From contig NZ_JAKQZA010000005.1 in assembly GCF_023008165.1 (NCBI RefSeq), forward strand, positions 1 through 64,000: 64,000 nucleotides of DNA, written 5' to 3'. This DNA comes from Kordiimonas laminariae (GTDB lineage: Bacteria > Pseudomonadota > Alphaproteobacteria > Sphingomonadales > Kordiimonadaceae). This document shows positions 1 to 64,000 of this stretch, piece after piece; within the stretch, counting starts at the first letter, position 1; the number at the start of each line of letters is the position of its first letter. The position numbers and the translations under genes are program-made. The notes under the pieces are model-generated. The model worked only from the letters and a program-made list of their open reading frames with translations, had not been told where the DNA came from and ran no database searches.

Positions 1-167
1 TTTTTCCCTGTTGCTTTGATCGCAGCATCAAGGCCGTGGCGATTAGATTTAACGCCACTCACACCATGATCTTTATAGATCGCTTCACAGCCAGCAGCAG
101 TGAGTGCATCTAGTTGGAGATCAAGGCTTTGATCCTCGGTAGAAACGCGGGCATATCCTATCTTCAT
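1..167 (-). CDS. Resolvase/invertase-family serine recombinase, N-terminal part (cut by window edge)
   Basis: The reverse strand from 167 reads MKIGYARVSTEDQSLDLQLD and continues open to base 1 (55 codons). YARVSTxDQ is the signature of the small serine recombinases (Tn3 resolvase/DNA invertase family); the serine in RVS is the catalytic nucleophile. The family cuts and rejoins DNA at short palindromic subsites and resolves cointegrates or inverts segments. The ATG at 165-167 lies inside an imperfect palindrome, which suggests autoregulation or a recombination subsite. The helix-turn-helix C-terminus would lie left of base 1, so integrity cannot be judged. Confidence 0.85.
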   Translation of the reverse strand, partial: MKIGYARVSTEDQSLDLQLDALTAAGCEAIYKDHGVSGVKSNRHGLDAAIKATGK

Positions 168-181
168 ATATGAAGGATAGG
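157..181. promoter_or_regulatory. 25-bp imperfect palindrome over the resolvase start codon
   Basis: The core CTTCATATATGAAG (162-175) is a perfect 14-bp palindrome. It is flanked by CCTAT on the left and ATAGG on the right, with one extra G (176) breaking exact symmetry. It overlaps the resolvase ATG at 165-167. Resolvases bind palindromic subsites next to their own gene, so a res subsite or autorepression operator is a reasonable inference. Confidence 0.45.
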
Positions 182-232
182 GCTTTAGAGGATTGATTTA
201 AAAGGGAAAAGAGACTCTTGATACGTGTAAGT

Positions 233-303
233 CGTGCAAAAAGGCTCCATTATGCACGGGGGCTGAATTTGCACGCATCGACTCGATACATACGACTGTA
301 TGT
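233..303. other. Two short inverted repeats upstream of the resolvase
   Basis: CGTGCA (233-238) pairs with TGCACG (253-258), and ACATAC (288-293) pairs with GTATGT (298-303) across a 4-base spacer. Together with the palindrome at 157-181 this gives three dyads in about 150 bp, the kind of spacing seen in three-subsite res regions. No consensus could be tested, so this is only a candidate res/operator region. The rest of 168-411 shows no gene. Confidence 0.3.
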
Positions 304-411
304 TTAGCAAGTCGTTGGATTTCCTACCTACGTTTAAAAGCTGAATCTGTCAATTTATAGTTATGAAAAACGGGAGAAATGGAGGGTTTTAACTCGAAGG
401 AATTATTCATC

Positions 412-1026
412 ATGAAATATCTATTTATGATGTTCTTATTATTAGGGTTAGCCGCCTGTGATAGCTATCCCGAACCAATCACCCCAGACACATTAAAAGC
501 AGCAATTGAAGAGAAGGAATTTGATTCAGATACGCCTGTCATTCAATTGGATGACGTTGAGGTTTTGGCATTTGACAATGAAGGTTCAGATGCGGAACCA
601 GAATATAAAGTGCGGTTGAAGCTTCACGTCTCTACCATCGAAGGCATCGCCAAAACCATCTATGAAGTTAGTGACAGTAATCCGGCAAACTTACCCAAGC
701 AGAATGTTATTGCGGTTCTTTACCCCAAAGGCACAAAGGGTGAGAAAGAAGCCGTCATGACGGTTAAGAAAAACAAAGATGGCTCTTGGTACTATGGCAC
801 CCATAGAGCGAAGATTAGTGACGCCCTGAAGCATTACTATGACCATAACGGCACACGTATTTCGTGGGATGGTTATAAGAATGCCCTGATCCTTGATACA
901 CCGGAAGAACTAGCCTTCCGCAAGAAGGCAGATGCGGCATATGCGAAGGCTGGAAAGAAGTTCGGGTTTTCAGGTGAAACCATTGAAGAAGTAGTCGCCG
1001 AGAAAAAACAAGAATACGGTCTATAA
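412..1026 (+). CDS. Predicted lipoprotein of unknown function
   Basis: A 204-residue product. The N-terminus MKYLFMMFLLLGLAAC is a lipoprotein signal peptide with lipobox LAAC and acceptor Cys16; Asp17 follows, which in enterobacteria favours inner-membrane retention. The mature part is hydrophilic, alternates acidic and basic stretches, and shows no motif I recognise. The ATG at 412 is preferred over the in-frame ATG at 379 because GAAGGAA (396-402) stands about 10 bases upstream and the signal peptide begins exactly there. A strong terminator follows, so it is probably monocistronic cargo of the integrated element. Confidence 0.7.
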   Translation: MKYLFMMFLLLGLAACDSYPEPITPDTLKAAIEEKEFDSDTPVIQLDDVEVLAFDNEGSDAEPEYKVRLKLHVSTIEGIAKTIYEVSDSNPANLPKQNVIAVLYPKGTKGEKEAVMTVKKNKDGSWYYGTHRAKISDALKHYYDHNGTRISWDGYKNALILDTPEELAFRKKADAAYAKAGKKFGFSGETIEEVVAEKKQEYGL

Positions 1027-1043
1027 CTAACCCCACAAATTCA

Positions 1044-1068
1044 GGCGGCTATAAAGCCGCCCTTTTTT
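1044..1068 (+). terminator. Rho-independent terminator of the lipoprotein gene
   Basis: The 7-bp stem GGCGGCT (1044-1050) / AGCCGCC (1055-1061) has a 4-base loop and is followed by a T tract to 1068. It begins 18 bases after the lipoprotein stop codon. Confidence 0.85.
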
Positions 1069-1658
1069 CATCGTCCCCTGCTCTTTGATTTCGTTTTTTC
1101 TTTTGGGCTTCCAAGTTCTTTTGTTTGGGACAGTTTGTTAAGCTTGGCTTTAAGCTTTTCCAAAGCACGGTTTTCCCTAGCTCTTGTATCTGCCTTACCT
1201 GTTTCCTTATGCTTCTTATAATATTTGGAAACTTTAGCTGATTGCTCAGGGCCATTTTTCTCCTGCTGGAATAGCTGCGGATATGTAACGCGTTCGAGTT
1301 TTAATTGATCTTGTTCACGTCCAGCTTCTTTAGCTACCTCCATAGGCAAGCGATCAAAGTTATCTCGCATCCAAGGTGCATTGCTTGGTTGTGACGTAGT
1401 GATCTCATACGTAAGGCCAGATTTATCCGCCGCAGACCAGTGTAGAGGCGTCATCCCCTTTTCGTCCTGCTTCTCAAGCAAGCTTGGGTCTTTTTGCACA
1501 GAGGCATAGAGGCCAACGCCGTCACCATTCTTAATCAGATCAAATACAGCACCATCATGAGTCTGCCCTTTTGCGGCCTCTCGCTCTTTTTCCTTGGCTG
1601 GCAATTTATCGAAATACACCTTTAATGCTTCAAAGCGTTCTTGTGCCTGATCACTCAT
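1068..1658 (-). CDS. Unknown protein with one ankyrin-like segment
   Basis: A 196-residue, strongly charged cytosolic product without signal peptide or membrane segment. Residues around 66-80 (DEKGMTPLHWSAADKSG) match the start of an ankyrin repeat (G-TPLH-AA--G), with ITTSQPS after it, but no full repeat array follows. The C-terminal third is very rich in Lys, Arg and Glu and likely helical or disordered. Its ATG overlaps the stop of the upstream gene by 4 bp, so the two are translationally coupled. Function unknown; an accessory, effector or protein-interaction role is only a guess. The stop codon sits just beyond the opposing terminator. Confidence 0.6.
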   Translation of the reverse strand: MSDQAQERFEALKVYFDKLPAKEKEREAAKGQTHDGAVFDLIKNGDGVGLYASVQKDPSLLEKQDEKGMTPLHWSAADKSGLTYEITTSQPSNAPWMRDNFDRLPMEVAKEAGREQDQLKLERVTYPQLFQQEKNGPEQSAKVSKYYKKHKETGKADTRARENRALEKLKAKLNKLSQTKELGSPKEKTKSKSRGR

Positions 1659-2251
1659 TGCTCAAGCTCCCGCATGGTGATCGCTTGGGTCATTACATCC
1701 CTTAAAATGATTAAGGTCTTTTGATCCTGCTTAATAGCAACGCCTCTTACCGGATGTTCAATATCAAGGGTAAAGTCATTTAGAGGTTTATGGCTACCTT
1801 CCTGAGAGATTGAGGCATATGCAAACTCCTTCCCTTCCTCGGTGGTTATATCAATCACCATGTCGCCGATTTTATGCTGACCTGAATTTGGGGCTGACTG
1901 AGCGCCCCCATAGCGAACGAAGGCAGCACCAAATATATCATCCTCGGCATACTGACCGGTGATGTCTTGATGACCGTATTTCTTATTCAGATATAAATGG
2001 AGGCACGCCCAAAACTCATAGCGTGGGTTGTAGAGCTTCTTGAGCATATTATCCATTGTCTGGTGACGCAGCTTTGACAGCCAGTCTTCTGACACACCTG
2101 TTTTCTCGATATAGCGTGCAACAAGTTTCATGTAGGTAGGAAGCTTAACGCCAGCGGCTTTCCAATCCTCAAGCATTAACTGTCTGATACGTTCCTGTTG
2201 TGCTGGGGAATAATGGCTATCAAGCCCATGCGCTGCCACATCAAATGCCAT
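1655..2251 (-). CDS. Unknown protein, first gene of a two-gene unit in the element
   Basis: A 198-residue cytosolic product with no recognised domain. The first half looks helical (HYSPAQQERIRQLM, YMKLVARYIEKTG, FWACLHLYLNKKYG). The second half looks beta-rich, with IGDMVIDITTEEG and GVAIKQDQKTLIILRD. The end overlaps the next gene by 4 bp, indicating joint translation with the ankyrin-like protein. It is divergent from the recombinase operon. The coupled unknown pair beside a site-specific recombinase is typical of element cargo; no function is assigned. Confidence 0.6.
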   Translation of the reverse strand: MAFDVAAHGLDSHYSPAQQERIRQLMLEDWKAAGVKLPTYMKLVARYIEKTGVSEDWLSKLRHQTMDNMLKKLYNPRYEFWACLHLYLNKKYGHQDITGQYAEDDIFGAAFVRYGGAQSAPNSGQHKIGDMVIDITTEEGKEFAYASISQEGSHKPLNDFTLDIEHPVRGVAIKQDQKTLIILRDVMTQAITMRELEQ

Positions 2252-2466
2252 ACTTATGTACCCCTAACAAAATCACTCAGTTTGTAAACTTCCGTAAACT
2301 TTACAGGACTTAACAGGCAGTCCTTAGACTTCTCCATAGTTCACATGACAAGTTTTCAATCAGCGAAAATACAATCGCAAGCAAAAAATATCTCTATTGA
2401 GATGTAATTTTTTTCAAGTGTGGGCGAATACATGCCCTCGCAAACTATAAAAAGAAAGTAGAAGAC
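2252..2466. promoter_or_regulatory. Divergent control region between the unknown pair and the recombinase operon
   Basis: No gene here. GTAAACTT occurs twice in direct orientation (2284-2291 and 2294-2301), start to start 10 bp apart, about one helical turn. AGGACT (2305-2310) is inverted as AGTCCT (2319-2324). These are candidate operator elements for a regulator that would serve both directions. The bases closer to the recombinase operon are AT-rich. Confidence 0.35.
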
Positions 2467-2754
2467 ATGAATGAACATGCCCCAATCCCAGACCCACTAC
2501 CCGCTGACTCTCCTGAACTCGAAAAGTATCGCCACCATCTGGACGAGTTTGATCTGACCGAAGAGCAAAAACAGGAATTGCTCGTCACACTCTGGCAGAT
2601 CATGACCCAATTTGTTGACTTAGGTTTTGGCAGAGATGCAACCACTCTCGCCCTTAAAGCTATCTGTGGAGAAGACTTTGAACCAGCCCCATTAGATGAC
2701 GAGTATGACTTATACTTGAAGGATAAATTAACAACAGAAAGCGAGGACAAATAA
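2467..2754 (+). CDS. Small acidic protein encoded directly before the recombinase
   Basis: A 95-residue product, rich in Asp and Glu, with a central helix-like stretch (LTEEQKQELLVTLWQIMTQFVD). No signal peptide or known domain. Its TAA overlaps the recombinase ATG (TAATG), so translation is coupled and a joint role is likely, for example an accessory or directionality protein; that role is inference from position only. A weak purine-rich site (AGAAG) precedes the ATG. Confidence 0.65.
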   Translation: MNEHAPIPDPLPADSPELEKYRHHLDEFDLTEEQKQELLVTLWQIMTQFVDLGFGRDATTLALKAICGEDFEPAPLDDEYDLYLKDKLTTESEDK

Positions 2755-4364
2755 TGCCCCAACAACCAGCTGTAATCTACTGCCGTGTGTCGAATGTAAA
2801 ACAGACCACACGCGGCAATGGTCTTTCTTCTCAGGAAACGCGTTGTCGTGAATATGCGAAGTATAAAGGCCATAAAGTCGTTAAGGTATTTAACGACGAC
2901 ACGTCAGGTTCCCTGACTGCACGAACAGGTATGCAAGCCATGCTTAATTATCTGAGTGCCAATAGAAAAGGTAGTGGTCACATCGTTATCATTGACGATA
3001 TCTCTCGTCTTGCTCGTGGCTTAGATGCTCACTTGCAGTTACGAGCTGATATTGCAAATGCAGGCGGTGTGCTTGAAAGCCCTTCTATTGAGTTTGGTGA
3101 AGACTCAGACTCTATTCTTGTAGAGAACCTTCTTGCCTCTGTATCGCAACACCAGCGACAGAAGAACGGCGAGCAAACCAAGAACCGTATGCGTGCGCGT
3201 GCGATGAATGGTTATTGGGTGTTTATGCCCCCAATAGGCTATCGCTATGAGAAAGTAGCGGGTCATGGCAAGTTGCTTGTAAGAGACGAACCTTACGCCA
3301 CTATTCTAGCTGAAGCTTTGAATGGATTTGCATCAGGACGCTTTGAAACAAAAGCCGAAGCGAAGCGTTTCCTGGAAAAGCAACCTTATTTCAGTAAAGG
3401 GATCGCACGTCATCAACGGATATACGAGCTTCTTAATCGTCCTATCTATGCAGGCTATATTGAAATCCCTGATTGGGATGTCTCTTTGAGAAAGGGTCAT
3501 CATGAGCCTCTGATTAAATTCCAAACATATCAAAAGATACAGGAACGCCTGAAGAAAGGTGCCAAAGCACCTGCAGTCGCGGATATCAGAGAAGACTTCC
3601 CTTTACGTGGTTTCATTACCTGTGGTGATTGCGGTCATCCTTTAACCGCTTGTTGGTCTAAAGGTAGAAATAAGAGCTACCCTTACTATCTTTGCTTTAT
3701 TAAAGGCTGTGAAAGCTACCGAAAATCTATCCGTAAAGAGCTAATTGAGAAAGAGTTCGAAACGCTTTTAGGCAAGTTGCAGCCATCAGAATCTCTAGCG
3801 GCGCTCGCAGCAGATATGTTTCGTGATTTATGGGACATGTCAGTGTCAAAAGCCACGCAACTCAAGGCCTGTGTGAAGAGAGACTTGAATTCTATCGACA
3901 AACAAATCGATGAGTTGATGGACCTCCTCGCAGATTCGGATAGCAAAACTGTCGTCAAAGCATATGAACGTAAAATCCAAAGACTTGAAAATACCAAGTT
4001 TGAGTTGCGTGAACAGCTTGCAGATATGCACAAACCCAAGCATACCTTCGAGCAAATGTTCGAACACGCTATGACCTACCTCTCAAACCCGCAGAAAATA
4101 TGGAATTCCCCCAAATTGGTGGACAAAAGAACGGTCCTAAGACTGACGTTTGCAGACAAATTAGCGTTCAAGCGCGGTGAAGGTTTTCGAACACCAGCGT
4201 ACGCCTTGCCATTCAAGGCTTTGAGGGAGATTTGTGGGGAAAATTTTGAGATGGCGCACCCAAGAGGATTCGAACCTCTGGCCTCTGCCTTCGGAGGGCA
4301 GCGCTCTATCCAGCTGAGCTATGGGTGCGCATCAGTTGGTGGCGCGGACACTACACGGCAATGA
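2754..4364 (+). CDS. Large serine recombinase (integrase)
   Basis: A 536-residue product. The resolvase catalytic domain occupies about residues 5-150: VIYCRVSNVKQ carries the nucleophile Ser13, and IDDISRLARG is the second conserved block. A recombinase domain (about 165-275) follows, then a zinc ribbon starting near residue 289 (CGDCGHPL with later YYLC and GCESY) and a coiled coil near 370-430. This is the large serine integrase layout, used for integration and excision between att sites. Residues from about 500 onward (HPRGFEPLASAFGGQ) are the antisense translation of the adjacent tRNA-Arg and its flank, so the present C-terminus was probably created or altered by integration. Coupled to the preceding small gene. 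Confidence 0.9.
   Translation: MPQQPAVIYCRVSNVKQTTRGNGLSSQETRCREYAKYKGHKVVKVFNDDTSGSLTARTGMQAMLNYLSANRKGSGHIVIIDDISRLARGLDAHLQLRADIANAGGVLESPSIEFGEDSDSILVENLLASVSQHQRQKNGEQTKNRMRARAMNGYWVFMPPIGYRYEKVAGHGKLLVRDEPYATILAEALNGFASGRFETKAEAKRFLEKQPYFSKGIARHQRIYELLNRPIYAGYIEIPDWDVSLRKGHHEPLIKFQTYQKIQERLKKGAKAPAVADIREDFPLRGFITCGDCGHPLTACWSKGRNKSYPYYLCFIKGCESYRKSIRKELIEKEFETLLGKLQPSESLAALAADMFRDLWDMSVSKATQLKACVKRDLNSIDKQIDELMDLLADSDSKTVVKAYERKIQRLENTKFELREQLADMHKPKHTFEQMFEHAMTYLSNPQKIWNSPKLVDKRTVLRLTFADKLAFKRGEGFRTPAYALPFKALREICGENFEMAHPRGFEPLASAFGGQRSIQLSYGCASVGGADTTRQ
4252..4328 (-). tRNA. tRNA-Arg (anticodon CCG)
   Basis: The reverse strand folds as a full cloverleaf. Acceptor stem GCACCCA / TGGGTGC, D stem GCTC / GAGC, anticodon stem CTGCC / GGCAG around the loop CTCCGAA (anticodon CCG), T stem AGAGG / CCTCT with TTCGAAT, discriminator G and encoded CCA at 4254-4252. 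It decodes CGG arginine codons. Its 3' end faces the integrated element and is intact, and the recombinase frame crosses it on the opposite strand. Confidence 0.95.
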
Positions 4365-4376
4365 AGCCACCTTCAA
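4348..4376 (-). promoter_or_regulatory. Candidate promoter of tRNA-Arg
   Basis: On the reverse strand TTGAAG (4371-4376) and TAGTGT (4348-4353) are separated by exactly 17 bp, and a GC-rich discriminator follows before the tRNA 5' end at 4328. The -35 match is good and the -10 match is moderate. If correct, the promoter lies on the host side, so the tRNA stays expressed after integration. Confidence 0.4.
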
Positions 4377-4645
4377 GTTTCTTTTCGCATGATATGCAAT
4401 CCATACCTTTTAATGCTCAAAGGGAACATCGCCCGCAACCTGCTTCTTCTTCACGGCAAGCTCAAGGAAGCGTGAATCACCCCGCCAAATGCGAGAATTT
4501 TACCACCACAGCAGTTTATACGAATCACCCTTGTGGTTAAAAGGCCGTTAAAGCTTATAATATTATTGCGCAAAACTGAACAATATCCATTAAATGAATC
4601 GCTTATAATGGTTTATATCAGCAAAAAATTGCTTTCCTTATTTTG

Positions 4646-4661
4646 GTAACCTTTTGGTTAC
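4646..4661. promoter_or_regulatory. Inverted repeat upstream of the TonB-C gene
   Basis: GTAACC-TTTT-GGTTAC is a perfect 6-bp inverted repeat ending about 62 bases before the chosen start at 4724. It could be an operator. Apart from this dyad and the tRNA promoter, the AT-rich stretch 4365-4723 shows nothing I can support as a gene. Confidence 0.3.
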
Positions 4662-4723
4662 GAATTCCCCGTAAAACCGCCCGCAAATCCCCCAGGTTTT
4701 GATTGAAATTTATAGGAAACGTG

Positions 4724-5083
4724 ATGACAAACCTTATTAAAGTACTAGTTCTGGCAACATTCTGCGCACTAGCAAGTACGACAGCTGTATTCGCTGTTGA
4801 AGATATGACAGCATGGAAGAAAGCTGTTGCGAAAAAAGTAGCTAAAAATCAGCGCTACCCACGTTCTGCTCTTGCTCGCGAAATTGAAGGTAAAGCAAAA
4901 ATCCGCCTGACAGTTGCTGCTGACGGCGCAATTAAAGCGCATGAAGTAATCGAAGAAACTGGTGCTGCTGTTCTTGACCGCGAAATCCCGAAACTGGTTA
5001 AGCGCCTGAACCCACTGCCATCACTTCCTGCTGGCCAAGAAGAACTTTCTTTCGTTCTTCCACTAGACTGGCGTCTAGACTAA
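4724..5083 (+). CDS. Periplasmic TonB C-terminal-domain protein
   Basis: A 119-residue product from the ATG at 4724, chosen because AGGAAAC (4714-4720) precedes it; the in-frame TTG at 4703 has no such site. A cleavable signal peptide ends near ASTTAVFAVE. The rest matches the TonB/TolA C-terminal fold: a positively charged helix, RYPRSALAREIEGKAKIRL (the Y-P-x-x-A-x-x-x-x-x-G pattern of TonB C-domains), and strands ending in VLPLDWRLD. There is no N-terminal membrane anchor with ExbD-contact helix and no proline-rich spacer, so it is not a standard energy transducer. It may bind receptor TonB boxes or be a periplasmic helper. Confidence 0.75.
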   Translation: MTNLIKVLVLATFCALASTTAVFAVEDMTAWKKAVAKKVAKNQRYPRSALAREIEGKAKIRLTVAADGAIKAHEVIEETGAAVLDREIPKLVKRLNPLPSLPAGQEELSFVLPLDWRLD

Positions 5084-5112
5084 TCCCCGCATTTTCCCCC
5101 AGAGAATGTGCA

Positions 5113-5143
5113 AAAAGCCCGGCTTCCTCCCTGCCGGGCTTTT
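5113..5143. terminator. Bidirectional terminator between the TonB-C gene and nadB
   Basis: AAAAGCCCGGC (5113-5123) pairs with GCCGGGCTTTT (5133-5143). T tracts occur on both strands, so it can end transcripts of both convergent genes. Confidence 0.85.
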
Positions 5144-5166
5144 CTTTTTCTGAAATCGAATGCTAG

Positions 5167-6795
5167 TTAGGCTACCCGGTCAGATACCGTTCGGCTGAAA
5201 GGGATAAGCGTGGTCTCATAACTGCCTTCAGCCAGTTCAGGATAATCCGGCGTATAGTGAAGGCCCCGGCTTTCCTTGCGCATCTGCGCTGAACGCACAA
5301 TAAGATCAGCCACTGTCACCAAGTTCCTCAACTCAAGAAGATCAGCGGTTACCCTAAAGTTGCCGTAATATTCCTGAATTTCAGCAGCCAGAAGATCAAC
5401 CCGGCGTTTAGCCCGGGCAAGGCGTTTATCTGTACGCACAATGCCCACATAATCCCACATAAAACGGCGCAGCTCTTTCCAGTTATGGCTTACCACTACT
5501 TCTTCGTCAGAATCCGTTACCTGGCTTTCATCCCACGGCCGCACAATGGCTGGTGCCTGAAGATCTGCCGCATTTTCAAGAATATCATCGGCGGCAGCAT
5601 TTCCCATCACAAGGCATTCAAGCAGGCTGTTGGAAGCCATCCGGTTTGCCCCGTGAAGGCCTGTGTGTGCGCATTCACCAATGGCATAAAGCTGGCCCAA
5701 ATCTGTGCGCGAATTCATATCAATATGAATACCACCGCAGGTATAGTGCGCAGCAGGCACCACCGGGATCAGGTCAGACGTGATGTCAATCCCAAGCGAT
5801 TGACAGTAGCGGTAAATATTCGGGAAATGCGAGATCACGAAATCCGCATCCTTATGGGTGATATCAAGCCACACATTATCGACACCGGTGCGTTTCATTT
5901 CGCTATCGATAGCGCGGGCTACAATATCCCTTGGTGCTAGTTCAGCCCTCTCATCATACTTGGGCATAAAACGTTCACCGTCTTTCCCCCTAAGCACTGC
6001 ACCCTCACCACGCATAGCCTCGGTAATCAGGAAGGTTTTTGCGTCTGGATGATAAAGGCACGTTGGGTGGAACTGGTTAAACTCCATGTTGGTTACGCGG
6101 CAGCCTGCACGCCACGCCATGGCAATACCGTCCCCTGTGCTGGCATCAGGATTACTGCTGTAGAGATACACCCTTGATGCACCGCCTGTGGCGAGAATAG
6201 TGGAGCGCGCAGAAAAGGTTTCCACGCCACCTGTTTTCAAATTAAGCACATAAAGCCCGTGGGCCTGGTCCGTGTAACCACCCTGCTTTTCCAAGTGACG
6301 GTTAGTGATCACATCCACCGCTACATGATATTCATAAATATCAATATTCGGGTGTGCTAGAACCTGCTCATTCAGGGTTTTCTGAACGGCTTTTCCGGTC
6401 GCATCTGCTGCATGGATAATCCGCCGGTGGCTATGCCCCCCTTCTCGAGTGAGGTGGTAATCATAGCCGTCTTCATGGGCTTGATTGGCACGGTCAAACT
6501 CCACGCCCAGATCAATAAGGCCTTCGATGGCCTCCCGGCCACGTTCCACCACAAAACGCACCGCCTCTTCATTACAGAGCCCGGCGCCCGCAACCAGCGT
6601 GTCATCAATATGGCTTTGGATACTGTCAGTAGCTTCAAGAACCGCGGCAATACCGCCCTGTGCCCAGCGGGTTGAACCACCTGACATGGGGCCCTTGGAT
6701 AGCACAGCCACTTTCATATGCGGCGCAAGCTTAAGCGCTGCGGTCAAACCCGCCGCACCAGTGCCCGCGATCACAACATCATAGATGTGCTTCAT
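5167..6795 (-). CDS. nadB: L-aspartate oxidase
   Basis: A 542-residue flavoprotein that oxidises L-aspartate to iminoaspartate, the first step of de novo NAD synthesis. The dinucleotide-binding motif AGTGAAG lies at residues 10-16, followed by [14 protein letters not shown] (FAD/substrate region). The family residues Arg289 ([11 protein letters not shown]), His350 (AAHYTCGG) and Arg385 ([13 protein letters not shown]) are present. Length is standard (E. coli about 540). The ATG overlaps the stop of the upstream ABC ATPase by 4 bp, so it is the second gene of a coupled pair. nadA and nadC are not in the window. Confidence 0.95.
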
Positions 6796-7739
6796 GCCGC
6801 TTTGCCTTCTTTCTTGCTGGTAAGCTGAAGGAAAATATCTTCAAGGTCGGTCTCGTTAGTTGAGATATCATTGATCGTCAGCCCAGCTTTTTGAACTGCA
6901 GCCAGCACAGCACCAACGTTTGCATCGCTTTGGTTAATCTGAACAGCAAGTTCATGTTCACCGCGCAGATGGCTATTGAAATCAGCAAGTTCTATTGGGA
7001 TTGCACCCAATGTTTCACCAACTTTGATCACCACTTCTTTCTCATCAATCCGCTTCAGAAGCTGCTCGGTTGATTCAGAACATACCACTTCACCGTGGTT
7101 GATGATGGCGATGGTATCACAAAGCTCTTCCGCTTCTTCAAGATAGTGAGTAGTCAGCACAATAGTTGTACCACGGGAGTGCAGTTCGCGTACATAATCC
7201 CAGAGCTGCTGCCTAAGTTCAATATCAACACCCGCTGTTGGTTCATCAAGCACCAGAACAGGCGGGTTATGTACAAGTGCCTTAGCAACCAAAAGGCGAC
7301 GTTTCATACCGCCAGAAAGAGAGCGGGAATAAGCGTCTGCCTTATCATAAAGATGCACTGCCTTCAGCAGTTCCTCAGTGCGGCGGTCCTCGCTCGGTAC
7401 GCCGTACATACCGGCTTGCACTTCAAGCATTTCACGCGGAGTAAAAAACGCATCAAACATCAATTCCTGCGGCACGATACCAATGTTCGCACGCGCATTT
7501 CGTGGGTTTTCATCAATATCAAAACCCCAGATTTTGGCATCACCCGCTGTTTTATTCACAAGGCCTGCAAGGATATTAATCGTGGTTGATTTACCGGCAC
7601 CGTTCGGCCCCAACAGCCCAAACATGGACCCTTGCGGAATTTCAAGATCAATCCCTTTGAGCGCAACTTTATCTTCAGCACCGCCACGGCCTTTATAAAC
7701 TTTCTTCAAGCCTTTGATTTCAATTGCATTTCCGCTCAC
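6792..7739 (-). CDS. ABC-2-type exporter ATP-binding protein (orphan)
   Basis: A 315-residue ATPase of the DrrA/multidrug type. Walker [11 protein letters not shown], signature LSGGMKRRL, Walker [13 protein letters not shown] and the switch histidine [11 protein letters not shown] are all present, and the C-terminal 90 residues form the usual DrrA-like extension. I place the start at the GTG at 7739 because AAAGGA stands just upstream; an upstream in-frame ATG at 7802 would add 21 residues with no clear ribosome site. No permease is adjacent: the downstream partner is nadB, overlapping by 4 bp. The transported substrate is unknown. Confidence 0.85.
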
Positions 7740-7807
7740 ACCAAAATCCTTTACAAACTTAACCCAGCAGCATGGTATAAAATTCACTGCCATATGCACC
7801 ACACCGC

Positions 7808-7837
7808 TTGTACGCCGCAGTAGCTTTGATATATAGA
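7808..7837 (+). promoter_or_regulatory. Candidate promoter of the zf-CHCC/polA transcript
   Basis: TTGTAC (7808-7813) is followed by TATAGA (7832-7837) after 18 bp, or TATATA (7830-7835) after 16 bp. This places a start about 40 bases before the ATG at 7883. Confidence 0.4.
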
Positions 7838-7882
7838 ATAGTTCCCGTCTAACCGAGTAAAAATCCTAGAGAGATTAAACCC

Positions 7883-8059
7883 ATGACGCTTGAAGCACCA
7901 GAAACTAAAATTGTTGACACAAAAAAGGTAGCCTGCGATGGCGACGGCGGCGCCCTTGGTCATCCACGCGTTTATCTAACCATGGACGAAAACGGCCAGG
8001 TAGAATGCCCATATTGTGATCGCCGCTATATTTTGCAAGGCGGCCCTTCTGATAAGTAA
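7883..8059 (+). CDS. Zinc-finger domain-containing protein (zf-CHCC, NDUFS6-like)
   Basis: A 58-residue product starting MTLEAPETKIVDTKKVACDG. The ligand pattern is Cys18, His27, Cys42 and Cys45 (VACDGDGG, LGHPRVYL, VECPYCDRRY). This is the CHCC zinc-binding family, the bacterial relatives of complex I subunit NDUFS6, common in Alphaproteobacteria. It has no membrane segment. It precedes polA by 46 bases in the same direction and may share its transcript. Its role in bacteria is inferred from homology to the complex I assembly subunit. Confidence 0.85.
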   Translation: MTLEAPETKIVDTKKVACDGDGGALGHPRVYLTMDENGQVECPYCDRRYILQGGPSDK

Positions 8060-8105
8060 ACCACTTAGCAGAACTATCCACACATAATTATTTCAGGGGA
8101 AGCTG

Positions 8106-10889
8106 ATGACTGCAGAGAGCGGCAAAGAGCATTTATATTTGATCGATGGCTCCGGCTATATTTTTCGCGCCTATCACGCCATGGCTTATGCTCGAAAGCC
8201 ACTAACTCGCAGCGACGGTACCCCTGTGGGTGCGGTATACGGCTTTTCCAATATGATCATGAAACTGCTTCAGGATCTGGAAGATAACGAAAAGCCAACG
8301 CACCTCGCTGTGATTTTTGATGCGGCCCGCAAAACATTCCGTTCTGAAATTTACCCAGAATATAAAGCGCACCGCCCACCAGCACCTGAAGATCTGGTAC
8401 CTCAGTTCCCGCTGATCCGCGAAGCAACTGAAGCCTTTGGCTTACCCGCTATTGAGATGGAAGGCTATGAGGCCGATGATCTGATCGCAACCTATGCCGC
8501 TGAAGCACGCGCAAAAGGCTGGCAGGTAACCATCGTAAGCTCAGACAAAGATTTGATGCAGCTTCTAGATGACCGCACCGATATGTTTGACACCATGAAA
8601 AGCAAGCGCACTGCCGCAGACGGTGTGGTTGAAAAATTCGGTGTTGGCCCGGAACGCGTTGTGGATGTGCAGTCGCTCGCGGGTGATAGCGTGGATAATG
8701 TACCAGGCGTGCCTGGTATCGGTATCAAAACCGCTGCGCTTCTCATTAACGAATACGGCGATCTGGATACACTTCTTGAACGCGCCGAAGAGATCAAACA
8801 GAAGAAACGCCGCGAAAACCTGATTGAATTCGCAGATATGGCGCGCGTCAGCCGCCAGCTTGTTACGCTTAAATCAGATGTGCCTGTGGAAAACAGCGTT
8901 GATGATTTTGGCCTTTCACAGCCTGAGCTGGACCCATTCCTGAAGTTTGTGGACGCACAGGATTTCCGCTCACTCCGTGTAAAAGCAATTGCCGCTTGGG
9001 GTGACGGCACAGAGGCCGACCCAATCGATGAAGAAGTAGAGACGGTTGAAAAAGACTATAGCTGCGTAACTGATATGGCCGAGCTTGAGAAATGGATCGA
9101 GCGCGCTTACGCGACTGGCGTTGTAGCTGTAGATACTGAAACTACAGGCCTTGATGCCGCTGAAGCTGATCTTGTGGGTATCTGCCTGTCTACGAAGCCA
9201 GGGCAAGCCTGTTATATCCCTGTGGGTCACGTAGGTGACAGCGATGATCTCCTAGCAGAACCACCACATCAACTGCCAAAAGCAGACGTAATTAAAGCAC
9301 TTAAGCCGATGCTGGAAGACGCTTCTGTTCTGAAGGTTGGGCAAAACCTCAAGTATGATATGTCGATCCTCTCCCGTGTGGGCATTAATCTCCACCCAAT
9401 GGATGACACCATGCTGATCAGCTACGCGCTGGATGCTGGCAAGCATAACCACGGTATGGACGAACTTTCAGGCATTCATCTGGATATTACCCCAATTCCG
9501 TTCAAGGAAATTGCAGGCACAGGCAAAAACCAGATTACTTTTGATAAAGTACCGCTGGACCGCGCAACGGATTATGCCGCTGAAGACGCTGATATCACAC
9601 TTCGCCTGTATAAAATTCTGAAACCACGCCTATCGCCAGAGAAGGTGACAACGGTTTACGAAACCCTTGAACGCCCACTGGCTAAAGTACTGTCAGGTAT
9701 GGAGCTTGAAGGCATCAAGGTAGACGTAGGTACGCTGAAAAAACTTTCCAATGATTTTGCTATGGGCATCGAGCGTCTGGATAAAGAAATTCAGGACATG
9801 GCAGGTCGCCCGTTTAACGTTGCATCACCGAAGCAGCTAGGTGAAATTCTCTTTGATGACCTTGGTCTGAAAGGCGGCAAAAAATCCGCGAAAACAGGCG
9901 CATGGCAAACTAATGTAGATGTGCTTGAAAAACTGGCAGCGGAAGGCCACGAACTACCTAAGAAGGTAATGGAGTTCCGCCAGTTCTCCAAGCTGAAGAG
10001 CACCTATACTGATGCACTCCAGCAGCAAGTAAACCCGCATACAGGCCGCGTGCACACCAGCTACCATATGGCGTCTACTACAACGGGCCGTTTGTCATCA
10101 AATGACCCGAACCTTCAGAATATTCCGATCCGTACGGAAGAAGGCCGTAAAATCCGCCGTGCCTTTGTGCCAGAAGAAGGTAACATTCTGATCGCGGCAG
10201 ACTATAGCCAGATTGAACTGCGTATCCTTGCTCATATCGCTGAAATTGAAGCACTGCAGAAAGCGTTTGCAGAAGGCACTGATATTCACGCTATGACAGC
10301 AAGTGAAGTATTTGGTGTGCCTGTTGAAGGCATGGACCCGATTGTTCGCCGTCAGGCTAAAGCCATCAACTTCGGTATCATCTACGGTATTTCGGCTTTC
10401 GGCCTTGCTCGCCAATTAGATATTAGCCGCTCGGATGCTGCGAAATATATTGATGCCTATTTCGAAAAATTCCCGGGCATCCGCAAATATATGGATGATA
10501 CGGTAGAGTTCGGTAAAGAGCACGGCTATGTGGAAACGCTATTTGGCCGCAAGTGCCACACACCATCCCTACAGGACAAAAACCCAATGAAGCGCGGCTT
10601 TGGAGAACGTGCAGCCATCAACGCCCCAATTCAGGGTACGGCCGCTGATGTGATCCGCCGGGCGATGATCCGCATGCCAGATGCACTTAAGGACGCTGGC
10701 CTAACGGATGTTCGCATGCTCCTTCAGGTGCATGATGAACTGGTGTTTGAAGCACCTGAAGGCAAAGTGGAAGCGGCGATCCCTGTTATCCGTGATGTGA
10801 TGGAAAACGCCTGCAAACCAGTGCTTGATTTGAGCGTACCCCTAATTGTGGATTGCGGTACAGGCCATAACTGGGAAGAAGCGCACTAG
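8106..10889 (+). CDS. polA: DNA polymerase I
   Basis: A 927-residue, full-length polymerase for Okazaki-fragment maturation and repair. The 5' nuclease domain spans residues 1-290 (YEADDLIATYA; GDSVDNVPGVPGIGIKTA). The 3'-5' exonuclease domain starts near 320 with intact acidic residues in VVAVDTETTGLD (Asp343, Glu345), so proofreading is probably active. The polymerase domain holds motif A ADYSQIELRILAH (near 698), motif B RRQAKAINFGIIYG and motif C QVHDELVFEAP (near 875). A clear ribosome site (AGGGGA) precedes the ATG. It is convergent with the hydrolase gene only 12 bases away. Confidence 0.97.
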   Translation: MTAESGKEHLYLIDGSGYIFRAYHAMAYARKPLTRSDGTPVGAVYGFSNMIMKLLQDLEDNEKPTHLAVIFDAARKTFRSEIYPEYKAHRPPAPEDLVPQFPLIREATEAFGLPAIEMEGYEADDLIATYAAEARAKGWQVTIVSSDKDLMQLLDDRTDMFDTMKSKRTAADGVVEKFGVGPERVVDVQSLAGDSVDNVPGVPGIGIKTAALLINEYGDLDTLLERAEEIKQKKRRENLIEFADMARVSRQLVTLKSDVPVENSVDDFGLSQPELDPFLKFVDAQDFRSLRVKAIAAWGDGTEADPIDEEVETVEKDYSCVTDMAELEKWIERAYATGVVAVDTETTGLDAAEADLVGICLSTKPGQACYIPVGHVGDSDDLLAEPPHQLPKADVIKALKPMLEDASVLKVGQNLKYDMSILSRVGINLHPMDDTMLISYALDAGKHNHGMDELSGIHLDITPIPFKEIAGTGKNQITFDKVPLDRATDYAAEDADITLRLYKILKPRLSPEKVTTVYETLERPLAKVLSGMELEGIKVDVGTLKKLSNDFAMGIERLDKEIQDMAGRPFNVASPKQLGEILFDDLGLKGGKKSAKTGAWQTNVDVLEKLAAEGHELPKKVMEFRQFSKLKSTYTDALQQQVNPHTGRVHTSYHMASTTTGRLSSNDPNLQNIPIRTEEGRKIRRAFVPEEGNILIAADYSQIELRILAHIAEIEALQKAFAEGTDIHAMTASEVFGVPVEGMDPIVRRQAKAINFGIIYGISAFGLARQLDISRSDAAKYIDAYFEKFPGIRKYMDDTVEFGKEHGYVETLFGRKCHTPSLQDKNPMKRGFGERAAINAPIQGTAADVIRRAMIRMPDALKDAGLTDVRMLLQVHDELVFEAPEGKVEAAIPVIRDVMENACKPVLDLSVPLIVDCGTGHNWEEAH

Positions 10890-10901
10890 CCCCAACCTTT
10901 A

Positions 10902-12350
10902 TCACTGTGCGGGCAATCTCTTCGCTTGGTTGCCCCACACCTTCATAACTAGCTCTCCAGCTTCATTTTTGCTGAAAGAAAACTCCATACCCATTTGTGC
11001 GAAGAGATAGGTTTCCCCTTTTTCATGCCCTTCAATAAAGAACTGTGTTGGAGACAAGTTACCTGAGCTCTCGACAAGAAAGCCTTCACCTTCTGTGGTA
11101 ACATTAAAACGTATCTCACGTCCTTGAAACTCAAAGGCATATGAACCTGTAAACCTAACTTTTTCTTCCTTGGTTGCTGGTCTCCAGTCTTTCACTTCAG
11201 ATTGGTAAATGGGCCAATCATACGTGTTTGCCGCCGCACTCAGGATTTCCTCTATAATCTTCATGCCGTTATCACTGTTAGTCATCACAACAGCACCTTT
11301 ACCTTCGAGAAGGGTAATCATATAAGCCCGGAAACCAACATTTGATCCACCGTGTTTGAAGCCGATGATCTCATCACCTTCCATCTCCAAACTGAAGCCC
11401 AAGCCGTACCCACCCTTGATATGTGTCAGCATTTCTTTGGCAGACTTCTGAGTTATCAAAGCCCCTTCCACACCATTCCATGCTTTCATCATTTCCAGCG
11501 AAAAAGCGGCGATATCATTGGGTGTTGTCCAGAGGCTGGCAGCCGCGCTTTCAGGGTGTACTACATACCCATCTTTAACAATCTCACCATTTGGCAAATG
11601 CCCGGATGCCAGCAATGCTTTCTTATTTTCAGGGACAATAAAATCAAAGAAGCTCTCATTCATGCCCGCAGGTTTTACCGTGAGTTTATTGACAATCTCA
11701 GGGAACCAAACACCTGCCCTGTCCTCAAGCGCGAGCTGCATTACGGTGTAACCACCACCAGAATAGCGCCAATTGGTACCCGGTTCGAAATCCACTATTA
11801 CAGCGCCTGTATTTGCTGTTCCTGCCCCTGCTACAACATCCTTGGTGGATGGATATTCAGCCCCAAGCGGATACCCCGGGAAACCATGCACTGTCGTACC
11901 AGCCGTATGGCTTAGAAGGTGCTTTAATGTAACTGGCGTTTTCTCTGTTAACTTATTTTCCGGCAACTGCCAGCTTTTGAGGTAATCATTGATAGGTGTA
12001 TCTAAGCGAAGTTCACCTTTATCCACCATCTGCATAACGGCAAAAGCGGAAACAGGTTTTGAGATAGAAGCTGCTTGAAAGAGTGTGTGCTCCGTGGCCT
12101 GTTTCCCTGATGCTGTATCACTCACGCCCCAAGCGTGAGACCAAGCGATTTTCCCATCATCAATGATGGCAACAGAAACAGCGGGTACACCGTGCACATG
12201 CATTCGCTCAAGCATATTAAATGTTTGTGTTCTACCCTTCAGTTGAAAGGTTGGTGCGAGAGCATTTTCAAATTTTTGAACCTCTTGTTCGTCCGCTACT
12301 GCTACTTCAGTAAAACCAAGTGCCAAAACTGATGCCAATATCTTAAACAC
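10902..12350 (-). CDS. Serine beta-lactamase-fold hydrolase (class C/esterase type), secreted
   Basis: A 482-residue product with an N-terminal signal sequence (MFKILASVLALGFTEVAVADE). The three active-site motifs of the penicillin-binding-protein/class C beta-lactamase superfamily are recognisable: SxxK as SISK in QAASISKPVSAF, YxN replaced by YSG in WRYSGGGYTVM, and HGG in FKHGGSNVGF. The YSG/HGG set and a C-terminal lipocalin-like extension (about residues 390-482) fit the esterase/peptidase members of COG1680 better than true AmpC. The substrate cannot be told from sequence. Confidence 0.85.
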   Translation of the reverse strand: MFKILASVLALGFTEVAVADEQEVQKFENALAPTFQLKGRTQTFNMLERMHVHGVPAVSVAIIDDGKIAWSHAWGVSDTASGKQATEHTLFQAASISKPVSAFAVMQMVDKGELRLDTPINDYLKSWQLPENKLTEKTPVTLKHLLSHTAGTTVHGFPGYPLGAEYPSTKDVVAGAGTANTGAVIVDFEPGTNWRYSGGGYTVMQLALEDRAGVWFPEIVNKLTVKPAGMNESFFDFIVPENKKALLASGHLPNGEIVKDGYVVHPESAAASLWTTPNDIAAFSLEMMKAWNGVEGALITQKSAKEMLTHIKGGYGLGFSLEMEGDEIIGFKHGGSNVGFRAYMITLLEGKGAVVMTNSDNGMKIIEEILSAAANTYDWPIYQSEVKDWRPATKEEKVRFTGSYAFEFQGREIRFNVTTEGEGFLVESSGNLSPTQFFIEGHEKGETYLFAQMGMEFSFSKNEAGELVMKVWGNQAKRLPAQ

Positions 12351-12428
12351 AGTATCCCCCTGTTGTTTGCTTAGAGGACTATCTCAAGACCTTTAAGCTA
12401 TGTATATGTGACATAGAGGTGCTGCGAC

Positions 12429-12457
12429 AAAAAAACCGCTTCACAGGAAGCGGCTTT
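12429..12457 (-). terminator. Terminator of the phosphate transporter gene
   Basis: The 7-bp stem CCGCTTC (12436-12442) / GAAGCGG (12447-12453) has a 4-base loop. On the reverse strand it is followed by seven T residues (complement of 12435-12429). Confidence 0.85.
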
Positions 12458-12484
12458 TCAAGAACTCAAAGAATTGGAAAACCC

Positions 12485-13939
12485 TTAGCCTTCAAAAACA
12501 TTATAGAGCACAAAGAAGAGGCCAGCCGAGAGCATACCTGCCACTGGCACGGTAATTATCCATGCTGCTGCAATTGTCAGCATTTCACGGCGGCGCACAA
12601 GCTTGCGTTTTTCGCGCGCACGGCGTTCTTTCTTCGTTGGACGCCCTTTGGCATCGGAACCTTTATTAGTTAGATATTCGCGGAGGAAACCTACACCGAA
12701 TACACCACCTACAGCGATGTGTGTAGATGATACCGGAAGCCCAAGCCAGCTTGCCGCAATCACAGTAATAGCGGCTGCCAGCGCTACACAGAAGGCGCGC
12801 ATCTGGTTCAGTTTAGTGATTTTTTCACCAACCGTGCGGATCAACTTCGGACCAAAAAGCATCAGGCCAATAGAAATACCAATAGCACCGATAATCATCA
12901 CCCACAGTGGAATAGAAACCTGATCCGTCCCTGAACTATCTGCTGCAACACTTACGATAGCTGCCAGCGGACCAACCGCGTTGGCCACATCATTCGCACC
13001 GTGTGCGAATGAAAGAAGCGCTGCAGAGAAAATAAGCGGAATTGTAAACAGGCTTGCTACTGATTTACGGCGATTTTCAAGCACCAAGGAACGGCGCGCA
13101 ACCAGTGGTTTGGTTGCAAGCCATGTTGCAAAAGCCACAAGCGCTGTAATTGCCCACATGGACACAACATCAGGTTTCCAGACCTTAGCCAAACCTTTTG
13201 TAGCAAGATAAAGAGTGAAAGCTGCTGACATGATAGCAACAAGTACGGGCACCCACCGCCGAGAAGCCGCGAGCATATCATCCTGCCAAAGGATATTCCG
13301 CTTAATAAAATAGAGGAACCCAGCAGCGATAACACCGCCCAAGAGAGGTGAAATAACCCAGCTGGCTGCAATGGCTGCCAGCTTACCCCATGCCACGCTT
13401 GAAGCACCAGCAGCTGCAATACCAGCCCCTACTACACCGCCTACAATTGAATGAGTGGTAGATACAGGCGCGCCAACATATGTCGCGAGATTAAGCCACA
13501 ATGCAGCCGCCAACAGTGCTGACATCATAGCCCAGATAAAAACCATCTGATCGCTGATACCTGAAGGATCAATGATACCTTTGCGGATTGTGGAAACCAC
13601 ATCACCACCCGCAAGAAGAGCACCAGAGGCTTCAAAAACAGCTGCAATGATAAGCGCACCCACCATTGTAAGCGCTTTGGAACCAACAGCCGGGCCAATA
13701 TTATTGGCAACATCGTTAGCGCCGATATTCATCGCCATATAGCCGCCAATAACAGCAGCCACGATTACAAATACACTTGTGCCTTCAAGGCCATGTACTA
13801 AAGATGCATAGAGGAATACACCCAGCAAAAATAACATTGCAAAACCAAGGTTAGCGATTGGTCGCCCGTGTTCACTTACCCCAGTTTGGAAGCCCTGTAC
13901 CTTTTTAAGGTCAGAATCAACCTTGTGATTATTCATCAA
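12485..13939 (-). CDS. Inorganic phosphate transporter, PiT family
   Basis: A 484-residue inner-membrane protein with the two PiT signature repeats: GANDVANNIGPAVGSKALT in the N-terminal half and FAHGANDVANAVGPLAAI in the C-terminal half. About ten hydrophobic segments are visible, with a cytosolic loop in the middle (about 280-300) and a basic loop near 425-450. PiT proteins take up metal-phosphate complexes driven by the proton gradient. No PhoU-like pit-accessory gene is adjacent. Two small palindromes lie upstream. Confidence 0.9.
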   Translation of the reverse strand: MMNNHKVDSDLKKVQGFQTGVSEHGRPIANLGFAMLFLLGVFLYASLVHGLEGTSVFVIVAAVIGGYMAMNIGANDVANNIGPAVGSKALTMVGALIIAAVFEASGALLAGGDVVSTIRKGIIDPSGISDQMVFIWAMMSALLAAALWLNLATYVGAPVSTTHSIVGGVVGAGIAAAGASSVAWGKLAAIAASWVISPLLGGVIAAGFLYFIKRNILWQDDMLAASRRWVPVLVAIMSAAFTLYLATKGLAKVWKPDVVSMWAITALVAFATWLATKPLVARRSLVLENRRKSVASLFTIPLIFSAALLSFAHGANDVANAVGPLAAIVSVAADSSGTDQVSIPLWVMIIGAIGISIGLMLFGPKLIRTVGEKITKLNQMRAFCVALAAAITVIAASWLGLPVSSTHIAVGGVFGVGFLREYLTNKGSDAKGRPTKKERRAREKRKLVRRREMLTIAAAWIITVPVAGMLSAGLFFVLYNVFEG

Positions 13940-13989
13940 TAAACCCTTAGATAAACCAAGCTTTGGTACTCAAAAACAAAACTGTAACA

Positions 13990-14020
13990 GGCTATAGCCC
14001 ATGCTTTTCCCTATTGGGAA
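13990..14020. promoter_or_regulatory. Two palindromes upstream of the phosphate transporter
   Basis: GGCTATAGCC (13990-13999) and TTCCC-TATT-GGGAA (14007-14020) lie 51-81 bases before the start codon on the reverse strand. Neither matches a Pho box that I can recognise. They are candidate operators only. Confidence 0.25.
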
Positions 14021-14091
14021 TCTTTATTATGAAATTTTTATTACACAGAACTGATAGCTGATTTTACCCCAAGTGCAAGCGAATTTCGCAT

Positions 14092-14120
14092 AAAAAAAAG
14101 GGCGACCAAACAGGCCGCCC
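14092..14120 (-). terminator. Terminator of the first TonB-dependent receptor gene
   Basis: GGGCGACC (14100-14107) pairs with GGCCGCCC (14113-14120), one G-U pair in RNA, followed on the reverse strand by eight T residues. Confidence 0.85.
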
Positions 14121-14143
14121 TTCCGCAGATTTCTTAGAGTTTT

Positions 14144-16669
14144 TTAGAACTCGTAAGCCAGTGTTAGACCATAAGTTCTTGGTGCACTTGGATAACCATT
14201 GATCGTACCCGGCTGAATAACACCTGGGAACGCTGTGAAGAAATATTCATCATTGAATAGGTTACGACCCCAAATCTGAAGGCTTACACCATTTTCAAGA
14301 GTGATTCCCGCACTTGCATTGAAGGTATTAACTTCACGAGTGATTGTTGGGAAGCGATCACCAACAGGCTCATCACTTTCATAAAGCCAATCTGCACGTA
14401 CATAACCGTACATTCCGTTATCGAATTCAAAGTTATATGTAGCAGATGTGCTTGCGCTGAATTCGTGAATACCTAGCGGACGTGTGCCTGATAGGTCTGT
14501 TGGACCATTCGGGCCAAGGCCACCTACGAAATCATCATATAGCGGATCTAGGTAAATACCTGAGAAACCAACAACAAAATCGTCTGTTAGGTAGTAAGAG
14601 AACTCAAGTTCAACACCTTTGGTAGACTGCTTACCAGCATTTACAAGGTTAAAGCCTGTACCAGTAAAGGCGTTCGACTGGAAACCTTTGATAGTCTGGT
14701 CGAAGAGCGCAAGGTTCAAGTGACCGCGCGCGAAACGTGCTTTCAGACCGAGTTCGTAAACCGTTGATTCCTCTGGGCCCGCAAAGCGTGTACCAAAGTT
14801 CTGGTTAACCTGAGTAAGACCAGCGGCTTCAAGTGCTGCCTGATCCCCAGGGAATGGACGACTATCACGTGACAAGTTCCAAGACGAAGCCTTAAAGCCT
14901 GTTGCAACACTTGCATACACATTCACAGCATCACTTACTTGATAAGCCACACGTGCTGTCCAGGTAAATTTATCATCGCTTGTTCTGCCGTCTTCCACAG
15001 AGTTCGGGAAGGCAACAAATTGCGGCTGGAATTGCAGCGCCTGTAGGCCTGTGATTGACTCGTTTACACCAGCCTGAATAGCTGCACTTGTGCCAGGAGC
15101 CGCAGCTTCAATAGCGGCAATATTCTCTGGTGTTGGTGCAAGGCCTGTCGCTCCCTGGAATGCCTGTCCGAAGAAGGCTTGAGGAATAAGACCATTGTTC
15201 ACAGTGAACAGATCAATTGCAGAGAATGCATCCCCGTTCACAGTGCTACCCGTTACAGTCTTTTTATCTTTGGTGTAGTTCACACCACCTGTCAGAGTTA
15301 CCCGGTCAGTAATATGATAATCAACTGTGGCAAAGATAGAGTATGCAGTGTTGTCCTGCGTGAAAGTTTCACGCGTTGTAGTATCTGCATTAAAGAACGA
15401 ACCTGGCGTTGAACCGGAAAGTGCTTCCAGTGTTGCAAGCGTACCCGGCGCACCAGTTAGAAGGTCTACGTAGGCGCGTGTGTCTGTACCATACTCAAGC
15501 CCTTGAATCTGTGTGATATCTTCCTGGAAGAAGAAACCACCAACCATCCAGTCGAGTACATTATCACCTGTAGATGTCAGGCGAATTTCTTGAGTGAATG
15601 TATCGATATCAGCGTCATTGTTCGCGCTATCAATAATATTCGCACCCGTATAATCCGCCTCAGCATCGTTAAAGCTCTTGTTCGAGCGGTAAGCTGTGAT
15701 GGATGTTAGAGTGAAGGTGTCAAAGTCAACATCACCCTGAAGGGAGATTCCGCCATCTTTCACTTCGTTAATAGAAGGCTGGTTGAACGGCGCTGTATAT
15801 GAGAATGGATCTGTATCATCATTCAGAGCACCGCCAAGCGCTTGAACAGCTGCAGCTGTCGGGCCATTTTGAATAGTGGTAACTGTACAGCAGCTCTCGT
15901 CAATCTTGCTGTAATCAGCAATCAAACGGAAGCTTACATTTTCACTTGGCTCAAAGAGTACCTGGCCACGAATATTCCAACGATCACGGTCGTTTAGATC
16001 ATCAATGCCGTCTACAAGGCTTTCTGTGTATCCATCGCGCTTGTTAATACCGCCTGACAGGCTAACAGCAACGGTATCAGACAACCCGCCCGTGATATAA
16101 CCACGTGCAACAACCTGATCATAATTACCATACTGAAGCTCTACACGACCTTCTGTTTCGTATGATGGAGCCGCAGAAACTACGCTGATTACACCCGCAG
16201 AAGCGTTTTTACCAAAGAGTGTACTTTGCGGACCACTTAGTACCTCAACACGCTCAAGACGTGGAAGGTCACCAATTTGGGCCGCTGAACGAGAACGGTA
16301 AACACCGTCAATGAACACACCTACTGATGGTTCGATACCAGCGTTGTTCGCACCATTACCAAAACCACGAATTACGAAGTTTGTCGATGCTGAGTTTTGA
16401 AGCGTTGTAACACGCAATGAAGGTACAACGGTTTGTAGATCATTGATATCTAAAAGACGTGCTTTTTCAAAGGTTTCTGCTGTTGTTACAGAAACTGCAA
16501 TCGGTGTTTCCTGTAGCGTTTGAGTACGCTTGGATGATGTTACAAGAATTTCTTCGAGCTCAAATTCGTCATCTTGTGCAACGACTGCTGTAGTGGTGGC
16601 CATACTCGCGCACAACGCGACAGATGCCAAAAGGCGGGAACGCGTCCCTTGCCCGCGTGATAGTTTCAT
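14144..16669 (-). CDS. TonB-dependent receptor
   Basis: An 841-residue outer-membrane receptor. The signal peptide ends near TTTAVVAQDDE, then a TonB box-like ELEEILVTSSKR and a plug domain with IRGFGNG, SVGVFIDGVYRSR and ERVEVLSGPQSTLFGKNASAG. A beta-barrel follows, ending in the typical aromatic terminus LTLAYEF. A GGAGGA ribosome site precedes the ATG at 16669. The plug resembles the large IroN/FyuA-like group seen in Sphingomonas and Kordiimonas relatives; the ligand is unknown, as no transporter or catabolic gene is adjacent. Confidence 0.92.
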   Translation of the reverse strand: MKLSRGQGTRSRLLASVALCASMATTTAVVAQDDEFELEEILVTSSKRTQTLQETPIAVSVTTAETFEKARLLDINDLQTVVPSLRVTTLQNSASTNFVIRGFGNGANNAGIEPSVGVFIDGVYRSRSAAQIGDLPRLERVEVLSGPQSTLFGKNASAGVISVVSAAPSYETEGRVELQYGNYDQVVARGYITGGLSDTVAVSLSGGINKRDGYTESLVDGIDDLNDRDRWNIRGQVLFEPSENVSFRLIADYSKIDESCCTVTTIQNGPTAAAVQALGGALNDDTDPFSYTAPFNQPSINEVKDGGISLQGDVDFDTFTLTSITAYRSNKSFNDAEADYTGANIIDSANNDADIDTFTQEIRLTSTGDNVLDWMVGGFFFQEDITQIQGLEYGTDTRAYVDLLTGAPGTLATLEALSGSTPGSFFNADTTTRETFTQDNTAYSIFATVDYHITDRVTLTGGVNYTKDKKTVTGSTVNGDAFSAIDLFTVNNGLIPQAFFGQAFQGATGLAPTPENIAAIEAAAPGTSAAIQAGVNESITGLQALQFQPQFVAFPNSVEDGRTSDDKFTWTARVAYQVSDAVNVYASVATGFKASSWNLSRDSRPFPGDQAALEAAGLTQVNQNFGTRFAGPEESTVYELGLKARFARGHLNLALFDQTIKGFQSNAFTGTGFNLVNAGKQSTKGVELEFSYYLTDDFVVGFSGIYLDPLYDDFVGGLGPNGPTDLSGTRPLGIHEFSASTSATYNFEFDNGMYGYVRADWLYESDEPVGDRFPTITREVNTFNASAGITLENGVSLQIWGRNLFNDEYFFTAFPGVIQPGTINGYPSAPRTYGLTLAYEF

Positions 16670-16859
16670 GAAGTCCTCCCATATATATCCCTAGTCTCGA
16701 AAACCCGACATCCTCATATGCTCTGGCAACACGTATCAAGGTTCAAAACTTTCAAAGACCTAAGTAAAATGATCATATGGCAAATGGCTCAGGTCAAGGG
16801 GATTCTTTAGCCAAACTGCTGTTTTTTCAAAGAAAAATAGAAATTAGTGCTCAAAAAGA

Positions 16860-16884
16860 CAAAGGGCGACCGAGGTCGCCCTTT
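16860..16884 (-). terminator. Terminator of the second TonB-dependent receptor gene
   Basis: AAAGGGCGACC (16861-16871) and GGTCGCCCTTT (16874-16884) form an 11-bp inverted repeat. A T-rich tail follows on the reverse strand. Confidence 0.75.
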
Positions 16885-16910
16885 TGATTCCGTAACGTAA
16901 AGTAGCAACA

Positions 16911-19646
16911 TTAGAATGTTGTGCTAATTTTCGCATAAACCGAACGTTGACGTGGATCATGTGTACGGCTTTCGAAGCCACCATTTGTTGCCACGCGAGG
17001 TACATCTTTATCAAACACGTTCCGAGCACCAATCTGGAGCGATGTTCCATCAAGGTTTTCGAAAATACCGCCAAGGTTCAAGCTATATTGAACATCTACA
17101 GTTGTGTAGCTTGGGATATCACCATTCTCTACCCCACCAATAACCTGATCATCATCTAGACCAGAGATATGACGAACATAGAAACGCGCATCATGGGTAT
17201 CGTTGGTAAACGCGATACCTGTGTTAAAGCGTGTTTTTGGTGTTGGGCTACCGAAGTTAGAGAAGTTCCGGTTACCTACGCCATCAATGTTACCAGCTTG
17301 TGGATCAGTGATATCATAGCTGAACAAGTATGTACCGTCGAAGAATGGCTGAATAACGCCGTCACCAACTTCTATATCATACTTTACAGATACATCGAGG
17401 CCATCTGTTTTAACGCTTGATGCATTCACATAATCTACAAATACCATCAGGATCGGACCGCCATCAAAGGCACGAACCACACGGTCACCTGTTGGATCAG
17501 CATTCACTACAGACTGGAAGTTTTCCTGAATGATCACATCAGAGAAATCGTAGTTGAAATAATCGATATCAACACTCAAACCATCAATTGGCTGCCAAGA
17601 AAGACCGAAGTTCCATGCCTTACTTTGCTCCGGATCAAGAGCACGACCACCTTGAGGATCTGTACCACGAACCGCCGCAAAGAATGTTCCACCGGTAAGT
17701 GGATCACTGATCTGGTTAAGGCTCGTAGCCTGGCCTTGAATCTGGAATTGGCTAGGCGCACGGAAACTTGTGGAATAACTACCACGAAGTGTCAGGCTAT
17801 CTGTTGGACGTGCAAGTAAGGATACTTTTGGATCAAATGTTGATCCAATATTCCCACCATAATCCTCAAAACGAGCTGCAACAGATAGGTCAATCTTATC
17901 AGTGATTGGCGCTAAAGCCTCTGCAAAGAATGCATAAATGCTACGGCTGTCTTCAAAATCTGGTGCGCCGATAACAAACGCAAACGCATCAGCATTTGCA
18001 AGCGGATCTAGATCACGACCAAAAGTTTCATCACGGTACTGGAAACCAACCGCAAGGCCAATATCACCCGCAGGAAGCGAACCCACTGTACCTGAAAGAA
18101 CAGCATCAATTGTCCATAGCTCTGAATTACTCTCAATAGTTTGAGTAGCAATCAGATGATCAAGCAGTGCTGGATCATTAGGCGATGTAGTAAATGATGT
18201 CGCAAACGGGTTAAAGTATTGACAGTTACCTTCACCAGGTGTGCCAGTTGCAGCATCACAGTTCGGGCCTCCAAGACCTTGCAGAGCAAGACGAACACGA
18301 TCAGTTACAGTATCTTCTGTATTGTTCGTATGATCGTTCTTGGCATAGGTTGCTGCAAGGTTATAGCTCCAGTTATCATTAATTGGGCCATCAATTGCAC
18401 CGCTCACACGGTATGTTTCAGATGTAAAGCTGCTTGGCGATACATCACCACCTACACCGCTCACACGTCCAAAGAATGTAACCTGTTCACCAAATACGTT
18501 GTTTGGGTGATCCGCAGGCACCTGAGCAGCACCTAACTGAAGGAATGGGAACGATGGTGAGTTACCGCGGCTTGCTTCATTGTCTGCATAAGCAACTTCA
18601 GCACGGAATGTATGCCCACCTTCAAATTCGTGTTTCACCACACCGTACAGTTGAATACGCTCTTCTTCAGGCACGAGCGTGAAGAAATCACCGAAATCAA
18701 AACGACATGTACCCGGCTGAAGACCATTAGGTAGAGTTGTAGCTGCCGCAGGAATACCACCTACTTCGCCACAACCTGTTGGGTCGATAATTGGTGCCCT
18801 AGCAAGAGCAGCCAACTGGGCAGCCAACGTTGCGTTGCCGGCAGCTGCAGCTGCAGCAGATTGCTGTGCCAGGCCGGCAGCAACAGACGGCACAAAGAAC
18901 GAGCCCGGGTTACCCAGCGCTGAGCTATCATCCTCAGGGCGGCTCAGACGGCGCTCTGCAGTCGTTAGCTCTGTACGGTCAAGATAGCTAGCGGCAATCA
19001 TGAAGTTCGTGTTACCTGAACTCCAACCAAATTTACCTTCAACCTGAAGATCGCTCTGACTTCCTTCACCTGTCAGTGTTGCACCGCGTGCACTTAGTGA
19101 AAGACCTTCAAAGTTATCATCCGTGATAAAGTTAACAACGCCAGCAACAGCATCTGTACCATAAATCGCAGCGGCACCGTCTTTCACGATCTCAATACGC
19201 TGCACAGCAATCTGCGGCACAAGTGAACTTGTATCCACAAATGTTACACCGTCATTCGTAAGCGCGCCTGTGTTAACCTGACGGCGACCATTCAAAAGAA
19301 CAAGTGTAGACGCCACACCAAGACCGCGCAGGTTAAAGTTTGACGTACCCGTGGTGTTATTCTGCGTAAACGCATCTGGATTGTTCTGAGAACCAGCGTT
19401 GATTGTTAGCGTCTGAACAAGATCCGCTACTGTACTAGCGCCGATGTTATTCAAATTATCTGCGCCGATCACCGCGATTGGTGATGGGCTATTGAACTGT
19501 GATTTACCTTTTAAATAAGTACCGGTAACAACAACTTCTTCGATTTCATAGGACTCATCGTCTTGAGCCACTACTTGGCTAGTTGCAAGCATGCTCAGAC
19601 AGCCTGCCGCCAAGGCGGTAGCATTCCTAAAGCGAGTAAGAAGCAT
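16911..19646 (-). CDS. TonB-dependent receptor
   Basis: A 911-residue outer-membrane receptor. I place the start at 19646 (MLLTRFRNATALAAG) because AGGAGGGG stands just upstream and the signal peptide begins there; an upstream extension to 19724 has no such support. The TonB box region is SYEIEEVVVTG, the plug includes FNLRGLGVASTLVLLNGRR and VQRIEIVKDGAAAIYGTDAVAGVVN, and the barrel ends in VYAKISTTF. The pattern VLLNGRRQVNTG is shared with receptors often linked to peptide or plant-compound uptake in marine Proteobacteria, but the ligand is not determinable. It is encoded in the same direction as the first receptor, each with its own terminator. Confidence 0.92.
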   Translation of the reverse strand: MLLTRFRNATALAAGCLSMLATSQVVAQDDESYEIEEVVVTGTYLKGKSQFNSPSPIAVIGADNLNNIGASTVADLVQTLTINAGSQNNPDAFTQNNTTGTSNFNLRGLGVASTLVLLNGRRQVNTGALTNDGVTFVDTSSLVPQIAVQRIEIVKDGAAAIYGTDAVAGVVNFITDDNFEGLSLSARGATLTGEGSQSDLQVEGKFGWSSGNTNFMIAASYLDRTELTTAERRLSRPEDDSSALGNPGSFFVPSVAAGLAQQSAAAAAAGNATLAAQLAALARAPIIDPTGCGEVGGIPAAATTLPNGLQPGTCRFDFGDFFTLVPEEERIQLYGVVKHEFEGGHTFRAEVAYADNEASRGNSPSFPFLQLGAAQVPADHPNNVFGEQVTFFGRVSGVGGDVSPSSFTSETYRVSGAIDGPINDNWSYNLAATYAKNDHTNNTEDTVTDRVRLALQGLGGPNCDAATGTPGEGNCQYFNPFATSFTTSPNDPALLDHLIATQTIESNSELWTIDAVLSGTVGSLPAGDIGLAVGFQYRDETFGRDLDPLANADAFAFVIGAPDFEDSRSIYAFFAEALAPITDKIDLSVAARFEDYGGNIGSTFDPKVSLLARPTDSLTLRGSYSTSFRAPSQFQIQGQATSLNQISDPLTGGTFFAAVRGTDPQGGRALDPEQSKAWNFGLSWQPIDGLSVDIDYFNYDFSDVIIQENFQSVVNADPTGDRVVRAFDGGPILMVFVDYVNASSVKTDGLDVSVKYDIEVGDGVIQPFFDGTYLFSYDITDPQAGNIDGVGNRNFSNFGSPTPKTRFNTGIAFTNDTHDARFYVRHISGLDDDQVIGGVENGDIPSYTTVDVQYSLNLGGIFENLDGTSLQIGARNVFDKDVPRVATNGGFESRTHDPRQRSVYAKISTTF

Positions 19647-19687
19647 ATATCCCCTCCTGATTAGACTAATATTTATTATTCCTTCCC

Positions 19688-19701
19688 AACCATTAATGGT
19701 T
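19688..19701. promoter_or_regulatory. 14-bp perfect palindrome upstream of the second receptor
   Basis: AACCATTAATGGTT is a perfect palindrome ending 42 bases before the receptor start. Its position suggests an operator overlapping the promoter or leader. The binding protein is unknown. Confidence 0.4.
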
Positions 19702-19786
19702 AGTTCGATCGCCCCTTTGGTCAAGGGCTTGAACCACTATTTTTTGTAGTCAGGGCAGTTTGTTATTTGTTTGTAGCTGTATTTAT

Positions 19787-20200
19787 TTACTTATTGGGCT
19801 CAATAAGAGCCTGTTTAAGATAGACCTTCACAACATCTTTCCCCACGCGGTAATCTGCATAAGGAGTTAAAGATCGCTGAACCAGATCAGGATCAATCGG
19901 ACGATTGATATCAAATCGAACACGAGAAAGTTCTGATAAAACCAGATTAAAATCGGCACGAATCTGCGGCACACGCTGTTTCACATACTCAATTTTTGAA
20001 GCATCCTGCACTTCAAGAACAGCCTGCACAGTCACCTTACCGATAAGCCTACCTTTTTTCTGCATAGTGAAGGTAAAAGGCATGAGTTCAACCTTGTGCT
20101 TACCTTCTTCCGGCGCATCCTGCACAGTCAACGCAAAAAGAGCTGGCGAAAATTCCGCAGCCAGCAAAAGGATCATCACTATTGAAGCAAATCTCAACAT
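19787..20200 (-). CDS. Secreted FliL-like protein
   Basis: A 137-residue product with a signal peptide or anchor (MLRFASIVMILLLAAEFSPALFAL). The remainder fits the FliL/stomatin-like pattern: strands LMPFTFTMQKKGRL and GKVTVQAVLEVQDASKIEYVKQRVPQIRADFNLVLSEL, a short linker, then DVVKVYLKQALIEP near the end, equivalent to the VYFTxFVVQ terminus of FliL. FliL sits beside the flagellar stator and supports torque. Lying upstream of a FlaEY-like gene in the same direction strengthens a flagellar role, but the similarity is weak and the call is tentative. Confidence 0.5.
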   Translation of the reverse strand: MLRFASIVMILLLAAEFSPALFALTVQDAPEEGKHKVELMPFTFTMQKKGRLIGKVTVQAVLEVQDASKIEYVKQRVPQIRADFNLVLSELSRVRFDINRPIDPDLVQRSLTPYADYRVGKDVVKVYLKQALIEPNK

Positions 20201-20408
20201 AGGTTTCTTTCAAAATCATCTGTCAGATCAATAGCATGACCCAACTACAACCAAATAGGAAGTGATAAATTATCTTATTTTGCGACAACTGTTGCATTTA
20301 GAGACATAATTTTGATGCATTTTTCAACAAAATGATACAATTTTAATAATGTAGGCATCTCGATTTATCTAACTATTTGTTTTTAAACAATTTATTTAAA
20401 AACAAATT

Positions 20409-20437
20409 CTGGCACACCGCTTGAATATGTTTAGATA
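20409..20437 (+). promoter_or_regulatory. Candidate promoter of the intergenic RNA
   Basis: CTGGCA (20409-20414) and TAGATA (20432-20437) are 17 bp apart, which would start transcription near 20444, the base where the long hairpin begins. The same bases contain TGGCAC-N5-TTGA, close to a sigma-54 site but with A in place of C at -12. Both readings are weak; position relative to the hairpin is the main support. Confidence 0.3.
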
Positions 20438-20440
20438 CCT

Positions 20441-20552
20441 CTCGAGCAGGGGTGCGGGAATGGGTAATTTATTTACTCGACCCCCAATCGTGCACCTATT
20501 CCCGCGTACCCCGCTCAAGCAGAAAAAAGCCCGCTCAAAGAGCGGGCTTTTT
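20441..20552 (+). ncRNA. Candidate structured small RNA with its own terminator
   Basis: The + strand folds into a long hairpin: 20444-20465 (GAGC-A-GGGGT-GCGGGAAT-GGGT) pairs with 20494-20516 over about 21 base pairs, with one A bulge on the left, a 2-base bulge on the right, and a 28-base loop (20466-20493). A perfect terminator follows at 20523-20552. The GC-rich structure is an island between AT-rich flanks and overlaps no gene. The segment CCCGCTC of the hairpin's right arm equals the left arm of the terminator, so the two could compete for GAGCGGG. No match to SRP RNA, 6S RNA or tmRNA features was seen. Function unknown; a regulatory RNA near flagellar genes is the leading guess. Confidence 0.5.
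20523..20552. terminator. Strong, probably bidirectional terminator
   Basis: GCCCGCTC (20529-20536) pairs perfectly with GAGCGGGC (20540-20547) over a 3-base loop. Five T residues follow on the + strand and six A residues precede, giving a T tract on the reverse strand too. It can end the small RNA and the long FlaEY-like transcript, which stops at 20656. Confidence 0.85.
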
Positions 20553-20655
20553 CATTTATGAGGCCATCAACCTATTTAGCAATAAGTCGTGCCTCACCCA
20601 ATTTGCACCTATTCAGACGCAAATTTTATAAGGCTGATTTCTTTACAAAGTGTTA

Positions 20656-23600
20656 CTAAGCGAACAAACTTAGAGAAGATCCTGCAGGGGAACCTGCCTG
20701 CAAACGAGCAAGACCAGACTGTAAATTAGCCAGCTGATTCTGAGTTGCCTGGGATACCGTACCCCCGCTAGCACCAGGCCTATTCAACAAATCTCGGAAC
20801 TGGTTGAATTCAAGGGACCGGAACGCGCGCTGGGTTGTGCCGATTGCACTATCAAGCAAATTCAAAACATAATTCGCTGTCGCTCTGTCTCGGATATGCA
20901 GCGCACCTTCAAGGCCCAAACCAAAAACACCACCCAGATCTGTCTCAGGATCAAACGGACGATCATCATCGTCATTCAGATCGAAAATTTCATCCCGCGG
21001 CAGCAAGCGTCCTGGTTCCAATCCTAAATGGCCAAGCAAGTCCTCACCTTCAGCGCCAGCGATCAAATCAACAGATACACCGTCACTCAACGCTTCAATC
21101 TGCAAGCGATCCCCTTCAAGGCTGGAGCTTACATTCACTTCAACCTGACCAAAACCAGCGATCCGAATTTTGCGGGCAATATCATCTAGTGTATCACCCT
21201 CATCCAAATCAATTTCCCGGCGCCGACCGCCATCAAAGGAAATAAAGAAGTGATCGCCTTCCGTGGCTGATGTCTGAGTTTCAATATCCAGAGTTTCATC
21301 GATACTGATGTCACCAACAGGCAAACCCAGCGTTTCAAGTACGCTATCGCCCTGTGCGGTAAATGCTAAGCCACCTACGTTAGTACGCGCCAAGCCCTCA
21401 CCAAACTGTTCAATATCACTTACTGTTCCTGAAGCACCATCCAACCTTGCTACAAAAGCATCTGTTGCCCCACGGTCATCCTCACCCGCAAATTCTGCAT
21501 TTGTAGAACCAGCTACATAAACATTACCATTATTTACCACCACATCGGCGATGGTATCTGTGCCTGTCGTTGAAAGGTAAGTAGTAAAGTTAGCAGATAA
21601 ATTCGTACTACCACTTAGTGTAGCACCGCTTACAAAACCATCAAAACCGGTAGATTGCGCGCCATTGACCGTTGCGGCCCCAGATGCATTCAAACTACCA
21701 CCATTTGTAGTGCCTGCCAGATAAACTTCACCGTTGGTATTATCGATCGTCAAGCTCTCGATAGAGCCGCCCAAACCAAGGTTACCAAAATTCACACTAT
21801 CTGTTTGACTGGAAAGGTTGCTGCCATCAATCCGGTACACAACCGCGTTCGCGCCCTCTTCCACCGCCAGCACCACATTATCGTTTGCATCCACAGCGAT
21901 GCCCTTCACAACATCGTTGCCTGATGTACCAAAAACATGGCTATCCTGAAGCGCGCCCGTGGTGCCGTTTAGTTTCAACACCAACGCATCTTCGCCACCT
22001 GCGAATGTTGATCCAACACCAATTGGCGACCGCGTAAATCCACCTACAAAAATATCGCCATTAGAATCAACAGCAACGGTTTGGCCACTTGTTTCAGCAA
22101 ATGTATCAAGCTGATACCGGAAAACTTCATCACCATTTTCATTGAACTTGGCAACAAAGGCATCACCTTCTTCGCTATCAATTACATCGCCTTGCGCAAG
22201 TTCACCATTTGTCTGACCAGTGATAATGACATTATCATTGGCATCAACAGTAATATCAAAAACATCAGCGCTGTCTGCTGCACCAAGAAGGCGGGAGAAT
22301 AGCTCGCTCCCTTCGCTATCAAAGCGGGTAAGATAAACATCCTGAGTGCCTGATGTATTAATCTGGTGTCCAAACGACCCTTGAGTTGTGCCTACAACAA
22401 AAATACCGCCATCGCTTGTTGTTGCAACTCGATTACCAAACGTGTTGGCATTTTCAACAAACTCGCTGTCTACATTCGTGATAGACGCAGAGTTATCTGA
22501 AGTGTTGTCATCATCATTTGACGTACTATTAGTGGTAACATCAGCAAGCGCATCAGCCCTGAATTGATCACGCAGTGCGGCGATATCTTCATCCACATCA
22601 TCCTCTTCTGCATCAGCTGTAAGCTCGTTAAGCTCAGTTGCAGCTAAGTCAATACCAGCAAATGTGAAAGAATCATCTCTAACAAGAGTGCCCGACAAAC
22701 CATTCACTTGGGTGACCCGGGCAGTTGTCGCAAAGCTGTCATCAATTTGAGAAACTGAGGATGCAACATACAATGTAGGCTCTGCACTGGCAGCTGACAG
22801 AGTTACCGCTTCCGTAATCGTACCATCTACCTGAAGCCCGAAGCGACCATTTGAATCTTCACTTACACTAAAGCGGGTTTGGTGCTTGATAAACTCTTCG
22901 CCCTCATCGTTCGTATCTGTAAGTGCTTCAATTTGCGTATTGATATGAGCCGCGATATTCTCAAGTGTCAGATCACCAGAGATGCCAGACAAATCAACAG
23001 TGATATTATCCGTTTCACCAGCTTTACTGATAGTAACTGTAAAGACCTCGGTACCAGTTAGCCCGGATACAACGTCCGTACGGTTTCCAACAACACCAGA
23101 ACCCTCGGTTACAGTACCATTCCTACCTGTACGGATTGCCGTTTCCACATCATCGGTTTTTTCACCAAGGAATAAATCCAACCTATCAGTCTGTGTCTCC
23201 AGAAGATAATTCTGAACTTCAGCAAACCCTTGCTGGAACTGCTCATCAATACGTTCCAGAGATGCTTCACTTGTACGGTCATCCGCCGCAAATTCAGCAA
23301 GCGTTCTAAGATCTGTAAGCGCCTGGAACAAAACAAACGTTGCCTGTCGATCGATATCATTCTCTACTGATTCGATAAACCTAGAATCTGTATCAATAAA
23401 TGTTGTCTTCGCCCGTACCTCGCGCACCCTTTCATTCAAGGTGGTGTCTTCAGTTTCTTCTGCACCACCGAAGCCAGGCGGCAGGATAAAGGCGTCCTCT
23501 GATGTGCCGCGATTAAAAGCCGCACGATCAGCTGGAGATAAGTTTTGAAGACCAAGACGAGTAAGGTCAGCGTTGAAGGATGCCTGAAGAAGAGACTCAC

Positions 23601-23688
23601 TAACACCAATTACAGGCGTAGAAAATGTGCTCTGTGCGCCACCAGCGCCGAACAATGAGCCAAAACTCGCATTTCCAAACAGTGCCAT
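20656..23688 (-). CDS. FlaEY-like large protein: flagellin-type segments around a beta-propeller
   Basis: A 1010-residue product without a Sec signal peptide. Residues 1-200 are mainly helical. Residues 212-330 (VFTVTISKAGETDNITVDLSG, LTLENIAAHINTQI, GRFGLQVDG) resemble the flagellin hook-IN motif. An acidic linker follows (355-400). Residues 405-770 are SBBP-type propeller repeats, each with a strand pair such as VDANDNVIITGQTNG, DAFVAKFNENGDEVF and VDSNGDIFVGGFTRS. A second hook-IN-like segment spans 810-890 (ISFDGGRRREIDLDEGDTLDDIARKI). A helical end (929-965, NYVLNLLDSAIGTTQRAF) resembles flagellin C-termini. This matches what I recall of Caulobacter FlaEY, implicated in flagellar filament assembly; the assignment is moderate. 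Confidence 0.55.
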   Translation of the reverse strand: MALFGNASFGSLFGAGGAQSTFSTPVIGVSESLLQASFNADLTRLGLQNLSPADRAAFNRGTSEDAFILPPGFGGAEETEDTTLNERVREVRAKTTFIDTDSRFIESVENDIDRQATFVLFQALTDLRTLAEFAADDRTSEASLERIDEQFQQGFAEVQNYLLETQTDRLDLFLGEKTDDVETAIRTGRNGTVTEGSGVVGNRTDVVSGLTGTEVFTVTISKAGETDNITVDLSGISGDLTLENIAAHINTQIEALTDTNDEGEEFIKHQTRFSVSEDSNGRFGLQVDGTITEAVTLSAASAEPTLYVASSVSQIDDSFATTARVTQVNGLSGTLVRDDSFTFAGIDLAATELNELTADAEEDDVDEDIAALRDQFRADALADVTTNSTSNDDDNTSDNSASITNVDSEFVENANTFGNRVATTSDGGIFVVGTTQGSFGHQINTSGTQDVYLTRFDSEGSELFSRLLGAADSADVFDITVDANDNVIITGQTNGELAQGDVIDSEEGDAFVAKFNENGDEVFRYQLDTFAETSGQTVAVDSNGDIFVGGFTRSPIGVGSTFAGGEDALVLKLNGTTGALQDSHVFGTSGNDVVKGIAVDANDNVVLAVEEGANAVVYRIDGSNLSSQTDSVNFGNLGLGGSIESLTIDNTNGEVYLAGTTNGGSLNASGAATVNGAQSTGFDGFVSGATLSGSTNLSANFTTYLSTTGTDTIADVVVNNGNVYVAGSTNAEFAGEDDRGATDAFVARLDGASGTVSDIEQFGEGLARTNVGGLAFTAQGDSVLETLGLPVGDISIDETLDIETQTSATEGDHFFISFDGGRRREIDLDEGDTLDDIARKIRIAGFGQVEVNVSSSLEGDRLQIEALSDGVSVDLIAGAEGEDLLGHLGLEPGRLLPRDEIFDLNDDDDRPFDPETDLGGVFGLGLEGALHIRDRATANYVLNLLDSAIGTTQRAFRSLEFNQFRDLLNRPGASGGTVSQATQNQLANLQSGLARLQAGSPAGSSLSLFA

Positions 23689-23900
23689 CTATCAGCTTCT
23701 CTCAGTCAACATATCCACTCAAAACCCGGAAATAAATTCCTAGTCGGCAAACTTTACCGCCCTTCATTCGCAAACCATCGAAAACGACTCGCTTTTAAAG
23801 GCAAAAATTGCCGCTCAATTGCATTCGAGCATTAAATTCACTACATCAGTTGCAAGGTCCGTGCTAATTAAGGCCAATTGACAGTAAAGGATAAAAAATC

Positions 23901-24191
23901 ATGACAGCAATCTTCTGGCTGATTAACACAGTGCTTGATCTATATGCATTATGCTTGCTGGTCTATGTGATCATAAGCTGGCTCGTAGCCTTCAACATTA
24001 TTAACAGCTACCAACCTCTGGTACAGACCATTAATGGCTTCTTGGGCCGACTAATTGAGCCTGCTGTTCGACATATTCGAAGATACGTTCCGCCATTCAA
24101 CGGGTTGGACCTATCAGTTATTATACTGTTTTTAGGTATCCGTTTCGTTCAGATTTTGATCAACACCTCAATCGCACCAATGTTCTATTAA
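23901..24191 (+). CDS. YggT family membrane protein
   Basis: A 96-residue inner-membrane protein with two hydrophobic regions (VLDLYALCLLVYVIISWLVAF and LDLSVIILFLGIRFVQIL). The central NSYQPLVQTINGFLGRLIEPAVRHIRRYVPPFNGLD is the YggT signature: P-x3-LIEP-x4-IRR-x-P-x4-D. The family is linked to osmotic-shock tolerance and cell-division placement in several organisms. The downstream DUF167 gene begins 3 bases after the stop, a standard yggT-yggU arrangement. Confidence 0.92.
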   Translation: MTAIFWLINTVLDLYALCLLVYVIISWLVAFNIINSYQPLVQTINGFLGRLIEPAVRHIRRYVPPFNGLDLSVIILFLGIRFVQILINTSIAPMFY

Positions 24192-24194
24192 CCT

Positions 24195-24518
24195 GTGCCG
24201 TTACAGCTCAAAGCTGAAGGCGTTGTTCTTCATATCAAACTTACACCTAAGGCATCAAAAGATGCCTTAATCCGTCTTGAAAATGATGCAGACGGCAAGC
24301 GCTACATCAAAGCATCTGTCACCGCTGTCCCTGAAAAAGGGAAAGCCAATGCGTCACTCGTAAGGCTGCTATCGAAAAAACTCGGGTTGCCCAAAACCTC
24401 TATAAGCCTTATAGCGGGGGACCAAGCCCGGCAAAAGACGGTTTTGATTACAGGCGACGGTGACGCCCTTAAAAATATAATCACCGAAAAACTTATGGTG
24501 CTGGGCCTGAAAATTTAA
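24195..24518 (+). CDS. DUF167 (YggU) family protein
   Basis: A 107-residue cytosolic protein starting at a GTG 3 bases after yggT. The family core is plain: LTPKASKDAL, then IKASVTAVPEKGKANASLVRLLSKKLGLPKTSISLIAGDQARQKTVLITG. The A-VPEKGKAN-AL segment and the SI-I-G-----K-V-I ending define DUF167. Molecular function is not established for the family. Likely cotranscribed with yggT and possibly folD, which begins 34 bases later. Confidence 0.92.
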   Translation: MPLQLKAEGVVLHIKLTPKASKDALIRLENDADGKRYIKASVTAVPEKGKANASLVRLLSKKLGLPKTSISLIAGDQARQKTVLITGDGDALKNIITEKLMVLGLKI

Positions 24519-24552
24519 ACACCACTACTCTTATGCCCGGAGCTGAACGCCC

Positions 24553-25437
24553 ATGACCGCCCACCTGATAGACGGAAAAGCCTTTTCCGCAAAAGTGCGA
24601 TCAAATGTTGCTGAAGATGTCAGCAAACTCAAAGATAATCATAACATTAAACCTGGCCTTGCCGTTGTTATTGTTGGGAATGACCCTGCAAGCGAGATTT
24701 ATGTAAAAAACAAAGTGAAACAAACAGCTGAAGTTGGGATGAACAGCTTTCACTTTGAAATGCCAGAAGAAACCAGTCAGGAAGAACTGGTGGCAAAAGT
24801 AAAAGAACTAAACGCCGATCCTGCTGTAAACGGTATTCTTGTGCAGCTGCCCCTTCCAAAGCACATGGATGAAGCTGCCATCATTGAAACCATCGCACCT
24901 GAAAAAGATGTGGATGGTTTCCATGTTGTAAACTCAGGCCTTCTGGCAACTGGCGGCAAAGGCATGGTGCCTTGCACACCACTTGGCTGCATTTTGATGC
25001 TGAAAGATACACTTGGTGATCTTTCCGGCAAAAAGGCTATTGTTGTTGGCCGCTCAAACATCGTTGGAAAGCCAATGGCCCAGCTCCTTCTCAATGAAAG
25101 CTGCACTGTTACCATTGCACACAGCCGCACAAAAAACCTCGAAGATGAAGTTCGAGCTGCGGATATTGTGGTAGCTGCAGTTGGTAGAGCGGAAATGGTA
25201 AAAGGCAACTGGATCAAAGAAGGCGCCACAGTCATTGACGTAGGTATCAACCGTATCCCTGCACCAGAGCGCGGCGAAGGCAAAACCCGTGTTGTAGGAG
25301 ATGTTGAGTTCGCATCCGCCGCTGAACGAGCGCATGCTATCACCCCTGTACCGGGTGGTGTTGGCCCAATGACAATCGCCTGCCTTCTTAAGAATACGGT
25401 AACTGCTACTTGCTATCAAAACGGGATTGAAATTTAG
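24553..25437 (+). CDS. folD: Bifunctional methylenetetrahydrofolate dehydrogenase/cyclohydrolase
   Basis: A 294-residue enzyme interconverting 5,10-methylene-, 5,10-methenyl- and 10-formyl-tetrahydrofolate for purine, formyl-Met and one-carbon supply. The catalytic Tyr-Lys motif is in [10 protein letters not shown], the active-site strand is [12 protein letters not shown], the nucleotide fold carries [16 protein letters not shown], and the C-terminal signature is [15 protein letters not shown]. Length fits the family. It follows yggT and the DUF167 gene on the same strand. Confidence 0.96.
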
Positions 25438-25490
25438 CCAGCCGTAACGGTATGGTGCCAAACGAAAGTTAACCCTAAAGGAAACATGAT

Positions 25491-26114
25491 ATGTATGAAG
25501 CGTTTATAGCAGCCTTCATCGCCCTGTTTGTGATTATTGATCCTATCGGTATTGCCCCGGTTTTTGCGGGGCTTACCCAAGGTACGCCTAAATCACATAA
25601 ACGTAGCATGGCCATTAAGGGCTCAATCGTTGGCACCTTGATTCTGGTTTTCTTTGCCCTTGTTGGTGAAGCTTTTCTTGGCGCGCTAGGCATTTCAATG
25701 GATGCACTCCGTGTTGCGGGTGGTGTGATGCTCTTTATCATCGCGATTGAGATGGTTTTTGAAAAACGTACCGAACGTAAACAGGATGCCGCTGAACGGA
25801 TTGATGAGCACTTTGAAGATATTTCCGTATTCCCTATCGGCCTACCACTTCTAGCTGGTCCGGGCTCTATCGCTACCATTATGCTTCTTATTGCCAATCA
25901 TAATGGTGATTACGTGGGGCAAGCAGGTGTTCTCGCAGCTCTTGGTCTTGTGATGCTGATTACGCTTTTGACCTTCCTTGTGGCAGGCAAGGTTATGGAT
26001 TTCCTTGGCCCAACCGTGAATGCCGTTCTTACCCGTCTATTAGGTGTTATTCTGGCGGCACTAGCATTCCAGTATATTCTGGATGGGCTTAAAGCCACCT
26101 TCCTGGGTGGTTAA
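25491..26114 (+). CDS. MarC family integral membrane protein
   Basis: A 207-residue, six-segment inner-membrane protein. The start YEAFIAAFIALFVIIDPIGIAPVFAGLTQG carries the family ID-P-G--P-F motif, and IFPIGLPLLAGPGSIATIMLL-type sequence (here SVFPIGLPLLAGPGSIATI) is the second repeat. The family was once linked to multiple antibiotic resistance, but that is unsupported; transport of small metabolites is suspected. A clear AAGGAAAC precedes the ATG. Confidence 0.92.
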   Translation: MYEAFIAAFIALFVIIDPIGIAPVFAGLTQGTPKSHKRSMAIKGSIVGTLILVFFALVGEAFLGALGISMDALRVAGGVMLFIIAIEMVFEKRTERKQDAAERIDEHFEDISVFPIGLPLLAGPGSIATIMLLIANHNGDYVGQAGVLAALGLVMLITLLTFLVAGKVMDFLGPTVNAVLTRLLGVILAALAFQYILDGLKATFLGG

Positions 26115-26133
26115 GGTTAAGTAACAATCATGG

Positions 26134-26159
26134 TAGCGGCGTTGACACAAGCGCCGCTA
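26134..26159 (+). other. GC-rich hairpin after marC
   Basis: TAGCGGCG (26134-26141) and CGCCGCTA (26152-26159) form a perfect 8-bp stem with a 10-base loop. No T tract follows, so it is not a standard terminator. It lies 41 bases before the next start codon and could stabilise the marC mRNA end or act in the peptidase leader. Confidence 0.4.
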
Positions 26160-26199
26160 TCAACCACCCTGCTCCAAATCCTTTCAGGGAGGAACAGGG

Positions 26200-27840
26200 A
26201 TGAAAAAATTATTTGTATCAGCTGCAGCCTTTGCTGTACTCGCAGCTTGCAGCGACACCGCCGAAACCCCAACACCATATGAAATCAATGAAGCTGAGCT
26301 AGCGAGCCACATCAAGACGCTGGCATCCGATGAATTCGGCGGCCGTGCTCCAGCAACCAAGGGCGAAGAGCTAACGGTTGCTTACCTTACTAAAGAATTC
26401 AAAGAAGCGGGCCTTTCGCCTGCGAACGGCGGCAAATACACACAAGATGTACCCCTTATTTCCGTTGAAACGTTAGGTGCACCAAGCTTCACCATCAGCG
26501 GTGAAAACGGCACAGAAACATTCGCCTACCGGGATGATATGGTTGTATGGACCCGCCGTGCACAAACGGAAACCTCACTTGCCGACAGTGAATTGGTATT
26601 TGTAGGCTACGGCATCAATGCACCTGAACGTGGCTGGAATGATTATGAAGGCATTGATGTAACGGGCAAAACCGTTGTGATGATGATCAACGACCCAGGC
26701 TTTGCCACTCAGAATGATGCGCTCTTTAATGGTAATGCCATGACCTATTATGGTCGCTGGGACTATAAGTTTGATGAAGCTGCCCGCCAAGGCGCTGCTG
26801 GCGCCATTATGATCCACGAAACCAAGCCTGCGGCTTACCCGTGGAACACAGTTGATGCCAGCTGGACAGGCCCTCAGTTTGATACCATCCGCCCTGATGG
26901 CGGCGCGAGCCTTAGCCAGGCAGAAAGCTGGATTACAACTGATGCTGCTGACCGCCTGTTCAAGCTTGCAGAGCTCGATCGTGCTGCCCTTCAAAAAGCT
27001 GCTGAAACACCAGGCTTCAAAGCTGTGCCAATGAATTTGAAAGCCGCTACAAGCTTCGAAAGCAAGGTAGGGAATGTAAATTCCCAGAACGTCGCCGGTG
27101 TTGTTAAAGGCTCCAAATATCCAGATGAATATTTCATCTATATGGCTCACTGGGATCATATTGGTACTGATCCATCCATCGAAGGCGACGGCATTTATAA
27201 TGGTGCACTTGATAACGCCACTGGCACTGGTGGCCTTATTGAACTCGCGCGCGCTTTCGCGAGCGGCGAACAGCCTGAGCGCTCGGTAATGTTCATTGCT
27301 GTAACCGCAGAGGAACAAGGCCTTCTCGGTTCCGCTTACTATGCTGCCAATCCGCTCGTGCCGCTCGCAGATACCGTTGGTGGTATCAATATGGATGGCC
27401 TTAATAATTTTGGACCAACCAATGACGTAACAGTAACGGGGTACGGTAATAGTGAGCTTGATAACTATCTGCGCCAAATTGCAGAAACACAGGGTCGCGT
27501 TTTAGCGCCTGATGCTTACCCTGAAAAAGGTGGCTTCTACCGCTCTGATCATTTTGAGCTTTCTAAAGAAGGCGTGCCGATGCTCTACCCGAACTCGGGC
27601 AATGACCATAAAGAAAAAGGCAAAAAATATGTGGCCGAAATCCGCAAGGAGTATCTCCGTGTTGGCTACCATAAACCGGGCGATGAATATAGCGATGACT
27701 GGGACCTGTCTGGCGCCGTGGAAGACCTAAAGCTTTATGAGCTAACTGGCCGATTGATCCTGAATTCACGTGATTGGCCGAAATGGTCTGAAGGCAGCGA
27801 GTTCAAAGCCAAGCGAGACGCTCAGCGTAAAGGCAAATAA
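26200..27840 (+). CDS. M28 family zinc aminopeptidase lipoprotein
   Basis: A 546-residue product with lipoprotein signal MKKLFVSAAAFAVLAAC (Cys17). The family metal ligands are visible: HWDHIGTD, the bridging Asp in DGIYNGALDNATGTGG, the catalytic Glu pair in AVTAEEQGLLGS, DGLNNFGPT and the last His in YRSDHFEL. An inserted PA-like domain lies between about 115 and 290. Such exported peptidases trim N-terminal residues from peptides in the periplasm or outside the cell. A strong GGGAGGAAC ribosome site precedes the ATG. Confidence 0.92.
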   Translation: MKKLFVSAAAFAVLAACSDTAETPTPYEINEAELASHIKTLASDEFGGRAPATKGEELTVAYLTKEFKEAGLSPANGGKYTQDVPLISVETLGAPSFTISGENGTETFAYRDDMVVWTRRAQTETSLADSELVFVGYGINAPERGWNDYEGIDVTGKTVVMMINDPGFATQNDALFNGNAMTYYGRWDYKFDEAARQGAAGAIMIHETKPAAYPWNTVDASWTGPQFDTIRPDGGASLSQAESWITTDAADRLFKLAELDRAALQKAAETPGFKAVPMNLKAATSFESKVGNVNSQNVAGVVKGSKYPDEYFIYMAHWDHIGTDPSIEGDGIYNGALDNATGTGGLIELARAFASGEQPERSVMFIAVTAEEQGLLGSAYYAANPLVPLADTVGGINMDGLNNFGPTNDVTVTGYGNSELDNYLRQIAETQGRVLAPDAYPEKGGFYRSDHFELSKEGVPMLYPNSGNDHKEKGKKYVAEIRKEYLRVGYHKPGDEYSDDWDLSGAVEDLKLYELTGRLILNSRDWPKWSEGSEFKAKRDAQRKGK

Positions 27841-27849
27841 AGAATCTCA

Positions 27850-27878
27850 AGGCGGGAGTTCAGGCTCTCGCCTTTTTT
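27850..27878 (+). terminator. Terminator of the M28 peptidase gene
   Basis: AGGCGGGAG (27850-27858) pairs with CTCTCGCCT (27865-27873), one G-U pair, followed by T residues to 27878. Confidence 0.85.
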
Positions 27879-27958
27879 CCTACTTTGTGGTTGAAGATCA
27901 AACCACACTTCCCAAATAAATGCTGTCGGCGTGTTAATCATACGAGTGGTAGAGACTT

Positions 27959-28480
27959 ATGATGAAACACACCTTTTTGCGTTTATACCTATTTATCCCC
28001 TTGGTAATTTTACCCTATTCAACACCTGCCTTTTCGTCAGATACAGGAATTTGCATGATGCCATCCCCAAAAGAAATTGTTCGGGATTTTGTTCTCAATA
28101 TCAGGTCAGGCAAGAAACTGGAAACTGTCCATCACTATATGGCCCCGAAGGTACTCGCCCATCAGATTTGGGCAGAAGGCGGTGCAACAGTGGAACGCAC
28201 TCCAGCACAGTACCGGGAACATATTGAAGAATTCCAGCAGGCGTTTGGAGACTTCACCGTCACTATCGAAGATATTATTGCAGATGAAGACCGGGTTTAT
28301 GTTCGCTGGCGCCAGGATGGCTTCCACAAAGAAGCCCATTCAGGTGAAGCCGTGACTGGCAAGCCTCTTACCGAAGTAACAAGCACCGTATACAGAATTG
28401 AAGGCGGGAAAATTGTGGAATACTGGCTACAGACAGACCGTAAAGGCATGGAAGTTCAGGTAACCGCTACTGCTGAATAA
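27959..28480 (+). CDS. Secreted SnoaL-like / ester cyclase-type protein
   Basis: A 173-residue product with an N-terminal signal peptide (LRLYLFIPLVILPYSTPAFSSD). The rest has the alpha+beta cone layout of SnoaL-like proteins: IVRDFVLNIRSGKKLETVHHYMAP, RTPAQYREHIEEFQQAFGDFTVTIEDIIADEDRVYVRWRQDG and the final EGGKIVEYWLQTDRKG. The H-QIW and W----R pattern is that of the ester-cyclase subfamily. The substrate is unknown; many members are carried without pathway context. A second ATG immediately follows the first. Confidence 0.75.
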   Translation: MMKHTFLRLYLFIPLVILPYSTPAFSSDTGICMMPSPKEIVRDFVLNIRSGKKLETVHHYMAPKVLAHQIWAEGGATVERTPAQYREHIEEFQQAFGDFTVTIEDIIADEDRVYVRWRQDGFHKEAHSGEAVTGKPLTEVTSTVYRIEGGKIVEYWLQTDRKGMEVQVTATAE

Positions 28481-28485
28481 CAACT

Positions 28486-29031
28486 TCAGTCATTCTTGAT
28501 AACAACATCTATATCAAAGCTGCTGCTATATTCTGCTTGGTAGCGCAGGAAAGCTGGCAGCCAGATATCATCAAACACTTCCACAGGACGCGGATCACCT
28601 ACTTCCTCTTTGCGCTTTACAAAACGCGCTCGGGCGGTGGTGGGGGAAGTATCAATTTCAAACCGCAGATCAAACAAATGGTTTAGCTGCGGTTTGAAGA
28701 GGAAAACACCTTCTACGATTACGAGCCCATTGCTTTTCGCTTCTGCTATCACTGCAGCAACTGCCTCATACTCTATGCTTTCTCGGTAGTAAGTTTCGAA
28801 GTGCTTTTCTGTAAAAACGCCTCGCATGTAAGTATCATAAATTCGTTTCTGAACTACGCGATTGTTGAAGTCATCGATATGAAGAAGTAAGGGATCAAGC
28901 CCTTCTGCTTTAAGGCTTTCAAGCAGCTCTTTCGCAAAAGTAGTTTTTCCTGCACCATCTAACCCACTAATGCCCACAGCGGTATGCTTGCCCAGTGATT
29001 TAATCAGCTTATTGTACCGGTCGATTTTCAT
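28486..29031 (-). CDS. Uridine-kinase-like P-loop NTPase
   Basis: A 181-residue product. The P loop is GISGLDGAGKTTFAKEL, and HIDDFNNR supplies the acidic residues of the nucleoside-kinase fold. VIVEGVFLFKP is the family E-G-F/L motif, and TTARARFVKRKEEVGD resembles the lid. I start it at 29031 (MKIDRYNKLIK), where the stop of the AEC transporter and the ATG share one base (TGATG), so the two genes are coupled; extension to 29097 would only translate the tail of that gene. Probably a uridine kinase or phosphoribulokinase-like enzyme of unassigned substrate. Confidence 0.8.
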   Translation of the reverse strand: MKIDRYNKLIKSLGKHTAVGISGLDGAGKTTFAKELLESLKAEGLDPLLLHIDDFNNRVVQKRIYDTYMRGVFTEKHFETYYRESIEYEAVAAVIAEAKSNGLVIVEGVFLFKPQLNHLFDLRFEIDTSPTTARARFVKRKEEVGDPRPVEVFDDIWLPAFLRYQAEYSSSFDIDVVIKND

Positions 29032-29981
29032 CAAACTGGCACCATTCCCTGCTCTCTCAAGAAAGCAAGGATAAGGAAAATGGTAAGGAAAGAACAAGCG
29101 GTAGAAATCAAAACAGCGGTCGCCGCACGACGGGCTCCCACCTGCTGCTGCGCACCAAAACTATAGACAATCATCCCTGTAGGCATAGCGGCCATAATAG
29201 TCGCCACCGCCACCATGATATCAGGCATCTCCAGCACAAAATTGGTGATAGAGAACACCGCAAGCGGTAGCATAACCAGTTTGAACACCACAGCCGCGAC
29301 CGAGTGGAGCATGTCCCCCGCAATCTTCACACGGGAAAGCGCAAGCCCACCTGCAAACAACCCAACAGGCGCTGCGGACTGGGCAGGAAGCTCAAACAAA
29401 CGCTCAAGCCAATAAGGAAACGGCAACCCAAGAGCTGACCACAGAAGGCTGAAAAAGAGCGAAAGAATAATAGGGTTTTGCCTAATGCTTGCAAACGTAC
29501 GCTGCATCATACCAGCGCCCCCGGCCATATTCTTTGCACGTTCCACAAGGATAGTTGTCACTGGAATAAGAGTGAAGCTGTGAAAGCTCATCAGCATCAG
29601 GAGAAAGCGCAAGCCTTCTTCACCGTAGGCACCTTCCACAATGGGAATACCAATAAAGCCCACATTCCCGAACACCGTTGCAAAAGCAAAAACACCCTGT
29701 TCAGCGAGTGTTAGTTTAAACATCCAGCGCGAGAGATATACCGCAGCTATATAGATGGCATAAACGGAAAGATAATAGCTACCGATATAGGTAATTTGCT
29801 CAAGCCCCGGCAACTCGCGTGGTGCAATAGCGCTGAACAGAAGCGCCGGAATCGCAATGTTCCACACGTAAGCGATTAATACTGTGGAAGATCCTTCAGG
29901 GAAAAGCTTGGTGCGCCCAAAACCATAGCCAAGCACCATAAGTAAAAATACTGGTGCGACAATGGTGATGATTTCAAGCAC
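29031..29981 (-). CDS. AEC family (auxin efflux carrier-type) transporter
   Basis: A 316-residue inner-membrane protein with about ten hydrophobic segments and two homologous halves. The first half shows VAPVFLLMVLGYGFGRTKLFPEGS, IPALLFSAIAP and GFIGIPIVEGAYGEEG. The second shows PIILSLFFSLLWSALGLPFP and MAAMPTGMIVYSFGAQQQVG, matching the family's conserved PT----Y/F-x-A. Bacterial members carry dicarboxylates or related anions, but the substrate is not predictable here. It is coupled to the downstream kinase-like gene. Confidence 0.9.
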   Translation of the reverse strand: MLEIITIVAPVFLLMVLGYGFGRTKLFPEGSSTVLIAYVWNIAIPALLFSAIAPRELPGLEQITYIGSYYLSVYAIYIAAVYLSRWMFKLTLAEQGVFAFATVFGNVGFIGIPIVEGAYGEEGLRFLLMLMSFHSFTLIPVTTILVERAKNMAGGAGMMQRTFASIRQNPIILSLFFSLLWSALGLPFPYWLERLFELPAQSAAPVGLFAGGLALSRVKIAGDMLHSVAAVVFKLVMLPLAVFSITNFVLEMPDIMVAVATIMAAMPTGMIVYSFGAQQQVGARRAATAVLISTACSFLTIFLILAFLREQGMVPV

Positions 29982-30029
29982 GTGCGCTTTCCCCTTTCGA
30001 CTTGTTAGCTAGTCCTAACGCTGAGACTT

Positions 30030-31262
30030 TCAATCGTAACTTGGTGGTTCCTGAATGTTACCACGCTGCTTGAGAAGCTGTAGACGAAGAGCGTTCAGCT
30101 TGATAAAGCCTTCCGCATCGCGCTGGTCATACACACTGTCTTCCTCAAAGGTTACATGCTCCATAGAATAGAGGCTGTATGGGCTCTTACGGCCAACTAC
30201 ATGCACACCACCCTTGAAGAGCATAAGACGCACAGTACCCGCGACAAATTCCTGAGATTTATCAATAAGCGCCTGCATCATCTCCCGCTCTGGTGAGAAC
30301 CAGAAGCCGTTATAGAGAAGCTTTGCATACTTCGGCATGATTTCATCCTTCAGATGCATCGCGCCGCTATCAAGCGTGATTTGCTCGATACCCCGGTGTG
30401 CGGCAAGCAGAATTGTACCACCCGGTGTTTCGTAGATACCGCGAGATTTCATACCCACAAAACGGTTCTCAAGAAGATCAAGACGACCAATACCGTGCTT
30501 TTTACCAAGCTCATTCAGCTTGGTTAGAAGTTCAGCTGGTGAAAGCGCCACACCATTAATGGCAACTGGATCACCTTTTTCAAACTCCACTTCGATATAC
30601 TCTGGCTCATCCGGCGCTGTTACCGGATTATCTGTACGGACGTAGACATACTCTTCCGCAGCCGTCCATGGGTCTTCAAGCGCCTTTCCTTCTGATGATG
30701 TGTGCAGAAGGTTCGCGTCCACACTGAATGGACTTTCACCACGCTTATCTTTTGGCACTGGGATTTGGTGCTTTTCAGCAAAATCAATAAGCGCAGTACG
30801 GCTGTTCAGCTCCCACTCACGCCAAGGTGCAATCACCTTGATGTTTGGGTTAAGTGCATAATAGCCAAGCTCAAACCGAACCTGATCGTTTCCTTTGCCT
30901 GTTGCGCCGTGGCAAACTGCATCCGCACCTACTTCTTTGGCAATTTCAATCTGCCGTTTGGAAATAAGCGGGCGAGCAATTGATGTACCGAGAAGATACT
31001 GGCCTTCATAAACCGTGTTTGCACGGAACATCGGGAATACATAATCACGCACAAATTCTTCGCGCAGGTCTTCAATGAAGATATCTTTGATGCCGAGCAT
31101 TTCCGCTTTTCGTCGTGCGGGCTCAAGCTCTTCACCCTGGCCTAAATCAGCGGTAAACGTAACAACTTCACAGCCGTATGTTACCTGTAGCCATTTAAGG
31201 ATGATGCTTGTGTCCAAACCGCCTGAGTAGGCGAGCACAACTTTTTTAATTTGCTCCGACAT
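30030..31262 (-). CDS. argG: Argininosuccinate synthase
   Basis: A 410-residue enzyme joining citrulline and aspartate with ATP hydrolysis to make argininosuccinate, the penultimate arginine step. The nucleotide loop [10 protein letters not shown] is at residues 9-18, followed by [33 protein letters not shown] and the C-terminal [24 protein letters not shown]. Length is standard. A TGACAT-A-ATGTCA palindrome lies 22-34 bases before the ATG. No other arginine biosynthesis gene is near. Confidence 0.97.
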
Positions 31263-31283
31263 TTAATTAACTCCAAGAAATGA

Positions 31284-31296
31284 TGACATAATGTCA
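31284..31296. promoter_or_regulatory. 13-bp palindrome upstream of argG
   Basis: TGACAT-A-ATGTCA is perfect apart from the central base and lies in the argG leader or promoter on the reverse strand. Operator of an unknown regulator is likely; it does not match the ARG box I know from enterobacteria. The remainder of 31263-31461 also serves the divergent MerR gene. Confidence 0.4.
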
Positions 31297-31461
31297 ATGA
31301 ATGCGCGGAGTATAGGCACAGGATCGCTCGCGTCAAACAAGAGCTTTTATAAAGTTTCAATTAGCTTTAGTTTTCTAAAACAATATTTGCTCAAAAAACC
31401 TCTTGCCCCTCACGCAGCGTCAGCAATTAACCACACCAATAGTGGAAAGAAAGGATAATTG

Positions 31462-32211
31462 ATGGTTTCCATTGGAGATGTGGCTAAACAATCTGGCGTA
31501 ACAGTCAGAGCACTCAGACATTATGAAGATAAAGGGCTTTTAGCGCCTCAGAGATCCGAGTCTGGACAGCGAGTGTACCGTTACAGAGATATTTTGAGAC
31601 TGCAACAAATCCAGCTGTTAAAGCGAACTGGTTTTTCGCTTGAACAAATCGCTGGTCTACTGCGGTCACAAGAAATCCCTGCCACTGACCTGCTCCGTAT
31701 GCAGAAAACTGTTCTGGAAGAAAAACAAAAAGAAATAACCATTTCGCTTCAGGCTGTTGAAGATACGCTTACGCAACTTGAAGCCAGAGAAACATCCGAC
31801 CTTTCCACGCTTTGTAATATGATCAAACTTGGAGAGAACGCCATGAGCGAAGAGAAATGGCAAAAAGTGTGGGATAAATTCTATTCCCCGGAGGACAATG
31901 TAAAATGGGCAAAGGCAAAAGCCGCTATCCCTGATGATGTCATAACGGCTAACGAACGGGCTTGGCCGGACCTTTTGGCCCGTACTGAAAAACTTGTAGG
32001 CACCGACCCTGCAAGCCCAGAAGCACAAGCCATTGTCAAAGAATGGAATGCCATGACACAGGCGATTTATGACGTAGACCCAAGCCTGATGGGAAAAGCA
32101 GCCCAAATGTATGACAATATGGACGATTGGCCCAAGGATGGTCCTGAAAAACCATTTTCAAACGAGGTATGGGCATTTGTAAAAGCTGCTGAAAAAGCCG
32201 CTCAATCCTGA
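31462..32211 (+). CDS. MerR family transcriptional regulator with TipAS-like domain
   Basis: A 249-residue regulator starting at the ATG at 31462, with GAAAGGAT just upstream; a TTG one codon earlier is less likely. The winged helix is VSIGDVAKQSGVTVRALRHYEDKGLLAPQRSESGQRVYR, followed by the coiled coil to about residue 115. The C-terminal half (KWQKVWDKFYSPEDNVKWAKAK, AQAIVKEWNAMTQAIYDVDPSLM, PFSNEVWAFV) matches the TipAS/TipA-L ligand domain, which binds thiopeptides in actinobacteria. A role sensing hydrophobic ligands is inferred. The 3' end overlaps the convergent ureohydrolase by 10 bp. Confidence 0.88.
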   Translation: MVSIGDVAKQSGVTVRALRHYEDKGLLAPQRSESGQRVYRYRDILRLQQIQLLKRTGFSLEQIAGLLRSQEIPATDLLRMQKTVLEEKQKEITISLQAVEDTLTQLEARETSDLSTLCNMIKLGENAMSEEKWQKVWDKFYSPEDNVKWAKAKAAIPDDVITANERAWPDLLARTEKLVGTDPASPEAQAIVKEWNAMTQAIYDVDPSLMGKAAQMYDNMDDWPKDGPEKPFSNEVWAFVKAAEKAAQS

Positions 32212-33644
32212 GTAGCCGATTTCAGTTTCTGCCCATGATCTACTGTGAGTGGACTGAGGTAATGCTTACCAGTAAGGCCTCTCTTCCGCATCGCAATACC
32301 TGTAAGACACTCTCGCAGAATGCGGTCAGAGTTTTGCGCGGTGGTATAGCCCGGATCTGCAACTGGGTTTACCTCTACAAGCTCGAACCCAACAACCTGT
32401 TTTTCAGCGCATAACCTACGAACAATCGGAAAAGCTTCCCGGGTGGTAAGGCCGCCCGGTTCTGGCGTACCAGTACCCGGCATATAGGCTGGATCAAGAA
32501 CATCTACATCAAAGGAAATAAATATGTACTCGGGACCTTCAAGCGCTTCTTCAAGCACTCTATCCATCACGGCTTTCCAGCCTTTTTCTTCCACTTCTGC
32601 CATGGTGTGATACCGAAGGCCGTGTTCACGCATCCATTCAAACCCTTCTTTGCCGGGCCAATAACCACGCAAACCCACCTGAATGAAATTTTCACCAGGT
32701 ACAATTTCTTCACTGAACAGACGGTGTACCGGTTGGCCGTGGCTAAGAAGGTGTGAACCTGTTGGCTGAGCATCAAAGTGCGCATCAAAATGCACCACAC
32801 CTACTTTACCAGCACCGTATACATCCACCACACCAGCTACATCTGGGTACATTAAAGAATGGTCGCCACCTACGATGATTGGAATTGTGCCAGCGGCCGC
32901 CACCTCCCGCACCATTTCGCGAATATGGCCAACGCTGCGTTCTGTGCTCAAACCATCAACGGCAATATCGCCGTAATCTACAACAGTAAGTTCGTTAAAA
33001 GGAGAAACCATCGTGTGCATATGCTCGGGCACATCCGGGCCATTACCCTTGTAAATAGCGCCAGTTCGCACGGCCCTTGGGCCATACGCAGCGCCCCTGA
33101 TACCAGATCCCATATCAAGCGGAGCCCCCATAATAGCGACCTCCACATCACCTGCCACCAAATCCTGCGGTGTGATAGCAACCGGCAGGTTAAAGAAAGT
33201 TGGAATACCTGATTTAGGACCGGAGTACATATAGCGGCTGAGATCAATTGGCCCGGGCTCTCGGGCTCCTCTTAACGCCGCAGGTTTGCGTACTTTCCAG
33301 CTGTTGAAACCACTATATGTTGGATCAAGCGGTACTGTCGCACTATCTGTTTCAGGATTAAATTTCGAAAGTTCATGCACTTTTACCATCGCAGCTACAT
33401 AAGCCGCGATAGCTTCCGCATCCTTCTTTTCAAGACGGGTAAAAAGGATATCGTGCCGGCCCGCAAACCCAAGTGCTTTAGTGCTGCGGAGAAATTCTAC
33501 ATGTTCTACAGGCAAATGCGCGACCTTGGCAGCCAAACTTTCGGGCAAATCCACAAGTTCTTTTTCTTTGTCCTCAGCAAGCACCGCAGTACTTGCAAGC
33601 AACAAGGCAGCAACAGATACATGTCTCAATAGAGCAGAAAACAC
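32202..33644 (-). CDS. Exported arginase/agmatinase-family ureohydrolase
   Basis: A 480-residue product. The catalytic manganese ligands are complete: GGDHS, FDAHFD and SFDVDVLDP, with the family end motif GTGTPEPGGLTTREA. Unlike cytosolic relatives (about 300-350 residues) it has a Sec signal peptide (LLRHVSVAALLLASTAVLAED) and about 110 extra N-terminal residues (SLAAKVAHLPVEHVEFLRS...). The GTG at 33644 is chosen because GGGGAGG is spaced 5 bases from it; another in-frame GTG at 33650 overlaps that site. It would hydrolyse agmatine, guanidinobutyrate or a related guanidino compound in the periplasm. Confidence 0.85.
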   Translation of the reverse strand: MFSALLRHVSVAALLLASTAVLAEDKEKELVDLPESLAAKVAHLPVEHVEFLRSTKALGFAGRHDILFTRLEKKDAEAIAAYVAAMVKVHELSKFNPETDSATVPLDPTYSGFNSWKVRKPAALRGAREPGPIDLSRYMYSGPKSGIPTFFNLPVAITPQDLVAGDVEVAIMGAPLDMGSGIRGAAYGPRAVRTGAIYKGNGPDVPEHMHTMVSPFNELTVVDYGDIAVDGLSTERSVGHIREMVREVAAAGTIPIIVGGDHSLMYPDVAGVVDVYGAGKVGVVHFDAHFDAQPTGSHLLSHGQPVHRLFSEEIVPGENFIQVGLRGYWPGKEGFEWMREHGLRYHTMAEVEEKGWKAVMDRVLEEALEGPEYIFISFDVDVLDPAYMPGTGTPEPGGLTTREAFPIVRRLCAEKQVVGFELVEVNPVADPGYTTAQNSDRILRECLTGIAMRKRGLTGKHYLSPLTVDHGQKLKSATQD

Positions 33645-33689
33645 AAACACCTCCCCATAGGTGCGGACGGCATGGCACTCAAAACAGAA

Positions 33690-33721
33690 AGCCTGACCGC
33701 AGATAATTCTGTGATCAGGCT
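33690..33721 (-). terminator. Terminator of rlmN
   Basis: AGCCTGA (33690-33696) pairs with TCAGGCT (33715-33721), and an inner CGCAGA / TCTGTG pairing extends the stem. On the reverse strand TTTCTGTTTTG follows. The T tract is interrupted, so termination is likely but not certain. Confidence 0.6.
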
Positions 33722-33759
33722 ATTCAGTTCTTAAAGTTTTGTCACTCAACAAAAGAGGG

Positions 33760-34983
33760 TTAAGTTAACCCTGTAGATGAATGAGCTGCGCTCTGTGGCT
33801 TCGCTGCCTCATTAGCGGCAGCCTGTTCGCGGAGCATTTCAGCTTTTGATTTCTTTTCAGATGCCGATTTAAGCTGACCACAAGCTGCCATAATATCCCG
33901 GCCGCGTGGTGTACGGATAGGAGCAGAAATGCCGCTTTCAAACACGATGTTTGAAAAACGCTCGATCTGCTTCCAGTCACTACATTCATACTCTGTACCC
34001 GGCCATGGGTTGAACGGGATGAGGTTTACTTTCGCAGGGAGCTTATATTTCCGCATCAGTCGCACAAGTTCACGTGCATCTTCATCGCTGTCGTTCACGC
34101 CTTTAAGCATTGCATATTCAAACGTGATACGGCGCGCATTATGGGCACCCGGATAGTTGGCACATGCTGAAAGCACTGCATCCAGGTTATACTTTTTGTT
34201 AATCGGCATAATATCTGTGCGCACGTCATCACGAACAGCATGCAGAGACACAGCCAGGTTCACACCAATTTCTTCACCGCAGCGTTCCATATGCGGCACA
34301 ACACCTGATGTAGAAAGCGTAATACGGCGACGAGAAAGCTGGATACCTTCTTCATCCATGATGATTTCAAGCGATTTCTTCACATTATCAAAGTTGTAAA
34401 GTGGCTCGCCCATGCCCATCATTACAATATTTGTAACCATGCGGCCTTCAGTTGGGTTTTCCCATTCACCGAGATCATCACGGGCAATCATCATCTGCGC
34501 CACGATTTCGCCCGCTGTCAGGTTCCGCACAAGGCGCATAGTGCCTGTATGACAGAACTTACAGTTCAGCGTACAGCCCACTTGTGATGAAACACAAAGT
34601 GTGCCGCGGCCTTCTTCTGGAATATATACCGCTTCGGCCTCATTGCCGTCTGCAAAACGGATAAGATACTTGCGTGTGCCGTCATTCGAATATTGCGCTT
34701 CCACAATTTCAGGACGCTCAATCACAAACCCAGTTTTCAGAAGAGCACGCATATCTTTTGAAATAGTGGTCATCACATCAAAATCGGTTGCGCCGCGGTG
34801 ATAAACCCAGTGCCAAAGCTGGGTTGTACGCATACGGAGCTGCTTTTCCGGCACGCCAAAATCACGAAGAGCATCCTTAAGCTCATCACGGCTCAGGCCT
34901 AAGAGGTTGATTTTTCCGTCTGTGAAATCTGCGCCAATGCGCGGCTGAACAATCGGCTCATGGCCGTTTGGTGTAACTTGCAT
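33760..34983 (-). CDS. rlmN: Dual-specificity 23S rRNA A2503 / tRNA A37 C2-methyltransferase
   Basis: A 407-residue radical-SAM enzyme that methylates C2 of A2503 in 23S rRNA and A37 of tRNAs, supporting decoding fidelity. The iron-sulfur ligands are Cys137, Cys141 and Cys144 ([12 protein letters not shown]); Cys-containing AACGQLK near the C-terminus supplies the resolving catalytic cysteine. [10 protein letters not shown] and [12 protein letters not shown] are further family blocks. Start at the ATG at 34983 with AGGGAAAA upstream; an upstream TTG at 35016 is unsupported. The C-terminal 25 residues are a low-complexity Ala/Ser/Gln tail. Confidence 0.96.
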
Positions 34984-35121
34984 TTTGTTTTCCCTGCCTT
35001 TTGCAGCTCTGTTCAAGGGATAGCTGCTCCAGGTCGCTTCGGGCTTGCGGGCGTTTCACCCACAAGCGGTTAATTTTGGCGCCTTCCTATGCCTTGGCGC
35101 TCTAAAAGTAAAGGAAAAAGC

Positions 35122-36282
35122 CTATTTAGCCTTATCACCTTTGAATGTAGGTGCTTTCCCAAACACCCCAAAGAGAGGATGCAGCCACCCAAGTGGTCTG
35201 ATGATTAATTCATACAGAAGCACACATCCGCCACTTGTAATCACAAGAAGTGACAGAAATTCCATTGTTGCACCAAGGGCAAAGCCAGAAAGCCAAACGC
35301 CCGCCACCACAATAATGGTTTGGTGAAGGATATAATAAGGGAACACCGCTTTGGTGAAATAAGAAAGCGCGCTGCTTGGTTTATTGAGATAATCCTGGGC
35401 AGCACCAAAGATCACCATAATGACCGCCCAAGCATATACCACACGGCCGATTCGAGCGACCTGAAGCGGGATTTCCTGCGTTTCAATAAAGCTCCAGTTA
35501 TTCCATGTAAGCGTAAGCACTGCTCCTAAAACAACAACGGCGATTGCTGCCTTTCTCCATCCGGTTTTCAAGAGCATCCAGAACTGCTCATTTTTCGCCA
35601 GGAGAATACCAATCAGGAAGTAAGTGCCGTACCGCGCATGCGCACCCCAGTCTCCAAACAGATTATGTTTTTCCGGGTAGTACATATCCACAGTAAAGCG
35701 GTAGAGAACAAAAATAAGAGCCGGGAGTATAAATATACGGCCACCGCCAAACCAGCGCGAGAACCACGGCTTTTCCAGCTGCCCTGAAAGCCATGTAATA
35801 GGTCGGAACACCCCCCCTGCGAGCGCGCAATAAATCAGTAAGTAAGCCACATACCAAAGATGGTTCCATGTGGGAATATGCACGCTGAAATCATCAGTAC
35901 CAATCAGGTAGGTGATATAGAAGTCCCAAAACCCGGGCTGTATTTCCCCTGACGCAAGAAGCTCATAGTAAGATTGCGGGGCCACGATCACATGCATACC
36001 GAAGAAAAGCGGGATAAAGAGCTTGGCAAACCGAACGAAACCCGCCTTCCAAAGGGTTGCTTGTTTATCGTAGTAATAGCGAATCGCGATTCCTGAAATA
36101 AAGAACAACAAAGAAAGCCGCCATGGGTTCAAAAGCCGCATGGCTGGCTCAGAAAACTCACCAGCGTAAGGGCTTTTTACGTGCCAGCCCCACGTTACAT
36201 AATACATGCCTATATGATAAAATATCAGGAGGCCGAATGCGATTACCCGCACCCAATCAAGATCATATCGTCTCGTGTTCAT
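35122..36282 (-). CDS. Acyltransferase 3 family membrane protein
   Basis: A 386-residue inner-membrane protein with about ten hydrophobic segments. RRYDLDWVRVIAFGLLIFYHIGMYY is the family N-terminus with the conserved R-x-x-x-x-D/H near the catalytic His. PWRLSLLFFISGIAIRYYY and HLWYVAYLLIYCAL are typical family loops. Members transfer acyl or succinyl groups onto sugars, antibiotics or glucans such as OpgC. Divergent from the LytTR regulator with two direct repeats between them, so regulation by that protein is plausible. Confidence 0.85.
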   Translation of the reverse strand: MNTRRYDLDWVRVIAFGLLIFYHIGMYYVTWGWHVKSPYAGEFSEPAMRLLNPWRLSLLFFISGIAIRYYYDKQATLWKAGFVRFAKLFIPLFFGMHVIVAPQSYYELLASGEIQPGFWDFYITYLIGTDDFSVHIPTWNHLWYVAYLLIYCALAGGVFRPITWLSGQLEKPWFSRWFGGGRIFILPALIFVLYRFTVDMYYPEKHNLFGDWGAHARYGTYFLIGILLAKNEQFWMLLKTGWRKAAIAVVVLGAVLTLTWNNWSFIETQEIPLQVARIGRVVYAWAVIMVIFGAAQDYLNKPSSALSYFTKAVFPYYILHQTIIVVAGVWLSGFALGATMEFLSLLVITSGGCVLLYELIIRPLGWLHPLFGVFGKAPTFKGDKAK

Positions 36283-36382
36283 TTTTCGTATCTATCCTCA
36301 TATGCCGTGAACAAAAACATGAGGAGTGTATGAACCGGTCCCCTAAATAACTCAGCTCCCGTGACATCAAGAACATGGCCTG

Positions 36383-36450
36383 TGGGATAAACGGTAAAAC
36401 AGATAAAATCGGTTGGGCTAAAAGGTTTCACCCTTGGGATAAGCGGTAAA
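36383..36450 (+). promoter_or_regulatory. Pair of 16-bp direct repeats before the LytTR gene
   Basis: TGGGATAAACGGTAAA (36383-36398) and TGGGATAAGCGGTAAA (36435-36450) differ at one base and start 52 bp apart, about five helical turns. The second ends 54 bases before the LytTR ATG. LytTR proteins bind paired direct repeats, so autoregulation or control of the divergent acyltransferase gene is the natural inference. Confidence 0.55.
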
Positions 36451-36504
36451 GGCATTGTTTTACATAGAGTTGCAGGCTGCGTCCGATTCACATAACATGC
36501 CCCC

Positions 36505-37323
36505 ATGGAACAGAGAGAAAACAATCCAAGCTTCAAAGAACAATTGCAACGTGACTGGCAAGCATTTGCGGTAATCGCTGCTATTATCTCGGTTTTCATA
36601 TGGATGAATACAGGGTCTTTGATCACAGAAACCGAACGTAGTGGCGCGGGAACCCATTGGGGCAAGCACCTTATTGGCGAAGCATCCAGCGGGATGGTTT
36701 CGATTATTCTATCTGTTTTTGCTGTTCGGGTTTTTCAGCTTTACCCTTTTAACCGTGATCAATTTCTAAGGTCCGCGTCCATCTATCTGGGCATGGCAAT
36801 CGCCTTTTCTTTTTTACATGTAAGTATGATGGTAGGACTGAGGAAGGTTTTCTGGTTGATTCTTTTCGAGTCGAACTATCAATTTTTCGGTGATGTGATG
36901 AGGGATAGCTTCTACGAGTTCCGCAAAGACGCTGTCACTTTCTCTATGTTCTATCTGGTTTATAGTTTTTTCAGACAGTCAGCAGAGAAAAAAGAAGCAC
37001 CCAGCATCACCCTTAAATGCGGCAGTACAACGGTACATCTAAAGCCGCAAGAATTTCTGTTCGCTAAAAGTGCAGGGAATTATGCTGAACTGGAAACATC
37101 CCATAGCCAACAACTGGTCAGGGCAACACTCAAGGAACTAGAAGAAGAACTACAAAAGGCTGGCTGTGATGCGGTTCGTATTCACAGATCATACATTGTG
37201 AACAGACAGGCCATATCAGAAACCAGCCCTATTGCTGGTGGTGATATAGCGCTCAAACTAAAAAGCGGTCACCAGCTACGCGCCAGTCGCCGCTATAAAT
37301 CTTCTTTATCCGCAACTGCTTAG
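36505..37323 (+). CDS. Membrane-anchored LytTR transcriptional regulator
   Basis: A 272-residue product. Four hydrophobic segments lie in residues 20-155 (FAVIAAIISVFIWMN, MVSIILSVFAVRVFQLYP, ASIYLGMAIAFSFLHVSMMVG, TFSMFYLVYSFF). The C-terminal LytTR DNA-binding domain (about 170-268) shows LKPQEFLFAKSAGNYAELET, RATLKELEEELQ, RIHRSYIVNRQAI and GHQLRASRRYK. Unlike response regulators it has no receiver domain, so it would sense within or at the membrane. The ATG at 36505 lacks a clear ribosome site. Its stop overlaps the convergent IalB gene. Confidence 0.88.
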   Translation: MEQRENNPSFKEQLQRDWQAFAVIAAIISVFIWMNTGSLITETERSGAGTHWGKHLIGEASSGMVSIILSVFAVRVFQLYPFNRDQFLRSASIYLGMAIAFSFLHVSMMVGLRKVFWLILFESNYQFFGDVMRDSFYEFRKDAVTFSMFYLVYSFFRQSAEKKEAPSITLKCGSTTVHLKPQEFLFAKSAGNYAELETSHSQQLVRATLKELEEELQKAGCDAVRIHRSYIVNRQAISETSPIAGGDIALKLKSGHQLRASRRYKSSLSATA

Positions 37324-37841
37324 CGGCAAGCCTGTGTGATTGCATTATAAGCGGCGGTAAACCCGGAAAGGCTATAATTATCCGTGGTGTTTGTGCCGCG
37401 TTGGCTGGTTGCTTTCACCACCAGGCGGTTCCCGCGCTTCATGGAAGCCACGGCACCTCTGTCATCCTTCGGGTCATAGGCCCATGCACTGTTACCTTCC
37501 GTAAAGAAGCTAAGCCCGCGACGACCATCAACACTGAAGGAAGCATCACTACCCTGACGTACAGGATAACCAAACACCAAGTTTACTTCATCCTTCACAC
37601 CGTATTCCGGGCGGTGAGAAACCATGATGTATATTTCACCGCGGCGAACATTCCTTTTACTGGCTCGGGATGATTTAGGTGTACTTATCATATGGCAAGT
37701 GCGCTTGGCGCCAGTACCGTATACAAAGGCTTCCCAATCCCTGAAAGAACCAAGGTGCCTGCGGCTATCTTGCGAAAATGATGGTGTTGAAAATGCAAAG
37801 GCAGCGATAAGTGCACTGCTGATTAAAGCCCCAAATTTCAT
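37320..37841 (-). CDS. Invasion-associated locus B (IalB)-family protein
   Basis: A 173-residue secreted product (signal MKFGALISSALIAAFAFSTPSFSQD). The body fits the IalB family: FRDWEAFVYGTGAKRTCHMISTPKS, the basic VRRGEIYIMVSHRPEYGVKDEVNLVFGYP, the strand FFTEGNSAWAYDPKDDRGAVASMKRG and a C-terminal TDNYSLSGFTAAYNAITQACR. Two Cys may form a disulfide. The family is widespread in Alphaproteobacteria; an invasion role is known only for Bartonella, so here it is named only by family. ATG at 37841 chosen over the TTG one codon earlier. It is the last gene after MFS and TrmH-type genes. Confidence 0.8.
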   Translation of the reverse strand: MKFGALISSALIAAFAFSTPSFSQDSRRHLGSFRDWEAFVYGTGAKRTCHMISTPKSSRASKRNVRRGEIYIMVSHRPEYGVKDEVNLVFGYPVRQGSDASFSVDGRRGLSFFTEGNSAWAYDPKDDRGAVASMKRGNRLVVKATSQRGTNTTDNYSLSGFTAAYNAITQACR

Positions 37842-37867
37842 CAATCCAACCTATATATTTTTAACAA

Positions 37868-38434
37868 CTATACGTCTTGCTTTAACTTGCGCTCTGCCCG
37901 TCTGGACCGTACGCCGCCATGCACATGCTCTGGCTTTGGTTCCGGTTTTCGCCCTGTCATAAGTGGTCTATCAGGGTAGCCGCCAAGAACTCTATGCCTA
38001 TCATACATAACGATTGCACCAGCAGTAGCAACATTAAGTGAGAATTTTGTCGGGATTTTGATCAAGCTGTTGCAGCGCGCCTTCATTTCTTCACTAAGGG
38101 AAGAGCGTTCACCACCAAGCACATAAACCGCCTGAGTAGGGTGTTTAAAGCTCGGCAAATCAACCGCGTCATCATCAATTTCAACACCTACAAGCTGGCA
38201 GCCTTGCGGAATTTCTACCTCAGCCACAGATTCGTAATTGAAGAATGGGATGTTGTTCGCAGTTTTACTGGTATCTACATAATCCTTGGTTACATACTCA
38301 CCAGTATGAGCAACAATTTTTGGGTTCACAGCAAACGCGAAAGACGCGCCAAAAGCATGCGCTGTGCGGATAAGGTTCCCCATATTGCCGCGCTTTGATG
38401 CATTATCGATCCCGATCCCAAAATAACCACGCAT
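37868..38434 (-). CDS. TrmH/SpoU-family RNA methyltransferase
   Basis: A 188-residue SPOUT methyltransferase. The fold's three motifs are visible: GNMGNLIRTAHAFGASFAFAVN (motif 1), AVYVLGGERSSLSEEM (motif 2, G-E---L) and IKIPTKFSLNVATAGAIVMYDRHR (motif 3, SLN-A-A--I). The short N-terminus lacks an extra RNA-binding domain, as in TrmL/YibK-type ribose methyltransferases. A basic C-terminal tail may bind RNA. Its ATG lies one base from the MFS gene stop, so the genes are cotranscribed. Confidence 0.9.
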   Translation of the reverse strand: MRGYFGIGIDNASKRGNMGNLIRTAHAFGASFAFAVNPKIVAHTGEYVTKDYVDTSKTANNIPFFNYESVAEVEIPQGCQLVGVEIDDDAVDLPSFKHPTQAVYVLGGERSSLSEEMKARCNSLIKIPTKFSLNVATAGAIVMYDRHRVLGGYPDRPLMTGRKPEPKPEHVHGGVRSRRAERKLKQDV

Positions 38435-38435
38435 T

Positions 38436-39722
38436 CTATGCTTCTCTCTTCACTTGCGCTCCTTTGCGCGCATCCGGGTGAAGCGCTGCAACAAGGCACG
38501 TTAAAACAATGATGGCAGAAGCTATAATCAGGGACGCTTCAAGATTCCACTCAAAAGCTAGGCCCATCACCATATTTGCAATCGGCAACAGCCCCACCGC
38601 CATAAACATAAAGATACTCATCACCCGGCCCAACAGTTTCTCTGGTGTACGTTTCTGGAGCCATGTGGTGAAATGCACCCACACCCAACTGTCTCCAGCG
38701 CCCGCGAGGAAAAATACAAACATGGCCCACTGATAAGGTTCATAAAGCACGACAAGCGCAAGCGTTGAGCCTGACATGATGAAGATAAGGAACATAGCGC
38801 GGAGCAAATTCTCAGGCTTTGGCCCCCTCATCATCCCACCAACCATGGAACCAATGAAAGCCCCGCCGCCGTAGGCCGCGATCTGAAGCCCATAAACATA
38901 GCTCCATTCTACAAAGCGTTCCTTGGCAAGGGCGGGAAGCCCAACAAATATTGGTGCCTGAAAGAAGAACTGCAACACAGCAATACCGATAAAACCAAGC
39001 CGCACAGCTGGTTGGTTCCATACCCAAACGAGCGCTTCTTTCACTTCCTGCAGCATGGATGTTTTTTCTTCACCGTCCGCTTCATCCTTCTTGCGTGTTT
39101 TCACAAAAAGAAGCGTGCAGAAAGAAACAGCAAATGTAAGGCCATCTATAAAGAAAGCACGAGCAAAACCCATCCGGTTATCATCATATCCTGCAACAAA
39201 ACCGTCGCCTGAATGACTCATGGTATTAATTTCACCAGCGATAATAATACCGCCGATCACAGGCCCGAACACCACCGCCAGATACATACCCATCTGAACC
39301 AGTGCATTACCCCCCTGAAGTTCATCAGGCTTAACAAGGCTTGGCAGGATAGACGTGGTCGCTGGATAAAAGAAGGCATCGGCAATACCAAAGGCAAGTG
39401 CTACAGCAAATACCAGTTCAATAGATGCCAGATCAGCATAAATCAGCCATGCCAGGAACATGATGAAGATAAAGCGCAAAACATTGGTTACCAGCATCAC
39501 AGCACGTGGGCTGTAACGGTCCACCACCGCGCCACCAAACAATAACAGAATCGCGCGCGGAAGCCCCTGTACGGCAAGCACCGCACCTACAAGCGCTGGG
39601 CTATCTGTCATGGCAAGCACCAACATCGGGAAAGCAAGCACGCTGATATGATCCCCCACCACGGAGATAAATTCCCCGAACCAGAAGGTCATGAAATTGC
39701 GGTCTTTGAAGAGCTGTTTCAT
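38436..39722 (-). CDS. Major facilitator superfamily transporter (EntS/TMEM-like)
   Basis: A 428-residue inner-membrane protein with about twelve hydrophobic segments. NFMTFWFGEFISVVGDHISVLAFPMLV is the typical start of the EntS-like MFS_3 group, and GGAVVDRYSPRAVMLVTNVLRF is the loop 2-3 signature. A charged mid-protein loop (KTRKKDEADGEEKTS) separates the halves. Members export siderophores, macrolides or similar compounds; no linked biosynthesis gene is nearby. First gene of the MFS-TrmH-IalB run. Confidence 0.9.
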   Translation of the reverse strand: MKQLFKDRNFMTFWFGEFISVVGDHISVLAFPMLVLAMTDSPALVGAVLAVQGLPRAILLLFGGAVVDRYSPRAVMLVTNVLRFIFIMFLAWLIYADLASIELVFAVALAFGIADAFFYPATTSILPSLVKPDELQGGNALVQMGMYLAVVFGPVIGGIIIAGEINTMSHSGDGFVAGYDDNRMGFARAFFIDGLTFAVSFCTLLFVKTRKKDEADGEEKTSMLQEVKEALVWVWNQPAVRLGFIGIAVLQFFFQAPIFVGLPALAKERFVEWSYVYGLQIAAYGGGAFIGSMVGGMMRGPKPENLLRAMFLIFIMSGSTLALVVLYEPYQWAMFVFFLAGAGDSWVWVHFTTWLQKRTPEKLLGRVMSIFMFMAVGLLPIANMVMGLAFEWNLEASLIIASAIIVLTCLVAALHPDARKGAQVKREA

Positions 39723-39790
39723 AAATTTATGCCTGTAATCCCAATAAGTGCCGTGCTAGAGCTTGCTCATATAGTATTTTTACGAGGTTG

Positions 39791-40447
39791 ATGGCTCATA
39801 TGTCCGATAACACTGCAACAACAGAAACATCAGAAGCAAAACAAAGCTCCTGGGTCAAGCTTCTGGTGGAGTTCGGGCCCTTGATGGTGTTCTTCATCAG
39901 CTACAAATATGGTAAAAATATCATAGATCTGCTCACGGGTTTTGGTTTTGATATTGAACCGAGCGACACGAATTCACTGTTTGTTGCTACAGCGGTTTTC
40001 ATGCTCTCCATGACGGCAGCCATGCTGTTTGGCTACTTTAAAATGGGCCATATCAGCGCTATGCAAAAGTTCACCTTCGTGATTGTTATGGTGATGGGTG
40101 GGCTGACCCTCTATCTACAGAATGAAATCTTTGTAAAAATGAAACCCAGCCTGATTTACGGTGTCTTCTCCATAATCTTACTGTTTGGTTTATGGCGAGA
40201 TAAGCTTTACCTGAAAGCTGTGATGCAGATGGCCTTTGAGCTGGAGGATCATGTATGGCGCAAACTTACAAAGGCCTATATTCTGTTTTTCATCAGTTTA
40301 ATTGTGGCTAACGAATTGATCTGGCGCAACTTCGATAATGATACATGGGTGAATTTCAAAACCTTTGGCCTTACCGGCGCGCTCTTCATCTTTATTATTG
40401 GCCAGAGCCTGTTCCTCGTGAAATATCTGCCTCAGGATGAAGAATAG
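39791..40447 (+). CDS. yciB: YciB-type inner-membrane septation protein
   Basis: A 218-residue membrane protein with five to six hydrophobic segments. Family signatures are VKLLVEFGPLMVFFISYKYG near the N-terminus, NEIFVKMKPSLIYGVFSIILLFGLW in the middle and RNFDNDTWVNFKTFGLTGALFIFII at the end. The family acts with cell envelope and division proteins. A GAGG stands only 3 bases before this ATG; the ATG at 39800 is an alternative start (MSDNTATT). A decayed copy of the 3' end lies at 42075-42175. Confidence 0.88.
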   Translation: MAHMSDNTATTETSEAKQSSWVKLLVEFGPLMVFFISYKYGKNIIDLLTGFGFDIEPSDTNSLFVATAVFMLSMTAAMLFGYFKMGHISAMQKFTFVIVMVMGGLTLYLQNEIFVKMKPSLIYGVFSIILLFGLWRDKLYLKAVMQMAFELEDHVWRKLTKAYILFFISLIVANELIWRNFDNDTWVNFKTFGLTGALFIFIIGQSLFLVKYLPQDEE

Positions 40448-40473
40448 GCCTAAATCCAGCCTATCTAGTTTTT
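40444..40473 (+). terminator. Weak terminator at the yciB end
   Basis: ATAGGC (40444-40449) pairs with GCCTAT (40459-40464), and five T residues follow at 40469-40473. The hairpin spans the stop codons of both convergent genes. The stem is short, so confidence is low. Confidence 0.3.
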
Positions 40474-41043
40474 AGCTATGTGCTCAAGCTCACGTTTCGC
40501 AATGCTCAGAACCGTTTCTCTTGAATGACCAATTTTAATGTAGGTTCTCAGCCCCATATAGATGGCAACTATTCTATCTGCTTCTTCTCTGGCGTGTTCG
40601 GCAGAAATTTCTCTTACGGAAGCCCGTAGAACATCGGCAATAGCGTTACCAAGATTCCCGAAAGAATTTCTCACAAAATCAGCAACTTCCTCGTCCCTTG
40701 ATGCATGCTCGATAGCGGCATCACATAACAAACACCCGCGATACGCAGCCGTGAAGTTTTTTTCTGCGGTCACATAATCAAGAAGTGCACCAAGGCTTTC
40801 AGAGAAAGAGGTGTGTTTTGTCACTGCCGCTATGGCTTCACCCATATGTACTTCTGAATAGTGCTGCAGAACCGCCATATACAGACGGTGCTTATTCTCA
40901 AACGTATTATAGAGACTGCCACGTTTAATACCGGTTGCATTCTCTAAGTCATCTGTAGACGTGCCGTCATAGCCATTCTCCCAAAACACATACATAGCTT
41001 TTGAAAGAATATCTTCTTTATTAAACGCCAGTGGTCTACCCAT
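40465..41043 (-). CDS. TetR family transcriptional regulator
   Basis: A 192-residue repressor-type protein. The helix-turn-helix is complete: GRPLAFNKEDILSKAMYVFWENGYDGTSTDDLENATGIKRGSLYNTFENKHRLYMAVL, with the family GIKRGSLYNTFENK recognition helix. The C-terminal ligand domain carries CLLCDAAIEHASRDEEVADFVRNSF, including the CLL region common in the AcrR-like YcdC/NemR-type group. It is divergent from the cytochrome P460 gene and may control it; no clear operator was found. Confidence 0.9.
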   Translation of the reverse strand: MGRPLAFNKEDILSKAMYVFWENGYDGTSTDDLENATGIKRGSLYNTFENKHRLYMAVLQHYSEVHMGEAIAAVTKHTSFSESLGALLDYVTAEKNFTAAYRGCLLCDAAIEHASRDEEVADFVRNSFGNLGNAIADVLRASVREISAEHAREEADRIVAIYMGLRTYIKIGHSRETVLSIAKRELEHIAKN

Positions 41044-41121
41044 TTTTACCGTGCACTCAGTTTATTGATGAAGAGAGGCCACTATCAGATTTTACCTTCC
41101 GAAGTGCAACCTTGATAATTA

Positions 41122-41150
41122 TTGAACCTTCATACCAAAATATATATAGT
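41122..41150 (+). promoter_or_regulatory. Promoter of the cytochrome P460 gene
   Basis: TTGAAC (41122-41127) and TATAGT (41145-41150) are separated by exactly 17 bp, five of six -10 bases matching. It implies a leader of about 120 bases before the ATG at 41278. The TetR gene reads away from the same region. Confidence 0.5.
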
Positions 41151-41277
41151 GCCTCTTGAAGCAGGAAATAACCACTGTGGAAAAGGCCGTCCATACAGCC
41201 ATCTTTCCGCTGTTAAACCGATGTAAAATTTAAAGTCTGCTGCACAAAAGCCCTTGCAGCACCGAAAGGTACCTAGA

Positions 41278-41904
41278 ATGACAAACCTCGAGAAAAAAAC
41301 TGTAAAAACATGGTTCAATATGAAAGCTTTCGTTCTTGCAGGACTAAGCTTGTGTGCGGTAACAATAGGTGCTGCCGCTTATGTGGGACACGGAGATAAC
41401 TCTGAAACTTATATAGGCGAAGCAACATACGAAAAGCTTATCTCTGCCAAGGGTGATATCCGGGTTCCTAAGAACTTCCGTACAGATTATGTGATGCTCG
41501 GCAGTTGGTCTGTAGCGGGAGACGCTGATACGGGCGGCGAGGTTGGGCTACATATCGTTTACTCAACCCGTGAAGCCGTTGACGCATACAGGAAAACTGG
41601 CGAGTTCCCGGACGGTACTATCATTGTAAAAGAATTATTCAGTGGGCACACCGAATTCCTGACAACAGGCGAAGCAACACGCGCTGATAAATTGGCCGGT
41701 TATTTTGTGATGATTAAAGACGGAAAAGGCCGTTTTGCTGAAAACCCACTATGGGGCGAAGGTTGGGGCTGGGCATTCTTTGGTGCCGATAACACTGAAA
41801 AAACACAGTCCACAAACTATCAGGAAGACTGCATGGCTTGCCACGAGCCAGCAAGAAAAACTGATTTTATCTATACAGACGCTTATCCCGTTTTAAAGAA
41901 ATAA
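41278..41904 (+). CDS. Cytochrome P460-family protein
   Basis: A 208-residue product with a signal sequence or anchor (MKAFVLAGLSLCAVTIGAAAYVGHG at about 15-40). The body matches the cytochrome P460 fold: FRTDYVMLGSWSVAGDA, VYSTREAVDAYRKTGEFPDGTIIVKELF, KLAGYFVMIKDGKGRF and NPLWGEGWGWAFFGAD, ending in the haem-binding CMACH (Cys185, Cys188, His189). In known members the haem is cross-linked to a lysine and detoxifies hydroxylamine or related nitrogen oxides. Maturation would depend on the ccm genes. Start at 41278 with GAAAGG spaced 8 bases; an in-frame ATG at 41254 is less likely. Confidence 0.88.
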   Translation: MTNLEKKTVKTWFNMKAFVLAGLSLCAVTIGAAAYVGHGDNSETYIGEATYEKLISAKGDIRVPKNFRTDYVMLGSWSVAGDADTGGEVGLHIVYSTREAVDAYRKTGEFPDGTIIVKELFSGHTEFLTTGEATRADKLAGYFVMIKDGKGRFAENPLWGEGWGWAFFGADNTEKTQSTNYQEDCMACHEPARKTDFIYTDAYPVLKK

Positions 41905-42074
41905 CAGTTATTCTATGCTCTGCCTTTAGGGCATCCGGTCTCTAGAGGCAGTTCTACAAATAACAGCTCTATCCCGCATAGTAAGTGTGCATATTTACTG
42001 GGCGGTATTTTATCCAGTTTTCTCTGCTTCTAGTTTTAACACCTACCTACCCAAACCATTATGGTGTCAATATA

Positions 42075-42175
42075 TAGTTGAACTTTAAAACCTTTAGCCT
42101 TACTAGTGCCTTTTTTATTCGTATTATTACAATAGGTTTACCAGCAGCGAAGAGCTGCCGCAGCATAACCGATAG
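42075..42175 (+). pseudogene. Decayed copy of the yciB 3' end
   Basis: Reading from 42075, codons TAG-TTG-AAC-TTT-AAA-ACC-TTT align with yciB TGG-GTG-AAT-TTC-AAA-ACC-TTT; NFKTFSLTSAFFIRII corresponds to NFKTFGLTGALFIFII. The Trp codon has become a stop. After GCG-AAG one base is missing, and in the shifted frame CTG-CCG-CAG-CAT-AAC-CGA-TAG aligns with CTG-CCT-CAG-GAT-GAA-GAA-TAG, so even the stop codons match. Upstream of 42075 similarity fades. Two disabling changes mark it as a remnant, not a gene. The rest of 41905-42202 shows nothing else. Confidence 0.7.
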
Positions 42176-42202
42176 AACTAAATCCATTGAACGGGGGTCA
42201 AA

Positions 42203-43171
42203 ATGGATCAAAAAACCGACGTTGTCGTCGTTGCTTTCTGCGATGAGTTACGCCTACTAAAACTGCAAGCACGTTCTTTTGCAAAATATGCCTCAGGTGA
42301 AAGCATTGGCAATATCTATATTATTTTGCATGACAACAAAGTGCAGGAATTTACACGCTATTTCAAAAAACACATATTGCCTGAGTATGGACATCTCAGG
42401 GGTAAGATAAGACTAACCCCCTATACGAGTGTTTTAGGACATCGTCTTGACACACCGAATTGGTGGACACAACAATCCATTAAAATTCTCGCATCTTCAC
42501 TTGTCGAAACAGCACACTATCTAATACTGGATTGTAAAAACCATTTAATCCGCCCTCTGGAACGCTCAAAGCTCTACACAGCCGACAATAAGATGTTGAT
42601 GCCACTAGGGCATTATCATAAAGATTTTGATGATAAGCTTCAAAACGCCTTCAAATATTTTGGTGGTGAAGGCACCCCTGTTTTAGACAAGGCATTACCT
42701 ACGATTACGCCATTTCTGATTAAGAAAAACATCGCCCAAAATATTATCAATCATATAGAAACCAAAGAGAAAAAACCTTTCCACGAGGTCTTTATTGAAC
42801 AGAAATTCACTGAGTTTTTTCTATATTTTGGCTATCTACTTGCCCGGTATGGATCAATAGATGCGTTTTATGCTGAATCTGGTCTCATCGTTCTAGCATA
42901 CTTCGATGATTGCCTTCATGATACCGACAAAGTGGATAGTTTTGACACATATATCAATATGGAAACGGTTTATTCTCTGGGCGTTCACCGGAAGATTGTT
43001 GATCAAGCTGATTCTCGTTTAAAAGGCCGTATTGCTCATCATTGGAAAACATATGGCTTGGTATCAAATGAAGAGGAAGCGGATTATTTTAGTTCAATGT
43101 ACTCAAGTGCGGAAAACCCCAATAGGCTTGGATTTCTATCAAGCATCAAAGAATTTATAGCTAGAGTTTAA
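42203..43171 (+). CDS. DUF6492-type protein (glycosyltransferase-like)
   Basis: A 322-residue cytosolic product without signal peptide. The N-terminus DVVVVAFCDELRLLKLQARSFAKY, then NIYIILHDNK, the WWTQQSIKILASSLVETAHYLILDCKNHLIRPL segment (equivalent to the family's QQ-LK-A----YL-LD-KNHF-RP) and the PFLIKK stretch are hallmarks of DUF6492, a family with a glycosyltransferase-like fold. The D-x-K in LDCKNH would replace the DxD of classical enzymes. No sugar-biosynthesis neighbours are present. Its 3' end overlaps the convergent Nudix gene by 4 bp. Confidence 0.7.
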   Translation: MDQKTDVVVVAFCDELRLLKLQARSFAKYASGESIGNIYIILHDNKVQEFTRYFKKHILPEYGHLRGKIRLTPYTSVLGHRLDTPNWWTQQSIKILASSLVETAHYLILDCKNHLIRPLERSKLYTADNKMLMPLGHYHKDFDDKLQNAFKYFGGEGTPVLDKALPTITPFLIKKNIAQNIINHIETKEKKPFHEVFIEQKFTEFFLYFGYLLARYGSIDAFYAESGLIVLAYFDDCLHDTDKVDSFDTYINMETVYSLGVHRKIVDQADSRLKGRIAHHWKTYGLVSNEEEADYFSSMYSSAENPNRLGFLSSIKEFIARV

Positions 43172-43707
43172 GCTTTTTCCCAACCTTCCGGGTTGGTGAA
43201 CGGTGCAAAGTTTTCTTGTCCCTGTACTTCACGGAAATGCTTCAAAACCCAGTGCACACTGGGGAATGCCAGTTCCTCCCACGGGATTTCATCCCATGTA
43301 AACAGCGCCACGTCTTCACTTTCCATGCCCGGCTCAAACTCTGGCGAAGGTAGAGCTGCCCGGTACATCATATGTACCTGGCTGATACGGGTAACCGAAT
43401 AAACAGCCAGCAAATCTTGCGGCACTATCTTGGCCCTTGCTTCTTCCCAGGCTTCACGTACAGCGCCGTCTATTGGCCTCTCGCCCATTTCAAGGAACCC
43501 GGCGGGGATGGTCCACTTACCTTTTTGCGGGTAGATAGCCCGCTTACACAAAAGGAATTTATCCTCAAACGTTACCACTGCCCCCGCAATAATCTTCGGG
43601 TTTTCATAAGCGATAAAACCACAATCCTTGCAAACCATGCGCTCATGATCATCTCCATCAGGGATGGTTCTGTGAAAGGTATCCATTTTATTGTGTGGGT
43701 CTGTCAT
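43168..43707 (-). CDS. Nudix hydrolase
   Basis: A 179-residue hydrolase of nucleoside-diphosphate-linked compounds. The Nudix box is complete at about residues 70-92 (GFLEMGERPIDGAVREAWEEA). An N-terminal ERMVCKDCGFIAYENPKIIAGAVV resembles the Nudix_N_2 zinc-ribbon region, but only one Cys pair (CKDC) is visible, so metal binding there is uncertain. This type includes ADP-ribose and NADH pyrophosphatase-like enzymes. Convergent with the DUF6492 gene and separate from the two-component operon. Confidence 0.9.
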   Translation of the reverse strand: MTDPHNKMDTFHRTIPDGDDHERMVCKDCGFIAYENPKIIAGAVVTFEDKFLLCKRAIYPQKGKWTIPAGFLEMGERPIDGAVREAWEEARAKIVPQDLLAVYSVTRISQVHMMYRAALPSPEFEPGMESEDVALFTWDEIPWEELAFPSVHWVLKHFREVQGQENFAPFTNPEGWEKA

Positions 43708-43750
43708 CCCTATAACTTGGGGCTAGTATTGCCCTTCGTCCAGCAGAAAC

Positions 43751-44353
43751 TTAAAGCCATCCATTAGCACGTGCTATCCGCGCCGCTTCAATCCGGTTTG
43801 ATGCTTCCAGTTTCTGTGTCGCTGTAGAGAGATAATTCCGCACAGTACCCGGTGCGATATCTAGTATGCGAGCGATTTCCTTGCTGGATTTGCCGTCTTC
43901 AGCAAGCTTCAGCGCATGGCTTTCCCGGGTCGTAAGCGGGTTCGGTGTCCCCCAAATAGTATCCATCAATTCAGGTGAAATAACCTTGCCGCCCATGTTA
44001 ATTTTACGAACAGCGTCCGCAAGCTTAGCGGATGGTGCATCTTTGAGAAGATACCCTTTCACACCCAAATCCATAGCGCGGCGCATATACCCCGCGCGCC
44101 CAAAGGTGGTTACAATAAGCACGCCAATATTCATACCTCGCTCTTTGATCTCTGCCGCGAGATCAAGACCGGTTTTCCCAGGCATTTCAATATCAGAAAT
44201 CAGAATATCCGGCTTATGTTCCAGAAGCATCTCTATGGCTTCATTGCCGTCTTTAGCTTGACCGACAATTTCAAAATCATGCTCAAGTGAAAGTAGCGCC
44301 GCAAGTGCACCCAGAATTAAATCCTGATCTTCTGCAATAACAATACGGATCAT
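43751..44353 (-). CDS. NarL/LuxR-family response regulator
   Basis: A 200-residue regulator. Receiver domain with Asp8/Asp9 (AEDQD), phosphoacceptor Asp54 (LISDIEMPG), Thr in IVTTFG and Lys in YLLKDAP. The LuxR helix-turn-helix is LTTRESHALKLAEDGKSSKEIARILDIAPGTVRNYLSTATQKLEASNR. It overlaps the histidine kinase gene by 4 bp and is the last gene of the ABC/two-component operon; by analogy with DesR and LiaR it likely controls that operon. Confidence 0.93.
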   Translation of the reverse strand: MIRIVIAEDQDLILGALAALLSLEHDFEIVGQAKDGNEAIEMLLEHKPDILISDIEMPGKTGLDLAAEIKERGMNIGVLIVTTFGRAGYMRRAMDLGVKGYLLKDAPSAKLADAVRKINMGGKVISPELMDTIWGTPNPLTTRESHALKLAEDGKSSKEIARILDIAPGTVRNYLSTATQKLEASNRIEAARIARANGWL

Positions 44354-45435
44354 GATAAACGTACCTCAGCAAGCGGTATAGCCGCTTCAATTCGGGTTCC
44401 TTCTTCCGACATAATATTCAAATAACCGCCAAGTGCTTCAATCCGCTCTCGCATACCTTTAAGCCCGTTTCCTTCTTTCTTAATCTTGCCGCAACCATCA
44501 TCTTCTATGCTCAACAGAAGGTCATCACCTTGCCCGGTAATCTTAACCGTACATCTTTCAGCACCAGCATGACGCACGATATTAGTCACCGCCTCGCGAA
44601 TAACCATGGCAACTGCATTTTCCAGAGAGCTTGGTAACTCAATCTGTTCATTCACAAAGTTAAGGCTGATATCAGCAGCACTCAGCGCCTGCCGGGCGGC
44701 CGCAATTTCTGACACAAGCGTATGGCTTTTCATCCCGGTAATGGTCGCTCTAACATCCGCAAGGGCTTTTCTTGCTGTGCTGTGGATATCTTCAATTTCT
44801 GATTTTGCGCGAACAGGATCGTGGTCAACAAGCTTGCCCGCAAGCTCAGACTTAACAGAGATAAGCGAGAGTGTGTGCCCGAGCACATCATGCATATCGC
44901 GGGCTATGCGTTCTCGTTCCACCTGCACGGCCATGGCCCGCACTTCTTCCTGGCTAGCTTTTAAGGCCTCGTTTTTCGCGCGGAACTGTGTGCCTGCAAT
45001 ACAGGCTCCACCTGTCATAGACATAAAGAAGACCGCAGGGCCAATAAAAGGAATACCATATCCCATAAACATGCCGTATCCCGCAGTGATCACCACAATA
45101 ACCACCAATGTCCAGATAGCGAGCCGCCTATCTTCAATATAGCCCGCCATCGCAGCGGCATAGACAGCAAACACATTAGAAGTCAGCATAACGGGAGAGC
45201 CAATAACCGTAAGGATAATAAGAGACGCAATAAAGGGCAGAACATCCGCACCTTTTTTCCTCGTACCTACAAGATAAATCACCAGAAACGCCGGGATAAG
45301 AAACGCCGTATATATAAGCTCGGTTGAGGTCGGTGCCCTGAATACCCATGGAAAGAAATAGATGAAGAGATATCCCAGCCACGGATATGGGCTATCAAAC
45401 CAGCTCTTCTTTTCTGTATCAGTGCAATTTGCCAC
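44350..45435 (-). CDS. NarL-type sensor histidine kinase
   Basis: A 361-residue membrane kinase. About five hydrophobic segments lie in residues 18-150, a DesK-like sensor without a large periplasmic loop. The HisKA_3 box is RERIARDMHDVLGHTLSLIS with the phosphorylated His182. The ATPase domain shows REAVTNIVRHAGAERC (N box) and IEDDGCGKIKKEGNGLKGMRERIEALGG (G boxes). It directly precedes its response regulator with a 4-bp overlap and lies 66 bases after the ABC permease gene. Confidence 0.93.
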   Translation of the reverse strand: MANCTDTEKKSWFDSPYPWLGYLFIYFFPWVFRAPTSTELIYTAFLIPAFLVIYLVGTRKKGADVLPFIASLIILTVIGSPVMLTSNVFAVYAAAMAGYIEDRRLAIWTLVVIVVITAGYGMFMGYGIPFIGPAVFFMSMTGGACIAGTQFRAKNEALKASQEEVRAMAVQVERERIARDMHDVLGHTLSLISVKSELAGKLVDHDPVRAKSEIEDIHSTARKALADVRATITGMKSHTLVSEIAAARQALSAADISLNFVNEQIELPSSLENAVAMVIREAVTNIVRHAGAERCTVKITGQGDDLLLSIEDDGCGKIKKEGNGLKGMRERIEALGGYLNIMSEEGTRIEAAIPLAEVRLS

Positions 45436-45501
45436 GATAATATATCCCTAATGTTCCCAATAGTTTGGCAGCAACACTCTGCTGTGTCACTGCCAAAATA
45501 C

Positions 45502-46275
45502 TTATCCTTTGCGGTCGCTATCCATATGCCGCCACGCGCTAAAGGCAAATGCACCAAAGAGAATACCAAAAGATAGGATAATACCGACATGAGCAATCAC
45601 ATTCAGCTGGCTTTCAACACCAACAATTTCCAGTGCCAAAGCGCCTAAATGATAACTGGGTAGCGCAATCGCAATCTTGGAGAAAATTGCTGGGAACACT
45701 GGTAGCGGCACCCACAAACCACCGAAGATAGACATCAAGAAAAACACCAGATTGGTAATACCAGCTGCCGCCTGTGTTTTACCGCGCAAGCCAATAGCAA
45801 GCCCCATAAAAGCAAATGGGATTGTTGTCAGGATATTAAGACCAATCAGGCTTAACCACTGAACTGGTTCAAGACTTACTCCACCCACAGTGATAGCAAT
45901 AATAAACAAGCCACCAGTTACCATCATACTGAAGCTTATGGTCATCAAAAGCTTTGCAGTGAAAAACACCATCGTCGGCAGCGGCGCCGCACGTTTGATC
46001 TCAAGCCAGCCTTCATCCCGCTCATTAGCAATCGCCGCACCAAAGGCAAACAGGCTCGCTGTCATTGAACCAAAAACACCGTAGGTCGCCAAAAGGTATG
46101 CCGCTCGCTCAGGTGACGGAGTACCGATGAGAGACCCAAACACAAAATAAAACAGCATGGGGAACATCAGCGTGGGCAATGAGAACTGAGGCATTCTAAA
46201 TGCTTTTAGAAACTCTGTTTTATATTCACTTACAAGAATAGTCAGGTTCGAAACTTTCATCGCCGCCGTGCTCAT
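45502..46275 (-). CDS. ABC-2-type transporter permease
   Basis: A 257-residue inner-membrane protein with six hydrophobic segments. EYKTEFLKAFRMPQFSLPTLMFPMLFYFVFGSL is the typical ABC-2 N-terminus, and FLMSIFGGLWVPLPVFPAIFSKIAIALPSYHLGALALEIVG carries the conserved GGLW-P motif region near the fifth helix. Together with the ATPase it would form an exporter, possibly for peptides, lipids or drugs. It overlaps the ATPase gene by 4 bp. Confidence 0.9.
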   Translation of the reverse strand: MSTAAMKVSNLTILVSEYKTEFLKAFRMPQFSLPTLMFPMLFYFVFGSLIGTPSPERAAYLLATYGVFGSMTASLFAFGAAIANERDEGWLEIKRAAPLPTMVFFTAKLLMTISFSMMVTGGLFIIAITVGGVSLEPVQWLSLIGLNILTTIPFAFMGLAIGLRGKTQAAAGITNLVFFLMSIFGGLWVPLPVFPAIFSKIAIALPSYHLGALALEIVGVESQLNVIAHVGIILSFGILFGAFAFSAWRHMDSDRKG

Positions 46276-47195
46276 GCCGCTTCTCCCATATTGCCAGAGT
46301 GTTTATTTTTATTTGTGATATCAAGGAAAGCACTCTCCAGGCCTACCTGCGAAACCTTCAGGTCTTTCACCTCAAAACCTTCTTTAAAGAGATATGCCAG
46401 ACACGGCTCTGCCTCACTGACAGAGATTTTGATTGTTTGCCCGGTTTCTACCACCGAATGCACCCCCGGCAGGCCTTTGATCAGATCAGCACCAGCGTTG
46501 GTTTGAAGTTCAATCACCTTTTCAGCTGATAATGCTTTAATTTCTGCCGGTGTACCGTCTGCCACCAGTTGCCCGTCAGCCATCACTACAATTCTATCCG
46601 CAAGGGCATCAGCTTCTTCAAGATAGTGTGTTGTGAGGATGACACCCTGTCCGCGTGCAACACAAGCACGTACCGCCTGCCAAAGTGTGTGACGGGTCTC
46701 AATATCAAGACCAACAGTTGGTTCATCAAGAATGACAAAATCAGCATTCCCGCACAGAGCAAGCGCAAGCTGTACCCTACGCTTTTGCCCGCCCGATAAG
46801 CCCCCATATCGCTGTTTGAGAAACGGTGTTAACTGGAGCATTTCCACCAATTCTTCGATTGGCACAGGGTTTGGGTAGTAACTGCTGAAAAGCTTGATGT
46901 GTTCTTCAGCTGTTAAAAGGTTCGGTAGTTCCGCTGACTGAAGCATCGCCCCAATTGCACGGCGCGCTTCAATAGACCCTGCTTTGTGACCAAGGATGGT
47001 AACACTACCTTCTGTGGGTTCTACAAGCCCAAGCGCTAATGAAATTGAGGTAGTTTTCCCGGCACCATTTTCACCAAGAAGGGCCGTTAGCTCGCCTTTC
47101 CGAAAGGAAATATCAAGTCCATCAACGGCTCTCTTATCGCCATATGTTTTAGTGAGGTTTTTATAGGATATCGTTTGCTCTAAAGTCGCTGTCAT
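46272..47195 (-). CDS. ABC transporter ATP-binding protein
   Basis: A 307-residue ATPase with Walker A LLGENGAGKTTSI, signature LSGGQKRRVQLALALC, Walker B FVILDEPTVGLD and [11 protein letters not shown]. It pairs with the ABC-2 permease downstream. Start placed at the ATG at 47195 because GGAGG lies 8 bases upstream; an ATG at 47210 with AAAGGG before it is a credible alternative and would add five residues. First gene of an operon ATPase, permease, histidine kinase, response regulator, preceded by palindromes at 47253-47290. Confidence 0.92.
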   Translation of the reverse strand: MTATLEQTISYKNLTKTYGDKRAVDGLDISFRKGELTALLGENGAGKTTSISLALGLVEPTEGSVTILGHKAGSIEARRAIGAMLQSAELPNLLTAEEHIKLFSSYYPNPVPIEELVEMLQLTPFLKQRYGGLSGGQKRRVQLALALCGNADFVILDEPTVGLDIETRHTLWQAVRACVARGQGVILTTHYLEEADALADRIVVMADGQLVADGTPAEIKALSAEKVIELQTNAGADLIKGLPGVHSVVETGQTIKISVSEAEPCLAYLFKEGFEVKDLKVSQVGLESAFLDITNKNKHSGNMGEAA

Positions 47196-47252
47196 GACCA
47201 CGGCCTCCATTGATTACCCTTTAAAGGTAAGGAAACCGCACAGCAGAAAACA

Positions 47253-47290
47253 GTCATGCATGTCACATCTCATGCATGACAAATGTCATG
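47253..47290. promoter_or_regulatory. Nested palindromes: candidate response-regulator operator
   Basis: GTCATGCATG (47253-47262) and CATGCATGAC (47271-47280) form a perfect 10-bp inverted repeat with an 8-base spacer. CATGACA (47275-47281) and TGTCATG (47284-47290) form a second 7-bp palindrome sharing the right arm. The array lies about 58-95 bases before the first start codon of the ABC/two-component operon. DesR/LiaR-type regulators bind dyads of comparable TCATGA-like type. Confidence 0.55.
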
Positions 47291-47307
47291 GGTATATAAT
47301 TTTGCCT

Positions 47308-47670
47308 CTAAACGCGAATATCAATAATTTGTCCGAGCGGCTGATTGCGCTCTTGTTCCTGTTGAACAGATAACCTGCCAACAGGCGCTTCCCGAAGAGG
47401 TACGCCAGTTTCCTCTGCAACACGCTGCTGTGCTGCCTCAAGTTCTTGAGGTGTTGAAAGCTGACCTGCACGTTCACTTTGCCTTACTGGAAGGCGGCGT
47501 GATGCGGGAATATTTTCGTTAACACGGGCATTTGGTTCACGCGCAATTTCCTGCTGCGGTGTTCCTTGGTTGACATTGGCCGGATTCGGCCTGGCGTTAA
47601 CGCGATTTGATTGAAGCTGTGCCTGCAACTGCCCCTGCAAGCCGGCATTCGTTGAATTAATATCGACCAT
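47308..47670 (-). CDS. Unknown Gln/Arg-rich protein
   Basis: A 120-residue, low-complexity hydrophilic protein with no signal peptide or membrane helix. The first half is rich in Gln and Asn (LQGQLQAQLQSNRVNARPNPANVNQG); the second has LSTPQELEAAQQRVAEETG and ends VGRLSVQQEQERNQPLGQIIDIRV. It seems largely disordered. I do not recognise the family. The reading frame is clean and an ATG is present, but no strong ribosome site was identified. Isolated between the ABC operon and ccmI. Confidence 0.5.
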   Translation of the reverse strand: MVDINSTNAGLQGQLQAQLQSNRVNARPNPANVNQGTPQQEIAREPNARVNENIPASRRLPVRQSERAGQLSTPQELEAAQQRVAEETGVPLREAPVGRLSVQQEQERNQPLGQIIDIRV

Positions 47671-47803
47671 GGTAAAACGGCCTAGTCATAATTTATGGAG
47701 CTATTTCATAGCTATACCGCGGGCTGACGACTTCTTCGGGCCCCGAAAGCTCAGAAAATTCTACCTGAGCAACCTCACAGTTCTATCTCTATGCGGCTAT
47801 AGT

Positions 47804-48895
47804 TTAAAAATCGTTGCTGTTGAGCAAATTGTCAAGAAACGCCTGAATTTTAGGCTTATCTGCATCATTAACCGCTTCTAAGGCCCGATTTAACGTAGAA
47901 ATCGCGGATTTTTTATCACCTTGTGATACTTGAGATCGTGCAAGCATCATCCAACCTTGCGAATCAGTAGGGTTTTCTTCCAGTTTTGCCTCAAGACGCG
48001 CCATCATGGAGCGGATAAATTCCTGCCGATCCTCAGCAGTCATCGCATTCACATTATCAATCTGGTCCTGTGATAATTTTGGAGGACGTACTCCCATATC
48101 TTGCAAATGCTTGTTTACTGTGGGCATCCAAGGTGCGTCAGCGGCTGACGATTCTGCAAGAGCAAGCCAAACAGTTTTCGCGCCTTCTTCGTCCCCTGCC
48201 TGCAAACGGGTAAGCCCTAAATAGTAATGAGCAGCCGGGTGATTAGGTTCTGCACGCAATAGGTCCTGTAACACCATTTTAGCGGCTGGTGTTATCTTGC
48301 CCTGCGCCATCGCGATATAGCTTTCGAGCATATCCACCTGATAACGGCTGTCTTCTGGCTGAAGGCGTACAATATTTTTATAGGCATTGATCGTGCGGCT
48401 ATAATCCCCAACGGACCGGGCTGTTTTCGCCATCACAGACCAGCCTTCAATATCATCGGGGTTCGCATCAAGGTGCAGCTGTATTTTATCAAGCGCTTCC
48501 CGGAAGGTTGGACCACCTTCTGTTACCTCAGCATTTTGCATCGTAACAAAAACACCGGGTTTTGATTGAGCATTGGGGCTACCCAGTTGGCTGTAAACAA
48601 GCCACGCACCAATAACAACAGCACCAGCAATTGGCAGAACTGTTGATACGGATCCTGAAAATAATGTTTTACTTTCAGCTTTCCGAACCGTTTTCAAAAT
48701 ACGTCGTTCAATTTCAAGCTTTGCAGAAGCCGCCGATTCTTCATCAAGAATACCACGTTCTACATCAGCCGTAATTTCTTCAAGCTGCTCTTTATAGTGG
48801 GAAAGCGGATCTGCATCCCTATCTGCTGCACCAGATTTTACCGTGATAAGCAAAACAGCAACCAGCGCGATGGCAACGCAGAACAACCAAATCAT
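47804..48895 (-). CDS. ccmI: Cytochrome c biogenesis protein CcmI
   Basis: A 363-residue protein with two N-terminal membrane segments (MIWLFCVAIALVAVLLI and VSTVLPIAGAVVIGAWLVYS) around a cytosolic loop with coiled-coil character (YKEQLEEITADVERGILDEESAASAKLEIERRIL). The periplasmic part has TPR-like helices (NPDDIEGWSVMAKTARSVGDYSRTINAYKNIVRLQPEDS; PTDSQGWMMLARSQ). CcmI chaperones apocytochromes to CcmF/CcmH for haem ligation. It is the last gene of the ccm operon and overlaps ccmH by 4 bp. Confidence 0.93.
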   Translation of the reverse strand: MIWLFCVAIALVAVLLITVKSGAADRDADPLSHYKEQLEEITADVERGILDEESAASAKLEIERRILKTVRKAESKTLFSGSVSTVLPIAGAVVIGAWLVYSQLGSPNAQSKPGVFVTMQNAEVTEGGPTFREALDKIQLHLDANPDDIEGWSVMAKTARSVGDYSRTINAYKNIVRLQPEDSRYQVDMLESYIAMAQGKITPAAKMVLQDLLRAEPNHPAAHYYLGLTRLQAGDEEGAKTVWLALAESSAADAPWMPTVNKHLQDMGVRPPKLSQDQIDNVNAMTAEDRQEFIRSMMARLEAKLEENPTDSQGWMMLARSQVSQGDKKSAISTLNRALEAVNDADKPKIQAFLDNLLNSNDF

Positions 48896-49356
48896 TTACC
48901 ATCTCCTTCACGGAGAATAGCATTGAGCTTTTCCTGTTCTTCCGATGAGAGCGGAGCTGGTCCAGCTTGCTCACGCCTTGACCGCATAACCCCATACGCC
49001 ACGAGCAGAAGAAGCAAAAACGGCGAACCCCACAATAGATATGTAGATGTATTCACGGGCGGCTCTAAAAGCACCCAATCACCATAACGGTCAACAAGGT
49101 AAGCCCGCACATTATCGGGGCTATCACCAAGCGATATACGTTCACGCACAATCTGTCTCAGATCACGGGCAAGGTCAGCGTTTGAATCTTCAATAGACTG
49201 GTTCTGGCACACCAGGCAGCGGATTTCTTTCATCAGCGCCCGAGCCATTGCTTCCTTCACAGGGTCTTTAAGCGGCTTATCATCTACAGCCACCGCAAAC
49301 ACAGTGATCGATAGAGTTACAACAATCAATATGGAACCAAACCAACGCAGCATCAC
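48892..49356 (-). CDS. ccmH: Cytochrome c maturation thiol protein CcmH
   Basis: A 154-residue protein with a signal peptide (MMLRWFGSILIVVTLSITVFAVAVD), the redox motif RCLVCQNQSIEDSNADLARDLRQIV (Cys47, Cys50) and a C-terminal membrane helix (LLWGSPFLLLLLVAYGVM). CcmH keeps or resolves apocytochrome disulfides so haem can be attached. It overlaps its neighbours by 4 bp on both sides. Confidence 0.95.
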   Translation of the reverse strand: MMLRWFGSILIVVTLSITVFAVAVDDKPLKDPVKEAMARALMKEIRCLVCQNQSIEDSNADLARDLRQIVRERISLGDSPDNVRAYLVDRYGDWVLLEPPVNTSTYLLWGSPFLLLLLVAYGVMRSRREQAGPAPLSSEEQEKLNAILREGDGK

Positions 49357-49889
49357 TGAAGCTCCTCTAACTGAGGCAGCAGTTGAACACGTAAACTATC
49401 ACCTACGATTGGCCCCCAGTGCCGGTAACGGATCACACCTTCACCATCAATAAGGAAGGTTTCAGGCACACCGGAAACACCCCAATCAATGGCTAAACGA
49501 CCATCACGGTCTACACCAGCAGCCGCATAAGGGTTGCCAAGTTCATCAAGGAAATCACGGGAAGCTTCTGGATCATCTTTATAAGCAATACCGATAACAT
49601 CAACGGTGTACCCACTGGCCAGCGTTACCAGATTTTCATGTTCCGCACGGCACGGCAGGCACCAACTTGCAAAGAAATTCACAATCACAGGCTTACCCGA
49701 ACGAAGGCGTGCATCAGTAAGTGCAGACTGGCCATCAAACAGATTTGGGATTTCAAATGTCGGCACAGGTTTGCCGATCATCACGCTTTTAATTTCTTTG
49801 GGGTTTCTGTCACTCATCATCACTGAGAGAAAAACACCAACAAGCACCACAACAATAAGAAGCGGGATAAATCTACCAAAGCCGTTCAT
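49353..49889 (-). CDS. ccmG: Thiol:disulfide interchange protein CcmG/DsbE
   Basis: A 178-residue periplasmic thioredoxin anchored by one N-terminal helix (FIPLLIVVVLVGVFLSVMM). Active site NFFASWCLPCRAEH (Cys77, Cys80) and the cis-Pro loop GVSGVPETFLIDGEG. It reduces apocytochrome or CcmH cysteines. It starts where ccmF stops (shared base), so translation is coupled. Confidence 0.95.
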   Translation of the reverse strand: MNGFGRFIPLLIVVVLVGVFLSVMMSDRNPKEIKSVMIGKPVPTFEIPNLFDGQSALTDARLRSGKPVIVNFFASWCLPCRAEHENLVTLASGYTVDVIGIAYKDDPEASRDFLDELGNPYAAAGVDRDGRLAIDWGVSGVPETFLIDGEGVIRYRHWGPIVGDSLRVQLLPQLEELQ

Positions 49890-51865
49890 TATGCTGCTCC
49901 TGCTGCGGATTTATTGCGCTTACCTTTGGGTGCGCCAATGCGCTTACGCCTGTCAGTCAACGAGAAAATACCACCCACAATCATGAAAGTTGCGCCAAGC
50001 CATAAGAAGGAAATAAACGGCTTAAAGTACAACCTTACAGACCATTTACCTTCACCCGCACTTTCACCAATTACGGCATATAAATCACCTGTCCAGATAG
50101 GGGCGATAGCAGCCTCTGTCGTATTCATCACCTGATCAGTGTAAACACGGTCTTCCGGGAAAAGCTGGTTAAATACCTGTCCATCTTCAGCGACAGTGAA
50201 ATGCCCACGGATAGCGGTATAATTAGGGCCAGCAACAGGTTCCACACCATGAAGGCGAAAACTAAACCCGGCGACTTCAGCCTGCTCACCCGGTGCCATG
50301 ATCAAAAGCTTTTCTGTGGTCCACGCTTCACTAACAGTGATACCAAGCAGGATCACACCAATACCAAGGTGGGCAAAGCTCATGCCCCACGTGGCACGCG
50401 GCAAAGCCTTCATGCGGGATAAAACTTTCGCAGGCTTTTTAAACAGCTGCAGGCGTTCAAAAAGCTCAAGAAATACGGATACAATCAACCAAAGAGCCAG
50501 CCCAAGACCAAAGCCCGTCATCAACAACCCACCAGCACTATCCCAGGCAACGGCCAAAAAGGCTACAAGTGCCACTATAAGGGCTGGAATCAACATCTGC
50601 CCTGCGCGGCCGATTCGCCCACGCTTCCACGCGAGAAGCGGACCAAACCCAAGTGCCACGATCAGCGGTGACATAAGAACGATAGCGGCAAATTCAAAGA
50701 AAGGTGGTCCGACTGTGATCTGTGCACCACCCGTAGCCTCAAGCATCATGGGATAAAGCGTACCCACAAGCACAACAGCTGCGAAGGTGCTGAGGAGAAT
50801 ATTATTCAGCACAAGCGCGCTTTCACGGCTCACCATACCGAACAAACCGCTTGGAGACAGCTTCGGCGCACGCCATGCATAAAGGCTAAGGGAACCACCC
50901 ACAACAACTGCTAAAAACCCGAGTATATAAAGCCCACGTTCTGGATCATTGGCGAATGAATGAACACTGGTGATCACACCAGAGCGCACCATAAAGGTAC
51001 CAAACAGGCTGAAAGAAAACGCGATGATCGCAAGAAGGATTGTCCAGCTTTTCAGCGCATCCCGTTTTTCCACTACAATTGATGAATGCAGAAGCGCTGA
51101 TGCGATAAGCCACGGCATGAAAGCAGCATTTTCAACCGGGTCCCAGAACCACCAACCGCCCCAGCCAAGCTCATAGTAAGCCCACCAACTACCAAGGACG
51201 AGCCCGCCCGTAAGCAGCATCCAGGCAGATAGTGTCCAGGGCCTTACCCAACGTGCCCAAAGGGGTGTTACCTCCCCTTCAATCAGTGCAGCCACCGCAA
51301 AGGAAAAAGCAATGCTCAAGCCCACATAGCCCAGATAAAGCATAGGCGGATGAAACGCGAGGCCCGGGTCCTGTAGAAGCGGGTTAAGACCGTTACCTTC
51401 AACAGGTACTGGGTCAAGCCTCAAGAACGGGTTGCTTGTAAAGAGAATGAAGATAAGGAACCCAACGATAAGCGCACTCTGCACCGCGAGCACACGTGAA
51501 CGAAACCTTAGTGGCAGCTCTTTACCCCGCCATGCAACTGCGGAGGCAAACAGTGTGAGCGTTAATACCCACAGCATAAGGCTACCTTCGTGGTTACCCC
51601 AGACGCCGGAAATTTTATAAAGCATGGGTTTAGCCGTATGTGAATTCGCTGCCACATTCAAAACAGAGAAGTCAGAGATCACATAAGCATATGTAAGTGC
51701 ACCAAAAGCGATGAGCGCCATTAGAAACTGGCCATAAATCACCCGGTCCGCCAGCCCCATAAGCCGAGCATCGCTCCGCGCAATACCTACATGCGGTACT
51801 ATCGCCCCTACAAGGGCAAGCATCAAGGCTACAGCAAGTGCAAAATGGCCAATTTCAGGGATCAC
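49889..51865 (-). CDS. ccmF: Haem lyase CcmF
   Basis: A 658-residue inner-membrane protein with about fifteen hydrophobic segments. The haem-handling WWD domain is SWWAYYELGWGGWWFWDPVENAAFMPW, and conserved histidine loops include KISGVWGNHEGSLMLW. A large periplasmic segment precedes the last helix (WTTEKLLIMAPGEQAEVAGFSFRLHGVE). CcmF with CcmH/I ligates haem to the CxxCH motif of apocytochromes. It begins 3 bases after ccmE. Confidence 0.97.
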   Translation of the reverse strand: MIPEIGHFALAVALMLALVGAIVPHVGIARSDARLMGLADRVIYGQFLMALIAFGALTYAYVISDFSVLNVAANSHTAKPMLYKISGVWGNHEGSLMLWVLTLTLFASAVAWRGKELPLRFRSRVLAVQSALIVGFLIFILFTSNPFLRLDPVPVEGNGLNPLLQDPGLAFHPPMLYLGYVGLSIAFSFAVAALIEGEVTPLWARWVRPWTLSAWMLLTGGLVLGSWWAYYELGWGGWWFWDPVENAAFMPWLIASALLHSSIVVEKRDALKSWTILLAIIAFSFSLFGTFMVRSGVITSVHSFANDPERGLYILGFLAVVVGGSLSLYAWRAPKLSPSGLFGMVSRESALVLNNILLSTFAAVVLVGTLYPMMLEATGGAQITVGPPFFEFAAIVLMSPLIVALGFGPLLAWKRGRIGRAGQMLIPALIVALVAFLAVAWDSAGGLLMTGFGLGLALWLIVSVFLELFERLQLFKKPAKVLSRMKALPRATWGMSFAHLGIGVILLGITVSEAWTTEKLLIMAPGEQAEVAGFSFRLHGVEPVAGPNYTAIRGHFTVAEDGQVFNQLFPEDRVYTDQVMNTTEAAIAPIWTGDLYAVIGESAGEGKWSVRLYFKPFISFLWLGATFMIVGGIFSLTDRRKRIGAPKGKRNKSAAGAA

Positions 51866-51868
51866 AGT

Positions 51869-52336
51869 TTAATACCCCGCAGCTTTTTCAGGGTGCTCAC
51901 ACGCTTCTACATTCTTCGGCATCGTGCCTTTAGGTGTGTAATTTTCGTCATGCTTTGCTAGCACAGTATCTGCCATGAAGGTCCCGGTCGCATCCAAGGC
52001 ACCTTCGGTTACAACACCTTGTCCTTCACGGAATAGATCAGGCAACAGGCCCTTGAACTGAACAGGGATATCTGCCGCACAGTCTGTTACTACGAATTTA
52101 TACGTCAGGCCATCTTCAAGCTTTTTGAAGCTTCCATCCTGCACCAAACCACCAAGACGGAAACGCTGTCCCGCCTGAATTTTCTTCTCTAGTACACTGG
52201 AAGGCTGCAAAAACAGGCTAAGGCTATCACCGCCAAGGGCGAAAAGCACCAGAAGCACAGCCCCCACAAGCGCCGCAACAGCGGTTGAAAGCACAATTAG
52301 CCTCTGTTTTTTACGAGATTTAAGGCCCTTTGACAC
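51869..52336 (-). CDS. ccmE: Haem chaperone CcmE
   Basis: A 155-residue membrane-anchored periplasmic chaperone. Start placed at the GTG at 52336 (MSKGLKSRKKQRL): AAGGA lies 8 bases upstream, one base separates it from the ccmD stop, and the length then fits the family. A single anchor follows (LIVLSTAVAALVGAVLLVLFAL). The haem-binding His129 is in DTVLAKHDENYTPKG, the conserved LAKHDE-Y-P motif. Confidence 0.94.
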   Translation of the reverse strand: MSKGLKSRKKQRLIVLSTAVAALVGAVLLVLFALGGDSLSLFLQPSSVLEKKIQAGQRFRLGGLVQDGSFKKLEDGLTYKFVVTDCAADIPVQFKGLLPDLFREGQGVVTEGALDATGTFMADTVLAKHDENYTPKGTMPKNVEACEHPEKAAGY

Positions 52337-52337
52337 G

Positions 52338-52484
52338 TTACCGTTTCCTTCTGCGGCTTCTAAGCTCAGCCACTTTCGCATTGGATGCTTTCATACGGCG
52401 GTAGCTCAACCCTGCCAAAAGCAAGAGAGCAACAGCTGAAATACCGTATGTTGCCGCAATATAAAATGAGTAATCACCCGCCAT
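52338..52484 (-). CDS. ccmD: Haem exporter subunit CcmD
   Basis: A 48-residue protein starting MAGDYSFYIAATYGISAVAL: one membrane helix followed by a basic cytosolic tail (SYRRMKASNAK ... SRRRKR). The Y-F-x-x-A-Y-G-style start and single helix are typical CcmD. It overlaps the ccmC end by 11 bp and ends one base before ccmE. CcmD helps release haem-loaded CcmE from CcmC. Confidence 0.9.
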   Translation of the reverse strand: MAGDYSFYIAATYGISAVALLLLAGLSYRRMKASNAKVAELRSRRRKR

Positions 52485-53211
52485 AATGATGTACTTTCAC
52501 GTTTGCGGCTTGCGCCAGTGCGGAGATTTTCCGCTCGTTAATTTCCAGTTTCATGCGCCACAGGAATACCACCACAAAATAAGCTTTATAAGCGACCGCA
52601 AGGGTTAGAAGCGGAATAAGCATATCTGTATGGATAGTTGGTCCATCAAGGCGCATCACACTTGCTGGCTGGTGAAGGGTGTTCCACCACTCCACAGAAA
52701 ACTTGATAATCGGCAAGTTCACAACACCTACAAGCGCGAGAATTGACGTAGCCTTGCCGGCCTTGTCTTCATCTTCAATTCCTTGCCAAAGCGCCATATA
52801 ACCGAGATAGAAAAAGAACAGCACAAGCACACTTGTCATGCGGCCATCCCACTCCCAATAAGTACCCCACATAGGCTTACCCCAAAGGGAACCTGTAATA
52901 AGTGCGAGAAGCGTAAACACAGCGCCTATTGGCGCTGCAGCTTTTCCGGAAATCAATGCGAGTGGGTGTTTCCAAACAAGGGCTACAAAACCAGAAACCG
53001 CGAGAACACCGTATACAAACATGGCCATCCAGGCCGCTGGTACATGTACATACATCATCCGCACACTGGAACCCTGCTGGTAATCTTCCGGGCTTGCGAA
53101 CAGCGCATAATAAAGCCCAACCACCAGCGTGATAACGGTGATAGCAATCGCCCACGGCAAAATCTTATCTGCCAGGCGGTTAAACTGTGCTGGATTTGCG
53201 AATCTATGCAT
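52474..53211 (-). CDS. ccmC: Haem exporter CcmC
   Basis: A 245-residue six-helix membrane protein. The WWD-like haem domain is GKPMWGTYWEWDGRMTSVLVLFFFYLGYMAL, and the axial-histidine regions are VRMMYVHVPAAWMAM and WWNTLHQPASV. CcmC presents haem to CcmE in the periplasm. It lies 68 bases after ccmB. Confidence 0.96.
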   Translation of the reverse strand: MHRFANPAQFNRLADKILPWAIAITVITLVVGLYYALFASPEDYQQGSSVRMMYVHVPAAWMAMFVYGVLAVSGFVALVWKHPLALISGKAAAPIGAVFTLLALITGSLWGKPMWGTYWEWDGRMTSVLVLFFFYLGYMALWQGIEDEDKAGKATSILALVGVVNLPIIKFSVEWWNTLHQPASVMRLDGPTIHTDMLIPLLTLAVAYKAYFVVVFLWRMKLEINERKISALAQAANVKVHHYGG

Positions 53212-53279
53212 GGCCCTTACCTAAAGAGAAACGCTGGTTTCAGCAAGTGCGACTTGGTGTCTCAGCGTTCTGTATTTCC

Positions 53280-53966
53280 TTACTCCAGTGATAACCTAAG
53301 TGCTGCTGCTGTTGCAAATGGGGATACCACAATTCCCACAAGTGTTACTGCCCCGAGAAGCGCCAGATGGGGTGTTGGGTCTGCGCTTAATATAACTGCA
53401 TCCACAGCACCTACCCCAAAAATCAGCGTCGGGATATAAAGCGGCAATACGAGAAGTGACATCAAAACCCCACCACGCCTCACGGAAACCGTAAGTGCCG
53501 CACCAATCGCCCCAAACAAACTAAGCGCTGGCGTACCGATAAGGAGCGAAACAACCAAAAACAAATAGCCTTCATTCGGTAACTGCATCAACATAGCCAG
53601 AAGCGGTGCCATCACCACAAGCGGCAGCACAGTTGATATCCAGTGCGCCAGTGTTTTAGCTGCGGCAATACCCATCATACCAATGGGGGATAAAGCGAGA
53701 TCATCAAGGCTGCCATCTTCGAAATCTGCCTGAAACAATCGATCAAGGCTAAGCAGGCAGGCGAGCAGTGCCACCACCCAAATCACTCCGGCCGCTATCC
53801 GTGCCAGCATTTGTGGTTCTGGCCCTACACCAAATGGGAACAAGCTTACAGCAATCAGGAAAAAGGAAAGCGCCATGGTGCCCGTGCCGCCTTGCGACCA
53901 TGCAAGCTTAATATCCCGGCGTACAACAGCCCAGAAAACACCTGTGCTTTTAACTGCTGCCGTCAT
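53280..53966 (-). CDS. ccmB: Haem exporter permease CcmB
   Basis: A 228-residue, six-helix permease. FWAVVRRDIKLAWSQGGTGTMALSFFLIAVSLFPFGVGPE is the family N-terminus; DRLFQADFEDGSLDDLALSP and AKTLAHWISTVLPLVVMAPLLA are conserved. ATG at 53966 chosen (AGGA 9 bases upstream) over a TTG two codons earlier. It overlaps ccmA by the 4-bp ATGA. Confidence 0.95.
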   Translation of the reverse strand: MTAAVKSTGVFWAVVRRDIKLAWSQGGTGTMALSFFLIAVSLFPFGVGPEPQMLARIAAGVIWVVALLACLLSLDRLFQADFEDGSLDDLALSPIGMMGIAAAKTLAHWISTVLPLVVMAPLLAMLMQLPNEGYLFLVVSLLIGTPALSLFGAIGAALTVSVRRGGVLMSLLVLPLYIPTLIFGVGAVDAVILSADPTPHLALLGAVTLVGIVVSPFATAAALRLSLE

Positions 53967-54646
53967 AACCAATATTCCTGCCCGGATGCTTTGGCTTCAA
54001 AATCCGCCATCATCAGGGTTTTACCGCCCAAATTCAGAGGATCATGAGAAGCTGCCAGAATAATACCGCCACCGTTCAAATGGTCCTGCATAACAGCTTC
54101 AAGCCTGCCTCTGTTTTCTGCATCCAACCCCACGGTTGGTTCATCCATTAACCAGATAGGGCGGTCAAGCAAACAAAACCGCAGAAGTGAACAGCGGTGC
54201 GTTTGACCGCTGGAAAAATACCGGACAGGCGTATCAATCAGATCATAAAGATCAAACCTATCTACAGCAGCTTCCAGTGTTTCGTAAGCAAGCGATCCAC
54301 CTGTCATCAACTTCACGTAATTTTCGGAATTTTCTCTCAGCGTAAGAACAGGTTTAAGAGCATGCTGGTGGCCAGAATAAATCACATGCGCAGATGCGGC
54401 CACATCAGAACCCAGCATAGAATCGCCAGCAAAACTGGCCGAACCGGTGCGAGTTTCAAGCAAACCTGCAAGCAACCGAATGAGCGTGGATTTTCCGCTA
54501 CCGTTCGCGCCTTTCAGATGCAAATATTCACCAGCCTTTACTTCAAAAGAAAGGCCTTCAAACACCATACGCCCACCCCGCCAGCAGGATAAGTTATCCC
54601 CACGGTAAACATGTGTTTCATCACTATTATTTTGCACTCTGCTCAT
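53963..54646 (-). CDS. ccmA: Haem exporter ATPase CcmA
   Basis: A 227-residue ATPase: Walker A LKGANGSGKSTLIRLLAGL, signature YFSSGQTHRCSLLRF (a ccmA-type variant of LSGGQ), Walker B IWLMDEPTVGLD and the H loop ILAASHDPL. With CcmB it powers release of holo-CcmE from CcmC/D. First gene of the ccm operon, whose nine genes A-I are all on the minus strand with overlaps or short gaps. Confidence 0.95.
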   Translation of the reverse strand: MSRVQNNSDETHVYRGDNLSCWRGGRMVFEGLSFEVKAGEYLHLKGANGSGKSTLIRLLAGLLETRTGSASFAGDSMLGSDVAASAHVIYSGHQHALKPVLTLRENSENYVKLMTGGSLAYETLEAAVDRFDLYDLIDTPVRYFSSGQTHRCSLLRFCLLDRPIWLMDEPTVGLDAENRGRLEAVMQDHLNGGGIILAASHDPLNLGGKTLMMADFEAKASGQEYWL

Positions 54647-54778
54647 GGCTGCACGCTACAGAATAGCGGGCTGGGGAACAAGCGCATTATTGTCGCGGGT
54701 TAAATGAAGATCATACAGCCTCTTTTCGGCCGCGGCTAAACCCACTATATAATAAGCTTATCTGGTGACGGGAGCTTT

Positions 54779-56236
54779 ATGAATTTAGAGGCATGGATAT
54801 GGCCTGACGGGGTGCTGATAGCGGCAGTTGTGCTTATTGCGCAAATTCTTGCCAGCATCCAGATTATGCGCACCAAAGAGGAAGTAAGGTCAGCAGTATC
54901 GTGGCTAGGCCTTGTTTGGCTTGCTCCTATCTTTGGGCTTTTGATGTATCTTCTTTTCGGCATCAACCGCATTCAGCGGAGAGCTCGGCTATCCCGGGAA
55001 AAACGCGGCCTACGCCCCCGTTCAGGTGAACTTGTTGACCCGGGTGGCCCTCAGATTATCGACGGTATACCAGATGCACCGAACCGCTGGCGCGCGCATG
55101 ACAGGCTTTCTGGTCGTGTAAGCGCGCAGCAGCTAGCGCTCGGCAACAAAATCACTCCGCTTGAAGGTGGCCGCCAGGCTTATGACGCGATGATAAAAGC
55201 GATTGACGGTGCTGAACATACAGTTGCGCTCACCACCTATATTTTTCAGGCTGATCAGGCAGGCAGACGTTTTGTAGCGGCTCTTGCCCGCGCAAAAGAT
55301 AGAGGCGTGGAAGTACGAGTGCTGGTGGATGCTGTTGGCAATCTTTACGGTTTCAAACCTGTTTCCAACCTTCTCAGGCGGCTCAAAGTTCCGGTTACTT
55401 CTTTCAACCCAGCGCGTTTCTCCTGGCGGCTTGCTTTCTTTAATCTGCGCACGCACCGGAAACTGCTGATCATTGACGGAAAACTAGGTTTTGCGGGTGG
55501 AATGAATATCAGAAAGCATCACCTTGAACGGAGTGACGGCACCCCGCGCGTGCGCGATACACATTTCGCGCTTGAAGGCCCCATTGTCACCCAGATGATG
55601 GATGCCTTCGCAGATGACTGGGCTTTCTCAAGCGGCGAAGAATTACCGGAGGAAAAATGGCTGCCTCCAATCGCACCGATTGAAGATGGTAGCCCGGCAC
55701 GAGCCATCGCTGATGGCCCCGATGAACGCCGCCAGAAAACAGCGATGATTGTTGAAAGCGCACTGGCTTCAGCGCGTAAACATGTGCAGATTATCACGCC
55801 TTATTTTCTGCCGGAACAGGCACTTATTGAAGCTCTGAAACAAGCATCCTTGCGTGGCGTGCAGGTCGACATTCTTGTGCCAGAGAAAAGCAACCTTCCC
55901 ATGTTCGGTATGGCCGCTATGTCTGGTGTACGGCAACTGGTGCAGGCGGGCTGTAACCTCTATATGTCCAAACCACCATTTGATCATTCGAAGTTAATGG
56001 TTGTGGATAAGCGCTGGTCTCTGTTCGGCTCTTCAAACTGGGATGCGCGTTCTCTGAAATTGAATTTTGAATTCAACGTAGAAATTTATGATGAAGCCTT
56101 CAATTCACAGCTTCGCAGCTGGGTTTCAGAACGCTTCACGTCAGCAAAACTGATGAATCTGGAAGCCTTAAACAAACGCCCAAGATACAAGCGTATCCTG
56201 GGCCGTATTCTTTGGCTCGCAAGCCCTTATCTCTAG
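54779..56236 (+). CDS. cls: Cardiolipin synthase, phospholipase D type
   Basis: A 485-residue membrane enzyme joining phosphatidylglycerol molecules into cardiolipin. Two N-terminal membrane segments (VLIAAVVLIAQILASIQI and WLGLVWLAPIFGLLMYLLFGI), then two PLD motifs: HRKLLIIDGKLGFAGGMN (His near 227) and HSKLMVVDKRWSLFGSSNWD (His near 403). The C-terminal FTSAKLMNLEALNKRP region is also family-like. A TATAAT at 54748-54753 may be its -10 element, though a good -35 was not found. A membrane protein gene starts at its stop codon. Confidence 0.93.
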   Translation: MNLEAWIWPDGVLIAAVVLIAQILASIQIMRTKEEVRSAVSWLGLVWLAPIFGLLMYLLFGINRIQRRARLSREKRGLRPRSGELVDPGGPQIIDGIPDAPNRWRAHDRLSGRVSAQQLALGNKITPLEGGRQAYDAMIKAIDGAEHTVALTTYIFQADQAGRRFVAALARAKDRGVEVRVLVDAVGNLYGFKPVSNLLRRLKVPVTSFNPARFSWRLAFFNLRTHRKLLIIDGKLGFAGGMNIRKHHLERSDGTPRVRDTHFALEGPIVTQMMDAFADDWAFSSGEELPEEKWLPPIAPIEDGSPARAIADGPDERRQKTAMIVESALASARKHVQIITPYFLPEQALIEALKQASLRGVQVDILVPEKSNLPMFGMAAMSGVRQLVQAGCNLYMSKPPFDHSKLMVVDKRWSLFGSSNWDARSLKLNFEFNVEIYDEAFNSQLRSWVSERFTSAKLMNLEALNKRPRYKRILGRILWLASPYL

Positions 56237-56575
56237 ATGTTCGATTTGACCTACATACCCCTCATTTTAGTTTTGATATTCGAGGCTATGGCCTACTGCT
56301 TTATCCTGAGGGGTTACTACATCTTGCTATTAAAAGTTCACCAATATTTTAAAGGTGTCATAAAGGCGATTTTTGCCCTGTTACTTTGGCTAGTGCTTTG
56401 TGCAGTTCTACTAGGTACACCGTTGTTTATAATATCTCAGCTAAGCTTCTTATATGATAAGGAACCACTATTTAACTTACTGATTATAAGCTGGTTTTTA
56501 CTCTTCCCAAGCGCTTACTTCACCGGAAAACCTTATAAAAGGGCTTTGAAAGAAGCCGGATACTTTACCCGATAA
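56237..56575 (+). CDS. Small three-helix membrane protein
   Basis: A 112-residue product starting directly at the cardiolipin synthase stop (TAG-ATG). Three hydrophobic segments (IPLILVLIFEAMAYCFILRGYYILLL, AIFALLLWLVLCAVLLGTPLFIIS, LLIISWFLLFPSAYF) and a short charged C-terminus. No known domain recognised. Position implies cotranscription with cls; no function is assigned. It is convergent and adjacent to the Mpo1-like gene. Confidence 0.6.
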   Translation: MFDLTYIPLILVLIFEAMAYCFILRGYYILLLKVHQYFKGVIKAIFALLLWLVLCAVLLGTPLFIISQLSFLYDKEPLFNLLIISWFLLFPSAYFTGKPYKRALKEAGYFTR

Positions 56576-57100
56576 TTATTCCTCTTTGGCTTCAGGAAGA
56601 TAAGCAGGCATCCGTTCTTCAATTTCCCCCTTCAAACCTTTTTCCAGCTTCAGAAGGAATAGCACTTCTGCAATCAGGAAAGATGGGGCCATAAATATTT
56701 GTAGGATATTATCAAAAAGCGCTGGTTTCCGGCCTTCATAAATATGCCCGGTAAACTGAATAGCCCAACCGCCCACAAAAAATACGCCAAAGATTTTCAG
56801 CACGATTTCCATGTTGGTTTGGCCGACGATATTGGCGAAATACAGTAAACCACCATAAATAAAGGTTGCGATCGTACCCACAAGTGGCGCTGACAATATA
56901 TAAAACAGCAATAGGCCTGCCATCAAAATAGTCGCCAGATTAAGGGGGCCAGATTCAAACTGCATCAGCTCAATCGGTGACAACAGCACCATAATGGAAA
57001 ACACAATCATCGGCACGCCAAGGTGGTGGGTTAATTGGTTTCTGTAATCCCTGTGATAAGCAGAATACATAGCCATCTGCTCATAAAACCAGTTACGCAT
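56576..57100 (-). CDS. Mpo1/DUF962-family membrane protein
   Basis: A 174-residue, four-helix membrane protein. The diagnostic His-rich ends are AYHRDYRNQLTHHLGVPMIVFS and GGWAIQFTGHIYEGRKPALFDN. Yeast Mpo1 is an iron-dependent dioxygenase that alpha-oxidises 2-hydroxy fatty acids; whether bacterial members share that activity is inferred. ATG at 57100 is preferred because GAGGGAGAG is just upstream; an earlier TTG would place that site inside the gene. Confidence 0.88.
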   Translation of the reverse strand: MRNWFYEQMAMYSAYHRDYRNQLTHHLGVPMIVFSIMVLLSPIELMQFESGPLNLATILMAGLLLFYILSAPLVGTIATFIYGGLLYFANIVGQTNMEIVLKIFGVFFVGGWAIQFTGHIYEGRKPALFDNILQIFMAPSFLIAEVLFLLKLEKGLKGEIEERMPAYLPEAKEE

Positions 57101-57219
57101 TTCTCTCTCCCTCAAGAAACCTAATTGTGGACTGGCTGGTTTGATAAATCAAATATTTTCCATATTTAGCGACCGCTCTATCTTAGGGTTTAAAGGCATA
57201 AAAGCAGATGGAGGGAACA

Positions 57220-58083
57220 GTGGCTTATAATACGCTTGATATAACAACAGACGAAAACATCATGATCATCCGGCTGAACCGGCCCGATAACATGAATGCC
57301 TTCACTGTTGAAATGGGCGAGGAAGTCATCAATGCCCTCGATGCCGCTGATGCAGATGATAATATCCGCGCTGTCATTTTCACTGGTAACGGCAGAGCCT
57401 TCTGCGCCGGGATGGATCTCTCCACCGATGGCAATGTTTTCGGCCTTGATGAAAGCGTAGATGCAACTTCCCCTGAGATGATTAAAAACCGTGATAGCGG
57501 CGGTGTGATGGTGCTGCGTATGTACCGGATGAAAAAACCACTTATCGCCGCCATCAATGGTGCGTCCGTTGGTGTTGGCACAACGCTACAGCTGCCCATG
57601 GATGTGAGGATTGCATCCACCTACGCCAAGTTTGGGTTTGTTTTCTCCCAGCGCGGTATCACTCTTGAAAGCTGTGCAAGCTGGTTCCTGCCGCGCCTGG
57701 TGGGTATGCAGAAAGCCATTGAATGGTCTTATACGGGTAAAGTTTTCGGGGCGGAAGAAGCCCTTGAAGGCGGACTGATCAGCGAGATTGTGGAACCGGA
57801 CCAACTGCTTGCCCGTGCTATTGAAATTGCGCGCAGTTTTACCAAGAATACCAGCCCAATGTCTGTAGCGCTGAACCGCCAGCTTTTATGGCGCATGATG
57901 GGTGCAGATCACCCCATGGTGGCCCATGCCGCAGAAAGCCGAACCATGTATCACACCAGCAAACATGACGGCAAAGAAGGTGTTCAGTCCTTCCTTGAAA
58001 AACGCGCACCTGATTTCGCGGACCAGATATCAAACGGCGCCCCAGCCGGGTTTAACTGGAACGCCGAGCCTGATTTCAAATAA
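57220..58083 (+). CDS. Enoyl-CoA hydratase/isomerase (crotonase) family protein
   Basis: A 287-residue crotonase-fold enzyme. The CoA and oxyanion segments are IRAVIFTGNGRAFCAGMDL and AINGASVGVGTTLQLPMDVRIAS, and the expected catalytic Glu appears in SQRGITLESCASWFLPRLVG. C-terminal KKVFSPSLKN-like text is absent; instead SFLEKRAPDFADQ is present, typical of CoA isomerase/hydratase members. Start at the GTG at 57220, as GGAGGG lies just upstream; ATG at 57208 is an alternative. Substrate unspecified. Confidence 0.9.
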   Translation: MAYNTLDITTDENIMIIRLNRPDNMNAFTVEMGEEVINALDAADADDNIRAVIFTGNGRAFCAGMDLSTDGNVFGLDESVDATSPEMIKNRDSGGVMVLRMYRMKKPLIAAINGASVGVGTTLQLPMDVRIASTYAKFGFVFSQRGITLESCASWFLPRLVGMQKAIEWSYTGKVFGAEEALEGGLISEIVEPDQLLARAIEIARSFTKNTSPMSVALNRQLLWRMMGADHPMVAHAAESRTMYHTSKHDGKEGVQSFLEKRAPDFADQISNGAPAGFNWNAEPDFK

Positions 58084-58085
58084 GC

Positions 58086-59390
58086 CTAAAGCGCAATACC
58101 GTCAGCGGTTAGTTCCTCATCGGTTGCTAACCGCGCTTGCTGCTCCGGTTTTTCTTCGTACCAACCCGGATCATCATAGGATGTAATATCCGGCCGTACC
58201 TTCAGAATAGTGAACATACCGCCCATGGTGATGTAACTCATCGGGCCATTTGCCCCCACCATAGGGATACTATTTTCAGGGATATTCATATGGCCCATTT
58301 CCACATGCTTGCCGTGATCTCCCATCCCGTCTGACCCCATCATCATTGTGCCAGGCAGAGCAGAATTCAGCGCTTCGTCAAGCTTATCGCCATCAGCGCC
58401 GATCACCAGATCTAGATCATGGCCCATCTGGTTCATTACATGGTGGGTCATATGGCAGTGCATCGCCCAGTCCCCAGGGTTATCTGCGATAAATTCAACG
58501 GTGCGCGTAGCTCCTGTTGGCACAAGAACAGTGGTTTCCGGCCACTGGGCCTCCTTCGGGATCGGCCCACCATCTGTTTCCGTTACCTTGAAAGCATAAC
58601 CATGCAGGTGGACCGGGTGATGATCCATCGCGGAAAGGTTACCATACCTTATCCTCACCCGTTCACCCTGCTTGGCAACCAGTGCATCCGTACCAGGGAA
58701 ACAGCGGGCATTGAAGGTGAGCACATTGAAATCCGCCATGGCGTTTGGGTCTGGCCGATTTGTACCCGGTTCAATAGACCACTCAGAAAGCATCATCACA
58801 AAATCCCGGTCCGGGAGCGGACCCGCAGGTTTGCGCGGATGGATGACAATCATACCCATCATGCCCATAGCCATTTGGGTCATTTCATCATGGTGGCTAT
58901 GATACATAAAGGTGCCGTGCTGGATGAGTTTGAACTCATAAACATAGGTCTCATCAGGCTCAATCGGGTGCTGGTTAAGGCCGCCCACACCGTCCATCCC
59001 GCTTGGGATAATCAAGCCGTGCCAATGCACAGTAGTGGCCGCGGGCAGTTTGTTGGTTACATAAATACGAACCGTATCCCCTTCCACAGCTTCAATTGTT
59101 GGGCCGTGGACTTGCCCATTATAACCCCAGCAATTTGCCTCCAGGCCCGGCGTAAACTCATGGGCTACCTCTTCCGCGATCATATGGAAAACCTTCACCC
59201 CGTCCCGCTGTTTATAAGGGAGCGTGGAACCGTTTGGTGTAATCACCGGACGGTAGTCCACATTGGGTTTACCAGGCGTCTGAGAAGCTTTCGGGTCAAC
59301 GGTTTGCGAAGCACGAGAAGCACCGGCTGCGAGGCCCGCGAGCGAAAGTGCACCGCCTAATTTAAGCGTATCTCTTCTTGAAAATGTCAT
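58086..59390 (-). CDS. Multicopper oxidase (CopA/CueO-like), Tat-exported
   Basis: A 434-residue oxidase. Twin-arginine signal SRRDTLKLGGALSLAGLAAG. All four copper blocks are visible: TVHWHGLI, FMYHSHHDEM, HPVHLHGYAF and the type-1 block DWAMHCHMTHHVMNQMGH. A Met/His-rich segment (MMMGSDGMGDHGKHVEMGHMN) near 345-370 resembles copper-binding loops. It oxidises Cu(I) or phenolic substrates with O2 reduction. Its ATG shares one base with the TolC-like gene stop (TAATG), so the genes are coupled. Confidence 0.93.
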   Translation of the reverse strand: MTFSRRDTLKLGGALSLAGLAAGASRASQTVDPKASQTPGKPNVDYRPVITPNGSTLPYKQRDGVKVFHMIAEEVAHEFTPGLEANCWGYNGQVHGPTIEAVEGDTVRIYVTNKLPAATTVHWHGLIIPSGMDGVGGLNQHPIEPDETYVYEFKLIQHGTFMYHSHHDEMTQMAMGMMGMIVIHPRKPAGPLPDRDFVMMLSEWSIEPGTNRPDPNAMADFNVLTFNARCFPGTDALVAKQGERVRIRYGNLSAMDHHPVHLHGYAFKVTETDGGPIPKEAQWPETTVLVPTGATRTVEFIADNPGDWAMHCHMTHHVMNQMGHDLDLVIGADGDKLDEALNSALPGTMMMGSDGMGDHGKHVEMGHMNIPENSIPMVGANGPMSYITMGGMFTILKVRPDITSYDDPGWYEEKPEQQARLATDEELTADGIAL

Positions 59391-60760
59391 TAGTGGCCTC
59401 CCTCTTCCGCGGCTGCCATGCTTGGCATATTCACTGCACCCATCTCGAGGCTTACACCGCTGAGGAGCGCGCCTGAGATAATCTCAGCATCCAGATATTT
59501 TCCCTTTAAGTTCAAAGCGTTATATTCTGTCGTCAGTTGCTGTATTTTTGCGTCCAGAAGCATTAGGGGGCCAATCTGCATCGCCGCCATCTGCTGCTCG
59601 CGGAAAGAAAATTCTTCTTCCGCTTCCTGCCGCATACCGCTGCCAAATTCCCCGTCTGCCATCTTGAGCATTCGGGTGTAACGGTGCTGTGCATCCGCCT
59701 TGTTAGAAAGTTCGAGCAGCATTGCTTTATACTGATATTCCAAAGCTTTAAGCGCAGCTTTCGCTTTGCCCGTACGCACCTGCCCCCAGTCAAAAATCGG
59801 CACAGGCAAGCCAATTGCGAAGCCTTCTTTCACCTCGCCTTCTTCCCGTTCCAGCACGGCAGCGGCTTCAAGATGCTCGAACCACACATCCACTTTCGCG
59901 AGGCCAAGGCGTGCAGCCTGTGCCCGAAGTTGTGCCCTTTTTGCTTCTAAAATGAGGTTTTTCTCAATCACTGCGCCCAAAAATGTGCCCATTTCCATGC
60001 CCTCACCGGCTGGCGGTAAACCGTCTGTGCCGACAGATGCTGCCGGGCTTAACGGGCGACCAGCGATAGTGGAAAGCCGTTCCCGCGCGCCGTAGACCAT
60101 CAGCTCAGCCGACGCTGCAGCCAACGATGCCTCAACGGCCTGACGTTTCAGTTTCGCATACTGGCCATCAGTGATGTTTTTCACACGCTTCAGCTCGGCC
60201 CCAATTTCTGCACCCGCTTTCCGCACCGTATGCATTTCCTGCATCAGCTCAAGTGCACGCTCTGCCTGCCAGAGCATAAGCGCAGCGCGTTTTGCTTCCG
60301 CTACCGTGCGTACTATCGCTTCTGTGGTTTTAAGCTTTGCTTCTTCAAGTTCCGCTTTCGCCACCTTAATTCGGCGACCACGAGTTAAAAGCTGGGTAAT
60401 GTTAAAAGCGAGATCGAAATCGAGCGCCGTTTCATCCCCAAAAACAAACTCTCCCTCAAAGGTGGGGTTGATCAGCAGCCCGGCCTGCACCTCTGCGGCA
60501 GATGCCATATTCAGTTCTTCAAGGCTTGCCTGCAATTCTGCATTATATTGAAGTGCGGATTTCACCACATCTGTGGCGGTAATTCCCCCTTCAAACGGAA
60601 GCGCGGGTTCGGCAAGTTCCGAGCGTGTAATCACTTCTCCTGTGCGGGCGCGGAGATCATCATTCACCCCGCCAAGCCCACTGTCCTGCGTATATGTTGC
60701 GCAGGCGCCAAGCCCCAAAAGAGCCATTGCCACACTGGCAGATTTCATCATTTTTATCAC
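59390..60760 (-). CDS. TolC-family outer-membrane lipoprotein, probably copper efflux/CusC-like
   Basis: A 456-residue product. Start at the GTG at 60760 because AGGA stands 8 bases upstream; this gives signal MIKMMKSASVAMALLGLGAC with lipobox Cys20. The rest is long alpha-helical repeats of outer-membrane factors (DVVKSALQYNAELQASLEELNMASAAEVQAGLLINP near the start, AEEEFSFREQQMAAMQIGPLMLLDAKIQQLTTEYNAL in the second half). It would form the outer-membrane duct of a copper-handling exporter; no RND pump genes are adjacent. Upstream extension to 60787 is unsupported. Confidence 0.88.
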   Translation of the reverse strand: MIKMMKSASVAMALLGLGACATYTQDSGLGGVNDDLRARTGEVITRSELAEPALPFEGGITATDVVKSALQYNAELQASLEELNMASAAEVQAGLLINPTFEGEFVFGDETALDFDLAFNITQLLTRGRRIKVAKAELEEAKLKTTEAIVRTVAEAKRAALMLWQAERALELMQEMHTVRKAGAEIGAELKRVKNITDGQYAKLKRQAVEASLAAASAELMVYGARERLSTIAGRPLSPAASVGTDGLPPAGEGMEMGTFLGAVIEKNLILEAKRAQLRAQAARLGLAKVDVWFEHLEAAAVLEREEGEVKEGFAIGLPVPIFDWGQVRTGKAKAALKALEYQYKAMLLELSNKADAQHRYTRMLKMADGEFGSGMRQEAEEEFSFREQQMAAMQIGPLMLLDAKIQQLTTEYNALNLKGKYLDAEIISGALLSGVSLEMGAVNMPSMAAAEEGGH

Positions 60761-60812
60761 TTGATTAGTCCTGTAACCATTAAACAAACAACTCCGATAA
60801 AAGCTGTTGGTC

Positions 60813-61157
60813 CTAGGTCAGCAGGCGGTCCCCCAGATCATAGGGGTTAAGGGTGGGCGGCAAACCATCTGCATCTGGCGCGCGCGGCTGTTGCGGGCGT
60901 GTACGCAGCGGGCGCGGGATAATAATTTCCGCAGTTTGCTGGGTGAATTTATCTGCGGTTTTAGCCTTGGAACCATCAAGTTTGGCTTCAAGTTCACAAC
61001 ATTCATCCACGCTTTTCTGAACCATTTCATCATGGCAATCCGCCATCTCGCTCTGCACAGCGGGCATAGACGCATTCGCACCGCCCATAAGCATATCGCA
61101 CGGGCAGGTAAAGAGCATCACAGCAAACAGAAGCGTTATATGAAATATCCGGTTCAT
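60813..61157 (-). CDS. Small secreted Cys/His/Met-rich protein of the copper operon
   Basis: A 114-residue product with a signal peptide (NRIFHITLLFAVMLFTCPC). The mature part has MADCHDEMVQKSVDECCELEAK, a potential metal-binding patch, and ends in an Arg/Pro-rich tail. It is the first gene before the TolC-like and multicopper oxidase genes, 52 bases before the chosen TolC start. A periplasmic metal-binding or sensor role is inferred from composition and position only. No known family recognised. Confidence 0.6.
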   Translation of the reverse strand: MNRIFHITLLFAVMLFTCPCDMLMGGANASMPAVQSEMADCHDEMVQKSVDECCELEAKLDGSKAKTADKFTQQTAEIIIPRPLRTRPQQPRAPDADGLPPTLNPYDLGDRLLT

Positions 61158-61269
61158 GACCCCTTTATAGCGGAGGCGGAGGCTTTCTGTCTATTCACAG
61201 AATGGCGAACACACCTTGCGCGCGGCACCAACACCACACAAAAGCCTACGAACCGGGCCGCCTAAACAC

Positions 61270-61298
61270 TTGTGAAGACATACTTTTTTATTTAATAA
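61270..61298 (+). promoter_or_regulatory. Candidate promoter of the Kef-type antiporter
   Basis: TTGTGA (61270-61275) and TAATAA (61293-61298) are separated by exactly 17 bp in an otherwise AT-rich stretch, about 50 bases before the ATG at 61348. Confidence 0.4.
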
Positions 61299-61347
61299 TA
61301 ACGGCTTATCAACATGGTGAAATCGCACCAAACAGCCGGAGGATAGG

Positions 61348-62949
61348 ATGGATTTCCAGTGGGTCGCAATTGCGCTGGGTGATGTTGCCTGGATTTCCCT
61401 TGCTTTCATTCTTGGCTTATTATCCCGCTCAGTAGGCCTGCCGCCACTGGTTGGCTATCTGGCAACGGGCTTCCTGCTGAATATATACGGTATCGCCAGC
61501 GGCGAAATGCTTGAAAAGCTGGCTGATCTGGGCATCACACTCCTATTGTTCACCGTTGGGCTTAAGCTGAATTTACGGGTTCTTGCACGGCCACAGGTGT
61601 GGGCGGTAACAAGCCTTCACACCGCCATCGTTGTTGTGGTTTTTGGCTTCAGCATATACGCCCTGGCGCTCGCGGGTGTGCCGTTCCTGTCTGATCTCAG
61701 CCTCTCACACGCGCTGTTGATCGCTTTTGCGCTCAGTTTCTCCAGCACTGTGTTTGTTGTGAAAGTTCTTGAGGAAAGAGGCGAGGTTGCCTCTCTTCAC
61801 GGCCAGATCGCCGTTGGTATCCTGATTATGCAGGATATAGCCGCCGTTGCCTTCCTCGCTATTTCCACAGGCAAATGGCCTTCCGTTTGGGCGGCACTCA
61901 TTGTTCTTCTTATCCCGCTGCGCTTTGTGCTGCACCGCCTGCTACAGTATGTGGGGCACGGCGAACTTCTGGTGCTCTACGGTTTTATGCTCGCCATGGG
62001 CGGTGCGGAACTGTTTGAACTGGTGGGCATGAAAGGTGATCTCGGGGCGCTGGCACTCGGGCTTCTTATTGCCTCCCACCCCAAAGCAGATGAAATGGCT
62101 AAAACCATGCTTGGTTTCAAAGACCTGTTTCTGCTTGGCTTTTTCCTCGCTGTGGGCCTTTCGGGGCAACCAACTTTGATGGCGGTAACCGCTGGTGTCT
62201 TGCTGGCGCCGCTTGTTTTCTTCAAATCTGCGCTGTTCTTCGCACTTTTAACCCGCTTCCGCTTGCGGGCGCGCACATCGCTGCTCGCATCTGTAAATCT
62301 CACTAACTTCAGTGAATTTGGCCTTATCGTGGCGGCCATCGGCGTTGGAAACGGCTGGCTTGATAGCCAGTGGCTTATTGCCATTGCTACAGCGCTTTCG
62401 CTTTCGTTCGCTATCGCAGCGGCGCTCACCACCATCTCCCGCAGAATATACAGGCAAAAACAGAGCTTCTGGAAATCGCTTCAGAAGGATGAACTTATTG
62501 CGGATGACCAACCGCTGGATACCAAGGGTGCCACCATTGCCGTGATCGGCATGGGCGGCGTTGGCACCGGGGCCTATAACACCATGCGGGACAAATATGG
62601 TGATACGGTTATCGGTATTGATATTGATCCGGTAACGGCCAAGAACCACAGAAAAGCCGGGCGCAATGTACTGCACGGCGATTCAAGTGATGCTGATTTC
62701 TGGGACCGTATTCAGGCAGACCATTCCCTTGAACTAGTGATGCTTGCCATGCCCAAGTTCACCACCAATCTGGCTGTGCTGGAGCAGCTTAAACAAGTGT
62801 CTTTTGAAGGCCGCGTAGCAGCCACTGCCAAATTTTCCGATGAAGCCACAGCCCTCAAACAAGCAGGCGCAGATACGGTGTTTAATATCTACACAGAAGC
62901 AGGCGCAGGCTTTGCAGGCCATGTTGTTTCTCAGAAGAGAGAGGTCTGA
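61348..62949 (+). CDS. Kef-type cation:proton antiporter with TrkA-N domain
   Basis: A 533-residue inner-membrane protein. The transport domain (about 1-375) shows the monovalent cation:proton antiporter-2 pattern: LPPLVGYLATGFLLNIYGI, ITLLLFTVGLKLN, FSSTVFVVKVLEERGE and MLALGFLLASHPKADEM-like text (here ALGLLIASHPKADEM). The C-terminal TrkA-N domain starts at AVIGMGGVGTGAY and includes IGIDIDPVTAKNHRKAGRN, giving nucleotide control. No KefF/KefG-like ancillary gene is adjacent. Likely potassium or sodium efflux under stress. Confidence 0.92.
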   Translation: MDFQWVAIALGDVAWISLAFILGLLSRSVGLPPLVGYLATGFLLNIYGIASGEMLEKLADLGITLLLFTVGLKLNLRVLARPQVWAVTSLHTAIVVVVFGFSIYALALAGVPFLSDLSLSHALLIAFALSFSSTVFVVKVLEERGEVASLHGQIAVGILIMQDIAAVAFLAISTGKWPSVWAALIVLLIPLRFVLHRLLQYVGHGELLVLYGFMLAMGGAELFELVGMKGDLGALALGLLIASHPKADEMAKTMLGFKDLFLLGFFLAVGLSGQPTLMAVTAGVLLAPLVFFKSALFFALLTRFRLRARTSLLASVNLTNFSEFGLIVAAIGVGNGWLDSQWLIAIATALSLSFAIAAALTTISRRIYRQKQSFWKSLQKDELIADDQPLDTKGATIAVIGMGGVGTGAYNTMRDKYGDTVIGIDIDPVTAKNHRKAGRNVLHGDSSDADFWDRIQADHSLELVMLAMPKFTTNLAVLEQLKQVSFEGRVAATAKFSDEATALKQAGADTVFNIYTEAGAGFAGHVVSQKREV

Positions 62950-62985
62950 TGTTTAAAGTTAAAGATGTTTGAATCTTTCATTCGT

Positions 62986-63513
62986 TTACCAAATCATATT
63001 CACAATCCATGATACAATAGTAACAAAGCCAACAGCCAATGAGCTAAAGAATAACCCGACAATTCCCCACACAATGAGACTGCGAAGCCAATCTCTGACT
63101 GGCTCTGTCAGATCCTTAGATTTTTCCGTTTTAACTTTAATCTGGGAAGGGTCAAATTTTAGGTGCCACAGTTCAACCTTTACATTCTCTGGAAAATCCT
63201 CAAACGCTGTTCTGCGAGCCATGGAAGGAAAAGCACTATAAATTTGTTGAATATCCCTTTTTCTATACCCTTCGACAAAGAGATTGATAGCACCTGAATA
63301 TTCAGGTTTGCGGATTCCCGATAAAAAGAGATATTTCCCTGCCTCTAAATTATCTTTCATACTCAGTAGAAGGCTTCCATACGCTTCAAGAAGCATGGAG
63401 TCATATGCACGAGCTCTGATATTCCCTTGCAAAATCTGCTTGGCCCGCCATGGTTCGTGCTGGCTTACAATATCTGCCCAACTATTTTCTGGTAAAATGT
63501 CCACTGTCCCCAA
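62986..63513 (-). CDS. Unknown protein with C-terminal membrane anchor (DUF6584-like)
   Basis: A 175-residue product with a helical N-terminal part (SWADIVSQHEPWRAKQILQGNIRARAYDSMLLEAYGSLLLSMKDNLEAGKYLFLSG, the style of DUF6584 proteins) and one C-terminal membrane helix pair (SLIVWGIVGLFFSSLAVGFVTIVSWIVNMI). Start at 63513 is a TTG; a GTG at 63504 is an alternative. It follows the small membrane protein at 63536 by 22 bases. No function can be assigned. Confidence 0.6.
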   Translation of the reverse strand: MGTVDILPENSWADIVSQHEPWRAKQILQGNIRARAYDSMLLEAYGSLLLSMKDNLEAGKYLFLSGIRKPEYSGAINLFVEGYRKRDIQQIYSAFPSMARRTAFEDFPENVKVELWHLKFDPSQIKVKTEKSKDLTEPVRDWLRSLIVWGIVGLFFSSLAVGFVTIVSWIVNMIW

Positions 63514-63535
63514 TCCAATTTGCTGTAACCACTAG

Positions 63536-63748
63536 CTATCGTTCTTCATTTCTTTTACTGGGAAAGGTAACTTTCCAATCATTCCTAAAAGCTAAAATCA
63601 GGGAAACAACACCAAGAACCACAAAGATTACGTTTTTGAATTCAATCAAATCATAATAATCCGACTGGTGACCAATCACTGCTAATATGGTTAGAAAAAC
63701 AGCAACCGACGCAAGCAAAGTGATCACTAAGAACTTCACAAAGCGCAT
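63536..63748 (-). CDS. Small two-helix membrane protein
   Basis: A 70-residue product with two hydrophobic segments (FVKFLVITLLASVAVFLTILAVIG and NVIFVVLGVVSLILAF) and a basic C-terminus (DWKVTFPSKRNEER). A clear GGGGGATAT precedes the ATG at 63748. It heads a short unit with the DUF6584-like gene. Function unknown. Confidence 0.6.
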   Translation of the reverse strand: MRFVKFLVITLLASVAVFLTILAVIGHQSDYYDLIEFKNVIFVVLGVVSLILAFRNDWKVTFPSKRNEER

Positions 63749-63769
63749 ATATCCCCCATCACACTCAAC

Positions 63770-64000
63770 CTACTGCGACAATCTATAAATCAGCAGCGCT
63801 GCCTTTTCTGTGTTGCGTTTGAAGCTTTCCATATCCGCGGTTTCATCTTTGGTGTGGCCGTCCATGCCCATAAGGCCAAGACCATCAAGCGCCATTTCCA
63901 CATGATCAGCCGCGAAGGAGATATCAGCAGCCCCCGCCCGGCGCGGGTTCACGGCGATGACTTCACCGTAGCCTAAATCCTCGCTTACTTTGCTGTAGAG
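63770..64000 (-). CDS. M20-family metallopeptidase, C-terminal part (cut by window edge)
   Basis: The reverse strand is open from base 64000 to 63770 (77 codons) and reads LYSKVSEDLGYGEVIAVNP, then RRAGAADISFAADHVEMALDGLGLMGMDGHTKDETADM near the end. The GAADISF, DGLGLMGMDGH-K-ET-D pattern is the metal-binding end of M20 peptidases (glutamate carboxypeptidase/CPG2-like). The N-terminus and active-site Asp/Glu lie beyond the window. Confidence 0.8.
   Translation of the reverse strand, partial: LYSKVSEDLGYGEVIAVNPRRAGAADISFAADHVEMALDGLGLMGMDGHTKDETADMESFKRNTEKAALLIYRLSQ

Follow-up and report, generated by a model that had tools for sequence, protein, structure and literature searches.

In the 64,000-nucleotide stretch of DNA from the marine bacterium Kordiimonas laminariae analysed here (the window), a strong hairpin and a terminator lie between two protein-coding genes, raising the question of whether they form a gene of their own and what its product might do. 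The hairpin and terminator belong to a conserved small-RNA gene. The predicted RNA is about 116 nt long (20436..20551, + strand, with the start placed from the -12 position of the promoter element and the end from the terminator). Our favoured reading, to which we give a probability of about 0.5, is that it is a stand-alone sRNA of the flagellar sigma-54 regulon, which would act in trans through a C-rich loop on mRNA leaders.

The region 20409-20552 has a minimum free energy of -58.7 kcal/mol, against -38 (sd 3.97) for 200 dinucleotide shuffles, none of which is as low (z -5.21). The first-pass annotation proposed a structured plus-strand RNA with a terminator, and this is supported by the fold and, more strongly, by comparison, through the presence of the RNA in 29/29 family genomes and covariation of the arms. 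The hairpin arms (20444-20465 and 20494-20516) and the terminator (20524-20552) are located where they had been placed. Of the hairpin described as about 21 bp with a 28-base loop, the arms stand, but the stem has two bulges and the loop really contains a 3-bp mini-stem. In the window fold, the long hairpin consists of 12 + 5 + 4 pairs interrupted by two bulges (A and GU), and the mini-stem CGA/UCG (20478-20480/20488-20490) encloses CCCCCAA (20481-20487). Loop and mini-stem are part of an apical motif, ACUCGACCCCCAAUCG (20475..20490, + strand). On its 5' side, the inner arm of the long hairpin (20454..20465, + strand) is backed by covariation and is preceded by a conserved segment, ACCUCUCGAGCAGGGGU (20437..20453, + strand), which forms either the outer arm or a 5-bp 5' stem-loop; the stem-loop alternative is weakly supported, with a single covarying pair. 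The 3' arm (inner part 20494-20505, outer part 20508-20516, + strand) is backed by both fold and covariation. The intrinsic terminator is near-symmetrical, its sequence being nearly identical on the two strands (its own minus-strand match), and it can act for the small RNA as well as for the convergent gene downstream.

The conserved structured RNA is a member of no Rfam 15 family (6S, SRP, tmRNA, riboswitches), which bears out the earlier failure to recognise SRP, 6S or tmRNA features. At the gathering threshold, a covariance-model search of the window with Rfam 15 finds a tRNA elsewhere and nothing at the RNA locus, and a search of ten related loci matches no family. All 37 permissive matches in the window score under their own gathering scores and were rejected; the two alignments displayed rely chiefly on the terminator. 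A simple consensus promoter and terminator scanner lists neither the promoter nor the terminator of the first-pass annotation; its three promoter matches (2.0 in shuffles) are all elsewhere than that promoter.

Compensatory changes in the arms are present across relatives. In an alignment of 30 sequences that includes one tandem copy, 91.4% of cells in a 17-pair hairpin are paired and eight pairs have changed on both sides. The covariation score is 0.313, compared with 0.246 in shuffles (0 of 500 reaching the real value) and 0.087-0.162 when the hairpin is slid. Folded singly, 37/45 homologs have z < -2 (mean -3.9), and the eight weaker ones comprise two in the family and six in family f180. 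The segment CCTCTNGAGCAG is retained in 36/45 homologs, and a run of five T follows in only 31/45, a point against the favoured reading. In nine f180 loci (L134, L136, L137, L138, L141-L144 and L319), a second 3' hairpin apparently follows the main one by eye (AACUCC...CUUCAUC-GAUGAAG...GGAGUU, then GGCGGCC...).

The RNA is matched by BLAST in 29/29 family genomes searched, from nine genera, and each main copy was read. The weakest matches (G004 and G005, E 0.005) were accepted because apical motif, promoter element and neighbour gene are all present in both. The sequence TCGACCCCCAATCG is found at 37 places in 29/29 family genomes, 29 of them at the main locus and eight elsewhere; its reversed control is found at none. 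When named genomes are scanned with a pattern in which promoter element and motif are both required, 23 loci are returned, from Kordiimonas, Pseudokordiimonas, Eilatimonas, Kordiimonadaceae, Kordiimonadales and unplaced alphaproteobacterial or Sphingomonadales MAGs. At locus L245 the apical motif resembles the complement of an apparent tRNA T-arm (CUCGAACCCCCAACC) with one base missing, which is probably a coincidence.

Among 118 genomes of the order, 23 outside the family are matched by a model (R1) at E <= 1. Twenty of these were read, the other three being G353, G481 and G497 (E 0.46-0.87), and 14 loci in three families (f175, f179 and f180) were kept. Loci L140, L145, L146, L148, L149 and L150 were rejected as chance matches in long open frames. 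Two more f180 loci, L308 and L319, were found in 20 flanks of the SBBP-repeat gene that neighbours the RNA in the window, taken from genomes without a credible R1 match. Outside the family, at least 16 genomes from three families of the order have the RNA beside the same SBBP gene. That gene is the more widespread of the two (76/118 genomes of the order). It is present in 47 genomes outside the family, of which 16 have the RNA; the remaining flanks comprise 13 outside the reading and 18 that were read, and the motif is absent from those 18 (one of them 169 bases long). Among 385 genomes of the class, nothing credible is seen besides the window's own genome. An exact 15-mer finds its own place and two others, both rejected as lying inside long open frames, and a second model (R2) matches its own genome and 42 others at E <= 0.05, of which 29 loci were checked and rejected, none adjoining an SBBP gene. 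Literature searches on sigma-54 and flagellar sRNAs, flaEY and Kordiimonas small RNAs, with most subscription journals and bioRxiv preprints outside their scope, gave no paper whose title or abstract describes this RNA.

The locus is also conserved in its neighbours. Upstream and divergent is a gene for a 137-aa FliL-like protein (19787..20200, - strand); a Pfam FliL match exists as first annotated, although it is sub-threshold (E 0.042, 14.8 bits, cut-off 24.6). The convergent gene (20656..23688, - strand), previously called FlaEY-like, encodes a 1010-aa SBBP-repeat protein (Pfam SBBP). The FliL-like gene adjoins the RNA in 23/23 named loci and the SBBP gene in 22/23, the sequence of the sole exception (L086) ending 324 bases from the motif. 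Among the 14 R1 loci outside the family, 13 adjoin the SBBP gene and six have a recognisable FliL-like gene; the fourteenth (L143) sits in a fragmented genome.

This arrangement bears on two other explanations. The sequence CCCGCTC is shared within the window by the hairpin's right arm and the terminator's left arm, which had suggested attenuator-like competition and hence a cis-acting attenuator or leader of a plus-strand gene. We consider this highly improbable: the repeat is found in 2/29 family loci, and both neighbour genes are on the minus strand, leaving no same-strand gene downstream. Alternatively, the feature could work as DNA or as part of the convergent SBBP gene's 3' region, the functional transcript being that of the minus strand, as the near-symmetrical terminator and the adjacency of the main copy to the SBBP gene wherever checkable would allow. 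However, a sigma-54-type element holds its distance on the plus strand and motif copies occur in other places too, and we regard this explanation as quite unlikely.

The element in question is TGGCAC-N5-TTGAA (20410..20425, + strand), with GG at -25/-24, A at -12 and a score of 12.5 of 15 in a weighted scheme whose weights were set by the analyst. A score of at least 11 is reached in 42/43 homologous loci, against 6.8% of dinucleotide shuffles, L133 being without the element; L308 and L319 also have an adjoining one. The distance from element to anchor (in the family, a point 36 bases ahead of the apical motif; in other families, the CCUCU segment) is 12-17 nt in 40 loci and 8 in two. Compared with the sigma-54 consensus TGGCAY-N5-TTGC, the RNA loci have the GG, the spacing and the TTG, and the C at -12 is missing in the window. 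The first-pass annotation had instead taken TAGATA as a -10 box; its position (20432-20437) is correct, but it is kept in 1/29 family loci, and what is conserved is the -24/-12 element. A sigma-70 promoter for the same RNA in this family, a proposal that concerns the promoter only and overlaps the other readings, fits the -12 base in the family (T in 23 loci, A in three and C in three, thus T/A in 26/29) and a loose TANNNT, correctly placed in 12/29. TTGACA-type boxes also lie ahead of 4/10 copies of the motif at other loci (L229, L230, L233 and L341), a count made without a control. Against it, TGGYAY and TTG are retained in 29/29 family loci and C is at -12 in 15/16 loci of other families, and we judge it improbable.

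The same sigma-54 score is reached by 35/42 flagellin leaders from ten genomes (9.1% of shuffles), and all 33 flagellin elements scoring at least 12 have C at -12. Genes for sigma-54 and FlbT are present in 14/14 chosen genomes, the window's own included; G427, G415 and G426 have both genes, yet the RNA was not found in them. From the promoter sequence and its setting, we read the RNA gene as a member of the flagellar sigma-54 regulon, with the differing -12 base going against expectation, and the RNA is apparently switched on together with flagellum genes. In the window's own genome (L182, C24:124871-130728), six tandem flagellin genes lie about 0.7 kb downstream of flbT. In this genome and relatives (L182, L185, L186, L189 and L194), small hairpins with A-rich loops are repeated along the 5' leaders of flagellin genes (GGACAAAAAGUCC and GAGCAAAAGGCUC are examples), and the hairpin that comes last covers the ribosome site (CUCCAAAAAGGAG). 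Judged by eye, these hairpins resemble multiple binding sites, perhaps ones for FlbT.

Qrr and CrcZ are sigma-54-dependent sRNAs, and sRNAs such as these serve quorum sensing, catabolite control or nitrogen. The Kordiimonas RNA, unlike them, adjoins flagellar-type genes. The flagellar sRNAs of enterobacteria and Campylobacter are co-regulated with flagella from sigma-28 promoters; flagellar co-regulation would be alike here, while the RNAs and their promoters are different. An RpoN-dependent sRNA is also the subject of PMC9731577; the proposed likeness to that RNA, as to Qrr and CrcZ, lies in being an sRNA under a -24/-12 promoter.

How such an RNA would act is suggested by its apical loop, where the C-run is more conserved than the stems; the exposure of this run is a fold prediction. 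In passages of PMC5869019, no part of the Caulobacter sRNA GsrN is better conserved than its C-rich loop, which pairs with G-rich stretches of mRNAs. The likeness, which is one of description, is that of an alphaproteobacterial sRNA with a conserved C-rich loop; as described there, GsrN differs in belonging to the general stress response and in having six tandem C in a 5' loop, and the Kordiimonas RNA has a sigma-54-type element, flagellar-type neighbours and an apical mini-stem. The apical C-rich loop is also shared with sX13 of Xanthomonas and HPnc5490 of Helicobacter, which in the passages of PMC3771888 have loops of 4-5 C and repress mRNAs that are G-rich near the start codon; both are from other bacterial groups, and sX13 has three loops. 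Base pairing is proposed because GsrN and sX13, which depend on G-rich mRNA sequences, are likewise built with a C-run on a small stem. On this proposal, sigma-54 RNA polymerase would initiate near 20436 and terminate near 20551, giving a long hairpin topped by an apical mini-stem of 3-4 bp that would expose a run of 5-7 C. The C-loop would then pair in trans with short G-rich stretches of mRNA leaders and may alter the translation or stability of these mRNAs during flagellum building.

Searches for such targets gave no mRNA. The 10-mer complement TTGGGGGTCG is found at 28 places in six genomes and its reversed control at 27. Of the 28, five (G000, G001, G003, G025 and G431) are simply the RNA gene read in the reverse direction, and the others show no recurring gene by eye. 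In a duplex scan of 92 leaders of the window's own genome, 67/100 shuffled loops equal the best of the real loop, and mean pairing is weaker for the real loop (-8.4) than for shuffled loops (-10.2). Across 25 ortholog groups near the locus, with leaders taken from estimated start codons, GGGGGT, TGGGGG or GGGGTC is found in the leader of at most one member per group, and plain GGGG, among the rows listed, in up to 5/9 (w54779) and 7/20 (w24553) members. One flagellin has a GGAGAGG ribosome site with which the 5' CCUCUC could pair, but this was rejected, as by eye the pairing does not track the changes in other families. Because these scans found no target, we only infer the mechanism, and because they are limited as well as negative, base pairing is the leading proposal and protein binding its main rival.

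According to that rival, the apical motif is a protein-binding site: an RNA-binding protein would be bound, or titrated, by the RNA, and the motif copies found on other stems and on mobile elements would offer that site too. All 16 apical bases, those of the mini-stem included, are invariant in 29/29 family main copies. This exceeds what a C-run seed requires, which goes against base pairing and would be explained by a protein site, as would the target scans that gave no mRNA. Outside the family, the motif is looser than expected of a protein site. Among 14 f180 loci, the mini-stem shifts in sequence and register: it is UCCG/CGGA in 10, is compensated in two (L138 UUCG/CGAA, L139 UCUG/CAGA), contains a G-U pair in L141 and has one pair broken in L143. 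The length of the C-run ranges from 5 to 7. CGA/UCG is retained around CCCCCA in L131 (f175), and L132 (f179) has no clear mini-stem. We take protein binding as possible and less probable than base pairing.

Copies of the motif at other loci also favour a protein site, as unrelated stems present it and in one predicted transcript it is doubled: in G024 a further copy lies in tandem, 100 bases downstream, and folds into a second loop hairpin, both hairpins preceding one terminator. With up to two mismatches, the 16-mer gives 21 inexact places, no excess over the 34 for the reversed control, and inexact copies therefore count only with hairpin or context support. Seven of the 21 were examined, and L238, L239 and L240, among 12 places fetched, were rejected as chance. 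Ten other-locus copies were tested, two of them inexact (L236, with one masked base, and L237). The pairing of the flanks is equalled by at most 5% of shuffles in L229, L230, L232, L235, L236 and L237, and by more than that in L231, L233, L234 and L341. Even so, the L233 stem recurs in L236, from a different genome, and in L341 a short stem can be drawn around the motif by eye. Several lie near partition or mobilisation genes: ParA and, beside it, an EcoRI-type restriction endonuclease (L231:2530-3366), a ParB-like gene (L235) and a MobA relaxase (L237). L341 is a viral (temperate-phage) contig with an integrase and an S24-type repressor. There, and in L230, which is unlike it a bacterial contig, the motif hairpin directly precedes homologous 180-aa proteins (L341:9412-9966 and L230:3719-4255; 47% identity) of no Pfam or PHROG family. 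L229, L232, L233 and L236 adjoin ordinary genes. A motif search of plasmid and phage record collections gives no match, and two further viral-contig scans give nothing new.

A doubtful extension is that the apical motif gives hosts and mobile elements a common handle on flagellar control. The host version would be made from a sigma-54 flagellar promoter, and phage- and plasmid-like copies of 14-25 bases on unrelated stems, some perhaps with their own promoters, would mimic it, competing for the partner of the host RNA and thereby retuning motility or functions linked to the flagellum. In Caulobacter, FlbT acts on flagellin leaders to restrain flagellin synthesis post-transcriptionally, by a mechanism described as unknown in passages of PMC3930126. 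A conserved sRNA seemingly co-regulated with flagellins would add an RNA layer, and the presence of its loop on a phage would point to mobile elements drawing on this circuit too.
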